From Isoetes taiwanensis (lineage: Eukaryota; Streptophyta; Lycopodiopsida; Isoetales; Isoetaceae), in the NCBI GenBank assembly GCA_021234155.1, contig JAJEKV010000058.1, positions 1,110,987-1,174,986 on the forward strand: a DNA stretch of 64,000 bases, written 5' to 3'. Positions 1-64,000 of this stretch are shown here, piece after piece; the stretch's first letter is position 1; each line of letters opens with the position of its first letter. The position numbers were made by a program, and so were the translations under genes. A model generated the notes under the pieces. The model did no database searches, was not told the origin of the DNA, and worked only from the letters and a program-made list of their open reading frames with translations.

Positions 1-3000
1 TGCCTCGTATCAATAGGCATATGCAATTTAGAAGGAATGTTTTACCTCCCGGCCTTTCCATCGATGAACAAAGGTTGGTTGCTTTCACGATTCAAGCCAT
101 TCCCGAACGAAACTATATATCTTCCGTTGGTCATTTTCATTATGCTCATCATTTGCATTACTTCATCTAAGTACCATCCATGACCGTAAAATTTTCGCAA
201 TTCATGCATGACATCTCTTCCAAGACGAGGCCGCAGCTTGGAGACCGATGCCATGATGTTGGTACTATGTTGTGTTAGAATGTTGTTGATTAAATGAAGG
301 GATTCATTAAAAGCGATTGTTTCATCATTTGGGTACTGCGCCTAGCAGTCAACACTCATTGGTACTTTGAACCTCGCCCATAGCTCAATTGTCGGACCTT
401 GGTCCAAAGAAGAACATGGCAAAAAGAAACCGCGAATCGTGGGACTCAATGATAAGGAAGCGCCTTCTTCCATCACTAATATAGCCTCGCAAGAGTGTGC
501 GCAAGCAACCCCTTCGCCTCGGGCAAAACTGGTACGTTTCATATTGTTGTCCATTAACGATTTTCAGCTCATCCCATGTCCTTGCAGAGCGGTGCAGCAA
601 AATTTGTCTCAAGTAGAATGCCTCTCCCACTCGAGGCAATAGCAATCGTATTCTACAAACTATTGGCTGCCTCACTCTTTTCTTCACTATATTGGTCACG
701 AATCCTTCTCGTTCTTGTTCTACATAGTTCTCAGGTACGTCTACCAAGGCAGAATTGAACGCTATCAATGTCTGTTGTTCGTAATACTGAATCTACGTGA
801 ACGTATCAAACCTAGCATCTAAAGAACGTAAAAAGTATCGATCTAACAATGATCGTGTGCTAGACAGTGGTAGATGTAATGGTAGACCGTGTCCTCCATG
901 CCGCCTCCGTTGCGGATAAATACCGTGCCCTCAAGTAATCTTGTATGTCATCCCTGGGAGGTCTTTTAGGAACTTGATCAGATGAAATGTTCTCTGATGA
1001 CCCATTTATGGTACTCTTCGTTACTGATGGTTGACCCGTGACACGCTCTCCTTCAGTATTGTTTCTCGACGAGCTTTCTGCATGTTCTTCATGCTGATTG
1101 CTTAATGACGACGGTATGAATGACGAATGCCTCTCTTGGGTACTCGAAAAGTCGCCACCGTCAATCCTTTTATATATGTATCCATAAAGGTATGAGAATA
1201 TATGTACTGTAGATGCTATATCCACCATAATGTGGCAATCCAATTCATGGAGCAGGAATGCATTATATGGCACCACCCATACACCATCTATAGTTCTTCT
1301 CCTATACTGGACATAACCCTTTGAGTCGAGATATGTCGTTTGAGTGATATCCTTCTGATATTTGTAGCAACAAAGTTGCACCATCCGGGCGAAAGCATCT
1401 ATGAGTATGCTTATGAATCATAAATTTTGAACTTGCCCTCGAAGGACCGGATCTCGGCAGTAATTCGACCAATCTCATCGATGCACTCAACCGTATCTCG
1501 TGCCCTGGTTCGAGGGACGAGGTGTTAATGGGGCAATCCGCTTTTTTGAAATTCTATGACGCTTATTACATATGATATCTCACGCTGAAAAAACTTATGA
1601 AGGAGCTCTTTTAATCGCTGTAATCTTCCATGGAAACAACGAACCACAATCATAGGGACATCCGATGCATTCTCGTCCACTCTCGCAGTGTCCTTTATTT
1701 CAGGCCAATCGATTTGTCGTCATAGTGATAAACAAAGTTGATGCCCTTTGGCTCTAGATAGAGCTAATGCATCAAGAAACTCAACGTAACACCATCGCTG
1801 GCTTCCTAAAAAGGACGATGGCAAGACAATGTCGGCCGGGTCGCCATTTTCTCGCCTCAATAATCCTCGCCATATTGTATTCTTCTATTGCGAAAATGTC
1901 TATGCTTTCTAAAGTAGTTCAATCGAGCATCCTCGACTCTTGAGTACATATCTACCAAGTATTCTCCACATAGACGCACCAAGTTGGATGAATCGGTCTT
2001 CATGTAGCAATCCGGGTCATGTACCATTGCAATTGTGTAAGACCATGTTCGCTCTCGAGTCCCCAACCAATTGTACCATGAATATGAGATGATATTGCAA
2101 ATGGCTCATACATAGGATCAAGTATGTTCACAAAGGTTGGTTCACCTTCGCTTCGCACCCAAAAACTAGCTACTCTAGGTGCAATGTCAAAGATATTGTT
2201 AACATCCACGATAGTCGCGATATATCATCACTAGCGCTTGCTCCTTGTACGCTTATATATGGACGGGCCCGGCGATGATCCCATCGCTCAAGGTTTCAAT
2301 AAAGGGATTTACTTGATCAAGAACTAAACCTACGATACCGATCCATTGAAATGGCACGCTTTGAGCTCGAGCTTGTGTGTACCTCTCCGACTCATCATAT
2401 ATGTACCAATGTATTGATGGCCGCTTTTCCCCCCACTAGGGCTTAGTCGATGATATGTTCGATCCGTTATGGTTACTTTATGAAGGAAAGTCTAAATCTA
2501 CAAATTTACCACTTACTCCAAGTACACTAAAGCAAAATAATCTATTCACCTTTCTTGCTAGTTTTGCAAATTCCGTATGTTGTAGAGATCATATAGTGTC
2601 ATAGAATAGGAGGCAATGGCGGCAATAGCCATCTTCCTTCATTGCAACATAAGCCATTTCTTTCAACATTTAACAATGGAATTTGACAATAAGTGCATCT
2701 CTTATTCCATATACACATAGCATATGTAATGATTTATTGTCAAGTTCATGCGATGTGCACAAGTTTCCAATGTGCGTATGACTTTCTCCTCCATCATTGA
2801 CCTTCTTCATTAGGTGTGCGATCGTGTTCATGTTTGAGCGCTTTGAGTCCAAAATCTCAAGAGTTTGTGATTGTAGACAACCTTGTTCACAGGTATTTCT
2901 AAATTTGAAAACCGAGCAAATAGCCTCTAATTGCTCTTCTCCAACCCGAGTAGAATGCAATATTCTTGCACGTTCTCTTGCTATTTGCCTTAAATGTTGC

Positions 3001-3783
3001 TTAATATTTCTCACAGCCAATGGGTTTTCAAGCGTTTGAGAGTTTCTAATAGGAGAGACGATAGATGGCTCACCATGGGTATGGGTTGGCGTCATAATTA
3101 ATTGGTTTAGCTGATGCATATTTTCTTCGGGGTTTTGAATACGACATTGATTCATACAACTTCGCTTTTCTTCTTTCACATTTCCATCACTTGCAACTAG
3201 GGACCGGTTATCTACAATGGAGCTCTCTATAAGTCTATCCTCAGTTAGCTTTGTATGGCGTTCTCTGTCTATTCGTCGTATCATGTCTCTATCCTCCGCA
3301 GATAAGTTTATGTAGCGTTCTACTCTTCTACGTCGTATCCTGTCCCTATCCTCCTCTGGATAGGTTCACAGTGGCGTTCTCTTTCTATTTGACGATCTTC
3401 TCTATCCTCTTCTGATAAGTTGGCATAACGTTCCCTTCTTTTAGATTGTATTCTTTGCATACTCTCTTTGGCCTAATCTAAGTTACACTCTTCGATCAAA
3501 CTATTCAAAGTCGTACTATTATCTTGTTTACCCACAGTTGTACCTATGTGTTCTGTATTTTTTTCTTCTATTATTCTAGCTCGACGTTGTCTTGCACGCT
3601 CTAGTTCTTTCTCGTATCCTCTCCCTATCATCCTCAGTCAAATTTGCATAGCGCGCGCGCTCTCTCTGTCGTGCTCTCTTTCTATATCTCTCAACTAGAT
3701 CTCTTTGTGCGACTCTATCACTATCATTCATGATTGTTTACTTTAGGTAATTCCTATTTGACTGATGGAATATTGAAGTACCA
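1..3783 (-). pseudogene. Helitron Rep/helicase, degraded, helicase part outside window
   Basis: Read on the - strand from about 3783, the protein begins MNDSDRVAQRDLVERYRKRA and continues with basic repeats of the form (N/K)LTEDDRERIRER, the usual Helitron N-terminus. About 2670-3284 encodes a 204-residue open stretch. Near 1820-1740 is VLPSSFLGSQRW then LDALALSRAKGH and WPEIKD, matching the Rep region. Near 1560 is VIEFQKSGLPH, which leads into the HUH nickase motif at 1522-1530. About 760-560 gives EAFYLRQILLHRSARTWDEL, the conserved segment just before the Pif1-type helicase. The order is that of a RepHel protein for rolling-circle transposition. Many stops and frameshifts break it, so it is not functional. 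The helicase would lie at coordinates below 1. Exact element ends are not seen here. Confidence 0.85.
1522..1530 (-). other. HUH nickase motif with internal stop
   Basis: On the - strand this reads CAT TAA CAC, that is His-stop-His, in frame with IEFQKSGLP before it and LVPRTRARDTVE after it. In Helitron Rep proteins this is the His-hydrophobic-His metal-binding pair, so the nonsense codon sits inside the catalytic motif itself. Confidence 0.7.
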
Positions 3784-4789
3784 ACTCTTTAAGTTAAATA
3801 AAAAAACAATATGGGATAGTAACTCACTTGATACCGCTTTGATTGTGTCGTCTTTCCAACACAAAGATATTTTCTGAAGACAAAAAACACAAAGGATTGA
3901 TGAGAACACGCGTGTATTATAGTGTTAGCTACAATTGAGCATAATATGAATGGAATTCAAAATTCTAAACTTTTCTAACATCTCTTATTATGCATCCCTT
4001 TCCCCTACTATTTCTCGTTTACATCCACCTTAGACCTCTCTACATCTCCATTTGTATTGTGAGCATATAAGAACAACGGAAGGAGGAAGCGAGGGTTGCA
4101 CTAGTCTTCTATTAAAAATTCCAAAAATTAATCTAGATTTTGCATGAATGGAGAAATGCAAACTTAGGCATTTAAGCAAAGACCATGGACTTTTAAGGAT
4201 TGAATTTCGATTTTGATTTTCTTTATTGTCATCATTTTTATTTTATTTTTATTTTGGCAATATCGTATCTTAAATCTACTCTTGACTGACTAAATGATTG
4301 CGTGGTGCAACATTATATTCCAAAAAGTACTATCTTAAACCATATTCAGTAAATTTCAATATCATTGTTTCGAATGAGACAACGTCCTGGAATTAAGTCA
4401 AATGGCCAAGTAAATTCTAGAAATGAAAGATTTGAAGCACAAGTTGCGAGACAGACAATTAGGGATATTATTTTAACATGTGCTAATAGGTTCAGGTTCA
4501 GTTCATTGCCAATTCCTGCCAAATCTATCTTCTATTTTCTTCCGATTATGACAATAGTTTATTGTGTTTGCGAATGTCCATGTGGAATATTGGAGCCGAA
4601 ATGCTGTGTTTGAATTCAAGCCACATTGACCAAAATCATAAGTTTATAGAGTACTAGTTGGCATATGGTTTTGAATGCATGTGTTTGCTTAATTTATTGG
4701 AGCCAGATAATAAATTTTGAGCAAGTCCTGGATGAAGAGGGATGTTGATATGAGACGTTTTACTTATCTTATGTGGTGGCTATGCACAG
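3784..4789. other. AT-rich stretch, no gene seen
   Basis: It lies upstream of the Helitron Rep reading frame and before the Ca2+-ATPase exon scrap. I see no convincing coding homology. The 82-residue open frame at 4365-4613 starts without context and resembles nothing I know. The Helitron 5' end could lie here but no clear terminus was found. Confidence 0.5.
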
Positions 4790-5309
4790 GTTCTAGTGGA
4801 GAAAATGGGAATACCATCTAAGGAAGCACAAGGAAAACTTAACACGGGGCGGCATGGGAAGAATGATTTTATTGACCATCCCATAGGCCGGAGCCCAGTA
4901 AATATCGGACACTGACATGTTATACCCACGGGCATATCCGTGGTATATCCGTGTGTTTGACATGTTATAGCCACGCCAAAAAAAAACACACGGCGTTTTT
5001 GTGGACTTAGCCGATTTTTTGCCATTTAAGGCTGGGTATAACATGTCAGTGTCCAACATTTACCGCGATGGATCCCATAGTAACATTAAGTAATAATTTT
5101 TCTTCGCTTGCTTTTCTTATGCATGTACGAGGAGGTTAATTTTCGTACATTGGCTTTCAAAGAATCTGACAATAATGAGTTTCGCAGGCTGCTGCTAATG
5201 GTGGAGCGGAAGACAGGAGAGGGTTGCACTTTTGGAGTTCGATCGCTCACGGAAATCCATGGGCGTTATTGTTCGCGATAATGCTGGTAAAAATCGGCTG
5301 CTTGTGAAG
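4790..5309 (+). pseudogene. ER-type Ca2+-ATPase (ECA-like) two-exon fragment
   Basis: The first exon begins after an acceptor at 4787-4789 and reads VLVEKMGIPSKEAQG then KLNTGRHGKNDFIDHPI, phase 0. VLVEKMG is typical of the ATP-binding loop of ECA-type P-ATPases. The second exon begins after the acceptor at 5185-5187 and ends at a GTAAAT donor at 5310. It encodes AAAN, then in a shifted frame [20 protein letters not shown] followed by [17 protein letters not shown]. This matches the family's NRWW...LEFDR.RKSMGV...LLVKGA block. Exon order and phases fit the family. A small deletion near 5197 shifts the frame, an insertion separates the exons, and no catalytic P-domain or transmembrane exons are nearby. 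It is a captured or relict gene piece, not a working pump. Confidence 0.82.
4887..5071. mobile_element. 185-bp foldback/MITE with 9-bp target duplication
   Basis: The same 9 bases, ATCCCATAG, occur at 4878-4886 and 5072-5080. Inside, 4907-4928 and 5033-5054 are perfect 22-bp inverted copies, and the match continues outward imperfectly to about 4896 and 5065. A third partial copy of the arm lies near 4958-4975. Removing the element restores an exon end followed by a GTAACA splice donor, so it landed exactly on the exon-intron boundary of the Ca2+-ATPase fragment. A 9-bp duplication suggests a Mutator-type transposase moved it; no coding is present. Confidence 0.8.
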
Positions 5310-5689
5310 GTAAATTACTTTTTGAGATGGATATTAATTAATGGCTTTGATGACTCATAATTGTGGCAAGGGAAAAGTAAAGGAAACCACGGACGAAATT
5401 TTGCACATCCATTTTTTCATAGCTTCCCGCTGTGTCTTCTAGCTATGGCGTGGCTCCAGGAACTTTGCCAAAAATTATTTCTGTATATTGGAAGTGCAGA
5501 TGCAGTTTTCTCTGGAGCAGCTATAGTGCTTTGGGAAAATCGGTTCTGGCATATCTTCCTTTTAAATAGAAGTTTGCTCTCATTTATCCGCATTCTTTTT
5601 GCCAGGGCGAGTTTCGCTCTGTACCTTGCTTCTAAGCTTCCCAAATCTGCCGGATTTCTTATTCAACACTGGTTCCGTGTTTGCTAAGG

Positions 5690-6760
5690 TTTGATTGTAA
5701 GTTATTCTGCCGCCATAGCCAAGCTCATGCAATCTGATTTGCCAGCCGATTCTGCGAAAACATGTCGGTGGGAATTGAGCCTCTATGGGACAAATTTTTC
5801 TGTGTTGGAATTAGGATCTAAAGGGTTACCACCACTGTTGGTTTTCGTTTTTTTTTCTGGTAAAAATTCGTTTTCTTTCAGCATTCATCATCCGGCTTTA
5901 CAATAGTCAGACCAGAAGGCTCCCTTTTGGTGCCAACATCGCCCTTTAGATCCAAAACCGGAACATGCATTAGAATTTGTATGGTTTTTCTTTCTTAGTT
6001 TCCATTTCCAGCACTTTTTATAAAACAAAAAGTCGCCTTCAAAAGACCAGGAGCAGACCATTTTTAGAAGAAAAGCATAAGATCAATCTCTATATTAAAC
6101 CAATAAAAATAAAGAGAATGAAATTTTTTCCCATGCATGGGAGAAGAAAGTCAGAAACTCTAGGGGATATCAAAAACAATGTTTTGTACTCTCTGAAGAA
6201 ACAATCTGTCAACAGGATTGTATTTTATATTTCTCTGCCAAAATGCATAGAAGCAATCCTTACAAAAGTCTGGTAAAATCCTATGCACTAGAATATAAGT
6301 CTGGATGATTCATCTAAAAAGAAATGCCAAAAACTTGATTAAACAGGCAACCATATCCCATTTGTTGCAGACCTCAGGAAAAAAAATTGTTGCATCTATA
6401 ACACAAGAACATGGCAGCATGAAGAGCCATTTCATATCCTAAATCCTGTAATTCATCTGCCAAATACCATCATTGTAGCCATAAACGTAGCTATACTGCA
6501 AGAGTTGAAGGAACGAATAGATAGTTAAAATTTAGGATAAATAGGGTCTCCAATGGCCTCCTTGGTTTCATGCTTACATAAGATAGTGATAAAGAATTTA
6601 TATACCTCGAGACAAAAGAAAACTTACAGATAGGTGCAAGAAAACAGATAGAATTCTAAAATAAAAAATTGAAATAGATAAGTGATGCAGAGCAAACAAG
6701 ATACACAGTTGGAAATTATTCAAGAACAACTAGAGTAAATTATTCAGAACCTTTAAATTT
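5690..6760. repeat. Left copy of an old approx. 1-kb duplication
   Basis: Blocks shared in the same order with 7580-8540 include TTCAGCATTCATCATCCGGC-type sequence and GGTGCCAACATCGCCCTTTAG (5870-5955 versus 7605-7690), AGTCTGGTAAAATCC, ATATCCTAAATC, AGGGTCTCCAATGGCC and ACTTACAGATAG plus CAAGAAAACAGATAG (6626-6650 versus 8424-8448). The copies differ by many substitutions and indels. No gene is evident. The open frames here are short and do not resemble known proteins. Confidence 0.75.
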
Positions 6761-7778
6761 TATGCAACAAACCAGGAATCAAGGGAAAAAATTTAATCAA
6801 TCCATGAAAGAAAGATGATGCAAGAACAGATCATGATATCATGGGAGATTAACTCATGACTGCTTTTGGACTATGTAAAGCCATGATCCAGGCATTTGGA
6901 TCAACTTTGGATGTATACAATTTTTGGAAATTTAATGGAAATGTTAACATGGTGCAGATCTTCGTTAAATAAGAAAGCTAGGGCAAGCCTTGTATCATAG
7001 CCTAAAACCTAGAAATACTCCCTGAACAACCTAGAAATACGGCCCTGAACAAAGCCGAAATGCATGACCAGAACAAATATGAAATATTTTTTCATAAATT
7101 AGAATCCAGCAACAACAAATGCTGCCATGATAGAACTCCATAAAAGCTAAAGCCCAAGGAATGAAGAAAGTTTTTGATTTTCATCCCCTCGCCACTGTTG
7201 TTGTTGTTTGTAGATGAAGGTTCATGAAGACCATCATCTAGAAAAAAAACGAGATCGAATAAAGATTCCCAAAGGGAAACACAAGTAAATATGCCTTTGT
7301 TTTCAAAAATATCTCCTTATAGAGATAACTGCCATGCCATGGCGCCTTTGAAAAACGGATTCTTAGAGAATGGGCCAATTTGAGTTATTGGCGCCATCCA
7401 AAGAAGGGCAATAGGAATTTGCCCACCCTTCTTGTGGGCAGGAGAAATTCAAAATCATAGGCAAAAATTTGACGGCGGTTCAAACCGACGGATTGCCACA
7501 TAGGACGGAAGACCAAACCATCTTGGACGGTAGCACAATAGACTTCCGGGAATTTGCCCAACGTATATTTCCACCTCAGGGTTTTCGCATTTTCTGGTAC
7601 AACACGTTTTCTATCAGCATTCATCATCCGGCTGCAATAGTAGCAGACCAGAAGGCCCTTTTGGTGCCAACATCGCCCTTTAGATCCAGCATTACTACTT
7701 TGAGAGGCGCAAAGGCATGGTTTTTTGGCTGACTTTATTTCCTAAGCGATTTTGATTATACAGTGCATGGAGTCGCCG

Positions 7779-7870
7779 TCCTTCAAGGACCTGGGCCATC
7801 TGCGATGAGCTTGTGGAAGCTTGCGTTGCTCTAGGTTGGGCCAATCCCACTCTTGTCCAAACTCAGGCCA
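7779..7870 (+). pseudogene. DEAD-box RNA helicase Q-motif exon fragment
   Basis: The translation reads SFKDLG, then after one extra base at 7797 continues ICDELVEACVALGWANPTLV followed by Q. This is the N-terminal block of DEAD-box helicases of the Rrp3/DDX47 (plant RH10) type: an aromatic residue in FKDLG, the C-x-E/L-V-x-A stretch, then the GW..P(T/S).(V/I)Q Q-motif that reads the adenine of ATP. An acceptor-like TATACAG ends at 7761. The frame runs into a stop at 7897-7899 without reaching the Walker A motif. It is a single-exon relic. Confidence 0.75.
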
Positions 7871-8019
7871 TACGGAGATCATTCGAGAAGAATTAGCTTA
7901 GAAAAAGGGGATTGGGGCTTTCAACAGGGTATCCGACCTCTGAATCAAAGGAATAGGGCTAGAAACAGGATTAGAGCTTATAAATCCGCTACTTGCATGC
8001 ATGGAAGCAGTATCTACAA

Positions 8020-8093
8020 TAAGTCTGGTAAAATCCTCTGTTGGCCCAATTGGGTTTAAGTCTGGTAAAATCCTCTGTTGGCCCAATTGGGTG
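8020..8093. repeat. 37-bp tandem duplication
   Basis: A 37-bp unit containing TCTGGTAAAATCCTC and TTGGCCCAATTGGG occurs twice in a row (8020-8056 and 8057-8093) with essentially no divergence, so it is recent. Confidence 0.9.
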
Positions 8094-8540
8094 AATTAGT
8101 ATCTCTGAAAGGTACCCCTTTGCAAAGAGTTGCAGCGTAATTTACAGAGGCACTTTGCCTGCAGAGCTGCAAGAACATTGCTCCAATTTATCAGCAAATG
8201 CATATCCTAAATCATGTAACTCCCTACATCAAATTCTGCCATTTTACTGCAAATCAAGCTATTCTTCAAGCTTTCCAGGGTCAGAAACGAATAGATGTTA
8301 TAGATTTTGGGATCAAACAGGGTCTCCAATGGCCTGCTTGGTTTCAGAGCTTAGCTTCCAGGCCGGAAGGGCCGCCGGATCATATCAGAATCTTAGGGTA
8401 TAGACTGGACTGATGCAAGAAAACTTACAGATAGATGCAAGAAAACAGATAGATGCAGCAAACTTACAGACTGGAAATGATGCAGAGCAAATCCGAGCAC
8501 AGTTTTAGAATTATTCAGAGTTATAGGTGCACAAGATCTA

Positions 8541-10140
8541 CGAGTTATATACAGGCGGCCAAGGCCAAATAACCAGACATGCAGACTATCCACCGCCATA
8601 GTTTGTGGACAGGGATTATACACCGCCATAGCTTACACAATATGACAACCTAGACGGAGTTCGACGGATTGGATTTATCAAAAAAACGTGGCGACAAAAG
8701 CAACAGGAAAAAAAACCACGACAAAACAGAAAATAGAAATTGAAAAAGGGACTTATATATGTTCAGATAATACACATATAATTTCCATTGTATAGATATA
8801 TACTTAATGTAGGGCACCCCTGAATAGCGATGGTTCTAAGTACTCCAAAGATTTGGGTTGTTCAAGTATTGAAACCCTACAAAGTTAAGGGTAAAACCCT
8901 TCCCTTTGGTAGTATTAAAACCAGGAAGGGAATAAGCCCACATTAGAACCCTTCCATTTAATGGAAACCCTTCCTATTTTGGTTTCCATGGAAAATAGCA
9001 ATGAAGACTCCAAGATGAAACCCTTCCCGTAAAATGGAAATAAAGGGTTTCATTGAAAATCTGGGGGAGTCCCAAAACAAGAAGGGTTTCCATTTTTTTT
9101 TTTTTTTCTCCAACAACACGCAACACGCATATTAATGGTGCACGCCATAAATCCATGTCAAAGGACATCAAGAATTTAAATTTCCATTCATGAAGAGATT
9201 CCTCATTTTCCCCAACCCATTGGAAAATAGGAAGGCTTTTGGATCAACTCTCAAAATAGGAATTTTCCACGCTTCATCAAAAATTTTAAGGTAAACAAAT
9301 TTCTAGTTTTCTTGTTATCACATAATTGTATAAGAGGATACATGCAATCATGTAATTTTATAAGAGGAAACACACAAGGGATGTAAAAGCGCCAAGCTAA
9401 ACACCCCCAACATGACAATGAAAGTGTAGCATCTAGATTCGAGCATCTAGATCCGAGCCAAACAAACAAGATTTACAATCAACAAGTTCCAATGTTACTT
9501 TGGCTAGGGGATGAAAAAACAAAGAAACACTGAAGAGCTCAAATAGCATCTGATTTAGAGAACTTGTGTAAAGTCAGGACAACCTAATATAATGAGTAGT
9601 TGTCAATGCCATTGTTAGTCGTCGTTTCCATTGTTCATCTTTGCTTTTGCTTGTTTCCAATGTGATTAATTACATAAAAAGCATGTCATAAATCAGATGT
9701 CTATATGTGAACAACATCATCGATGAAAAATGCTAAACATGATACACATCCAAGTAGAAAAAACAAAAAAAAGTTGAAGAAATAGTTGTCATCTTCCTGC
9801 TGATAAACACACTGAAAACACTTATCATCTGCTCCTTTGTTGGTCCCAAAATGGAACACTTGAACCTTTGTTGGTCCTAAATTGTGAACTATTGGTTGAT
9901 AATTGACGAACTAAGCAAATCGAAAATCGCCCTAAGTTAACTAGAGTGCTCTCTATTAGACCAATGTCATAAAACAATGCAACCACCTAAATGTGCCCTT
10001 TGTTAGATCACCACCTCATATCACCCATTGTAAATACATAATGCTAAATTTACGAGGCTAAGCTTACACCCTAGGATGAAATAGCTTAAGAAATAATAAC
10101 ACTATTTGACATCTTTCAATGCAACAACCACGTTAAAATG
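8541..10140. other. AT-rich stretch, no gene seen
   Basis: No coding homology recognised. Between about 8890 and 9100 the motif AAACCCTTCC and its reverse complement recur about six times on both strands, next to a poly-T run at 9092-9107. Function is unknown. Confidence 0.5.
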
Positions 10141-10149
10141 ACCAAGATC

Positions 10150-10235
10150 GGTCTTTACCATGCATTCTCACACATAATTGTAACCGACGAACTTATGTTG
10201 AAAATAATCAAATTAAGTTAATGGAAAAAAGGGAA
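10150..10235. repeat. Dispersed repeat copy 1 (GACGAAC...GAAAATAATCAAATTAAG family)
   Basis: A block reading GACGAACTTATGTTGAAAAT then AATCAAATTAAG and GGAAAAAAGGGAAT recurs at 15425-15500 and, more diverged, at 15105-15175. All are in the same orientation. It is a dispersed non-coding repeat. Confidence 0.7.
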
Positions 10236-10239
10236 TGTA

Positions 10240-13200
10240 TGTCTAGGTTACAATTTAGCATCTAGGATATTTAAGCACTTGTTCAATATCTTAATCGACA
10301 TTGTTATGTTAATGTTCTGCACAACCAAACTGTTTGAGATTTGCAATAATGCTATTACTTTCTCTCCACACATGTATGCACAAATCCAGGAACATATGTA
10401 GATACATAAAATATATCTCTTCCATTTATCTTACAAACATCAATGGCAATACGGATGTATCAATCTAAATTGGATAAGAAAGTAGCTCTTGATAGAAGCA
10501 ACGAGGATACAATTGAATTTACCAACCTGAAAAGAACGATGCCATATTGATTTGAATGTGCCAATAACCTCATCTAGTACAAATAAGGCTCTCGATGTTT
10601 ACCTTCAATCCTATCACCACAAAAATAACGAAAACATCCTGTGGAGACTACTTCAAAGACCAGCATTCATTGATTTTGATCCAAGCCATGATAATGAAAA
10701 ACTTATTTATTGTCCCATGTTCTTCTGCATCTTGGCATTTTCCGGAAGTTTTGACACCCCTTCGTATCAGATCTTAAAGATCCACAAGAACATTTCTTCA
10801 CTTGCATGTGCCAATAAGTCTGCCGGATGGGATTAACATTTTCCCAAATCCCATTCATGGAAATTTATTCAAGGGTTTCATATTTTTTTTAATAACCCCA
10901 ATAAGGGAGATAGTGTGAGTTTGGCACTAAATGTATGTATTGTTTGACTTATGATCTTTATCTTTAGTTTGCTTAATCACTTATCTAAAGCATGTTCCTT
11001 TTTTTTTTTCCTATTTTCTTTGATGCAAAAATTTTGGGAGAATGGTGTCTTTAAAAAAAAAAAAAAAAAGGAGTCATGTTGTTTTCTTGCCCTCGAAATA
11101 AATGTCTTGCAACGAAAGCAATCCATCCTCTACCATAATCCGAATCTACTTCAATAAATGCTCAATCATGTTTTCTATCTCAGGAAACATAGGTCCGGAT
11201 GAGACATCAAAGTGGAGATGGAGAGTCGGAGAATTTGTTGCATGTTTCCCACTTGAAGGTTGAACTATGGAGAACAACCTATTTCTTCCAACGTCTAACG
11301 CCTTTGAGCCTAGTATTAACGCCTTTTTAGATGCACGAGATGATGGATTTTTCCATATGAACTTAGATAGCCAAGGATATCCATCTTCCTATTGAAGATC
11401 GCTTTGGAAAGCATGGAATTTTAGCCAAAAGGAATTGTAAAAGAGTTTTAAATGGGCATCAAAGTTGAGGCACTCATAGACACCTGCCTTCCTTTGAACA
11501 TGTCAATAACTTAAGCAAATTTCCCAAACCTATGTTGCCTTTCTAGGCATGTCAAAATCCGCTTTAATCGTTCTATATGGATTCAATACAAAATGGCTCT
11601 CTTTTGATTTATTAGGGACTTGATTCATGACAAAAATGTGAATTGTATTATTATGTTTATTTTATGGCCTGGATGTGTGCAAAGAGGGGGATTCTAGAGC
11701 TCAAATTTTATCCCGCGACAAGGCATGGCAAATCTAAGTTAACTACTCATCTTGTTTGTCCCAATATCTTCCACCATGGTAAAAGAATAGCCCCTATCCA
11801 GTTTTGTATTCTTTCACAAATGCGTGTGTGCAAATTTTAAAGGCAAAAGGTAACAAGGACCCAGTAGTCCGAGATATCTTAGATTGCTTAATCTACTTTG
11901 GCTATGGATGTATCTCGGATAATAGATGCTTATCGTGATATAGTTCTTCAAAATGCATCAGCCTGAGGTCTAGCTAGTAGGTGATTTGGGTGGAATACAT
12001 AAAAATGACATCATACTTTAGGGCTACAATCTCCACCCCATAAACAAATTTTTTTCCGATTAGGTTTTTCCATTTAGATAACCCAAAGGCTTTCTTTCGG
12101 CCTTAATGTTAGCGATGTATTTTCTATTCCCATTGTGGATTCCTGAATTCCCACCGGAATTATCAAAATTGAAGCCGTGTACCCCTGCATGTTCCCAATT
12201 TTCATTTAAAGAGAAAAATAACCAAAGGCCATTGACATAGTTGCTTCGCTAAAAATTTGTCGATGACCATGATGCCCAATTTCACATGTTGTAGGGGAAC
12301 CAGATGATACCTTTTGACTTTTCCCAACATTAAGGAACCGTATGGACATATCATACAACTTTGAGCTCTCATTTTATTACTGAGAAAAAGATTCGGAGCT
12401 TGCCGAATCAAAAAAGAGCTTGAAGATGTATGCTAAGAAAGAATAGAGGTATGATGCACACATGACCTTAATCCCAAGTTTGATGCAAATTTGAAGCTTG
12501 AAATGATCATGTTCAACTTCTTGCCATCGTTAATCCTTCTCCGAACCCGGTCTCAAGTTGTTATTGCACCAACCAAACAAGTGAGCTCTCATTTGCCATT
12601 TGATAGCCCCTTTCTTCTTCACAATAATGTGCTTTTGCTACATGTCATGATGAGTTATTGGTGAAATTGTGGAATACACATTGGCAAAATATATTGACCT
12701 TAACTCAATACATGGTTGAGACTAAGATAACATGGCAAGGAGCCACTATGGCGGATAAATTCCTCTAATGAGCAGATGTGTGGACTCAAAGATATCGGTT
12801 TATTCTTTTGTTATGGTGATAATGATACATGGTTTATGGGTTGACAAATTATACAGAATAAACATCGCATGAATTACACAAAGAATATAATCACCCTGTG
12901 GCACAAGTGAATCTTTTTTTTTGGACTTAATTAGATGTTTATGGTTTCATCATTGCTTTGTTGACACTTGGATGATTCAAGCTTGATGCATGTCTAGAGT
13001 CCGAAGAAAGAGATAATTCCTAATGTGCTCTCAACTCAACCGGAGCTTGAAATGCTATGGATTAGAAGCAAGCTAAGGATTTAATAATATTTGAAAAATG
13101 CGTAAGATAGCAAAGTTTTAAAAGGTAGATACGCTTAGTGTAGGGTTTAAGTTTTGCGGACGGTAGATATGCTTGCTTATAGCCGCTGTTTGCTAGGTAA

Positions 13201-14690
13201 TGCCGTTGCATGTTGTCCTATCATGTAGATGCTCGCTACTATATTGTGGCTTTTAAGCCTTCAGTATTGTGTAGGTTATTATTGTTGTGTAGATTGCCAC
13301 ATGAAATGCTACATGAGATGTCGGTTGTTATATATGCCTAGGTGGAGTAATGCTTGCAAGGAGTTCGTTTATGCTCATATGCATTGCTACATATTATGAT
13401 CTTAAGGCATAACATGACCTTATTTATAATGTTATTTGCATGCTTAGAGTCTGTTGCATTTGCACTTATGTTAGACTCTTCTAGGCTTGCATGCACTATT
13501 ACATCGCATTATATTAAGGCATAACGTGATAAAAAAAACACTTTAAGAAATATCAAGGCAACCTTAATCCTATGCTTTTAGAAATTGGCGATTGTAGATG
13601 CCTAGAAGGTTGCATATTGGCTTTTAACAACACAGGTCCCTTTATAGTTTAGATTGAATGAGACATTGAGCTCTATTCGATTTTTCGCAATATGATACAT
13701 ATGGCTACTTGGCTCCTAGGGGTAGCAGGATGGTGCTCATGTATGCTTAGACTGAAAAACATTGTTAGGCCCTTTGACAAACATTGTTAGGCAGAGCTTA
13801 AATAATATTTTTTTGGCCTAATGGATGCCAAAGTTTTATCATTTGCTTCAAAAATTCCGAAGTATAGTGGCGGATAGTTGAATGTCTTGCATATCTCGGG
13901 CTAGCTATCTTGATCCGACTTTCTCAAGGAAAGGTATTGTTCTAAAACTCTATTTCAAAAATAATGTCGATTCTTGCCTTTAAAAAATTGTCTTTACAAA
14001 GAGGCTCCGGTTATAGGCGCGGGTGCGGTGATGAGTTATTACATAGTTTTTGAGCACTGTTTTTTTAACATTACATCCAAGTTCCATTTTGGCAAATTAG
14101 TCTCTATTTTGCAAATTCAATTCCATCCATAGCAATAAACCCATCGAAGCATATGAAACACATTTCTGTCACTAATGAGAGAACGCTAACCTTTAGAGAA
14201 CCAAGGCTACAATATTATTATCTTGATATTTGGATCTCATTGTTTTCCATAATTCTTTATCTTCAAATCAAATGAACATTTTCTATGAATGGGCTTTGCA
14301 TGGTGTAATATAGGTGGGTGTTATCTTAGAATGGAGTTATATTTGAATGTTAAACAAAAGGATATTTATGTAGTAATACGATAGAACATTTTTTGCAAAT
14401 CTTATATGTTTCAAGCTCGCTTTGCTAGTGGTACAAAGACATTTAAAAATACAAGTATTCGTGTAAGTTATTCATTCTTTAGGTAGAGTTAATAGAATAT
14501 TTGGATTCTAAAATCGACCGCTTGTTTGTTTTTAGCCGGCCTTGGTCGCCAGAGATAAATCCCCCGCCAAGGTTCAAACCCCAAAAAGCTATCATTGCAT
14601 GACATGTTTGAAAAAATATATATAATACTTTGCATTGACAATCTTATAGTCCCCGTTATGATCATCAAAACCTTCTATTTACGCTGTGAA
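10240..14690. other. Long AT-rich stretch without recognisable genes
   Basis: I saw no protein homology, RNA gene or terminal repeat that I could support. The open frames (for instance 94 residues at 10552-10836) match no family I know and show no splice or codon pattern that argues for expression. Sequence at 14560-14575 resembles a tRNA T-arm but lacks a partner box A. Confidence 0.5.
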
Positions 14691-14724
14691 CCGCCAGCAT
14701 CCAGAAAGAAAAATGCTGTTTCAA

Positions 14725-14822
14725 AAACCGCATGTTCTAGCTTAAAATAGACAAGGCACGCTTGGTTTAAAAAAAGAAATGCGTTTTCAAATCTCGCATG
14801 TTCTAGCTTAAAATAGACAAGA
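14725..14822. repeat. Short tandem duplication around CGCATGTTCTAGC
   Basis: The block CGCATGTTCTAGCTTAAAAT followed by AGACAAG occurs near 14728-14755 and again near 14795-14822, spaced about 67 bases apart, with similar flanks (AAATGC.GTTTCAAA). It is a local direct duplication. Confidence 0.8.
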
Positions 14823-14999
14823 CGGGAAGATCTTTTAGCCTTGGCCCGATAAGTTTCTTGTACTTAGAAAGTATAAACCCTTTTTAATTCACGTGACATT
14901 GGAGTGCCAAACAAGTATGGAGCACTTATTGGCATGAAACAAAATGGGAATTTATATATGGCAATGAATAAATATCCTAAAGATAAAAGATATGTTAAA

Positions 15000-15100
15000 C
15001 CCATATACTAGGGGTGCCCTTATGGGTCCCATAGGTCGATGGCCTTATATGTGTATTATAAAAAATAATTCAATCATTCTCATTCTTATTTTGAAATGGC
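15000..15100 (+). mobile_element. LINE 3' tail fragment
   Basis: GGGTCCCATAGGTCGATGGCC followed by AAAAAATAATTC and ATTCTCATTCTTATT resembles the 3' end of the LINE at 48771-49315 (GGTCCCATAGGCCGATTGGCC...ATAAAAAATCATTCTTATT). Only the last 80-100 bases are present, as in a heavily 5'-truncated copy. Confidence 0.6.
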
Positions 15101-15104
15101 ATCT

Positions 15105-15500
15105 TGAACATATTATTGTTGGCAACCAACTATTGGTTGAAAATAGTCAAACTAAGCAAATGGAAATATGGGATAGCTCATATTCTAGATTTTGATATAG
15201 ATTTGAAGTAGATTTTGATATAGAATTGATGTATATATCATTTTTGAATTCAATGTAAATACAATTTGTTCTTCAATGATAGGATTCTGTTATTTATAAC
15301 TTTCAGATACTAAAATTTTCAGTGGAGATCAAGTGAAATTTTCTGCAACTCTAATAGTCAATGGAGATAAAATTCAATGCAACAATTTACATCAAAATAT
15401 CCAGTAATTTCTCCCAACCATGCATTACGAACATATTATTGTTGGCGACGAACTATTGGTTGAAAATAATCAAATTAAGCAAATGGAAAAAGGGAATATA
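15105..15500. repeat. Two further copies of the dispersed repeat
   Basis: Blocks at about 15105-15175 and 15425-15500 share GAACATATTATTGTTGGC, ACTATTGGTTGAAAATA and AAATGGAAA. They are direct repeats about 320 bases apart. They are too short and diverged to be called LTRs. Confidence 0.7.
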
Positions 15501-15909
15501 AGCATATGATACAATTTAACTCAATTCCAAGTCCTTTTCCTTTTTATCTTTGTCCCTTCTGCAGGTGTGTCAAGTAGGCTTTGGCAAGTGTGTGCAGTTT
15601 TGAACATGGCAAACTACTTGCATGATGTTAACAAGTGCCAAGGGTTGCAAAGTTTGTCAACGGGCTGAGGTGTTTGCGCCATGGCGGCTAACCACATTTA
15701 AATTTTAGTTTCGGCAAGGATTCCTCTCCATCCAAACCCACACATCTAATTGCTTGAGAATAGATAGATGCGTGCACTCTTAAACAACTTAGATAGATAG
15801 ATAAAAAAAATTTAACATGCACTCTTAACAACTAAACTTATGTGAAGTATAAATCTACATAAAGAAGAACAGTTAGGTGCTGTTCTGCCCTCTCATCCAA
15901 CCCTATGTT

Positions 15910-16380
15910 GCCACGTGGCAAATTTTAGCACACTTCTATTTCCATACAAAATATTCATTGTTTTTGTGGAGTTTCTCTGCTCCAGCCATCGAATCGCTGA
16001 CACGTGGCACTGTTCTCCACGTTATTGTTCTCCCATTTAGGGACGCTTCATGTCACCGGCCTCAAAACTTATGTTATTATGTTAATATGACGTCGGAACT
16101 GCATGTGAATACAGTTGGAGAGGCGCCTCGAGGTCACCTTTGCCCCGCCTGTAACTGCTCTAGCAGTTCGGGGGACGAACAGCTCAGACGTCGAACCGGC
16201 CGTCTCAAATGAACTGCATGTGAATACAGAAGAAAAATTTACATGTGAGGCGCCTCTTAGTGGGCTTTTCCTGCCGTGTCAACAGGTTCCTATATACAGA
16301 AAAATAGAATAGAACATGTGCCACTTGTAAGCTTAAATCTACAGAAAAATAAAATAAAACGTGTGCCACGTGTAAGCTAC
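15910..16380 (+). promoter_or_regulatory. G-box/ABRE-rich promoter of the F-box/kelch gene
   Basis: Three CACGTG cores lie within 620 bases upstream of the start codon: GCCACGTGGC, a perfect palindrome, at 15910-15919; ACACGTGGC at 16000-16008; and GCCACGTGT at 16365-16373. The last is in the second unit of a 45-bp direct repeat (units begin at 16295 and 16340); the first unit carries the variant GCCACTTGT. Another repeated block, AACTGCATGTGAATACAG, is at about 16097 and 16212. G-boxes of this form are bound by bZIP and bHLH factors in light and ABA responses. An acceptor-like TTTAGTTTGACAG ends at 16513, so a 5'-UTR intron is possible. Confidence 0.6.
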
Positions 16381-16523
16381 CTATTTGCTCATAAAGGAAA
16401 CGACGGCACCAAAGGTAATATAAACGTCCATCAATTTTCTCAGAAATCATGTTTCCATTTCTCACTTGTACACCCAATTTTTGTGCTTAATAGCTCTGAT
16501 TTTAGTTTGACAGGCAAGTGCAA

Positions 16524-17582
16524 ATGGAGGATCTAATTCCAGGGCTTCCAAATGATGTAGGGATGCTATGTTTAGGCCGGATTTCGTATCAAAGCCATGC
16601 TGCGATGCAGGGAGTATGCAAAAAATGGAAGGAATTGACCAACAATCCGTCGTATTTCAGCTACAGATGCGCGCAAGGCTTCACCAGCAAAGCGATCTGC
16701 ATTCTACAGGCATCTAAACCCACTGCACAAAAAATCGGAACCCTGCCCACGTTCCGTCTATGCATGCTGGATCCAAAGAATGAAGCTTGGACATGGCTGC
16801 CCTCCATACCCGATTTCCCGCAAAGTATGCCCCTCTTCTGCAAATGCGAATCTGTCAACGGAGAAATATTTGTGATTGGAGGCTGGCATCCAGATACATA
16901 TGATCCTATTTCTTCTGTCTATGCCTTCAATTTTAGCTCCGGATTGTGGCGCAGAGCCGCTGATATGCTCACTCCTCGTTCCTTTTTTGCTTGTGGAGTT
17001 TTAGACGGCTGTATTTTAGTTGCAGGAGGGCATGATTCTGATAAAAATGCCCTCTCCAGTGCAGAAATTTACAACCCAATTCTGAATATGTGGAAGCCCC
17101 TTCCTGACATGAGCCAGGGCAGGGATGAAGCCAAAGGAATTGTTTCACACGGCAAATTCTATGCCGTTGGTGGGTACCCAACTCAATTCCAAGGCGGATT
17201 TACAGAGAGTGTAGATATATTTGATCCAGAAGAAGGCTGCTGGAGAGTTATGGAGGATTTCTGGTTTAAAAGGGCTGCTCCTAGTACCGCATTTGCTTGG
17301 AATGGGGATATTTTTGCATTCCGAGGTCTGGATTTGGTGAATTTTGATGTTAGGATGAAAAATTGGCGCGCTGTAGATGCGATTTCTGGCGGAGGAGAGG
17401 TTAAATGCGTGAATATAGTAGGGGATGAATTAATTGTGATGGTTAGAATAGGAGGAGAATTTATTCGAACGCTTGTTTATACGAAGAAAAAGGAATGTGG
17501 AAAGAGCGCGGAGTGGAGAATCTTCGAACCGGAGAAGGACTTTTGCGGTCTGCCTGAATTTGCATGCACTGTCGAAATATGA
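16524..17582 (+). CDS. F-box/kelch-repeat protein (SKIP20/KISS ME DEADLY-like)
   Basis: An intronless frame of 352 residues. The ATG at 16524 is chosen because the codon two before it in frame is GTG and the F-box starts at once. The F-box spans residues 4-44 (LIPGLPNDVG...VCKKWKELTNNP) and would bind the SKP1-type adaptor of an SCF ubiquitin ligase. Kelch-type repeats follow: VIGGW at 117-121, VAGGH at 166-170 and AVGGY at 214-218, each with a downstream aromatic/Trp pair (LWRR, MWKPL, CWRV), then a degenerate blade ending near WRAVD. The arrangement and length match the plant family that targets type-B response regulators and phenylalanine ammonia-lyase. The cargo of this member is unknown. 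Cytosol or nucleus is expected, with no signal peptide. No lesion is seen; this is the best intact gene in the window. Confidence 0.93.
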   Translation: MEDLIPGLPNDVGMLCLGRISYQSHAAMQGVCKKWKELTNNPSYFSYRCAQGFTSKAICILQASKPTAQKIGTLPTFRLCMLDPKNEAWTWLPSIPDFPQSMPLFCKCESVNGEIFVIGGWHPDTYDPISSVYAFNFSSGLWRRAADMLTPRSFFACGVLDGCILVAGGHDSDKNALSSAEIYNPILNMWKPLPDMSQGRDEAKGIVSHGKFYAVGGYPTQFQGGFTESVDIFDPEEGCWRVMEDFWFKRAAPSTAFAWNGDIFAFRGLDLVNFDVRMKNWRAVDAISGGGEVKCVNIVGDELIVMVRIGGEFIRTLVYTKKKECGKSAEWRIFEPEKDFCGLPEFACTVEI

Positions 17583-18945
17583 ATTCCAGAAATTGCCCAC
17601 ATTGGCTTCTTGATTTAATCCCACAAATCTGACTATTGATTCATTCCATGCAACTCGTAAATTCCATATGAATCAGTTGATTTAAGTACTTACTGTTGTT
17701 CAATTCTTCTTGGTGATTTTTAAGTATTGTTACGAAAACGAAACTATTTCAATCCATTTCTTGCAACCCTTCCTCATCTCCACTACTAAATCCCTATATT
17801 GCAAGTTGTAGCATGCTTCTACTCCTAACTTTTAGCACCAATATAAAAGTCATCTAATGTTGGATCTAATTTATCTTGCTCTCTATCCCCTTCATCTTTT
17901 GAGCTATGTTCAAATTATCTCGGAAGAGTTTGCAATCCCTTTCTTTATATCACCTGACATCAGTGATGACTTTAAGGTGTGAAACTTCGTAAAGTTGCTA
18001 TATTTTACCATTTTTTAAAATCTGGATTCGATGGTTTACTAGGATGCGTACGCTAAAGAACTTCATAAAATCGCCAAAATCTGATATTATTACATCCCAA
18101 TTATAGCAAATTCGCCAAATTAATGGACATTTTACAGTAAAAACCTCAACTTTATGGTAAAACATCCAATTCTACTAAATTCATTCCTATAAAAATGTTG
18201 GAAAAATAGGAAACAATCGCCACCATTTCTATAGTTTAGAAGCATCTAGAGGATGATAAAGTCATCACTGCCTGACATTTGGTATAGTGGTGAATCACTA
18301 GTTTAGATATGAAGGGATTTGAGTTCCATAGTTTGGATGAGTTCGTGCAAAGTCGATTGCTTGTGGGGAATTGACTCATGTTTGAGCATCTCATGGACCT
18401 AATGACCTTAAGTGAATGTAACAAAAATGCTCTTTCTTCCTTCTTACTATCCTTCAAAATTATACTCACCATATGGCCTTTAGAGTAAAACATGGGCAAA
18501 ATTGGCTGCCATGTGAAGGGATGAGCAAAGCTTTTGTCTTGTACAAGTTGACCTTCTTGCTAGTTGCCTCGCAAGGTATAAGATGTTATTGCACAACACG
18601 ACACTCGTCGACAAAAACATGTATGGAAGGTGCATTAGGCAATCTTTGCCATAATTTTATATATTTCACAAAAGATAAGATAAGATAAGATAAGATAAAA
18701 AGAGTGAAGTGACATGGACGTGTTTTGGTGCCAAACGAGTAGCCAATAAACCATTAGAATGATGATGTGGTAAAAATAGTAAAATAGAGCATTTTTTTTT
18801 TCTCACGGCTAGTGTAGATGGGCCAAACGCATTGATGACAACTATTATGGCATTGTGGCCCAAACACCCTCTATATGTTAAAAAATATTGGCCCCATCAA
18901 AGAAGTCAATATAAGATGTACCAATAATATGGATTCATCAACAAT
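17583..18945. other. Intergenic, no gene seen
   Basis: 3' flank of the F-box/kelch gene followed by AT-rich sequence. No coding homology seen. It contains the GATAA pentamer run at 18674-18699. Confidence 0.5.
18674..18699. repeat. (GATAA)n microsatellite
   Basis: Five consecutive GATAA units in an A-rich context. Confidence 0.9.
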
Positions 18946-19009
18946 ATGACTCATCAACATAAAGCATTCCATAGATTTTGGATAATAGAGTGTTGTATTG
19001 GGGAATGGA

Positions 19010-19095
19010 AGGGAGGAGCCCCTTTCCGGTTCGGAAAGGGGGGCCCCCAACCGGTGGCAGCCGGGGTCCCTTCCAAACCGGAAAGGGGCGACCCC
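19010..19095. repeat. GC-rich palindromic block upstream of the Crypton-like gene
   Basis: CCCCTTTCCG at 19019-19028 and CGGAAAGGGG at 19032-19041 form a perfect 10-bp stem with a 3-base loop. CGGAAAGGGG recurs at 19079-19088, with CCGGTGGCAGCCGG between. It is strikingly GC-rich against AT-rich surroundings and sits about 140-210 bases before the predicted start codon, so it may be promoter or element-terminal sequence. Confidence 0.6.
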
Positions 19096-19227
19096 CTTTC
19101 ATTCCTCAACAAAATGGAAGTTTGGTCGTTCGAAATTTTGTACTTTTTGTTTTTGTTTTTTTCTTTTGTTGGCACAGTTTTGTCATTTTCGAGAGGAAGA
19201 CTGCGACATTCTTGGAGAAGCTCGGCC

Positions 19228-21387
19228 ATGGCTCCAGGGAGCGGCCCTGCTTCACGGCCTCCTCTTCCTCCTTCTACACAGAAATATGGCCTTCATAGGG
19301 CGAAGGCCATTGCGCGCCAGCAGATGAAGCATGCTGAAGGCATTGATGTGATTTTTCTTGCATCCTTTTTTGTTTTTCGGATTCTTTTAGTAATGAATGG
19401 TTGTTCTTCAGCAAATGGTACTCAAGGAGTTATATTTCAAGGTTTAGTTACTACTTCAGGTATTTTTTTTAATTTTAGACCTCATTTCATTGATTTCATT
19501 CTTTCTAATGGAAAGTTTATGATCTGTAGGTTTTCAGGGCATGCTTCCATCAACGTTGAGCGATTCTGAAGGTAGGTGCATGATTCCTTAACATGTTTGT
19601 GTTTTCTTGAAGATTTTACCAGTTAATGGTCCTTAAATAGTGTTTATGTTCATGCAGGTCAGAATATGATGTCTTTGACAAATAAGAAGTCCGATCTCAT
19701 GTCTTTGATGAACCAGAAGTCTGTTGCCATGAAATATCCTGGTAAGTTTGTCATTTTCTCTTGCTTTATTGTGCACAAATTTCTGTAATAGAGAGTTCTT
19801 ATGCATGGCAGATGCTAACAACGTGGTATTACACGAAAAAACTAGTTCATCTACTTTGGAAGGTATGATTTTAGTTGAATGATGACAGTTTGTGGAATTT
19901 TAACAAGTAGTTTGATGCATGCAGGTATCAATGGAAGCTCTATTACTCCTATGGAGACATTTTGTGCTTCAAGTCTGTTTTTTGTTTTTGTATTTTAATT
20001 ACAATAGGTCATTTTTTCTAGAAGAAGTAGCTGCAAATAGCGCTTCATTTGAAGCTCCCTCTTTTAGTCTTGGCTCTTGTGTTGAGAACAGTAAAAAGGA
20101 TAATGGAAAAGACACAAGTATTTCTGTCATAATTTTTGATCAGATTCAGCAAGATCAAGAGAAACCAAGTATTTCTAAGATTAATCCTGGTCGTCGTGCT
20201 GGAAAGAGAGCCTTAAAGATTGGTGGATTTAGGGAATTGGATCCGGAATTGATGGAGAAAGTTAGTGCTTGTGGAAACAATGCATCACAACCTAAGGACG
20301 ATTGGGCCAGGGGTAGGTTTGATGCGTGGAGGTTACATGTTGGGCAGAAAATTGATAGAGAAATAGAAGAGATTCCACTCGACGAGCTTGCTGGAAATGT
20401 GGAGCCATTCTTTCTTTGCGTACAACGGCTTGATGGTGTCAAGTATCCGCCGGATAGGTAAGTTTCTATCATTTTTTATTTTAGTTTGAATATTTCTAGT
20501 TCTAGTATACAAATTTTGAATGTTATAATTTCAGTTTGCAGAATCTTTTCCGAAGTTTTAATAAGATTCTTCGGCGAGCACAAGACATTAAACAGTTGAA
20601 TACTAAGCAGGAAGAAAAGATAATTGATATGTTCCACGATATCAAGTTTTTGAAGGTGAGAACAGCATTGGAAATATCAATGTAGGAGTCTGCTGCCGCT
20701 GGTTTTCTTCCCAAGCATCAGAAGAGTGATATCCTTAGCAAGTCTGATCAGGAGAAGATCTTGGCGCATCCAATGCACCAAGTTAATACTGGTACTGGTT
20801 TGCAGAAAAGGTTTGCATTCTACTGCATGACTAGATTTTTGATCCGAGGTGGACAAGAATTATCCAAGGTTCGTGATTTCCAATTCAATGTTGATAAAGA
20901 TTGTGTTAAGGATTATATAGAATACTGTGAGACTACTAGCAAAAACTGGCATGACGGAATGAATAAATGCAAACCAGAGGATTTTAGAGAGCCCGTTAGG
21001 TGTTATGAGCTTGATGTAATTGATACTTGGAAGCATCTATTGAGTCATCTTCCGCAGTATGAAGTCAAGGACAAGATTGGTGGATGACATGTCTTCTCCC
21101 AGGCTATAAACCGCCCAAAAAAATGGATCTTGTATAATGTCAGTCACGTGTCCAGTAAAACAATTTCTACATGGTTGAAAGACATGGTAGATGTCTGCGA
21201 AATTGAGGGGCATTTTACAAACAAAAGTTGTAGGAATACGGCCATTACACAAATGTCAGTTTCTGGTGTACCAATTGAGGTAGGCATGTCAATTACTGGG
21301 CACAAGAATAAGGACTCATATAAAAGGTATGATCAGAGTGGTGTCGTCGCTAAAGCTTCTGCTATGGTAGGTTATTTCATGTGGTAG
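19228..21387 (+). pseudogene. Crypton-like (DUF3504) tyrosine recombinase, 8 predicted exons, broken
   Basis: Predicted exons: 19228-19339, 19412-19441, 19530-19571, 19658-19741, 19812-19862, 19925-19972, 20022-20457 and 20535-21387. Joined they total 1656 bases (552 codons) in one frame; the first seven introns' upstream exons end in phase 1 except exon 7 (phase 2). Introns are 49-88 bases, mostly GT-AG; the first would need a GC donor. Exon 7 and 8 carry the recombinase: an N-terminal block (WARGRFDAWRLHV...FFLCVQRLDGVKYPPDSLQN), the first catalytic Arg in LIRGGQEL (20845-20847), the second in NKSCRNTAIT (Arg 21232-21234), TGHK (His 21301-21303) and the nucleophile Tyr in SYKRYDQ (21328-21330). 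This is the KIAA1958/ZMYM-type fold derived from Crypton transposons. Lesions: TAG at 20683-20685 and TGA at 21085-21087. Exons 1-6 are inferred from frame alone. Confidence 0.78.
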
Positions 21388-21631
21388 GAACTATTCTGAT
21401 TCGTTTCCGAGCAATGCTGAAAATTTAACTGTTGGATTGGCTGGATCTTCAAATTCTGCTGTGAAAGCTGCTGGTTTATATAATCCTTTAAAGGAGATCA
21501 CTAAGTCAGTGCCTATCGAGCTACCAGCTGAAATTGATGATGATTACTGCAAGGACTTGGATACTATCTTGCTGCAAAAGCCAGAATTGAGGCGTTACTT
21601 TCCACTGTTTTCTGCTGATCATATCTCTTGA
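21380..21631 (+). pseudogene. Frameshifted C-terminal extension of the Crypton-like protein
   Basis: Just after the last stop of the recombinase frame, another frame reads RNYSDSFPSNAENLTVGL then AGSSNSAVKAAGLYNPLKEI and ends LLQKPELRRYFPLFSADHIS-stop at 21629-21631. It has no start of its own and is open back to about 21380, so a one-base indel near 21380 most simply separates it from the catalytic domain. The composition (acidic, Ser/Asn-rich, then a compact C-terminal motif) fits a tail. An unrecognised very short intron is an alternative. Confidence 0.6.
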
Positions 21632-22689
21632 TGGAATTTATTTTCTTATTGTCTACATGTAACTTCCTTGGGTCAATGGCTTTATTGACATTGTTGTGTA
21701 TATTTTGTTTCTCTTCAAGTTAGAGTGGATGATAAGTTTTATATCTGAATTTGGATGAGATTCAAGACCGCTTTTTGGGTTGATAGCTTTTTTTTTTTTT
21801 TGTCAAATTGGATGCTTTACCATTATGTGTGCTGAAATTAGTTTACAACATTGGATGAGTGCGTAATGGATCGAAAAAAATCAAAGGCTACTGCACTAAG
21901 AACTAGAGAGGCTTTCTAGCTAAGTCGAGCTCTATAAAGCATCATCACAAGAAGATTAGAGTAATGCAGGATGAATTGGTGCAAGATGTCCATAATGAGG
22001 TATAAAAAAATGGTGATGAAGAGTGGATAACTCCAGATAGCCAAGAATAATGTATTAGCTTTTCCATCAATAATGTATTAGATTTTCCCCGTTCTTACTC
22101 AAATAGAAGTTGCAATATGAACTTTGTCCAGGTTATTAGCTTGATCCATAATAGGGAAGAGAGGAGTTGTGAGCCAACATAGGAAGAATTGCAAGCCAAA
22201 AAGAGAGCGCCCAATTCTGTTCTAAATCGACTATTTCCCTACGGTGCCAAATTTTAATTCTAATAGTGGTTCATGTTCAGTAAAATTTGGCCTGTCACAA
22301 TTCTCTATTTGGATCAAGATACATTTCTCACGTGGGAGTTTTTTTGTGATTACATGTGCATTTGAGGAGTGCAAATTTACCTCAAAATTTGACTATTGCA
22401 CCTCATCCAATTTCTCTCCGAAAAAGTTTTCGATATAGCTTAAAATACAATCTTTATGGCCCCATACTTGGTTTTGTGACAAAAATGTAGCATCTCTAAT
22501 TTTTTTAGGGAATGTTAACTTGATCCACTATTGATAGACCCCCCATATCTATCAGCTTATTTATATATGTTTTACCATTGTATCTTGACCGCACTCTCTC
22601 ATATTTATCTGTCCCTTCTTATCCTCCTATATATATAATTACTAGAAATTGAATTAGATATATCTATCGTTAGGCCTTTTGCCTTCTTA
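21632..22689. other. AT-rich flank, no gene seen
   Basis: No coding homology. CTTATCCTCCTATATATA occurs at about 22624 and again at about 22685; the second continues into the Helitron 5'-like sequence TATATACAAG. Confidence 0.5.
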
Positions 22690-22720
22690 TCCTCCTATAT
22701 ATACAAGTGTTTGCAATATG
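22690..22720 (+). mobile_element. Helitron 5'-terminus-like sequence
   Basis: TCCTCCTATATATACAAGTG starts after an A at 22689. It resembles TCCTTCTATATATATACAAG at 24087 and the reverse complement of the 38036 terminus. Helitrons begin with TC after a host A. No transposase lies nearby. Confidence 0.4.
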
Positions 22721-22734
22721 AGGGACTGCATAAA

Positions 22735-23540
22735 GCCCAAAGGTTCTATGAAGATTCTCTTAGATTCTCTAAAATTCCATCAAGATTCCCTTAGATTCTC
22801 AAAACTTTTAGGAAGATTCCCAAAGATTCTCTTGAGATTCTTCTAGATTTCCAAAGATTTTCTTAGATTCTTAATGTTCTACAAAGATTCCCCTAGATTC
22901 TTAAGATTATATGGAGATTCCCCTAGATTTTATTAAGATTCTCAAAGATTCTCTAAAGATTCCCCTAGATTCCAAAAAAAAACCCCAAGATTCCTCCAGT
23001 CTCTCCAAGATTCTATCAAGATTCTCCTAGATTCTTCGAGATTCCATTAAGATTCCCATAGATTCTTAAAGATGTTATGAAGATTCCTTTAGATTCCTCT
23101 AGATTCCCAAAGATTCATTTGAGACTCCCTAAGATTTCCTAAACATTCCCCTAGATTCTAAAAGAATACCCCAAGATTCCTCTAGATTCTCCAAGATTCT
23201 ATCAAGATTCGCCAAGATTCTCCAAGATTCTATCAAAATTCTATCCAAGAAGTGCTTGAGATTCCTATAGATTCTCTTGAGATTCCTCTAGTTCCCATAG
23301 ATTCTATGAAGATTCCCCTAGACTCCGCAAGATTCCATCAAGTTTCCTCTAGGTTCTTAAAGATTTTATCACGATTCCCTTAGATTCCCTTACATTCTCA
23401 AAGGTGCTCTCTTGATATTCCCATAGATTCTCTAAGATTATCATGATATTCCTCTGGATTCCCTAAGATCCTATAAAGATTCTCCTAGATTCCCTCAACT
23501 TACCATAGATTCCTTGAAACTCGAACATTCCAAAAAGATT
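22735..23540. repeat. Degenerate AGATTC satellite-like array
   Basis: For about 800 bases the + strand is built of variants of AAGATTCCCCTAGATTCT, with AGATTC (or AGATTT) recurring every 9-20 bases and fillers such as CCTAG, TTCTC, CCATCA and TATGA. The units are too variable for a clean period. No open frame is convincing. It looks like an old expanded simple array, possibly internal to a Helitron because Helitron-like 5' ends lie on both sides of it. Confidence 0.9.
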
Positions 23541-25495
23541 CTTAATGCTCGATCATGTTGGCTCCAACTGCGGCAAAATAATGTCAAAGCACCACTCATT
23601 GGAAAGCTCTCGACGAGAGGAATCCAATGGCATGGACCTCACCTCCAATGGCAAGCTACGTCCTTTTGAAGGCGATTAAACAAAAGGAAGCTTCCTAGAA
23701 TGTCCACTAATAAATGCTTTGCCACCTCATTACTTTTTTTTATTAATGAGGGTGCCACCTCACCTCCTTAAAAAAAAAACTAATTTAATATTAAAAAGTT
23801 AATGGCTAGGATCTTTTGATCTAACGGTTAAGATCTGCTACACCAAATTCACTTTTTGGCACCTTCCTTGCACCTTCCCCATAAAAATCAAGGGCTAGGA
23901 TTTCGCCCTCCCCTTTGATCCAACGGTTCACAGATGGGGTGTATGCCCCCATGCATGACTTTTGCATGCCCCCATCAAAATCCAAGGGCTTAAGCTACGC
24001 CACCTCACCAACTTTTTATCCAAGGGCCAAGATCAAAACTTTATATGTAATGTGCTATTTTATGACAACCCCCATGAGTTTCTATATCCTTCTATATATA
24101 TACAAGAATTTAGCTTTACGCTAAGCTGGAAATACCTGGGATTCTGCCAAAATAACTCAATGTCCTAATAAGACGACTTTTAACCAATCTAACAGCTTTG
24201 GCTATTTTTATCTTAAATTGAATACAATTGTCAAATGTGCATTTCAAGCATATAGGAATTTAATATGCTTTATTTACTCGCAATTCATCTCCAAGGTTAA
24301 TGTGGCGGGTGCTTAATATTGTTGCTTAGTTAGCCTACTTCATATTATATTTTATATGGCATGTGCATAATGTTGTCGTGTCTGCCATGATGGTGTTGCA
24401 ACTCTTGCAAAAAATGCAAGTTTGAGATAACAACTTTGAAGTATATTTACTCCCTCAACTTGATTGAGCGATGTTGTATGCTAGATCTAAGGTTGGTAAC
24501 CAATCCATGGATGATGCCAAGATTAAGAACATAGAGCTTTTTGGACATTTTTTAGAGCTAGAGAATGAGATTGTGTGAACTTAGGCAAAAGGTGCAAAAA
24601 CTTGGTATCAAAGATGCTTAATGTAAATGTTGAGGCCTATATTCAATGGAATTGGTCTAGATACTTAGTTTGGATTCTTTAAACTTTGCCAAAATTTTTT
24701 ACATTCTCGTCATGGCTCGTTTAAATTCTTTTGGATTCCATGAGATGCGCCCAATTTCCTTAGAGAGTCTCGTATTATTTCATTTGGATTTCATGAGATG
24801 GGCCTAGATTTAATAACATCTAAGTATGTAAGGGCAAAAAAAAAAAAAAACAAATTTGTCTTCAAAGAAAAACCATTAGGTTGCATAGCTCGGCTAATGA
24901 TAAATATTCAAATATTCAAGGATTCATAGGCACTGGATTTCATTATCTATCAGAATTGAAACCTTAGATGTCAAAATCATTGAGAACGTAATGGCATATG
25001 TGAAATCCATGTAAAGAAGTAGTGCTCTCTGCAATCATAGCGAATGTATTTAGAAAGAATGGATTCTAAATTCTAATGAATGTAAATGCTAAAGGCCTAT
25101 CTTTGCCTTTGAAAAATTGCTCCCACAAAGCCGCCAGACTAGCACAGGCTCTGTTGTCAGAAACATGAAGGTAGTTTTTTGAAGGTAGTTGGGTTTTTGA
25201 CGAGTGGATCTGCATACCATCTACAGACGTTCTAAACCGATATTGTTCTTTGTTGCTAGTTTAAGAGCCAATACAAAATATTCAGATTTTAAATAGCCCC
25301 CAATCTACAATGGAAAATTGGGAATCTAGCATGGGAAGGAGGAAACGAGCGGAAGGCTGCATTCAGTCATAGCCATAAGTATCCATTTTTGCATTTTTTA
25401 TGATTTCCGGAGCAATTGATCAAAAAATCATGCCTGGCACCGTAATCCCAACTCTTCACAATTAATTCTTCTGCGAAATTCCCCCTCTTGAAGGT

Positions 25496-25744
25496 GGAAT
25501 AAGAACACCTATAGTCCGGGAACAGGTTATCTATGACAGAGTAAAGAAAGAAATGCCTGAGCTTTTAGATCAATTGGAGCATAAAAGGCTTGCTTACTAT
25601 GATATCTTGGAAGAGTACGGAGAAAATGGCTGGAAGATGACGTTTCAAGCTCCTGCAGAGGCCAAGCTGAAGAAAGGTTCGTTTCTTTCTGATCTAAATA
25701 CTAATTATGCCGAAGCAGAGGCTAGTCCAGTACTTCTAGAGTAG
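25496..25744 (+). pseudogene. Orphan exon-like frame, unknown protein
   Basis: An open stretch with GGIRTPIVREQVIYDRVKKE then MPELLDQLEHKRLAYYDILE and EYGENGWKMTFQAPAEAKLK, ending at a stop at 25742-25744. The frame opens after a stop at 25463-25465 and runs through an acceptor-like sequence, so it looks like a last exon or a captured exon. It is charged, helical and soluble-looking. I do not recognise the family. Confidence 0.4.
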
Positions 25745-26923
25745 CAACTACCAATAGTTGTATGCTCCTAACATAGCAGAAGCCAGCAATCTATATTATC
25801 TATTCACAAGCCATGACTAATGTCTGTCAGGGTGCCTCCCCATTAGAGCAGGAACTCAGTTTCCACGTCAACATAACCGAGTTCCCTTCGAAGAATTGGT
25901 ATGCGACCATTCCCATCGAAACCGAGTTCCCTTCGTTTTGTTTTATTCGGAGGAGTGCGTCAGTGGGTGATCCCACCGGCTGGATCCCCACTACAAGACA
26001 AACGGAGTTCCGAACTGGGGTATTCGGAAGTTCTTCGTTCCTTCCGAAAAAAGGGAGGCTGCCCTCGCCATGTCAGCAAAAATAGGTATTTGGGTTAGTA
26101 ACGGGAATGGCATTTTTTGAACTGGGTTTGACACATGGCAAAGGGAAGGTCAGTTTTTGGGCTAATGGGGAGGCACCCTAAGGGCAGAGCACAGCAAAGA
26201 GCACAACTTGTAGCAAAGGGCTTCAGACAGCGTACACAGATCAACGGCAGCCTGCCACGTTTAGCCGGAAAGTGGCCGGGAAGAGCATGCCAAAAAGTCA
26301 CTAATTCCAAAAAAAAAAATTTGCTAGTAATCTTATATATAGAAAAGATGATTATTAAAAAAAACCGGCACCAAAAAGGCATTTTGGAATTATATATACT
26401 GATTTTCAGGCATAAATTCAATGTGAAATCAGTAATAGGTATTTTTTTTTGAAAACCGTGCATTTTTTTCTCCGGCATCCTATTTGGGGGAAATTCCTTT
26501 GGATCTGGCCTGTGTTCCAGTGCGATCTGCAAGGAGTACAGTAAATAGGGCTAATTGCCAATTTATTTCGTGGAAACCAATTTCTGGGTGGTGCGGCCTA
26601 CCTGCAGGTTGATCGGCTATCTTTTATGCTTTATGTGGAGATGGAGGCATAAGGGTGATTTCGGATGGAGTACAACAGTTACATGGAGCAGTTACATGGT
26701 GCTTGGAGCCGTTGCTACCTCTTCAACTGGAAACTCCATCGCCGGGAAACAAAAGGATGCACGGCACACTATAGAAAAGCACATGTAATTCTACGTTTGG
26801 GCTTTAGATAGATGGAAAGGAAAAGAAATTGTTGAATGGGCACCTCGTCATGCTTTTGCTGCAGAAAATTTTGGCTAGAGTATATTATCCGGCCCCCCTG
26901 TGGCCCCCCTGTCACAGGCATGG

Positions 26924-27290
26924 TATTATCCGGCCCCCCTGTTGTATTGGAGGAGTGGAAGAGGTATTTGGTGCAGGTCGTTGGAGGAGTGGAAGAGGTA
27001 TTTGGTGCAGGTCGGTGCAGATTCGGGCCTCCGATTCGACAAGCCGCTGCGATGGTTTTGCTCATCATGGTTTTGTCAAGTTTATTATCCGGCCCCCACA
27101 GCCGGCCCCCGTCCACCGAGCATGGTATTATCCAGCCCCCCTTCCCCTCGCGACCGACAAAAACCATCGCACGGCGAATTGGAGGCCCGACCGCGACCGA
27201 CCAAGCACCAAATACCTCTTCCACTCCTCCAACGACCTGCACCAAATACCTCTTCCACTCCTCCAATACAACAGGGGGGGCGGATAATAA
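26924..27290. repeat. Hairpin-forming inverted repeat with GGCCCCCC ends
   Basis: The left arm (26924 to about 27060) begins TATTATCCGGCCCCCCTG and the right arm (about 27150 to 27290) ends in CAGGGGGGGCGGATAATA. Each arm holds two copies of a 34-bp unit (26947-26980 and 26981-27014 on the left; 27233-27266 and about 27198-27232 inverted on the right). The arms share more than about 130 bases at high identity, including GATGGTTTTTG-type and GGGCCTCC.ATTCG blocks. The loop is roughly 90 bases and holds further TATTATCC(G/A)GCCCCC copies. Transcribed either way it would fold into a long RNA hairpin. Open frames of up to 206 residues here merely read through the repeat on both strands. Confidence 0.88.
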
Positions 27291-27839
27291 ACTTGATCCC
27301 AAGCATTTGGTGCTTTGGATCGCCGCCCCTCTAATCGCTTTTAGAGCTCGGGCAATTTTTTCGTCACATTCTAAAATACTTTTCTCCAAGCAGTCTTCTA
27401 ATTCACGGTCATAATGATCTTCTCCTTTGGCTTTGGCCTCTTCATATCTACGTTAGTTGGGATCATGCTATGTTTACATTCTATGTTTTAAATTTGATTG
27501 GTCGTACCTGCACCTTTCTTTTCCCCTCGATCCTTATTTAATCTCTTTTCTTACTTCGAGCTCCGCAGTCAACGAGCCTAATAACTCTGTTTTTTACTCG
27601 TAGTTAAAAAACAATGGCTTGAGGTACAAAACGGATAAATACGACATCAATTAGATTCTACAAGACTTAGGCCCGTTGATTCCACTTTGGTCCCGATTCT
27701 TTAATGAGCACAAATCGATGGGCAACAAATAAGCAATCGACGCCGCCACATGGGATTCCATCTGCAGGGTGGAAACTCCCGAGATGGAGTCGATTATAAG
27801 AATTTTTGTGATAAATAGATGTTGCGTGAATTCTTATCG

Positions 27840-28010
27840 GCAGATGCACTACGAAATGATGCCAGCTAAGCTCAAGAAAGCTTCAATCACAAAACTATCA
27901 CGACTTCTGTGGAATGCTGATTCCGACACTTTGATTCCTACAAGCTGGTATTTGTTGCAAGCAAGGTTGCAATCTGCCGGCCTGGTGGAATCTGGGCCTT
28001 ACTTCAAATA
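27840..28010 (+). pseudogene. Orphan exon-like frame, unknown protein
   Basis: After an acceptor-like CTTATCGGCAG the frame reads MHYEMMPAKLKKASITKLSR then LLWNADSDTLIPTSWYLLQA and RLQSAGLVESGPYFK-stop. It has the look of a terminal exon. It is not recognised. It may belong with the other orphan exons in this interval, for the phases allow joining, but nothing proves it. Confidence 0.35.
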
Positions 28011-28571
28011 GCTAACACATGGCATAGTAGGTAAATGCATTGCCTACATGATGCATGCTTAGGTGAGGTGGCGAGTTAGATGGAATTTAAAGGTAGTCCT
28101 TCAATCCAACTTGGCCAATTGTTTACATTAACATTTATAATTCCCCTATTATTATTGCCACAATTTTTGTTTTAATCACACCCTCCTCTATAGATGGTTA
28201 ACACCATGATCGCTTTAGAGGCATGGTAAGTCTGGGCTTGCAGGTAGGTGGTAATGGGGTCATATATGGTACAAGAACTTAGAATGCACAGTAGCTCTAT
28301 GTTTATATCCTTGAAACTTTGGAGAAAGCAAATTTCGTTCCATTCTCATTTTAAACACTCTAAACAAGTAGAATATCATAGCTTAACATATTGCACTTTC
28401 TGTATTGCCAACTAACAAATTTAATTTTCGCATGAGGAACTCCAACAATTGACTTAGTTCTTCTCTTCTGAACCATTTGGACTGGATATGCTGGATCCAA
28501 GCCATACCCGTCTGCACGAATCCAAAGGCCACATATAAGCAAGTGACGTTACTATTGATGTTCCATTGCAG

Positions 28572-28668
28572 GGTAAGAGATGATGAGTTAGAGTCACAAA
28601 TCATAAATTTTAGTGATGAGAAAGCTTGCCCGGAAGAATTAAAGGAACGTAATGACCAGGAGCTTTAA
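28572..28668 (+). pseudogene. Orphan terminal-exon-like frame, unknown protein
   Basis: Following TTCCATTGCAG, the frame reads VRDDELESQIINFSDEKACP then EELKERNDQEL-stop. It is a short acidic C-terminal tail. It is not recognised. Confidence 0.3.
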
Positions 28669-29419
28669 ATTATGGCATTATTCCCTTTAAATTATAGGAC
28701 GGAATTTTGCCCCTGGTTTTGCGGAGCGGCGCCGCTTTTGAGACTTCCTCTGCTTGCCCTGTTCTAAGATTTTTTTTTTTGGCAGATGAAGATGCGGAAG
28801 TTTACCTTCATTCGAGCATCCTTCCTTCGGTTTCTCATGCGCAAATCTGAGGCGCAAGTCTGAGCACAGGTCTGAGGCGCAGATCTCCTTCTTTCCGTTG
28901 GCTTAGCATCCTGTTAACTGTAAGTACCCTGTTTTTTGACCCAAATCATAGAAATTGTGATGTGCCTCTATTTCTCTTCTATTCTTCCTTTTCTTTGTGG
29001 GTATTGCGCCCATTCAACCAGAACAGGTATCTTCGTATTTTATTTTGTATCAGACCACTGTTTTTAGTGATTCAACACGAGGCTTTGATTTCTCGTTTTC
29101 TATTTAGATTCGTAAATCAACATAGGAGCAGGCAGGAGAAAGAAGGAGAAGGAGAAGCAAATGAAGAGCCCATATACGAATTTGTCTGCCAGAGGGTCTA
29201 ATTCCTTTCCGGCATTGGATTTCAAGCAAGCCGCGAGTGCTCCGCCGAGTCTGGCGGCGCCGCTAGAGCCTTTACAAGGCGTAATGATCCTCCCACTGGA
29301 AATTACCTAGTACATAATATGCACGCTCCTAGATTGATATTTACATTTTTCACAAATTTCTAGCATCAAAAGCTTTATTTTAGTCTTGAGCACTAGCAAA
29401 GTACAATTTCTAAAACTTG

Positions 29420-29469
29420 CAAAGGGTGCACAGGGCGCCGGCGTTGTACATATTAAGATAATTACTAGA
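29420..29469 (-). mobile_element. Helitron 5'-like terminus with GC hairpin motif
   Basis: On the - strand, TCTAGTAATTATC is followed by TATGTACAACGCCGGCGCCC and TGTGCACCC. The same order (TAG.ATTATAAATATACAAG, GGCGCCGGC...GCCGGCGCC, TTGTGCATCC) is seen at 37984-38036, so the two are related termini. Confidence 0.45.
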
Positions 29470-29610
29470 AATTGAATCTTATATTATAAAGTTTTACCGT
29501 AAGTGTTGGACCATGCCCTAATTTAGATGGCTTAGATTATCAGATTGCATCCGAAGGCCAAGATTTATTGCATGACGTCTCACCACTGTGATTGGTTATT
29601 GCTTTGATCT

Positions 29611-31240
29611 CTTAAGAGGAAAGGGAAAAGGAAAAGGGAAAGGGAGGATGAAAGGGAAAATGACGGGTAAAAAGGCACGAGAAAACAGGGAAGAGGGAAA
29701 ATGGAAGGGAAAAAAGGCATAGGAAAAAGGGGAAGTGGAAAAGGGTGAGGAACGGGAAAAAGAAAAAAAATAAGATAAAAGAAAAAGAGGAGGGAGGAAA
29801 AGGAAGGGAAAAAATGCAACGGGAAAAGGGAAAGAGGGAAAGGGTGAGGAAAGGAGGAAAGGGGAAGGGAAAAGGGGGAAGAGAAAAATGATTGGAGAGA
29901 CGGAAAAAAGGCATGGGAAAATACAAAGGGAAAGGGAAAACGAAAAAGAAGGCAGAAAGAGGAAAAAGGAAGGGAAAAAGGGCACGAGGAAACGAGAGAG
30001 GAACATGGAAAAGAGGAAGAGGGGAAGGGCATGTGAAAAATTTGAAGAGAAAAAGGGTGAGGAAAGGAAAAAGAAAAGAAAGGGAAAAAGAGCATGGGAA
30101 AGGGAAAAAGAAAAAGAAAAAGAAAAAGAAAAAGAAAAAGAAAAAGAAAAAGAAAAAGAAAAAGAAAAAGAAAAAGAAAAAGAAAAAGAAAAAGAAAAAG
30201 ACGGATAGGGAAATGGGAAAAGGGAAAAGGGGAAGAGGGTGGGAAATGAGGAAAAGAAACACGTAAAAAAGGTAAGGAAAAAGGAATGGAAAAAGATATG
30301 GGAAAATAAAAATGGAAAGAGAAATGGAAATGGAAAGGGGAAGGGTGAGGAGAAAAGGGAACATGGAAAATGAGAAGGGATGAAAAAGGAAGGCAAAGGA
30401 AAAAGAAAAAGGGAGGCAAAGAGGGGGGGAGGGGAGAAAATGGAAAAAAGGAGCGAGGAAAATGGGAAAGGGGAAGATGAAATTAGCACGGGAAAAATGG
30501 AAAGAGGCAAAGGGCGAGGAAAGGGAAAGAAAGCAAGGGAAAAAGAGCATGAAAAATGAAAAAGAAAAAAGAAAAAAGGGAATAGAGAAAGGGGAAATGG
30601 AAAAGGGGAAGAGGGTGAGGAAAAGAGGAAAATGAGCACGAAAAAGGGTGGGAAAAAGGAATTGAAAAAGGCATGGAAAAAGGGAAAGGGAAAGAGAAAA
30701 GGAAAAAGAAGAGGGAAGGGAAGGAGGAAAAAGACACGGGAAAAAGGTGGAGAAAGGATGAAAAAGGAAGGAAAAAAAAGAGATGGAAAGTGGGGGAGGA
30801 AAAGGAAAAAGGGTACAAGAAAAAAGGGGAGAGAGAAATGGGAAAATGGAGGGCATGGAATAAAGAGGAAGAGGGTGGGGAAAGGAGAAAAGGGGCATAT
30901 GAAAAAGATGGAAAAAAGGAAACAAGAAAAAGGCATGAAAAAAGAAAAAGGGAAAGGGAAAAAAAAAAGAAAAGGAAGAGGAAAGGGAAAGGGAAAGGGA
31001 AAAAGGGCGCGAAAAAATTAGGAAGAAAGGGGAAAGATTGAAAAGGAAAAAGTTCATCGAAAAAGGGAAAGGAAAAAATGAAAAGGGAAAAAGGAAGGGA
31101 AGGGAGAAGGGGGTTAAAAAAAAGAAAAAATGGAGAAGGAAAAAAGAATAGGAAAAATGAGAAAAGAAAAAAAAAGAAAGTGCGTAAGAGAATGATGAAA
31201 ACAGAAAACGCGAGATAGAGTAGAAGACAAAGGAAAGGGG
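29611..31240. repeat. 1.6-kb homopurine tract
   Basis: The + strand is almost entirely A and G, in endless variants of GGGAAAAAGG and GGAAAAGG, with rare T or C in ATG/CACG/GGTG interruptions. A perfect hexamer run, (AAAAAG) about 16 times, lies at 30104-30200. Mirror-symmetric purine tracts of this kind can form triplex DNA. The very long open frames here (up to 481 residues of Phe/Pro/Leu/Ser on the - strand, Lys/Glu/Arg on +) are artefacts of composition. Confidence 0.95.
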
Positions 31241-31361
31241 AAGCGTGTCGAATACACAAAATCCATTATAGCCAGCAATGCTGGACTTAGTTTCTATTAT
31301 ATTAGATATGAATAGGAGTCTGAGATGAACAGGTTTCCGTCCACATGGGTTCCCAACTTAT

Positions 31362-31389
31362 GCCCAGCAACGCTGGGCACCATTACTAG
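31362..31389 (+). mobile_element. Helitron 3' end
   Basis: A perfect 7-bp stem, GCCCAGC AAC GCTGGGC, at 31362-31378, then ACCATTA and CTAG at 31386-31389, followed by T. This is the diagnostic plant Helitron terminus (hairpin, about ten bases, CTRR, host T). Confidence 0.8.
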
Positions 31390-33202
31390 TTAGATATATT
31401 ATCGTTGAATAACTTGGAGCGACTAGCATCTGTGAATCGTTGCATAAAGAGGTACTTTTTCCTTGAATTTAGTTTGAGATTTAGATTAGAGTTCGAGAAT
31501 GCCTTCTTCAATTAAAAAATGCAATTTGAGCACCGTAAGTGCCCATGGCGTCTGTTTTTAATTCTCTCACAAAATTTGCAGAGTTATAACTTCCTTCTCG
31601 CTTAACTTCCTTCCCGCTATGGCCAGATTGTTTTTCGATGAAAAACGGACCCTCTTCCCTCCTATTTGTTTCCTTCATATTCTGCGTGCTTTTAGCTACT
31701 CTATTTGTGTCGTAGCTAAAGATAGAATTAGAACCATGGTTTCTTGACGGAAGCATTCATGCACATAACGCTGAAAATGAAAGGATACGAATGGAAAAAG
31801 CTGATGGGGTAAATCAATCGCAAATGATTTCAATTTGCACCGGATGTTGAGAACAAAAAATATCAAAAGCCTCTTTGAGCTGATCTTGCTTGCACACCTC
31901 CAAAACTTCCAAAGAAATTTTTTTCTGTTTGCCAAACTTTTGCGGCTACATCCGACTGCTTCTAATAGGGATTAAAATGCTTGCCATAATTTAGAGTCTG
32001 GTGAACACTGAGCATGGAATGAAGGGGCTTCTGGGTTTCCCCCTGTTCCTCAGCTGCTAGACACTGCATATGAAAGAAAAGGATGGCGACCAAACAGAGG
32101 GAGCTATCATAGGCGAAACATTGGGTTGCAAATCAAACGCATATACCAGCTGTTTTCAAAATAATGAAGGGTAAGTTGTAATCAGGAAATCCAGAAACGC
32201 TTATTTCATTAGACTTCATAGATAGAACGGACTAACCTTTGCGTATGTTATAATTACCTTGCTTTTGTCTCAATTCGCCACAGTTGGGCTACTTTAACAC
32301 AATCGAAAAATCAAATGTCTATATATTAGCTTTTGAAGGCAAATCCTTCAAATGTGCAGATAGCCGAGCCATCCAGTCTTTTAAGCTAATGCTTTCGGAC
32401 ATTTCCATACATATCCAAGTTTTTTTGAGCTGGTGCTTCCGGACACCGGCCTTTATTCAATTTCGACAGACATTAGAGCTTTAGCTCCATAAATCAAAGT
32501 AACACTCAAAAACAGGAATGAGAGGCCTCTGTATAATTTTTATTCCATACAGGACAGTGGAATTCCATCTACAGGGCATCGAAGTTCCATTTATAATATC
32601 GGATATAGAGGTAGGTAAGACATGCTAAAAATTCTGTATTCGTAAATAGTCAACTAAATGCCATGTTGGCCAACCAAAATTATCAATGAATCACAAATTC
32701 TTACACTTTTAGACAAATTCCAACGATGATCCTTAATACTCCAATGCAAAATTTGTATCTTCCAAAATCTCATTTTGATTAAGAGAAGGTCGATCCCCCT
32801 TCCTCGCCCGTTATGGCTGAGATAAACAAGCTTGCCCTCCTAAACTTGCATTTTTTTCCCACTTTAATGGTAGAAAATGGTGAATCCCAAGATATTTTTC
32901 TCAAGTCGAACTCGCTGGGCAAATTGCAGAACGAAGGCTTTGAGGGCCACTGCTTTCCAAATTGATTAGATGAAAAAAAGTTGGCTTCTTAAGAATGCAA
33001 GGTAGATTCAACTGTGGGAAGTAGAGTGTATCTGGGGAAGAACAGAGCATTTTGCAGTACAAATGATCGATTTGAATGCAGGGTGCTAACCTTGGGCTCC
33101 CAAATTCAAAAAAGGCCTGTATGGAAGCAGCATCAATACTGACAATATTGTGCACAAGAGCCATGCTTCTCAATTTCGATAGATTTTGAGAATCTAAATT
33201 AA
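31390..33202. other. AT-rich stretch between two Helitron ends, no gene seen
   Basis: Lies between the + oriented end at 31389 and the - oriented end at 33203. No coding homology recognised on either strand. Confidence 0.5.
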
Positions 33203-34057
33203 CTAGTTATGGTGCCCGGCGTTGCCGGGCGTAACTACAAATTTATTGTAGAATTATATGAATAAAATGTTGGATTTAGGAACATATGTAGGGTTGTCAA
33301 TGGTGCTCCTTTTAAGTTATTGTCCAAGTTGGCTGTAGATGTAGATCCGAGCATACTGATCTAGAATGTTGTGTAGTTTTTATTGGTTTACAAAATGACC
33401 AACAATGTCCAACAAAGAATATGAATTAGTTGAAAAAGATACCCATAATTTAGATGTCATGTAATTCAGACGTCATGTCTACCCAAAAAAATATCTGATC
33501 TATTTTAGGTTCTTCCATTTTAACAAAGCAACCCAAGGGAAGGAAGCTTATGTATATCGTGTGCACTAAAATACTCGCATTTGGTATTGGATTCGCAGTA
33601 TGGTAAATCTCTGCTAAGTTGATATTGTTGTGATTTTTCTATTTTGTGTTGTGCATGTAGGATTACACATTTGGCTCTATATGTATTTTATTTCTTTTCT
33701 TAATCAACCCTAAATCTTTGAAATCTTTAGATGCTAAAAAAGAATTCGTTTTGCCTATTCATTCGATTGCCCATTTTTCTTATTAGTATATTAAGCCCTG
33801 GCGCCAATAGTTTACTTGAAATACTCATGAAGTTGTGGCTAGCTTTCCAAATCTAAAGGAATTGTATCTAAAAATCTAAGCCTTAGTACCAATAGTTTAT
33901 TTGGGGCTATTCATTAAGTTGTGGCTTGCTTGTCAAATCTAAAAGAGTTATCTCAAAATACTGTGAGAGGTGATTAAAGAACATGTGCATGCATCATAAA
34001 GAAATGCAACAAATGCATGTTAATCACAAAAAACATGCATCTATTATGAACAAACAC

Positions 34058-34169
34058 ATGTCCCAGCTCTATAGGTCTTTCTAGATGTTCATGACATGTG
34101 AATATAGCCTAATGTCCCAGCTCTATAGGTCTTTCTAGATGTTCATGATATGTGAATATAGCCTAATGT
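34058..34169. repeat. 56-bp tandem duplication
   Basis: A unit containing TCCCAGCTCTATAGGTCTTT and GTGAATATAGCCTAATG occurs twice in a row with one clear difference (ATGACATG versus ATGATATG). Confidence 0.9.
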
Positions 34170-35303
34170 TTATGACATGTACATTGGAGCATGTGGCACT
34201 TCTCTAATAAACCATTTGCCACACAATTGCAACCCGAATGTAATGTATACAATATACACACGTTTCTACTTTTGCAATTTCATCCTATTCTATTTTGCAA
34301 TATCCTAGTTTGCATCGTGTTACATAACAATTATTGACATTTTATTTATCACAATATTATCTATTATCCATTGTTCTGAAGTAGAAATCATCTAAGAAAT
34401 GTGGTCTCTATGCCACCCTATACTGGTTTAGTATAGCGTGCAGATGATCTTAGGGAATTAAATAGAAAATATTAGTCTTTGCAAGGGAAGCACAGGATCT
34501 TAAAGAATTGAGTAGAAAATATTGTTCTTTGCAAGGGAGGCGACAAAAAGGTTCAGTATCTTCATCTGCATATTCACATTTTGACTTGATATTCTCACAT
34601 ATATTTGATGGCAATTGATGCCTACATTGTATAGTGAACAAACTCAGTTCAACAGAGGAACTTACTTTAATAACTCCAAGCTAGTATAATATTAATTCTT
34701 TAGATGCACGGCGCCCTCTGTTTTTTGTCCCAAATAATGCAGAGAGTGGTAGAGCATTTCCTTGTTTGTCAAGAAACTATTCCTGGCACTAATTGAATTC
34801 CTTAATGAAACACATTGCCAATAACATAATAAGACAATGAAAAGTATCCCCATGCGTCCTGTGTGAGCTATGTCAGGGATTTGTTGGTAATTACTTGTGA
34901 TTGGAAAAAGGAAAAATATATGATGATACTCTGTGATCTTGAATGATCTAAATGCCACTGGTACATAGTTCAAAATCAATGGGACGTCCTTGCCCTAAAG
35001 GTCTAAACTGAGTCTCTGTTCTAGTCTATGTTCTGCCATGAGTGTTTACAGAGCAACTTGTGAATACCCATAGGAACAATTAAAATAAAGAAGTAAATGA
35101 TTAGGGTTTCACACCTGTGTATGCATAAAAACATATTAGAACACAACCATCTTGAAGAGAATGAAGATTTTTGTAATGTCAACCACATGCAGCAGAGACA
35201 TCTGCAAGACATAAATATATGCAATAAGATAAACCAAGGACTTGGCATTTATCACTCAATGCATGCAAAGCACATGGAATATTGAAGCTCAAAGAAAGTA
35301 CCT

Positions 35304-35398
35304 CTTATTGGATCAGAGTGTGATTCACCAATTATGCAACAGCCGAATAATCTTATTGGATCAGACTGTGATTCACCAATGATGCAACAGCCGAATAA
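35304..35398. repeat. 48-bp tandem duplication
   Basis: CTTATTGGATCAGA(G/C)TGTGA followed by TTCACCAAT(T/G)ATGCAACAG and CCGAATAA is repeated twice in tandem with two differences. Confidence 0.9.
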
Positions 35399-35479
35399 AT
35401 TGACCAATTCTTATAGACCAATTCTTGTGGGTGTTTGCTCTGACAGATATGTCATTTGAGTATCTTCTATGATGGGTTG

Positions 35480-35670
35480 CAGTGCCAGTTATCAGATGCT
35501 TTGTTCAGCCTAATTGCTGCATGTTATTTGAGCACAGCCAGCACTGTGGCTGCTAATCCATTTTGATTGTTGCATGCCGTTTAAGCACATCCAGTTTTGA
35601 GCACAACCAGCACCATGCCTGCTAACTCATCTTGATTATTTGAGCATATCCAGCACCATGCCTGTCATAT
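35480..35670. repeat. Degenerate GAGCACA.CCAGCAC repeat
   Basis: The block TGAGCACA(G/A)CCAGCAC followed by TG(G/C)CTGCTAA occurs about four times in varying completeness. Confidence 0.7.
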
Positions 35671-36114
35671 TTTAACTCGTTACTCAATAAACAAATATAA
35701 ATCTAACTCCTAGTATAAACCTGTATATGCTATCACAAATCTAAGACATAATAACATTTACATTTAGCTACAAATTGTTTTTTGAAAAGGTTGAGCATAA
35801 AGTAGCACAAATAATTTCTTTTTGTGCAGACAAATAGCACGTCACTTCCCCCATGTGTATCCTATTGCTATGGAATTTAACATTTAAGATAGGATTCCGT
35901 TGCTTGAATGGAATGAATGATGTACTTCTACATGATAATACAGAGTTTTTGTATCTAAAACATAATTATTCACCTTCCATGCATTATGCCAGCATCATTG
36001 GAGCGCTGTAAGTTTTGTTGTGGCTATAGTAATTGTGTTCTAGGAGTAAAGGTATATGCATAGAATCTTGTGGCGTAAACAATTCTCCTGTGCTTTCCTG
36101 TATGGGCCCGCTTA

Positions 36115-36178
36115 TACTGCATAAATATTAATACATATACTGCATAAATATTAATGCATATACTGCATAAGTATTAAT
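36115..36178. repeat. About 24-bp repeat, three units
   Basis: ATACTGCATAAATATTAAT with small changes is repeated three times in tandem. Confidence 0.9.
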
Positions 36179-38037
36179 AAGGGCAGAAGTAAGATGACAA
36201 ATGTCCTAGAAAATTTACCATTTGCAAATGCAGCCAAATGTAACCAAATGTAAGACGTCCAAGTAGAGCAAAAGGGAAACTCTAGTGTATTGGCTACATG
36301 CGAATCTTCTAGCAAACTCACTAAATTTGGGTTATTTAAAGGACATCAAATATGGATTCTCAACCTCAGATAATAAAGGTACAAAGGAAACTGTAAAAAT
36401 GATATTTACAAATAAATTGGGGTCCACAAATACATGTCTATTACAGGTTCTTAGAATTCAGATATAACATTCAATATGCATAATGCATTGCATAATGTAT
36501 ATCAAGCTCTTATCATAGGAATTGATTTAGAGAAAGAATCTCATCTGTTCACATGGCGTTCTGAGACCAGGGTCCTTGTCCAACCAAATGGTCATATGCA
36601 ACAACGTATATGTAGGGAAAAAGAACACAGGAAAGAACGACAAAAATCTTAGCAACACAAAGGGTTAAGTCAGATAAATGGCCAAGAAAATACTAATCTG
36701 AGATCCTCTGTTCATATGAAATTTGAGCCAAAATGCTAATCCAATGAATTCTGTGTATGCAATGGCCCGTGTGCAAAGGAACAATAATGTGGAGCTTAGA
36801 GCACTGCACCAAAAGAAAAGGTAATTATAAATGTTGTATCTTTGATAGCTATCCTGAAAAGTTGCAAAAAAAGATGGCTCTTCCTCTGATAATAATTCCT
36901 ATATGAAGCACGCAAACAAAGGAATAACGAATAGAAAAATGCAATGATATGTTTCCAAGAGCGAGATCAAGGAGAGAGAGTAGTTATGGGAAAGAAACTT
37001 ACCAAAGAAATCAGCAGCTCCATATTCCACCGATCAAAGCGGATATCTTGAACAACTGTGGCATGCATGCGGAGAGATAGAAGGAAGCAAAACTCAAAGC
37101 AAAAAAAATTGGAACAAAGAAGATTAAAATGAGACATGGAGCACTCAGACTCTCCTCTGCCATGGGAAAATGCAGATTTCAAAATCTTGAATGACATTGC
37201 AACAAAAATATTGCATAAAATTCAAGCTCACAAACACTGCTATTCTCGTCCTCCACACATCTTTGATGCCGCTTACCCTCAAAATCCGGCAGAATAAAAA
37301 AGGTGATACATAGGAAAGAGCATAGCAAGATTTAGGTTTTCTGAATCGATTGAAGTCCAACTCCAATCCAAAGGCAAAGGTATTATGCAGGTATACAGAT
37401 GAAGCTCCCCCTTTCTTTACAACAAAAGGAGCATGTGAACATTCCTAAAATCGTCAAGCATTTAAGGATTTGATCAGCGGCCAATATCAAAATCAAATCG
37501 ATGGAAATAAAGGAAGATACCTGTGTGTTTGAACCCTAGAAACAAACCGCAGTTCCAGTGCTCTTCAGGAAATAAATCAGTTTTTCGACACCCTTGCAAG
37601 GTAGCCGGATCTGTCTGCATGTAAAATGGTCAAACACCCAAAGAAAAACAGTCAATGTGCTAAATGCAAACCCGTACTCCACCACGAAACCCTAAATTCA
37701 CCTTCTTCGTGCCCGACATATGCGAAATTTTAATGGAAAATCAACTGAACCAGAAAACTTCTCTCAAACTCTAAAGCCATGAATTATTTTTTTTTTCGAT
37801 TTTTAGATAACCGGAATTTTTTTCCGGTCACTAAACCCTTTGAAATCTTAGGAAATGTGCCTAAGAAAAATTCCAAAAACTTTTTTAGCCAAACTGGAAA
37901 ATCCCAAATTAAAAAGATTGATTGATACACATCTAGAAAAGCCCCTTTCTTTCAATTTAAAGATTAACATATTTGTTGTCGGATGCACAAGGCGCCGGCG
38001 GAGCCGGCGCCAAATTCTTGTATATTTATAATCTAAC

Positions 38038-38830
38038 ATATGTCATTTCTAATGGTTCTCTTTATAGGATGCAAGCGAGCTAGGACCAAGTTGTGGTGGA
38101 AGGTACTCTTGCTGGGCTGCCATGTATTTGCATTATAAAAGTTTTAGCTTGGTTTTAAATGTGGCATTGCATACTAATATTGCCAATTTGTTCAAAAGCT
38201 TCTTTGATATCCATAGAATGGTGCAATTTTTTTTAATGGTATGCCTCTGGCAGATAAGTCTCCAGAAAAGAGAAACTTTTTTAAGCTATTTATTTGAGAA
38301 ATATTTGTATCAGAGCTTGATGCTTATTTATGGATCGTACGTGAAAAAGTATGAATTAGATATGAAGATGTATTCCTCTTTAGACTATTCGTGATCTAAA
38401 CAAGTTGGTTTCATTTTTATATGCAGATAAGTATTGTCAACCAAGAACCAATGCTCTTCAATTGTACAGTCGCAGAAAACATATGCTATGGGGAATAACT
38501 GTATGTCCTGCAGTAAGAAAAATTGAACGAATTGCAGTGAGTAGACTATGATGGATAGTTTGATTTATGGATCTCTAGCACAAAGAATTTGGATAAAAAC
38601 TGGTCATTTCTAATGGGATATTCTTTTTAGGGATCAAAGGAGCTAGGACCACGTGAGGTGGGAAGGTACTGTTGCTAGGCTAATTTGGTTGAAAACAGAA
38701 AGGTGCTGTTCTTTTTAATGGTGTACCTCTACCAAAGATATCATATTGAGCATCTCCATGAAAAGTTACCCGTTAATTCATTTATTTGAGAAATATATGT
38801 AGTAGAGTTTAATGCTCTTTTATGGTTGGG
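38038..38830. repeat. Diverged tandem duplication of about 0.55 kb
   Basis: Blocks such as GTCATTTCTAATGG, GAGCTAGGACCA, GG(A)AGGTACT.TTGCT and ATTTATTTGAGAAATAT recur in order at 38040-38350 and 38605-38825. The copies are clearly related but diverged. The ABC-transporter exon lies in the first. Confidence 0.7.
38427..38495 (+). pseudogene. ABC transporter (TAP/ABCB half-transporter type) exon fragment
   Basis: After an acceptor (TATATGCAG ending at 38426) the frame reads [20 protein letters not shown] then YGE. This is the Q-loop region of the nucleotide-binding domain (ISIVSQEP.LFN.S..ENI.YG in the family), where Gln senses the gamma-phosphate. Family members of the TAP2/ALS1 type read very closely. 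The Walker A, signature and Walker B exons were not found nearby. It is a single-exon relic. Confidence 0.72.
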
Positions 38831-39179
38831 AAAAACTACAAAATGCCCTTATCTTTTGACGAATTTCATCATATGTCCCTAATTTTCCATAGTTTTACTA
38901 AATGCCCCTGATCAACATTCCATAAATCAAGTTTCCCTGGCCTCTGTAACATTTCAAGTTTCACAAAATGCCCTTCAATTTTTCGTATTCAATACAACGC
39001 CCTTTTTCAACGGATATCTTTTTGGCATCATTTTGGATCAACTTTTAGTTTTGTGCATGGTTTCCATCGTATTTTCTTCTGATCGAAACTCATTCGCTCC
39101 ATCAATTTTTGCTCACAAGCTCTCACGATTTTGCACCAATTCTATTTTCTTAAGAGTTCTTGTGCCCGGGGGGGACATT

Positions 39180-40440
39180 TATAAATATTGATGTACATCT
39201 TATTCAAGATAAAAAAACAAGAGCTCGAGATGTCTTGGAACTTGTACACACAGATTTGTGTGGCCCTTTGAACATAAGAGGAAGAACAAAAAAAGAGTAC
39301 TTTTTAAACAATATGTGAGTGACATGGAAAAGGAAACTGGAAAAAAAGTAAAGTGTATCAGATCTGATAGGGGAGGGGAATACCTGTCCATAAAGTCCAA
39401 ATATTTTTGCATTACTAATGGCATAAGGAGACAATTGACATGCAGATACATCGGGTGTAGTAGAAAGGAAAAATATGACCATAATGGATGCAGTAAGGTC
39501 TATGATCAAGGATAGTGGACTCCCCAACTATCTCTGGGAAGAAACCCTCAAACCTTTATTCTAATCCAAAACAAGCTCCCTTCTTCAAGTATCAAAGGTC
39601 ATATTTCAGAACTTACCACAGTAAAAAGAAAAGACAAGTCTGAGTTATGACATGTTTAAAGCTTATGGATATCTTGTATATGTTCATGTACCCTCAGAAT
39701 TGAGGAAGAAACTTGATGACAAAGCTGAGATAGGCTTTCTTGTTGGTTATAATGAAGAAAGTAAAGGATATAGAATTTTTATTCCAACCAGCAAAGCAAT
39801 AGTGGTAAGCAGGGATATAATATTTGATGAGAAAGTCCTCTATGAAGATAGAAATGAGAAAAAGGAATAAAATAGGAAAAATGTGGACAAAGAAGCCAAA
39901 TTTGGGAAAACAATGGATGTTGACTTGGACTCTAACAGTGAATTGGACAATGCAGAAAATAATATAACAGATTCAGATGAAAACAGAAATGAGAGCAGAG
40001 AAAATCAAGCAGAAAAGCCTATTAAAAGTAATGTGATAGAGAAGAGAAGGGAAACTCAAGCAGAGAGATTATGAGAAGAGGCAAACTTGGAAAATGGTCA
40101 ATATGGCAGAAATGAGCATGGAAGAAGCAGAAGGATTGAAAATTTAGGATATGACTATGATCAAATCACGGCCTTAATTGAGGATGAACAGTTGCCTAAA
40201 ACAGTTGAAGAAGCACTGATCAGTCATGGCAAAACCAAGTGGGAAGAAGCCATGCAAGAGGAACTAAATTCATTTGAAGAGACACAAGCATATGATCTTA
40301 TGCAGCATCTCACCAATCAAAAATCATAGGTACCAAGTGGCTTTACAAGATAAAAGTTAATGTTGATGGAAGCAAGAGATTTAGCTCGTCTAGTAGCCCA
40401 AGGATACACTTAAAAATTGAATCTTGAACTCCACCATATG
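39180..40440 (+). pseudogene. Ty1/copia retrotransposon pol remnant
   Basis: Integrase pieces come first: DVLELVHTDLCGPLNIRG (about 39229-39282) with the first catalytic Asp, then YVSDMEKETGKKVKC and IRSDRGGEYLS with the second Asp, then GIRRQLT (to about 39515). A segment of the core, including the FIDDFTR-type stretch, is missing. From 39652 the frame reads AYGYLVYVHVPSELRKKLDD then GFLVGYNEESKGYRIF and VVSRDIIFDE, the end of integrase and the linker. In-frame stops at about 39868 and 40072 interrupt it before ALISHGKTKWEEAMQEELNS, the start of reverse transcriptase. The remainder of RT and RNase H is lost. No LTR pair was found. Confidence 0.88.
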
Positions 40441-40454
40441 TATGTTATGATTGA

Positions 40455-40632
40455 TTGACTGGTCATGTAGTACTTGACTAGAAAGTATTAAAATGGAGAG
40501 AGTTGACTACAAGTCAATTGATTGGGAAGAAAGTGTCTAAGTTAACCAAAAGTCAACTCATTGACTAGAGAGTCAACCACTTTACTAGATTTTACTAGGT
40601 AGTCAAATAATTCACAAAAATAGTAACTTGAC
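40455..40632. promoter_or_regulatory. W-box cluster
   Basis: TTGACT or its complement AGTCAA occurs eight times in 152 bases (40455, 40474, 40503, 40512, 40551, 40561, 40571, 40601), and TTGACA follows at 40627. TTGAC(C/T) is the core bound by WRKY factors. It lies directly after the copia pol remnant, so it may be regulatory DNA of the retrotransposon's LTR; the LTR itself is not delimited. Confidence 0.5.
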
Positions 40633-40748
40633 ACGAGCACCCATCATTGATAAATTATTCAAATACCCATGTTAGTCCCTTACGCAAGGCCTTGACTTTA
40701 TTGCATTCTTGCATAAATGCATCTCAATTGTCCTACAAGAAACTTATC

Positions 40749-40775
40749 GCGGCGGCGGCGGCCAAGGCCGCCGCG
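40749..40775. repeat. GC-only hairpin
   Basis: GCGGCGGCC AA GGCCGCCGC, a 9-bp perfect stem with a 2-base loop at 40755-40774, extended by GGC triplets. It stands alone in AT-rich DNA and lacks the CTRR of a Helitron end. Confidence 0.6.
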
Positions 40776-40892
40776 AACGTTTCTCTTCTTCAACTTCTCC
40801 CTTTAAGATTGGTTGAGCAGCATGCTGCAATCTAAAATATTTTCCATTTGTTCCCAACGTTTGGAATGAGTCTATTCTGTAATATGTCTAGT

Positions 40893-41519
40893 TTAAGGTG
40901 AAACTTCATCTCCTACATGTTGCAGTGGAAAATATCTACCGTTGGTAGACAATTGGAAGCTACATGCTACATTACGTTCGTATTGGCCAGTCCCATCCAC
41001 GAGTCCACAATGCAAGCATCTAATCCATCTTGTGGATCCTTCAACATCCGCCTCCATGGAAAGCAAAATCCTCTGAAACTCTAAGCAACTACGGCCATGG
41101 TGAAACATGCATTGTGGGCATCTAGCTTTGGCCTTTTTTATGCATGCCACGTAAGCAGGTGGGCGGACGACACCTGGCAGATCCAGTGGTGATAGTTTTT
41201 GGAGCTCCAGAGCAAAGGTCCTGTCCATTTCTATCTGTTTAATTCGATCCAATTCTTCCTGCTGTTGAGAAATGGCAAATTTGCGCATTTCTTCCTTCTC
41301 TTTGGCAACTAGTCCGATTTTGTGCGTCTCATTTTGGGGTCTTTCTCCAAGCAGATCCAGGAAAATTTTGCTCACCTTTGTTGCCACCATTATTTTTTCG
41401 ATTAGTCTTCTTCTTAACGGAAGTGAGAATCTTACCTGGGTCTTGCTCTGATGTAATGGCCACTCTGCATTTGAAGGCAAGCTTTTGGAAGAACTTGCTA
41501 TTCCGGCACTGTCTGTCAT
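40893..41519 (-). CDS. Uncharacterised 208-residue zinc-ribbon protein
   Basis: The ATG at 41519 opens a single frame of 208 residues without introns. Residues about 68-110 (VAKEKEEMRKF...QEELDRIKQIEMDRTFALELQ) are charged and should form a helix or coiled coil. Residues 134-171 hold CPQC (134-137) and CLHC (168-171), which could form a four-Cys zinc ribbon; HH at 140-141 and Cys145 lie between. The C-terminus (FPLQHVGDEVSP) is short. I do not recognise the family. With no frameshift or stop over 627 bases amid broken sequence, it may be a real gene or a recently captured one. The 5' flank (41530-42400) has no clear promoter. Transcription is unproven. Confidence 0.5.
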   Translation of the reverse strand: MTDSAGIASSSKSLPSNAEWPLHQSKTQVRFSLPLRRRLIEKIMVATKVSKIFLDLLGERPQNETHKIGLVAKEKEEMRKFAISQQQEELDRIKQIEMDRTFALELQKLSPLDLPGVVRPPAYVACIKKAKARCPQCMFHHGRSCLEFQRILLSMEADVEGSTRWIRCLHCGLVDGTGQYERNVACSFQLSTNGRYFPLQHVGDEVSP

Positions 41520-43390
41520 AGCCAAATCCGCCCGTCAACTGCTATTCTGGCACCATAGCCAAATCTATCTGTTTCGTGGGCGCTCTGCTACTACGGCATC
41601 CCCAAATTCCTCTGTTTTTGTGGGCATTAGTGTGATCAATCTCTGCTATTCTCTGCCAGCTCCAGTTTTGGGTTGACAAATGCCTCTATTTTAGTCGGAT
41701 TAAGCTGTACTTTTGGGTAGTTTTTCGGATTAATCTCTTCTATTCTACCAAAGACGAGTTTCTTTGTTTTGGGTCTTCGTTGGGGGGGAGGGAGGGGGAT
41801 TAATGCCACTTCGGCGATAAATTTCTCTGCTTTTGGGACCGAATCTTGTTGGGCGGATTATATGGCGATAAAAACTCTCTGCATTTGGGGATTAAAACCA
41901 TTGTAATGCTATTACGCACTACCAACTGCTTCCGATTCATGAGTTGGGAGGCTTTAAATTTTCTCTTGTTTGTGTTGGGGCTTCTGCTGTAACAAAAGCA
42001 TATTTTTAACAAACTGCAGCCGAGACAATCATAGATGCACCGGAGGCATAACTCGCTTTCGCTTGTTGCTTTGTTTCCATGCCTAGTCCCGATTTGTTGG
42101 TTAGTTGTCCGGGCCCACATCGACCTTTGATTTGCATTGGCATTTGTTGCGTATTAAACCTACCCCGCTTTTTGCCCCCTATTTTTGAACTTTCGACGGA
42201 TTTTGTTCTTCCTTCCGACCATTCACACTTCGCCTTTGCTTTCTATTCTACACCGCCTTCGAAAAAGCTTGAAACGCCCTACGAAAATAATTCCTCCCTG
42301 TTTGCCCTCATACCTACCGGATTTCTTCCGAGCTTTCCAATGCGCTTGCTCGCGCCCTACTACTACGGTGGCTATGGTGGGTAGAAAATAAAAAAAACAG
42401 AGCACCTAGTATGTACATCACCAAAGATCGAAGGAAAAAAACCAAGTCCACAAACCCAAATGTTTATTTTCCTCTCCTCAGATCGGCTAATCCAGTTTGA
42501 AGAACGATCCGGTGGGGATTTAATGAGCAATCGCTGATAATAGTTTCACATTTATTGGTTGGTCTAGCTTAGCTTTCAGTTGGAAGAATTGAGCAAGGGG
42601 AGTCACGTGGTTGTGGCTCCTCCTCAATAAATATTAATTAAGAAAATACAAAAAATGTTCCTCAATAATATTTTTCGACACTTGGCGTGCATGCACTGGA
42701 GCATCAAAGAATCTCGAAGAATAGAATCAAAGTGTATGCATTATATATGGTTTGATTGTCTTTATGATCTTAGTTTATCACACATGTACTAAGGGCAAGT
42801 AAGAGCAAATGCTACAAATTGAAATGTCAATAGATGAATAATATATCGATCTAAAATGCACAAAAAAACAAAATTTCCAAGTCATGAATTTACATATCTA
42901 GCAATATAATAATCAATAGTGCATTGTATTTTATGGGACTAGCGTCCCTTTTTACAAAGCCAAGTAGTCCATGAAAACACATTGACACTGTTCACGAGTA
43001 TTTTGATGAAATGGTCTATTTATATCCATTTATTTTTTATCTACCTTTTCATTACACCTAAAAAAAAATAGGAAAGTTGTTCGCAATCTTCAACATCTAT
43101 AATGAAATTTTATGTTCCGAGATGCCTTCAATAATTGTCCTGCATCTCTCATGGACCGTATGGCCCACATAGTCCTCAAAACTTTTATTTTACCAACTAT
43201 TATACCTTTTCAATGAATACCTATAAAGTTCCTCGTGCTCGCCGTGTTCGAGAATATATATGAAGCTTTTGGTCACAATCCTACTAAGATGGCCTCATTG
43301 CATGAACCAAGTACTAATGCAATTTCACATGTTCTCATAATGGTATTGCCTTCATTGCGTGCTTGGATCTCGTATACACTAAATTACACA
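41520..43390. other. Flank without recognisable gene
   Basis: Upstream of the zinc-ribbon ORF. Somewhat less AT-rich up to 42400, perhaps 5'-UTR and promoter. A 101-residue frame at 42079-42384 on + resembles nothing known. Confidence 0.4.
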
Positions 43391-43399
43391 TAAATATGT

Positions 43400-43590
43400 G
43401 GAACAAAATATTTTTACCCCGGTTATTGTGATTCCATCGCAAAAAATTCCATCCCGCGGAATCACGGTAGGAGACCCCAAGTTATCGTGCAGCCCCCGTT
43501 ATCCGGTACTGCGAGGTCGCTTCCAGTCATTTATACCTTCCCATGGAATCACAACTTTGCTATTCCGCCGGATGGAATCACCAATTCACG
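43400..43590 (+). repeat. Left terminal inverted repeat of the MULE
   Basis: Pairs with 45372-45561. It starts GGAACAAAATATTTTTACCC. Confidence 0.88.
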
Positions 43591-43925
43591 ATTCTTCGAG
43601 ATGGAATCACCGCTCATATATTCCACCGGCGGAATCACAAAATCAGATTATTTATTCCATGAGACGGAATCACAATCGTGTTTTTACGCGGGACGGAATC
43701 ACAACCTTGCTATTCCGCCAGATGGAATCACGAACGTCTGATTCCGTGAGATGGAATCACCACTTACGTATCCCGCCGATAGAATCACAACATTGCTATT
43801 ACGCGGATGGAATTACAACCATGCGATTACGCGCCTTTGGAATCACAAATGTAAGATTCTTCGAGATAGAATCACCACGAATGTATTCCGCCGACGGTAT
43901 CACAACCGCTATTCCGCGGGGCGGA
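43540..43925 (+). repeat. GGAATCAC subterminal minisatellite
   Basis: About ten irregular units of GA(T/C)GGAATCACAA followed by 20-30 variable bases such as CTTGCTATTCCGCC or TGTCTGATTCCGTGA. The open frame of 187 residues across it is an artefact of the repeat. Subterminal arrays of this kind can be transposase-binding sites. Confidence 0.85.
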
Positions 43926-44065
43926 TGGTTCAATCCCCCAGGTTTATGCCCGATTCTATAAAAAATGGTTGAGGATGGTTTAAGCTAAGCCTACGTTACT
44001 TTGAAGATCATGAATGGTGCAAAAAAAAAAGATTGGCTATTCCATTTTGTTTGTGCATGTCCACT

Positions 44066-44170
44066 TTCAGTCTAATGTTCTTATTTAGTGGTCGTGGATC
44101 TTGGCAAGAACTCATTGAATCTATCGTTTGGGCTCACAACAAATTAAAAGTTGCTCCTCGCTATCCAAAT
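44066..44170 (+). pseudogene. psaA: Plastid psaA fragment (photosystem I A1 subunit C-terminal part)
   Basis: The frame reads [19 protein letters not shown] then [12 protein letters not shown], which is the penultimate transmembrane/loop segment of the photosystem I apoprotein A1 except for one residue (Ser where Tyr is usual). After KVAP, one inserted base at about 44159 shifts the frame and GCTATCCAA restores AIQ, so homology runs to about 44169. Plastid DNA of this sort reaches the nucleus as NUPTs. Here it is inside a transposon and is far too short to function. Confidence 0.9.
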
Positions 44171-45370
44171 CCATTGTTATGCTATGCAATGTCCAGGGGA
44201 TTTGAACCCCTTGCCAATATCGGCAATGCCATGGGCTACTTCAAAGCAAGAGCAAGAAATAAGCCCGTTTTAAAGCAAGAAATAGAATAGAAACCCTTCC
44301 TACCGTAAAGCCTAAGACCGTGCATAACCAAGATCAGAGTCGAAAAGGCGTGGGGAGGAATTTGGCAGCCTTGCAAAATTCTCGCAAGGTCCCAAGTCAT
44401 GAATAGATCGGATCCCAAGCTGAAGTATTTCTATATGTATGAATGCGAGGTTTTTATAATGCCGCATCCTCCTTTGATCCAAATTCTCGTAAAAGTCTGC
44501 ATTGTTTGCTTCTACCTCTCCCAATCCGGCCATTATAAAAGTCCGTTGTATATCTTTGCATTGGCATTTAAGCACTCCTAGTCTTCATATTTGGCGGGAT
44601 AATGCTCAACCCGATGTGAATGATACTTCCCACGAAGAGGCTTAAATGAAAACCGCTCTTCATCGATGACCACCACAGTTCAAAGCGAGCTTAAAAGCGG
44701 ATAAAGATCATGCGGTGAGAAGAGAGGATGATTTGGGGCGATTTGGCCTCACCACGCTTCTTAGGAGAGATTTGCATCAAATTTTTAATACAAAAAGCAG
44801 AAGCTGTTGCCCATGCTCACTATGTTCTCGCTCTTTTGGATTAGACAGAGCCCAAACAAGGAGAAAGAAAAACATAGACGATTCTAAGTGTTAGGAATCA
44901 TCCAATGTCTTGAAAAAGCACCGAAAAAGTAATTGAAGCTAGAGAAAACGGCTCTAGAGAAAGGTAAAACAAAGGAAAACAAGCCGAAAAACGGCTCCAC
45001 CGGCTCTTTTGCTGCTTTTACCCGCGATCGCAACGAAACCCGTTTCTAACCACGTAAAACAGATTTGTTCTAACCCCACAAATTACTTTGCCATAGCCAC
45101 ACTCCTTCTGCCTGGAAAACAAGAAAACAAGTGAAAAATGGTACCCAAATGTGTTTATTGCCATTTGTGATGTGCTCCCCCAAGCACCGCTTTCCGTGCG
45201 ATTCCCCAAGCTCAAGGTCTTTTACCTTTAAGCCCAACGCATTTCCTCAACGCCAGAAAGCCCTCTTTACTTCCGCCATATAGCGGCGAAATCCCAATGA
45301 GCAAAACCTCCCAATGAACATGACGTAACAAATTTAAATTTTACAGGGGATATTCTACCAGGCAGAGCGT
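44171..45370. other. MULE interior, unrecognised
   Basis: No transposase. Near 44192-44215 a sequence resembling a reversed tRNA T-arm (GGGGATTTGAACCCC) occurs without a full tRNA. Other open frames are short and unrecognised. It may hold other captured fragments. Confidence 0.5.
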
Positions 45371-45371
45371 G

Positions 45372-45561
45372 GAATAAAAGGGCAGTGATTCCGTCCGGTG
45401 GGATTTGAAGGTTGTGATTCCACCGGAAGGTATTAAACGAAGCTGTCAGGTACGGATAACGGGCCTCCAGAACGGATCCCGTTCCCGGAGGGTCTGTGAT
45501 TCTGCGGGAGGGAATATCTTGCGATGGAATCACAATAACCAGGGTAAAAATATTTTCACGC
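45372..45561 (-). repeat. Right terminal inverted repeat of the MULE
   Basis: Inverted partner of 43400-43590. It ends in GGTAAAAATATTTTCACGC just before the target duplication. Confidence 0.88.
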
Positions 45562-45570
45562 TAAATATGT

Positions 45571-46640
45571 CAAATGCATTCATGAGTGCATGTACGTTCC
45601 CTTTGTGTACACTTTTGGATCTACTTTATTTGGGATTGCAACTTTATTTAGATCACTTTACATCCTAATATTGATGTGATATGCTAGTGCATGTTCGTTG
45701 AAATGAAGTTACTCCACGGATATAAATAAACTCAAAATATAATGTGGCACATACATCAAATTTGAGTAATATGTTTAGCAAGCTTGCCTAACCCTCCCTA
45801 CAAAATTTGTCGCAATTCTAGCCTATCCACGTGCTAAGCCACGTCAGCAAAATCCAATTGCATCCATTAGATCTGTTAGTTTTGAATTTAACGGTCCAAA
45901 ATTAGAAAATTCCACAGGAAATTAGCTTCCATTTTATCGGTTTGGAAGCTCTAACTGCATTTCTTGGACCGGTGAAGGCTGCCCTTTCATTCCCAGGCTC
46001 AAATCCACATTGCACCACGTTTCTTTCTTCCTCATCATCTAGAAGGACGCTCTTTATTATGCCAAGCTACCGCATCAAGTAAGTTCAGCTCAATGTTGAA
46101 CTTTCATGGCCTTCAATAGCATATGGGTCATTCCTCAAGGGCGACCTACATAGATTTCGTCCCTTCGAGCCACGTGAAACAGGTTCTTAGTAAAAGTTGG
46201 AAGCTAAGCATGGGTTCTCGACATCGATGGGTTTGTTGTCCAATATTCTTATTGCCCAAGAAATTCAAAGGCATAGTATATAGATGATTTTATCGTAGGA
46301 ACATGCGAAGAGGATCTAAAATCTGCATATTGATTCATGTCTTGCAAATCGAGTGCCAAATTCAAGTTATGTGTTCTTTGCAAAGCATTTTTCCTAGGCG
46401 TTTGATAGATCTTTGGTTCACTTAATTTTTGCAATCTTATCTTCAATATTATTAGCCAAGGGAGTTATGCATATAAATTACAAAAGAAAGGAAGTTTGTA
46501 GATTTGGATTGAAAATAGCTTTATGAGCTCGAGTTCCAGAAAACAAGGTAACTGCTTATGATTTCCATGTTGGCAAGTTGGTTTTTTTTCCCAGTCAAAG
46601 TTATGTTGCTGCGTGCTTTGCACAATAACATTTGCAACTG
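45571..46640. other. Flank without recognisable gene
   Basis: No coding homology supported. A 65-residue frame at 46249-46446 on - is unrecognised, although it lies downstream of the LRR debris and could be part of it. Confidence 0.4.
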
Positions 46641-46699
46641 ATGCTTATGTTCGCAAAGTCTACATAAATGGTCTACAACCCACATGATCCAGAACACAA

Positions 46700-47530
<831 letters not shown>

Positions 47531-47539
47531 CTACAGATT

Positions 47540-48770
47540 AATCCAGTCTCGTGTCGTTGATGGAATGAGGTCTATCAACATGTTGTTGTTGAGATCTAAC
47601 GTTGTCACCTGGGTTCCAATAGTGGGTAGATGACTTGATGCATATTAGGACCATTAGAACAATGGAATGCCTTGAACCCTTAACCCAAGGAAATTACGCA
47701 AGATCTATTAGACAACCATCTAAATTGATTGAATTCAACATAAAGATTGAGCTAGATTATATTAGATTTCACAATATTGCATGGATATATCAACCCTTTT
47801 AATTTGAGATTTTTTGGTCTGGTGGAAAATGTTTTTGGTTTTTTCCTTTGAGTGATTTCCTAAGATTATTGGTCTTTTGGTGCGTGCTTCCAAAAATCGG
47901 AAAAAATAGTTTGTATGATTTGGGGTTTAAGATTTTCAGAGAGAAATTTCTAAAATGGGTCCAGATTTGGGATCGAGGTTTTTGAAGGCTGTTCCGATGG
48001 ATCAGGAGGGGTGGAATAATCATCTCATATGTTATGCTACCCCCTAAAAGTCACGAGCAGAGGCAACCTTGGTCACGGTAAACTGGCCAATCAAGCATCT
48101 GGATGCGCCTGTGGTAGAACACGTATGGTTCGCATCTGAGCTGCTATTTCAATCATCCTATATCCTTATTGTAAGGTATTGCTCTTGGATTCTCATGTCT
48201 TCTACTTTGATTTTTTCAGGTTTGAATAAGTGTGGGCTCCAAATATTTAAGGGAAAATCTATTCTGTGTGTCTATGCACAACATGATTGCTCAATCTCTG
48301 CGTTTTTAATGTGGCGAAGGACTTGAACCAGGTAATACAAAAAGACTTTACCAGATCATGTATTACTCAAGTTCTATTAGGATTACAGAAGCTCTTATCA
48401 GGGTTGTTTATTAGCAGATTGTCTAGGGACGAAGTTAGAATAGGCAGGTAACCAGACTACATGATCCGATCATTGTTGTAAAGTTTGTTCTTGGATTACC
48501 ATGTCTCTTTTTTTCTTTTATTTAATTGAACAAGCTCAGCCTCCCTGTCTGTTTGCCATGCATTAAAGAAGTAGACCCCAGCAGTATCTAGGTGATTTAG
48601 CAAGAAAGCTCAAGAGTTCAAGATTTGAAGGCTAGATAGTCAGGTTTCAAGATTTCGTTGTTAACCTTTGAGGAACCAGGCCTGTAGAGGGGATGTTCTA
48701 GGGTTTTAAGTTTTGATATTTGTATTGCTTTGCAACTTACATACAACTCTTTCTTTCCTAAAAAATTTAG
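47540..48770. other. Stretch without recognisable gene
   Basis: AT-rich, no supported coding homology. A 85-residue frame at 48069-48326 matches nothing I know. Confidence 0.4.
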
Positions 48771-49315
48771 GTGATTGGTGAGCCACGCCAGGACAAGCTC
48801 TGGCAATGCTGCCAAATGGGAGTCATTGAGGATGAATCTCATACCCTTCAAAGTTGCCCAGCATATGATCAAATTCGGACGCGCTATGCTGAGTTGGTCG
48901 GGCCTGGCCAGCCGTTACATGTGACATTGAGCACAGCATCTTTACGGGTGCTGGGATCATACCTTCAGGAGGTTATGGACATGCGAGATCAGCTATGTCC
49001 TCGGGCACACACTTGACATGTATATACATTTATTTCATGATGATGTGTACTTGTACAGTTTGACATCATCCTTATTACTGCCACGGTTTTCCTTGGCAAA
49101 CGCTTTGGTGGGGTTTTTAACCCAGACGGAATAAGTTTGTTTTGCGTTCTTATAGGTCCCATAGGCCGATTGGCCTCAGTGGACGATAAAAAATCATTCT
49201 TATTCTTATTCTTATTCTTATTCTTATTCTTATTCTTATTCTTATTCTTATTCTTATTCTTATTCTTATTCTTATTCTTATTCTTATTCTTATTCTTATT
49301 CTTATTCTTATTCTT
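48771..49315 (+). mobile_element. 5'-truncated LINE (non-LTR retrotransposon) 3' end
   Basis: The frame 48771-49016 reads IGEPRQDKLWQCCQMGVIED then ESHTLQSCPAYDQIRTRYAE, the Cys/His zinc-finger that ends many non-LTR reverse transcriptases (C..C....ED..H.L..CP.Y...R..Y). It closes with QEVMDMRDQLCPRAHT-stop. About 180 bases of 3'-UTR follow, ending GGTCCCATAGGCCGATTGGCC and ATAAAAAATC, then a hexamer tail. A stop at 48768-48770 lies directly before the homologous part, so the copy is truncated there, as is usual for target-primed integration. Confidence 0.78.
49196..49314 (+). repeat. (ATTCTT)n tail of the LINE
   Basis: About 20 perfect ATTCTT units directly after the LINE 3' end. The tail is a simple repeat rather than poly-A. 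Confidence 0.95.
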
Positions 49316-50380
49316 TCGGTTCTAGAATGTAATTGCGGCCACTTCCTGGGTTACAGCACCTAGCAGTTTATTGTATTGTTTGGCCCTTCATTCTAAAGAT
49401 TTTTTTGGGTGTTTCCTGATTCTTTTATGCCAGAGAATCACCTTCAAGCGTGACAGACGTGTTGGCAGTGGGCAAGCTACAACAGTATGTTTTAATCTTG
49501 GTATTTTTTAGGTTTATCATTTCCTTTGAAGCACCTTCAGAGGCTTAACCGGAATTCAGAGCCCATTTCAAAGAATTTGCTGGTTAATCTCGATTGCATG
49601 AATAAACTTGTAGAGATGAGGACTTCATTTTGTACGATTCATTTTAAGTCTTTCGTGCAGTTCATTTTCATTCCTTAGAAGCTGTTGTATTGTATACTAT
49701 TTATGCAAGAATTTGATAGCTATAGAAGAGTTATTTAGTCTCACTCACCAAATAATTATCCAGGTTCGATCAAGAATGTATGGCAGGAGTTGTGCTTGTC
49801 GGTAGGCCTTTCAGTTCTTCGATGATGATCATCAAGTAAGTGTTTGGATTGTTTCTATACTGAAGATCATTGCGTATTTATTGACGTGAAGTTTGTATGT
49901 GTCTATTAAGTGACTAAACATTTAATCATTTTAGCATCTCTTACAAATCTTACTAATATGTTTTATTGTCTCTAATATGTGTTATGATAATTGATATAAG
50001 GGAGGATGATGAGAATGAATTAGTATGTTTTCTAAATAGCTGCACAAGCAAATGCAAATGAAGGTTTTAGATATGGATATTTCTACGTCCTAAATAAATT
50101 GTTCTCTTTTTGCAGCTGGCCAGCATGTTAACATTCAGAATATGCATATATTTTCAAGGGTTAATAGGAGTAAGTCTACTACTTTTTTATTATCGCATTC
50201 ATGTTTGCATGATGTGTTATATGTGTCCAAGATTCAGGTTCATGTTTTATCTTATGTGGATTCCTATGTTTACACCAAACCTTCTAGAAGCAACTGTCAG
50301 AAGGCAATTCTTGGTGTCAACCTACAAATAAAAAGAAGCTATGCATGGTTCCTATGAAATATAGTATAAAAACATGGATG
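49316..50380. other. Stretch without recognisable gene
   Basis: No supported coding or RNA features; AT-rich, some intron-like sequence. Confidence 0.4.
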
Positions 50381-50616
50381 TGCATAAATGTTAATGCTTT
50401 GTAAGGCTTTAATACTGCTATTATACCTAGATGCATATGTGTGTATGATGCGTTGCACAAGGTTTTAATACTGTTGGTATATCTACGATGCATATATGAA
50501 CTATGTTTGCAGCTTTCTTACACATTTTAACACTGTAGAGCTATTTATAGAGCTTTGAGATCATTCCATTAATAGGCAAGGTACTTGCACTCTATAGTTT
50601 TAAGTGTTTCTATGCT

Positions 50617-50850
50617 GTTTCTACACCACTCCTCACTTGGATTAAGGCACATTCACATTCTCATGAACCATGTTGCAGTGTTGTCTATAGCTGCAATGCT
50701 TGCTATCAGATTTGGCGTTGCATAAACCGCTGGAACATCACTCCTTATCTGGATCAAGGCATATTTACATTCTCTTGAATAATGTTGAAATGCCTATAGC
50801 TTGCAATGCTCGCTATCAGATATTGATGTGCATAAACTGCTGAAATGGCA
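50617..50850. repeat. About 118-bp tandem duplication
   Basis: CACTCCT(C/T)A(C/T)TTGGAT-type sequence, AAGGCA.ATT.ACATTCTC, GCAATGCT.GCTATCAGAT and GCATAAAC.GCTG occur in the same order twice, with moderate divergence. Confidence 0.85.
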
Positions 50851-51744
50851 TCCACCAAAGAATTCTGCAACTAACAGAAATTTGTATTCTCCACAGAATT
50901 TAGAATGATATCAAACATTAGGTCGCCCAGTTGCAAAGCAACATGTTCATCTCGATTGTTGATTTGGAGTTGCATAAAGGGCATTGAATTACATTGTTTC
51001 TAACTAGGTCGCAGAGGGTGCTACAAAAAAATGGATCCCACGAGGCCGATCAAAATGGTTTTGCTTGGAATCTTCAAATTGGAGATATATTAATTTAGGA
51101 GTTTGTCATGATTGAGCACAAATATTTTGTAGAATTTGAAATATGAAAAAGGTCTTTCTTTGGGTCGTGGGTTTGTTCATTTTATTCCGTGTTTCTTTTA
51201 CGCCTAATATAGAGAGTCTAGAGGTAACAAACCTTGGATCAATTCCTTCCTTGCTTTGATTTATAAATAAATGGTCTTTGAGTTTGGTCATTAGCAATTA
51301 TCCTATATCTTACAAAAGTCATTTGTATTGCATGTCATTTTAGCAGCTTCAAAATGCTTTATGTACTAGACTAGGCTTCTCATTCATCTCAGCAGATTTT
51401 CTACAATGGTGGATAGTGGGTAGCCGCACACATGCGAACTACCCATGAAAAATAAAGGGAATATCCAATTATATCATTTGGACCCCATAAAATACAATGC
51501 TAATAGATGTTTGGCTGGTGTACCTGCCAAAAGCTTATCACCAGGATTAAAAAACCCCGCCCTTTCGGGTTTTCGAGGAAAAACCCTAGTGATAAGCCTT
51601 CGGCAAGGGGCTTGGACAAACGTAAGGCAGAGAAATCACTCCCAAAACCCACAAATGGAGAAGTCGAAACAGATGCCGCTCGCCAACCTGTACCTGCACA
51701 TCACCAACACAAAAAAACGTGACAAAACAAACCTCCCAGAGTGG

Positions 51745-51825
51745 AGGGGCTGATCACGCGTGCCACGCGACAATAAAACAAAAACCTCTTCAAATAGAGG
51801 TGCTGGTCACGCGTGCCAGGCGACA
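51745..51825. repeat. Duplicated CACGCGTGCC block
   Basis: GGGGCTGATCACGCGTGCCA then CGCGACAA at about 51747-51773, and GGTGCTGGTCACGCGTGCCA then GGCGACAA at about 51799-51826. Function is unknown. Confidence 0.7.
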
Positions 51826-52065
51826 AATACAATAAACAAAGAAGGGGGGAGGGTGGGTTCAAAGAGAATAAGGTACTGCTGAGAGAGAAGAGGAAGCGCC
51901 GATGAGACGTTGATGCAGAACCGCGCCTAAAATAGCGAACTCCCAACCAGAAAGGGCATGCGCCGCATGCATGCATGCAAGACATGCATGCTCGCCCCAT
52001 TCTAGAATGGCGATCCGATGTCTCGGATCGATGGGAATCTTTGTCTTTACAGGTGCAGGAATTGA

Positions 52066-52142
52066 ATCATAAAATGGATGCATCTTAATGTCACCATGCA
52101 ACAAATGCAACAAATCATAAAATGGATGCATCTTAATGTCAA
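52066..52142. repeat. 49-bp spaced direct repeat
   Basis: AATCATAAAATGGATGCATC then TTAATGTCA occurs at about 52065 and about 52114. Confidence 0.9.
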
Positions 52143-52233
52143 TCTGTCTCTGCCATTGCAGCATGATTCGAGGGGTCGATGCCCAGAGATCTAATTTGCC
52201 CCTTTCCATTTTCACGTGCATATCCCCGCCATC

Positions 52234-52428
52234 TGTTCATCACCGCCCATGTTTTCTGTTGTTTTACATCAGATCCCGCAGGAGGGTCTATCTTTGAAAG
52301 GAAGTTTTAGGGCATTTGAATGTCTTCGAGCTGGTGAGTATGGATTTGAGTACCTTCGCCTCTTTATGGAAGAAACCGGTTGGTGCAACGATATCATTTT
52401 GAGCCCCTTTCTCCCTGCAGTCGTTTAG
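52234..52428 (+). other. Exon-like frame, unknown
   Basis: Reads QIPQEGLSLKGSFRAFECLR then AGEYGFEYLRLFMEETGWCN and ends at 52426-52428. It begins after an acceptor-like TTTTACATCAG. It is not recognised; perhaps another captured exon. Confidence 0.3.
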
Positions 52429-54471
52429 ATCGGCTATCCCTCATTTTTTCCGTACGTGGTTGAGAAATTATATCACTGGAGTTCTTCTTTATCTGGTATC
52501 TGGTGGGCTCTGGTGCCTCTACATATATGATGGTATCTCAAGGTCCTATGTAGATGTTCACACTATTTAATGTGATTTTCTGGTTGAGATGGCCTATTTT
52601 GGAATATGGTTGCTTATGCCAGTTGCACTGTTATGGGTGCTTTAGAGTGAAAAACGTAGCTATCCAGCAAGTTGAAGGAGAAACTACTCATTTGATCATT
52701 TGAGACCATCTTACCATATATTCTGCACACTATTTATGGAGCTTATGATGCTGATAGAGGTATTTCAAGTTTTGAATATGGTTTTACTTTCTTCTAATCT
52801 TAGTGATATACGTTCTAGGATGTAAATGCATTACAAAAAGGAAATCTTAATAAGAATATAAAGAAATAGAAGTCAAGAAGCAACAGTTTGTCGTCCCTCA
52901 AATATGCTTTGAAAGGTACAAATCATTAAGCCAACTCATATTTGTATGCGTATCCCAAGGATTATGGGGTTGATCTCAGAGCTTCTTATTTTGCCATCTC
53001 AAATCCATCTAATATGCAGATATCTGGTTATGGACCCACTCGACCTAGATACTAAAAGAGCATAGCAATTTACCAAAGTAGAGTGGCATATTGGTGAAAA
53101 CAATCCACCGTGAACATCTCTTGCATATACAGAAGTTTCTGGAACACATATGATTAAATAAACTGTATTGAAAAACAAAGAAGAATTTTGTTTGGCTACC
53201 AATGTTCATCTTTGAGACTATGTCCGCATTCTTGAACATTATGATTTTGGTTATTATTTTGAGTAGTAGAGCTTTTTCATTTTCTAGACATATTTGTAGA
53301 AAGCAAGGTCATGGTATAGATTGGTAGAATCCATCGCTATGCCCAAGCATAGGGGGATTTCGGGGGGTTGATGACACCAATCGAGATGGCTATAATTAGG
53401 TTCTGGATTGCAATACTTTCGGACTTCTTTGTTTCTTTCCGAAGAAATGCTCTTTGCAATGGTTTGCACATTGAATGATCTTTGGAAGAAGGAATCTAAT
53501 AAATCTTATGGATCTTTTGCCCCTGCGAGAGGTTACCATATTACAATTGCATTGCATGTTCTTGCAAAAATAGAAGCAATGTTTCTGCCTTATGGTTGAA
53601 TTTTTCTTGGACCGCTAATTTGCGAACCTATGAGCAATTTGGGGCTGCCGCTTCTATCTTGCGACCTTCGTAAGTATATGCATCTATTCATTTCAAATTC
53701 CTACATTTGAACATGTCTTATATCTGTGCTCTTGAAACTTTTGTGTGGTGTTGCAAAGTTGGCATGTCAAATACCACCTTTTTAAATTTTCTCTATTGCC
53801 AACTAATGTGTCTTTATGTACGTACCAACCACTCAAGACTTCTCAAAACTGTTGCAGAAAAGTTCATCCACATGAGTCCATCTAGAGGATGTAGATTAGT
53901 GTTTGGTATGTGATTACATATCCTGTTTACCATACTATCCAAATTGTACATGACCCAAATGCATCAAATAGAAACTTTGGTCATGCTAGATGAAATGTAG
54001 AAAGGAGTCTGTGGATGAATATGAATTTGTGGATGAACTTTGAGGGTTGCATAATGGTAATGGGTGGCTGCATGCATGCATGTTGCCACTTGCATCCCAC
54101 ATTGTTTAGGAGTGGTGGCATACTCTTTTCTTAACTCCTAGAGTTGAGGCAACCTATAAAATCTCTAGCTTTATGATGCTTTTTGTCTAGAAAGGACCAA
54201 AATGGTATGGCATGTTTGAGATCCCAAGTTTGCTTATTTGTTTTTCATGAAGACAAGCTTTTCATTGTTATCTACTTCTGTGAGAAGCATCTACAAAGTT
54301 CAATCTAACTTGCCACGTCTGCCTATGTATTTCGTCCTTGATTTCTCCAGTTTGAAATGGAGCATAATCTTTATATAATGGACCTTTTCTCCAGATGTGA
54401 TTGATGCGTGTGTGACTTAAATATGATTCGCAATAAAAAGAAGGCTACTTTGCTGCAATGGTGTTCAGGTA

Positions 54472-54609
54472 TTTAGTGCTGGAATTATTTGTATATTATT
54501 TGTTGTGTTGGGTACATATTCTGTAGAACATGACATTAGATATTTAGTGATGGAATTATTTGTATATTATTTGTTATGTTGGGTACACATTCTGTAGAAC
54601 ATGACGTTA
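54472..54609. repeat. 69-bp tandem duplication
   Basis: ATTTAGTG.TGGAATTATTTG then TATATTATTTGTT.TGTTGGG and CATTCTGTAGAACATGAC.TT are repeated in tandem with four differences. Confidence 0.92.
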
Positions 54610-55072
54610 GATGAATCAATGTTTGAGCTTAGTATGTTCTTTTTCTACAATGTTGACTAGAAATTATCATGTTGCACCTTTTTTTCTGTTTTTCTATCTT
54701 TATTTTTATTTTATTATTGACGATGCAACAATGGTACAACTCCTTTGATTCACTGCAAGCAATAGCATATGCTAGCTACATTCAAATTTTGTGGAGAAGG
54801 AACACAGAATATAGAGTTAGACAAAGATCGTAGTATTTTTCTGATGCATGCCTCAATAACAGGTATTAGATGTTCCTTCTCAACTATTTTCATAATTGCT
54901 AATAGAACTTTATGTAGAATGGCCCACTCATGTGACAAAGTCACATCCACAATATCCTAACAATCTGGCAACGTCAGATATTACCATTGTTATCTTACAA
55001 TTGTCTTCTTGCCACAATTTTTATTTCTCTTTTACTTTCATAATATATTTCTCAGATCGCATCAAGAAACCA

Positions 55073-55216
55073 CATCTATTGGTATTGCTCTCCATTGGAA
55101 TCACTCTGCTACATCTGTTCAAAAAAATAAGATAACATTTTTGGCATCTATTGGTATTGCTCTCCATTGGAATCACTCTGCTACATCTGTTCAAAAAAAT
55201 AAGATAACATTTTTGG
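55073..55216. repeat. 72-bp tandem duplication, identical copies
   Basis: Copies 55073-55144 and 55145-55216 are identical, so this duplication is very recent or a product of assembly. No gene is seen on either side. Confidence 0.95.
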
Positions 55217-55219
55217 ACC

Positions 55220-56880
55220 AATGGAAGTTTATACAACAAAGGTTGATCTGCTCTAATTCGATACTAGACATGATGCACACACAATGTGGGTCAGATTATA
55301 TCAAGTTGTGTATTTGAACCTTGTTGCATCCTAACCTTATTCTTTGCAGATCCAAGTGCTTCTCAAATAAAAGTCATATTCTACATATGAAGGCGACCTA
55401 GAAAATTAGTTTCGTTCAAAGAATAGAGATTGTGGATTATAACATTTTGGACCCTATATCTTCTGTGAAGAATTCCCAGCACTCACAAGATGAAGCTCAC
55501 CGGTGCATGGTATGATTTTCTGTACAACCCATCAGTTACTGGGAGGACATCAGCAGCTTGAATGTGAGCTAGGCTACTTCATTGCCATGCTTTCCTGATA
55601 GAAATTCGAGCACCATCAAAGTCGCTATCAACTAGGTATACTCAACGTTTTAGCAACCAATGCATAGACTTAATATTTTTTTGCACCTTTGATCTTATTC
55701 AACTCCTTATTCATAAAAAAACTAGCTTTAAGAGATACTTTTGGTTTCTAAATGGCGCTGTATAATGGCCGTGTAATAATGACTGTTGGGTAGAAGCATA
55801 AAAGGGTGATTGAATTTTTTTGTATATTAATGTAAAAAAATGAACTGGGTTAAAGTATTTGTAATGTACATTTTGAATTTTACATGGAGTTGCCTATCAT
55901 TAATAAAGGTGGTTGACGTCCAATATTCTCCATAATTATACCAAATTCTTCCGAAATCTTGGCGCACATTTTGAACTTTCCTCAATGGATCAAACATGGA
56001 TCATCCATTTTGAATTTGTACACTAGACTTGAATTCATTACATTAACTTTGTCATTGTATCATAGATGCTTTTTTTTCCCTAAAACAGGAACAACTATCA
56101 ACACTTATGTTTGAACACTTAGGAAATGCCAGTGATGGTTGTGCTAGCCGAATTGACAAACTTAAATCAAATAGACAACTTTTCTATTATGGAACTCGCA
56201 CTTCGTAAAGCCATTGGCCCATGAGAATAAATGACATTCCTTTATACATTAATCTTTGTCTATGCACCATATCAACAAAACAACACAATACAAGTACTTT
56301 AATTTTTGTAGGGTACCATATCAATCTTAAAAGCATGAACGTTTCATTACAGTAGATAATACTGGCCGCTAATAACAGGTGCATACATGTGCACAACAAT
56401 GAGGATCACAATCGCTTGAAAAGTATATGGACAATAACATTCAATTCAATTCAACAAAATAAAACGATATTGCGTTTCCCAATACATTGCTTGCCAGATT
56501 TCCATGTCTATGTCTGGCACATACAAATAGGATGTATCTGTGGAATTCAAAAACTTACATGTTGTATATTGCTTAACATGGTGGTCAAACTTGGACTATA
56601 GAAACTGTGCAAATGTTGTGTCACAAATATTAGTATAGGTTCATATTATCATCAGTAGGTTGAAAAAGCCATGTATTGCAATGATATTTGAACAAAACAA
56701 ACCACTATAGGAACGATGAACAAGAAGATCAAATTGATATGTAACTTATGTAACACAACCAATCTTCGAACTACTTCAAATTATCTGCAACTTATTTTGT
56801 CATGGCTTCCTTTTCAATATAGAAAAGTATTGTGCATATACATACAATTTCATAACTACCTACTTAAAAACGTACCTATG
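55220..56880. other. Stretch without recognisable gene
   Basis: AT-rich, no supported coding or RNA features. Confidence 0.4.
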
Positions 56881-56883
56881 CCT

Positions 56884-56911
56884 GGCCGGCAACGCCGCGC
56901 ACCATAGCTAG
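56884..56911 (+). mobile_element. Helitron 3' end
   Basis: GCCGGCAACGCCGCGC, a mutated form of the GCCCGGCAACGCCGGGC hairpin, is followed by ACCATAG and CTAG at 56908-56911, then T. The matching 5' end was not identified. Confidence 0.7.
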
Positions 56912-58635
56912 TTTGCCTTAAAGTGCATGTGTATTTAACTACTCAGATCCTTCATTTGCATTTTTGTGTGATATCTAATTGGGGTGAAACTTGTGTTTGG
57001 TAACATAGATTGTATTTTTATGAGGTAATTGCCATATTTAATGTCTTTGGATGAACTTTTTAAACTTGACATTTTAAATGTTATTTGAAAATTTTCCAAT
57101 AACAAGAATGAATTAACTTTTACACATGACCATAGTTAGCTAGCATGGAGCGACACATAACGTTTAAAGATAAATATTTAGTTGGGGTTTAAAATATAGG
57201 GTGTCTTTGAAACTTGCGATTGCTAACATCGTCTTTGGACGAACTTCTTGAACTCAGACAACTCGAATGTTGATTTGAGAGAAATAATAAAGACAAAGTT
57301 AGCTTCACACACTAAATCAGAACTCCTTTTAACTTTTATCAGAATATCATCACCAAATGATGATCTAATTCGACCAAAGACGACTGCCATAGACCTCATT
57401 TCGGAAGGATCCAATACATAACAAGATGTGAGTGCATCTTCTTTTGTAAGGAATATCATTTTGGTAGTTAATCAGATTGTTGAAATAAAATTTTGTAAAA
57501 TCCCTTAAGAGTATATTGTACATTTCTAAAATTCTGCAAAATGTTTTAAAGTATTGCACATTTCTGGCATTCTATATGAAGCAATACATTGACATGTCCT
57601 TGTTGTCTATGTGAAGATAGCTCTGGTGTTCCTTTCACTAGAGCATCAGTTTTATAGGCAGTGGTATCAGATTATGTAGCAGCTTGGTGTTTGCTTCACA
57701 CTTCAACATTTCTCAAATTGCTCACGACCTTACAAGAATGTTCTACGATTTTGCAAGGACAAATGGATGGCTGGCGCACCATGAATACCACTAAAAAGTA
57801 TTACAAACTTGGCGCCTTCTTGATTGGATTGAGCTCGTGGCTATAACACGCACCTCTTTAGCATATTTGGAGACCATGTCTTGGACGACATAGAAATGAT
57901 AAGTCCATGTGATGCTACCTGATGTTACTATTTTAAGAGTACCTTTACTAAGTTAATTTAAAGACATAAAATTAAGAAAGGGGTGGAGTTGACTTATGCT
58001 CATGGCGAGATTCATATCTTGTTTTTTAGGATCTTTGATTGAAGAGTTTAGACAATGATGGCTTATTGCCTCGAGAGCGTGCAGCTTTGCATTTATAGTA
58101 AGCTTTGAAGCATGTTAATATCATCTAGATTTGAATGAAACATCTAAACTTTTAACATTGCTCAGGAATATCAAAGTCGTATGCTCAACATCATTTAGAG
58201 TATCTCATTAGGACATTACATGCCCCTTATCATACTGGACACATATAATCAACATGCGCTAGAATGATACATGTTGGTAGCGAAAGAATATGACATAGTT
58301 TCTCGAGGAAGTTGTTGTACGCTGATGTAAGGCTGCTTAAGGCTGCTACGTTACATGTAATGGTAGGAAACAAGAAATAAAGCATAGACACCATGCATCC
58401 AGTAAAAAGAAACTAATGTACATAATATAAGGTTATAATTACAATTAAGGATCACGTCCAAAAAGCAAGGCAAAATTAGATATAATAGTCAAAATTATTA
58501 GTTAACGTAAAAAACTATGCTCAAAGTGAGTAGTGACATTAAGGAGTGACACGTATATTAAAACAAGGTGCAAAGCACTGTGGATTGCCCCCAAAATGCT
58601 ATTATGAATAAAGCTTTATAAATGTATCTTCATGC
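56912..58635. other. Stretch without a confirmed gene
   Basis: On the - strand, 57459-57223 holds an open frame including YVLDPSEMRSMAVVFGRIRS then SFGDDILIKVKRSSDLVCEA. It looks protein-like but I do not recognise it; it may be a captured exon. Confidence 0.35.
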
Positions 58636-58860
58636 GTCTGGTCGTTTAGTCTAGTGGTAATACACTAGGTGTAGCAACTATAGGTCTCGAGTTTGAGACC
58701 GCCCAGAATCGCACTTTGAACTGTTGGGTGTCAAAACCCACAGACGCAATGTAAAGTTGTTGGGGGCAGGGCCCAACAAAGCAATGTAGTGTTGTCACAT
58801 GTCCAGTTGGATGCTGCCTAGTGGTGTGACGTTAAAATACTATCTATTTATCTATTATTT
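58636..58860 (+). mobile_element. tRNA-derived SINE
   Basis: A polymerase III promoter is evident: box A AGTCTAGTGG at 58648-58657 fits the consensus fully; box B GTTTGAGAC at 58691-58699 has one mismatch, 33 bases further on. A body of about 130 bases follows with a GGGGGCAGGGCCCAAC hairpin, then GCCTAGTGGTGTGACGTTAA and a TATCTATTT-type tail. Length, promoter and simple tail fit a plant SINE. It does not match families I can recall. Confidence 0.72.
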
Positions 58861-59100
58861 AAATTATTTAATTATTTTGAAAGTAGTATAGGAACATGGA
58901 TGAATCATTTCGTTGCATATGTCTTTGTTTTTGCAAGGCAAAGAGGTAAGTGGCCAATGTCACGAAGATGTTGTTTTTCTATTCTGATCCCGTGTTGACA
59001 ATTCATGTGTATTTTTTTTGTTTTGTTAAGGGTGATGCGTAACTTTTTTTTTTTGATGTTTAGATGTAGATTTTGAACATTATTTATTAGCATGTGTTTG

Positions 59101-59190
59101 TGTTGAATGGTTAAGTCCTTTGAGGTGTAGGGTTCGACTTAGTGTTGAATAACATGAGTAACATATGGGATTTGAACCTCTTGAGAACGT
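59101..59190 (+). other. tRNA-like box A/box B pair
   Basis: TGTTGAATGG at 59101-59110 (nine of ten box A positions) and GGTTCGACT at 59131-59139 (box B core) are about 30 bases apart. A reversed T-arm-like GGGATTTGAACC is at about 59166. Perhaps relic SINE heads; no cloverleaf tRNA is formed. Confidence 0.3.
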
Positions 59191-59759
59191 ATGAATGCAT
59201 TACCGAGTTTTCGTATCCTTTGTATTGTATCCACATTATTCACTTTACATTCTTCTATAATCTTCGATATTGCCTTCCAAGACATCCTGCAATGTGGAGG
59301 TATGGGATGCAATGATTACCAGCTTTGCTCAACATGGTGAAAGCTTATACTTAAGTTATTTTGAGATATGCTAGCTTGAAAATCCCCAAGGAAGGAGGCT
59401 CATTCATGAGATGATACTTCAGAGAGTGTGACATGATTATAGGGAATACCAACAATAAAACAATAGAGAAGGGGCAAACAAACATGCATAATGTCCAAGT
59501 TTAGTTCCTTTTTATAAAGATGTAAACAAAAAACATAATTCAATTAAATACTTAGTTTGCGCCCTAGCCTGTTTGATTGAGCATTCACCCTTCCTAATTT
59601 GGACGGTGAGGATGACCCCTTGAATCCATATTCTAGATTAGTTCTATATAAAAGCGAGGGACAGTGAGGGGCTCAGATTAGTTCTATCAAAGAGGGGGAG
59701 GGGACAAAAGGCGCTTGGTAAAAAAGGCAAATCCTTTAACCTTTTGCCTATTTGGACGT

Positions 59760-59970
59760 GGCCTTTAAGGCCCTCTTATGCTATAAATTCACCACCTTAA
59801 GCTAACTTCCAACACGCAAGGAGGAGCAAGGAGACATGGCTTAGCATGAGGAACAAGCACGCAGCTATGAAGACGACTTGATTGACATCATATTTGGTAA
59901 GGAAATAATGGAGGAAGACAGCACCTGCTATATGACAAGGCTGTCTTCACATCTAAGAGAAACACGCTGA
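59760..59970 (+). promoter_or_regulatory. TATA-like core and blocked short frame
   Basis: TATAAATTCACC at 59780 lies about 55 bases before an ATG at 59836, but its frame is MA-stop followed by HEEQARSYEDDLIDIIFGKE. It may be a relic 5' end of a gene. Confidence 0.25.
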
Positions 59971-60030
59971 AGATCAACAACAAGGTCCTTCAGAGGTGAT
60001 ATGGATAACTCCATACAACACTATCTAACA

Positions 60031-60058
60031 CTAGTAATGGTGCCCAGCATTGCTGGGC
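60031..60058 (-). mobile_element. Helitron 3' end
   Basis: On the - strand, GCCCAGCAATGCTGGGC (60042-60058) is followed by ACCATTA and CTAG ending at 60031, then T. A possible 5' end, TCTCTATGTGTACAAGAATT on the - strand, lies near 62432, which would give about 2.4 kb; that pairing is weak. Confidence 0.75.
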
Positions 60059-60474
60059 AATTATTTGAAACGTGTAAGGTTGTTTTATAGTGACCCTCAC
60101 TTGAGAACCTATAAGTTCGGATTATGCTTCACATTTGCTTTCAATTGTGTGGCAGCCCTCCCTTTTAATCATGAGTCAAAAAAGTTGAAAATCCAAACCT
60201 AAAATGGCCAATGTAAAATCACATCAATGCTAAGGAAAACAATGCGGGTTTTCTAATGGTAAATTAGAACTATTGGTATGGTAGAATTAAAAGGAAATGG
60301 TAAGGTAGAACTATTGGTATGGTAGAATAAGAAGCAATGCAATGTTAAATGTAATGCTTTAGCTAGGCTTGCTCAATTAGTAACTCAACTTTAAATATTT
60401 TTTTGCTTTATGCCACATATTGTCCAATTTTTTATGAAATTGCATCAGTTTGTGGCTTCTGGGGCATTAAGCAA

Positions 60475-60650
60475 GGGCATGTACTATAGAGCATATAAAG
60501 GCAACATGCGTTCGGTTTCAAGGCTAGTTCTTTTACCACTTTGAAGTTTAAGTGTAACCAACTAAAACCATCCGTGACAGATGTGCATGCCCTATAAAGC
60601 ATGTCAAGACAGCATACGTTCATGTTCGGTTTCAAGGCACATCCAACTAA
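60475..60650. repeat. About 110-bp diverged duplication
   Basis: AGCAT(A/G)T followed by GCA.CATGCGTTC-type sequence, GGTTTCAAGGC and CCAACTAAAA.CAT and TGTGA recur in order at 60487-60580 and 60596-60668. Confidence 0.7.
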
Positions 60651-61283
60651 AAACATTCTGTGATAGTTCGTCATGAGTCTGTACATATATGAGCAACATA
60701 AGAATGAAATAGTGCAATCACAATTTTGGTTTATGAATAGAGTCAGTTTAAAGTTGGACTCCTTGGGTTAATATGAGGATATGGGACAGTAATGAAGTAA
60801 ACATCATAACTAAATATTAAGAGTATGTAGCAGTATTACAGTTGCCACAGGATCATACTATGCCCAGTAGTCTGTACTTCCTCACTCACCAAGAACGTCT
60901 TAAAGAGAAATACATGAATGGAATCATGGGATCACCTTCAATTCATAGTAGCCTAGGAGATCCCTGACTCCCAATGTCACAAACATGGAGCCTTGGTTTT
61001 CAAAGTTAGACACCTGCGGTATAATGCAAATGCAAGCCATTCATAAGTTGCCAATATCCTAAGGTCTTACTTCCAGAGCCATGCGGCCAAATGTAATCAT
61101 TCCTTGTATTTCAATATTCTTCTTTGGTTTCGTACACTCTCCAATATCTGTTGCATTAACTAAGTTGTCAGATAATGAGAGTCTGTAATATTGCCATATT
61201 GCAGACTGAAAACGTACAGTCAGCAAGTCTGGATTTCCCACCTCCCCAGTTTGTTGTTGTTGCATCAAATTTATATTTAAATC

Positions 61284-61313
61284 ATAGTAAACGTGTGCCC
61301 GGCGTTGCCGGGC
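61284..61313 (-). mobile_element. Helitron 3' end, CTAT variant
   Basis: Perfect hairpin GCCCGGCAACGCCGGGC (61297-61313 on the - strand), then ACACGTTTA and CTAT instead of CTAG. GCCGGGCACACGTTTAC recurs inverted at about 61931-61947, so part of this terminus is present twice. Confidence 0.6.
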
Positions 61314-61719
61314 ATGTTTGGCCGCACATCAATTTGGATTGCGTGTTTATATGGGCACTCAACTGTGGGTACATGTATATTAACCCTAAATATTCTTTTG
61401 AAGATTTGCATATTTGCTAATTGTTATGTATAATTGCATAAAGGAGAAGTCGCCAAACATATAATTGTCAGTCAAAAGCTACATACGTATAGAAACCATC
61501 CCATAAAAAAAATTGTCTATAAGCTAAGCAAGTATATGAAGTGGATTCCATCACCCTAATGCATTGCCTAATTGGAACTAATGTGTAGTTTCCCAACTCA
61601 TAGAAAACGTCATGACCCACATGCATTCATCAAATAGGGGCAAATGTTATAACATGTTTTGTGGTTTAAGTTATTGTTTGGCCAATTTAATTACCTAGTT
61701 GTCATAATTCATTCAAGTA

Positions 61720-61772
61720 AATGTATACCTGGCGTTGCCCAAATGTATGCCTGGCGTTGCCGAGCATACGTT
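61720..61772 (-). mobile_element. Two overlapping Helitron-like 3' hairpin remnants
   Basis: On the + strand ATGTATACCTGGCGTTGCC and ATGTATGCCTGGCGTTGCCG lie in tandem, each like the - strand terminus (GGCAACGCCAGGC then ATACAT). Only the second keeps a near-complete stem (GCCTGGCGTTGCCGAGC). CTRR is not preserved. Confidence 0.45.
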
Positions 61773-61949
61773 GGGATGCATGTGAAAGGCTTTGTAACAT
61801 TAGGCTTATCGATTCCATATATTATCTAAGGATTTATAAAAGAGACCCTAGCATTCACCAAAATTGATGACATTGAGTTTGTAATAATGGCAACCATTGT
61901 AATACTGGAGTTTACTGCCAATCGTTAATGCCGGGCACACGTTTACGAT

Positions 61950-64000
61950 GGTTGCCACAGAGTTTGCCACTAAAATGATTAGGTGCATACAGAAGTTATT
62001 TGGTACTACTACAGCAATTTGGTCTATGGTGTTTTTCTTGTTGTTGTCGGTTGATTTTCATTGTGGTCTTCCTTTCTTATAGAACATCATAATGTCTTCA
62101 TATTTCATTACCACCAATATTTGATGAAGTATACTTGATTACTTCTGTCTAATTTATTATTCAAGATAAAAATGGCACAACAAAATTGTCGCGCCAAACC
62201 ACCACCTAAGGTGCAATTCACTATGAATCGGGGATGTTATAAAAAGCATAACAACCTGTTATAAACTTCTTGTTATCAACGCTTTTGTAGAGAACACCAC
62301 ATCTATAGGTTGTCAAAGTACTGATTTCAATCCCACGCTTTTTTCCATGTTTAATCAGGAACTCAAGTTCATGAACTCGTTTATAGTTGTTCTTCTTGTA
62401 CACATAAAGGTCTCAATTCTTGTACACATAGAGATCTCAAGCTCTGCCATAAAATATGGATCAGTGCATCATCTTCAAGGAACGGTAGAATTATTCAAAA
62501 GACTACTGCATTATTCTGCATAGGATTAAATCACATATGTACAACAGAGCTAAAGGACATATAATTTACAACAGAACATGTGTACAACATATAATTTACA
62601 CCACACGTTCATGCACCATCACCATCAGATCTGATAAGAAGATGCAAGTTGCTTAGCCTGACCCCAAATTGTGATCTGCACTCTAGTCTTTCACTTTAAG
62701 ATCCCACATTGGTGCACATGGGCCTGCAATGATAAATCAATGTGCTCTTTGCACAACAATTCCAGTATCTATGTCGAGAAAGGAAGTCGTCTTTGCCTGC
62801 CCTTTATGCAAGGCCTCTGATATTTAGGTAAATTCAGAGCTAAAGTTCTATAATGTCAGCACTTCATACCGCATAATATCATAATCAATATAGTAGTCAG
62901 AATGTGAAACATGATTGGCTGGATCAGTTTTCTAGGCATATAAGGTAATAAGCAATTGGCAACGATCAGTCTTACAACATCGCCCTTTTTTACATATGGT
63001 GTAAGTTTTATGGACTCAATTAATATGGCAGACAGTCTAAAAATAACCTTGAAGTTTTCAAGTACTTCAAATTCTTTTCTTTTTCTTCTTCTTCTTTAAT
63101 CTTGAACATGGAACATCCATCCTTGTCACTGATTTCAGTCATTCAAAACAAAAATATTTAAATAAATGACTGCGTTAAATAAACAATAGCTTAAAATAAT
63201 GGTCAAGAACTTAGCTGAGCTATTGCAAATGCTGCACATTGTTCCATCGATCCATTTTTGTCCTTAGCCAAGCCAACTAAAGGAATACAGATTTCCATTC
63301 CAATTCCTTCATAATGTCCAGAATGTACGCAATGCTTATATTTCGAGGACCTCCTACACCGCAAAGATACCTCCATAAGATTTCGAAATTGGTCGGAGTT
63401 TACAATAGTTCTTGATCCACATCCGCAAAATCAACATAACATCTATATAAACAAAAACGTGCCTAATGGATTTTCAAAAGACCTATAGGAATCTCAGGAG
63501 GAAGAATGAGTGCCCAAAGACAAATGAATGAATACATGTTTTTTTTTTGCACTTGTCGGCAATAACACACATTTAGCAAAAATGTGATCGCCAAGAACCC
63601 TATAAAATCGAACATTTTAGGAAATAAAATGCAAACTCACATTGGAACATGCAGATCTATTCTACAATAATCCAATAGGAATTTGTTCAATGAAGAAGGG
63701 GTCTCATGACCACAAAAAATCCTTACTTAAGCATGCTTGCAACAACAAACTTAAAAATCTGTATTTGCATGATTGCAAACAATAAACTTCCCCGTTAAAA
63801 ATCAGTCAAGCCCTATCCCGTGAAGGATACAATTTAAAAAGATTACCCAACGTTTTTTTACGCCAAGATTTGCCGTGCTTTCAATCTAACATGATAAGAG
63901 TTCCCGTTAAGAATCCGGCCGTGCCCCTATCAAGAAGGATAAGGCTTAAAAAAAAAAAACCTGGATGGTTTTTTTCATAATCGAATGCACTTCAAGCTGA
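61950..64000. other. AT-rich end of window, no gene seen
   Basis: No coding homology recognised. A 25-base direct duplication (TTCTTGTACACATA.AG) lies at 62390-62435. Confidence 0.5.

Follow-up and report, generated by a model that had tools for sequence, protein, structure and literature searches.

A likely inactivated tyrosine recombinase gene of possible Crypton (DUF3504-related) type in an apparent land-plant genome

We identified a recombinase gene at positions 20022-21366 on the plus strand of the window, which is the whole 64-kb stretch of DNA that was analysed (64,000 nucleotides). Its two main exons (20022-20457 and 20535-21366) are separated by a 77-nt intron (gtaagt...tttcag). The 422 joined codons contain 2 stops, whereas 2000 dinucleotide shuffles contained 27.1 on average and never fewer than 11, indicating that the gene is real. 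The locus has about an even chance of being a dead copy of a Crypton-type (DUF3504-related) tyrosine recombinase gene in a land-plant genome. We regard this as the best explanation.

The encoded protein is a member of the tyrosine recombinase superfamily, as indicated by the Phage_integrase and PHROG matches and by a Cre fold. For the 233-residue catalytic piece, the only significant Pfam match was Phage_integrase (1.2e-6), which at 28.9 bits cleared its cutoff of 27.1; on a longer read, the value was 2.8e-6. The PHROGs search returned integrase (7.2e-7), and NCBIfam returned only an XerA-type model (E 0.062). The structure model, which was of middling confidence (pLDDT 64), matched the fold of Cre. 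A single-sequence structure prediction (pLDDT 35.5) was discarded. The tyrosine recombinase landmarks named in the initial annotation were all found in frame at 20836-21336: FLIRGGQE (20836-20859), NKSCRNTA (21220-21243), and TGHKNKDSYKRYDQ (21295-21336).

The window protein was aligned with five DUF3504 proteins (P0001-P0005), and the catalytic residues were located on the plus strand. Catalytic arginine I, within FLIRGGQE, is encoded at 20845..20847 and is invariant in the alignment. At the box II position (21223..21225), a lysine is present where P0001-P0004 have a histidine. Catalytic arginine II is at 21232..21234, and the box III histidine of TGHK is at 21301..21303. The catalytic tyrosine (21328..21330) lies nine residues past the GHK histidine, the same distance as in P0001-P0004. 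The R-H-R-Y tetrad is incomplete: both arginines and the tyrosine are kept, and a lysine replaces the first histidine. The box II lysine may be a family trait or may reflect an earlier loss of activity. By Kojima and Jurka (PMC3212892), all vertebrate DUF3504 genes are described as having lost the tyrosine and the second arginine. Since both residues are retained here, the gene appears closer to an element's enzyme, though not with the full tetrad.

The Pfam DUF3504 model (PF12012) did not match the window protein at E values up to 10, whereas P0001-P0005 matched it at 1e-23 to 4.4e-29. Nine real proteins were recruited with a profile search in which the window protein was aligned to two hand-composed probe sequences. 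The choice of these nine may lean toward the window protein; the later tests used real proteins only. Seven of the nine were annotated with PF12012, including proteins from Mercenaria and Ptychodera (the latter 'KIAA1958-like'). The two that were not, P0008 and P0009, were excluded from the profiles. Scored on a profile of the seven PF12012 proteins, the window protein reached 83.0 bits (residues 111-412); the highest score among 5000 shuffles was 8.1 bits. A profile of only the three proteins with named animal hosts gave 33.8 bits, and no shuffle exceeded 6.9. In hhalign, five PF12012 proteins aligned with residues 92-422 over 292 columns (probability 98.7, E 1.5e-16). Pairwise identity to P0001-P0005 was 19-24%.

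A control profile was built from eight integrases, seven from cyanobacterial plasmids and one from a phage, hand-picked from the 25 listed matches of the window protein. It scored the window protein at 43.4 bits, over residues 313-410 only. We then scored the two halves separately. With the DUF3504 profile, the N half (residues 1-262 of the joined exons) obtained 44.7 bits and the C half 29.0; with the bacterial profile, the corresponding scores were -2.0 and 46.0 bits. These split scores indicate that the core-binding half ties the protein to the DUF3504 family and that the catalytic half leans away from it. A phage-type integrase as the best match, which the initial annotation had set against its own reading, therefore fits the C half but not the N half. 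In a 13-sequence tree (209 columns), the window protein was unplaced on a long branch; four DUF3504 proteins and the phage integrase were grouped at 54% support without it. The catalytic-half score and the tree weigh most against a firm placement. Homology to Cryptons (CryptonA/DUF3504-related) along the core-binding and catalytic region is supported by the profile and hhalign comparisons; the tree does not support the placement. The DUF3504/Crypton assignment of the initial annotation is upheld by these comparisons with real proteins but not by PF12012 or by the tree.

Close relatives were also searched for. Direct protein searches with the window protein found no relative among 3222 and 910 word-sharing candidates; such searches are blind to distant relatives, as P0001 was absent from the results though it scored 53.6 bits in direct comparison. 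The window protein, used as the only query against PDB sequences, had no relevant match. In pattern scans, a single stretch from viral contigs and six from prokaryote genome contigs were picked up; by tblastn, none of them was a relative. Plasmid and phage matches were weak (best E 4e-4). None of the 215 and 5 records covered 80% of the query, and among the 25 plasmid/phage matches listed, query coverage was at most 47%. A bacterial or phage contaminant was rejected as the main reading, given these results, the intron-like structure of the gene, and its plant-like neighbours.

The nearest of these neighbours is an F-box/kelch gene of the FKB95 type, located 1.6 kb upstream (16506-17582), for which the Kelch_FKB95 (86.5 bits) and F-box (21.6 bits) matches were both above cutoff. 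Further downstream, Pfam identified a Copia-type SH3-like piece (39625-39870, 88.6 bits) and, below cutoff, an integrase-core piece (39213-39515). The F-box/kelch neighbour and the Copia-like fragments suggest a land-plant host. Several repeats were observed elsewhere in the window. An inverted repeat of about 138 nt with 90% identity is present at 26924-27289, together with a 34-nt tandem duplication. A strand-skewed purine tract of nearly 1.8 kb (29580-31357; GC skew 0.51 and AT skew 0.48 at 30001-32000) opens long reading frames that are probably spurious. Minisatellite-like GGAATCAC repeats with periods of 29, 58, and 115 are located at 43383-43961 and 45267-45560, and an inverted copy of a 61-nt stretch lies about 2 kb away. 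On the minus strand, the reading frames at 385-3365 contain pieces that, by eye, we take to be Helitron-like; Pfam gave no match for three frames within this region.

The exon structure was modeled upstream and downstream of the catalytic region. Exon 6 (20022..20457, plus strand) encodes an N-terminal linker and the start of the core-binding (QRICH1-like) region; it has no in-frame stop and is covered by the profile match. Exon 7 (20535..21366, plus strand) encodes the remaining core-binding region and the tyrosine recombinase catalytic domain, and is covered by the profile, hhalign, Pfam, and fold matches. One or two additional small introns may interrupt it. Upstream on the same strand, putative exon 1 (19228..19459) is an open frame from an ATG that ends in phase 1 at the donor CAG/gtattt. 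It is the weakest part of the gene model and has no homology support. Four short putative exons follow, each with both ends in phase 1 and each belonging to one chain supported by splice scores: exon 2 (19530..19571, 42 nt), exon 3 (19658..19741, 84 nt), exon 4 (19812..19862, 51 nt), and exon 5 (19925..19972, 48 nt), the last with a weak donor, CAA/gtctgt. Exon 3 contains an in-frame 30-nt tandem duplication (19664-19723) whose copies are 77% alike. The simplest model therefore consists of seven exons, with mostly good splice sites and introns of 49-86 nt; read as far as 21366, its 575 codons include 2 stops. Cryptons are compact, unlike a gene with several short exons, which counts against the Crypton-type reading.

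Shuffles were used to evaluate the upstream exons. The five short phase-1 exons at 19412-19972 reached a splice score of 34, and none of 2000 shuffles did (largest, 30); by count, chains of at least five exons appeared in 4.35% of 2000 shuffles. The best all-phase-1 chain from the ATG had 475 coding nt, a length that 1.7% of 1000 shuffles attained. When other phases were allowed, the best chain had 529 nt, attained by 1.9%. These chain scores indicated that the upstream exons are supported, though not overwhelmingly. As the best chains from the ATG need not equal the seven-exon model, its 5' end is only modestly supported. To look for tandem duplication among the short exons, we also compared them with one another in 15 pairs, using the eight-exon numbering of the initial annotation. 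The pair 6-7 alone outscored every one of 300 shuffles, and the pair 4-6 gave 0.047. The initial annotation had joined six short upstream exons in phase 1 to give a 552-codon frame, within a model of eight exons. The chain of short phase-1 exons is upheld by the splice score, but the last intron, before exon 7, is in phase 2. In addition, no phase-1 GT donor is present between 19228 and 19411, so the first intron of the eight-exon model needs a non-GT donor. The exact eight-exon, 552-codon model was not supported.

A GC-rich foldback at 18993-19114 lies 113 bp before the recombinase ATG. It has two 47-nt arms that are 81% complementary and spaced 28 nt apart, and as single-stranded DNA it folded better than 200 of 200 shuffles (z -5.0). 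It looks like a small foldback or a MITE-type repeat. At the other end of the gene, a possible C-terminal tail of 86 open codons in another frame (21371..21631, plus strand) would be reached after a frameshift or an extra intron. This tail was stop-free in 0.25% of 2000 shuffles and had no Pfam match. About 1.1 kb past the recombinase gene, a long array of diverged AAGATTC/TAGATTC-type units begins (22744-23493), with overlapping periods of 10, 21, 31, 41, and 62 nt.

Two nonsense codons and a frameshift had been reported in the initial annotation. Both stops are present in frame on the plus strand. The first is a TAG at 20683..20685, within an ungapped block aligned to P0001-P0005, and the second is a TGA at 21085..21087, in a poorly conserved stretch. 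The frame changes near 21367-21371, for which any of several frame-compatible GT-AG introns could be as good an explanation as a frameshift. Introns of this kind can also span each of the two stops, so splicing could in principle give a fully open frame. Such a form would correspond to a working or recently working gene, in which the stops would be small introns or sequencing errors and the frameshift an intron. The 60-nt candidate intron over the first stop has a near-consensus donor (AAG/GTGAGA) and a pyrimidine-rich acceptor and resembles the other introns in size (49-86 nt), and no third stop occurs in the 422 codons. However, when it was removed, the match to the family profile fell from 83.0 bits to 67.9, a loss of 15.1 bits. 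The stretch around this stop has 4-6 of 20 residues identical to each of P0001-P0005 and aligns without gaps. These results suggested that the first stop is probably a lesion in homologous coding sequence, and we consider a working gene improbable.

The second stop is less certain as a lesion. Removing its stretch (39 or 87 nt) cost only 5.0-5.4 bits (score 77.6-78.0), indicating that it may be intronic; it falls at residue 184, where the structure model has a pLDDT under 50. With both stretches left out, the frame was open and the score was 62.6 bits, a joint cost of 20.4 bits. Inactivation of the gene is likely. The cause proposed in the initial annotation, methylation-driven decay, was unsupported by base composition: the CpG o/e was 0.55 in the exons, compared with 0.59 for the window as a whole and 0.73 for the F-box gene, and TpG and CpA in the exons were close to window values. 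By the genetic code, any stop codon can arise from a sense codon through a single C-to-T or G-to-A change, so this property of the two stops is uninformative.

Two further readings concern where the gene came from. It could descend from a Crypton that became a resident (domesticated) gene of the plant long ago and is now a pseudogene; the recombinase residues would have been kept, and the short phase-1 exons would encode a host-type N-terminal region. Seven exons with mostly good splice sites, the missing box II histidine, and the failure to find a second recombinase copy within the 64-kb window are all in keeping with this. On the other hand, the tyrosine and second arginine kept here are reported in PMC3212892 to be gone from the domesticated DUF3504 genes KCTD1, KIAA1958, ZMYM2-4, QRICH1, and WOC. 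A conserved plant gene might also be expected to have close relatives, and the two protein searches found none, though their word filter misses distant ones. We regard a resident gene as rather unlikely. The sequence could also be a remnant of another tyrosine-recombinase element, of the DIRS, Ngaro, or PAT type, or of a YR-bearing virus-like element. In agreement with this, the catalytic half scored higher with generic tyrosine recombinases than with the DUF3504 proteins, the tree left the protein unplaced, and DIRS-like elements are present in Viridiplantae, as stated in a passage of PMC4157794. But the N half matches DUF3504 proteins specifically, and Pfam found no reverse transcriptase or other element domain in the eight ORFs (18236-24124) and the tail given to it. 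A remnant of such an element is very doubtful.

For the dead Crypton-type copy that we prefer, the established mechanism of tyrosine recombinases suggests how the intact protein would have acted. It would have bound paired sites and cut one strand at a time through its tyrosine, forming a 3'-phosphotyrosine link. Circular DNA would then have been excised and inserted without DDE-type chemistry. With less certainty, the gene may have belonged to a mobile element and not have been a resident gene. This origin is favoured because the catalytic residues lost in domesticated animal genes are retained. Against it, the window contained no second copy, and neither element ends nor a target site were identified. 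A wider proposal is a distinct land-plant lineage of Crypton-type recombinase elements, extant or past, with a spliced gene, the box II lysine, and intact copies elsewhere. We consider this lineage plausible, at a little less than an even chance.

Crypton recombinases are a source of conserved animal regulators, such as ZMYM and QRICH1. If true, a plant Crypton lineage would bring streptophytes into a family described from animals, fungi, and stramenopiles. A relative in plants that keeps nearly all of the catalytic residues would broaden the Crypton host range, bear on vertical descent versus horizontal transfer, and supply an outgroup for the animal DUF3504 genes. Excerpts of PMC3212892 give animals, fungi, oomycetes, and a diatom as Crypton hosts. 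In passages of a nematode-centred survey that included three plants, a single Crypton was recorded, from a sea anemone, and one further match was put down as likely contamination (PMC4157794). A 2015 survey, as quoted in part, placed Crypton among the superfamilies present in all groups studied, including land plants (PMC4438587), and a figure legend of an Asteraceae paper names Crypton (PMC4546089). Among the literature matches listed (titles, abstract starts, and passages, with subscription papers mostly outside this scope), no plant DUF3504 gene was described. The recombinase gene is unusual as a member of a known family in an unexpected host, and the label 'Crypton' has already been applied to land plants.

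Compared with known systems, the predicted fold of the window protein is shared with Cre, XerA, Tn1549 Int, and integron IntI, with 10-14% identity in the listed structural alignments. CryptonF and CryptonS, in the account excerpted from PMC3212892, are likewise tyrosine recombinase DNA transposons of eukaryotes; their likeness to this gene is by description and not by sequence, and a GCR1_C domain was not found by Pfam in the pieces scanned. For QRICH1 (PDB 9hjt and 9hju), the match stops where box II begins, with four residues of the chain left, indicating that the rest of the catalytic end is missing in QRICH1. The DUF3504 proteins differ from the window protein, which has an apparent plant host, the box II lysine, no PF12012 match, and several short upstream exons. 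P0006 and P0007 (Ptychodera, 'KIAA1958-like') are shorter DUF3504 proteins with the same order of core-binding and DUF3504 regions. In P0001, P0002, P0003 (Mercenaria), and P0004, as here, a core-binding (QRICH1-like) region and a DUF3504 region are followed by a Phage_integrase catalytic end, and the DUF3504 proteins are collinear with the window protein over the 292 aligned columns.
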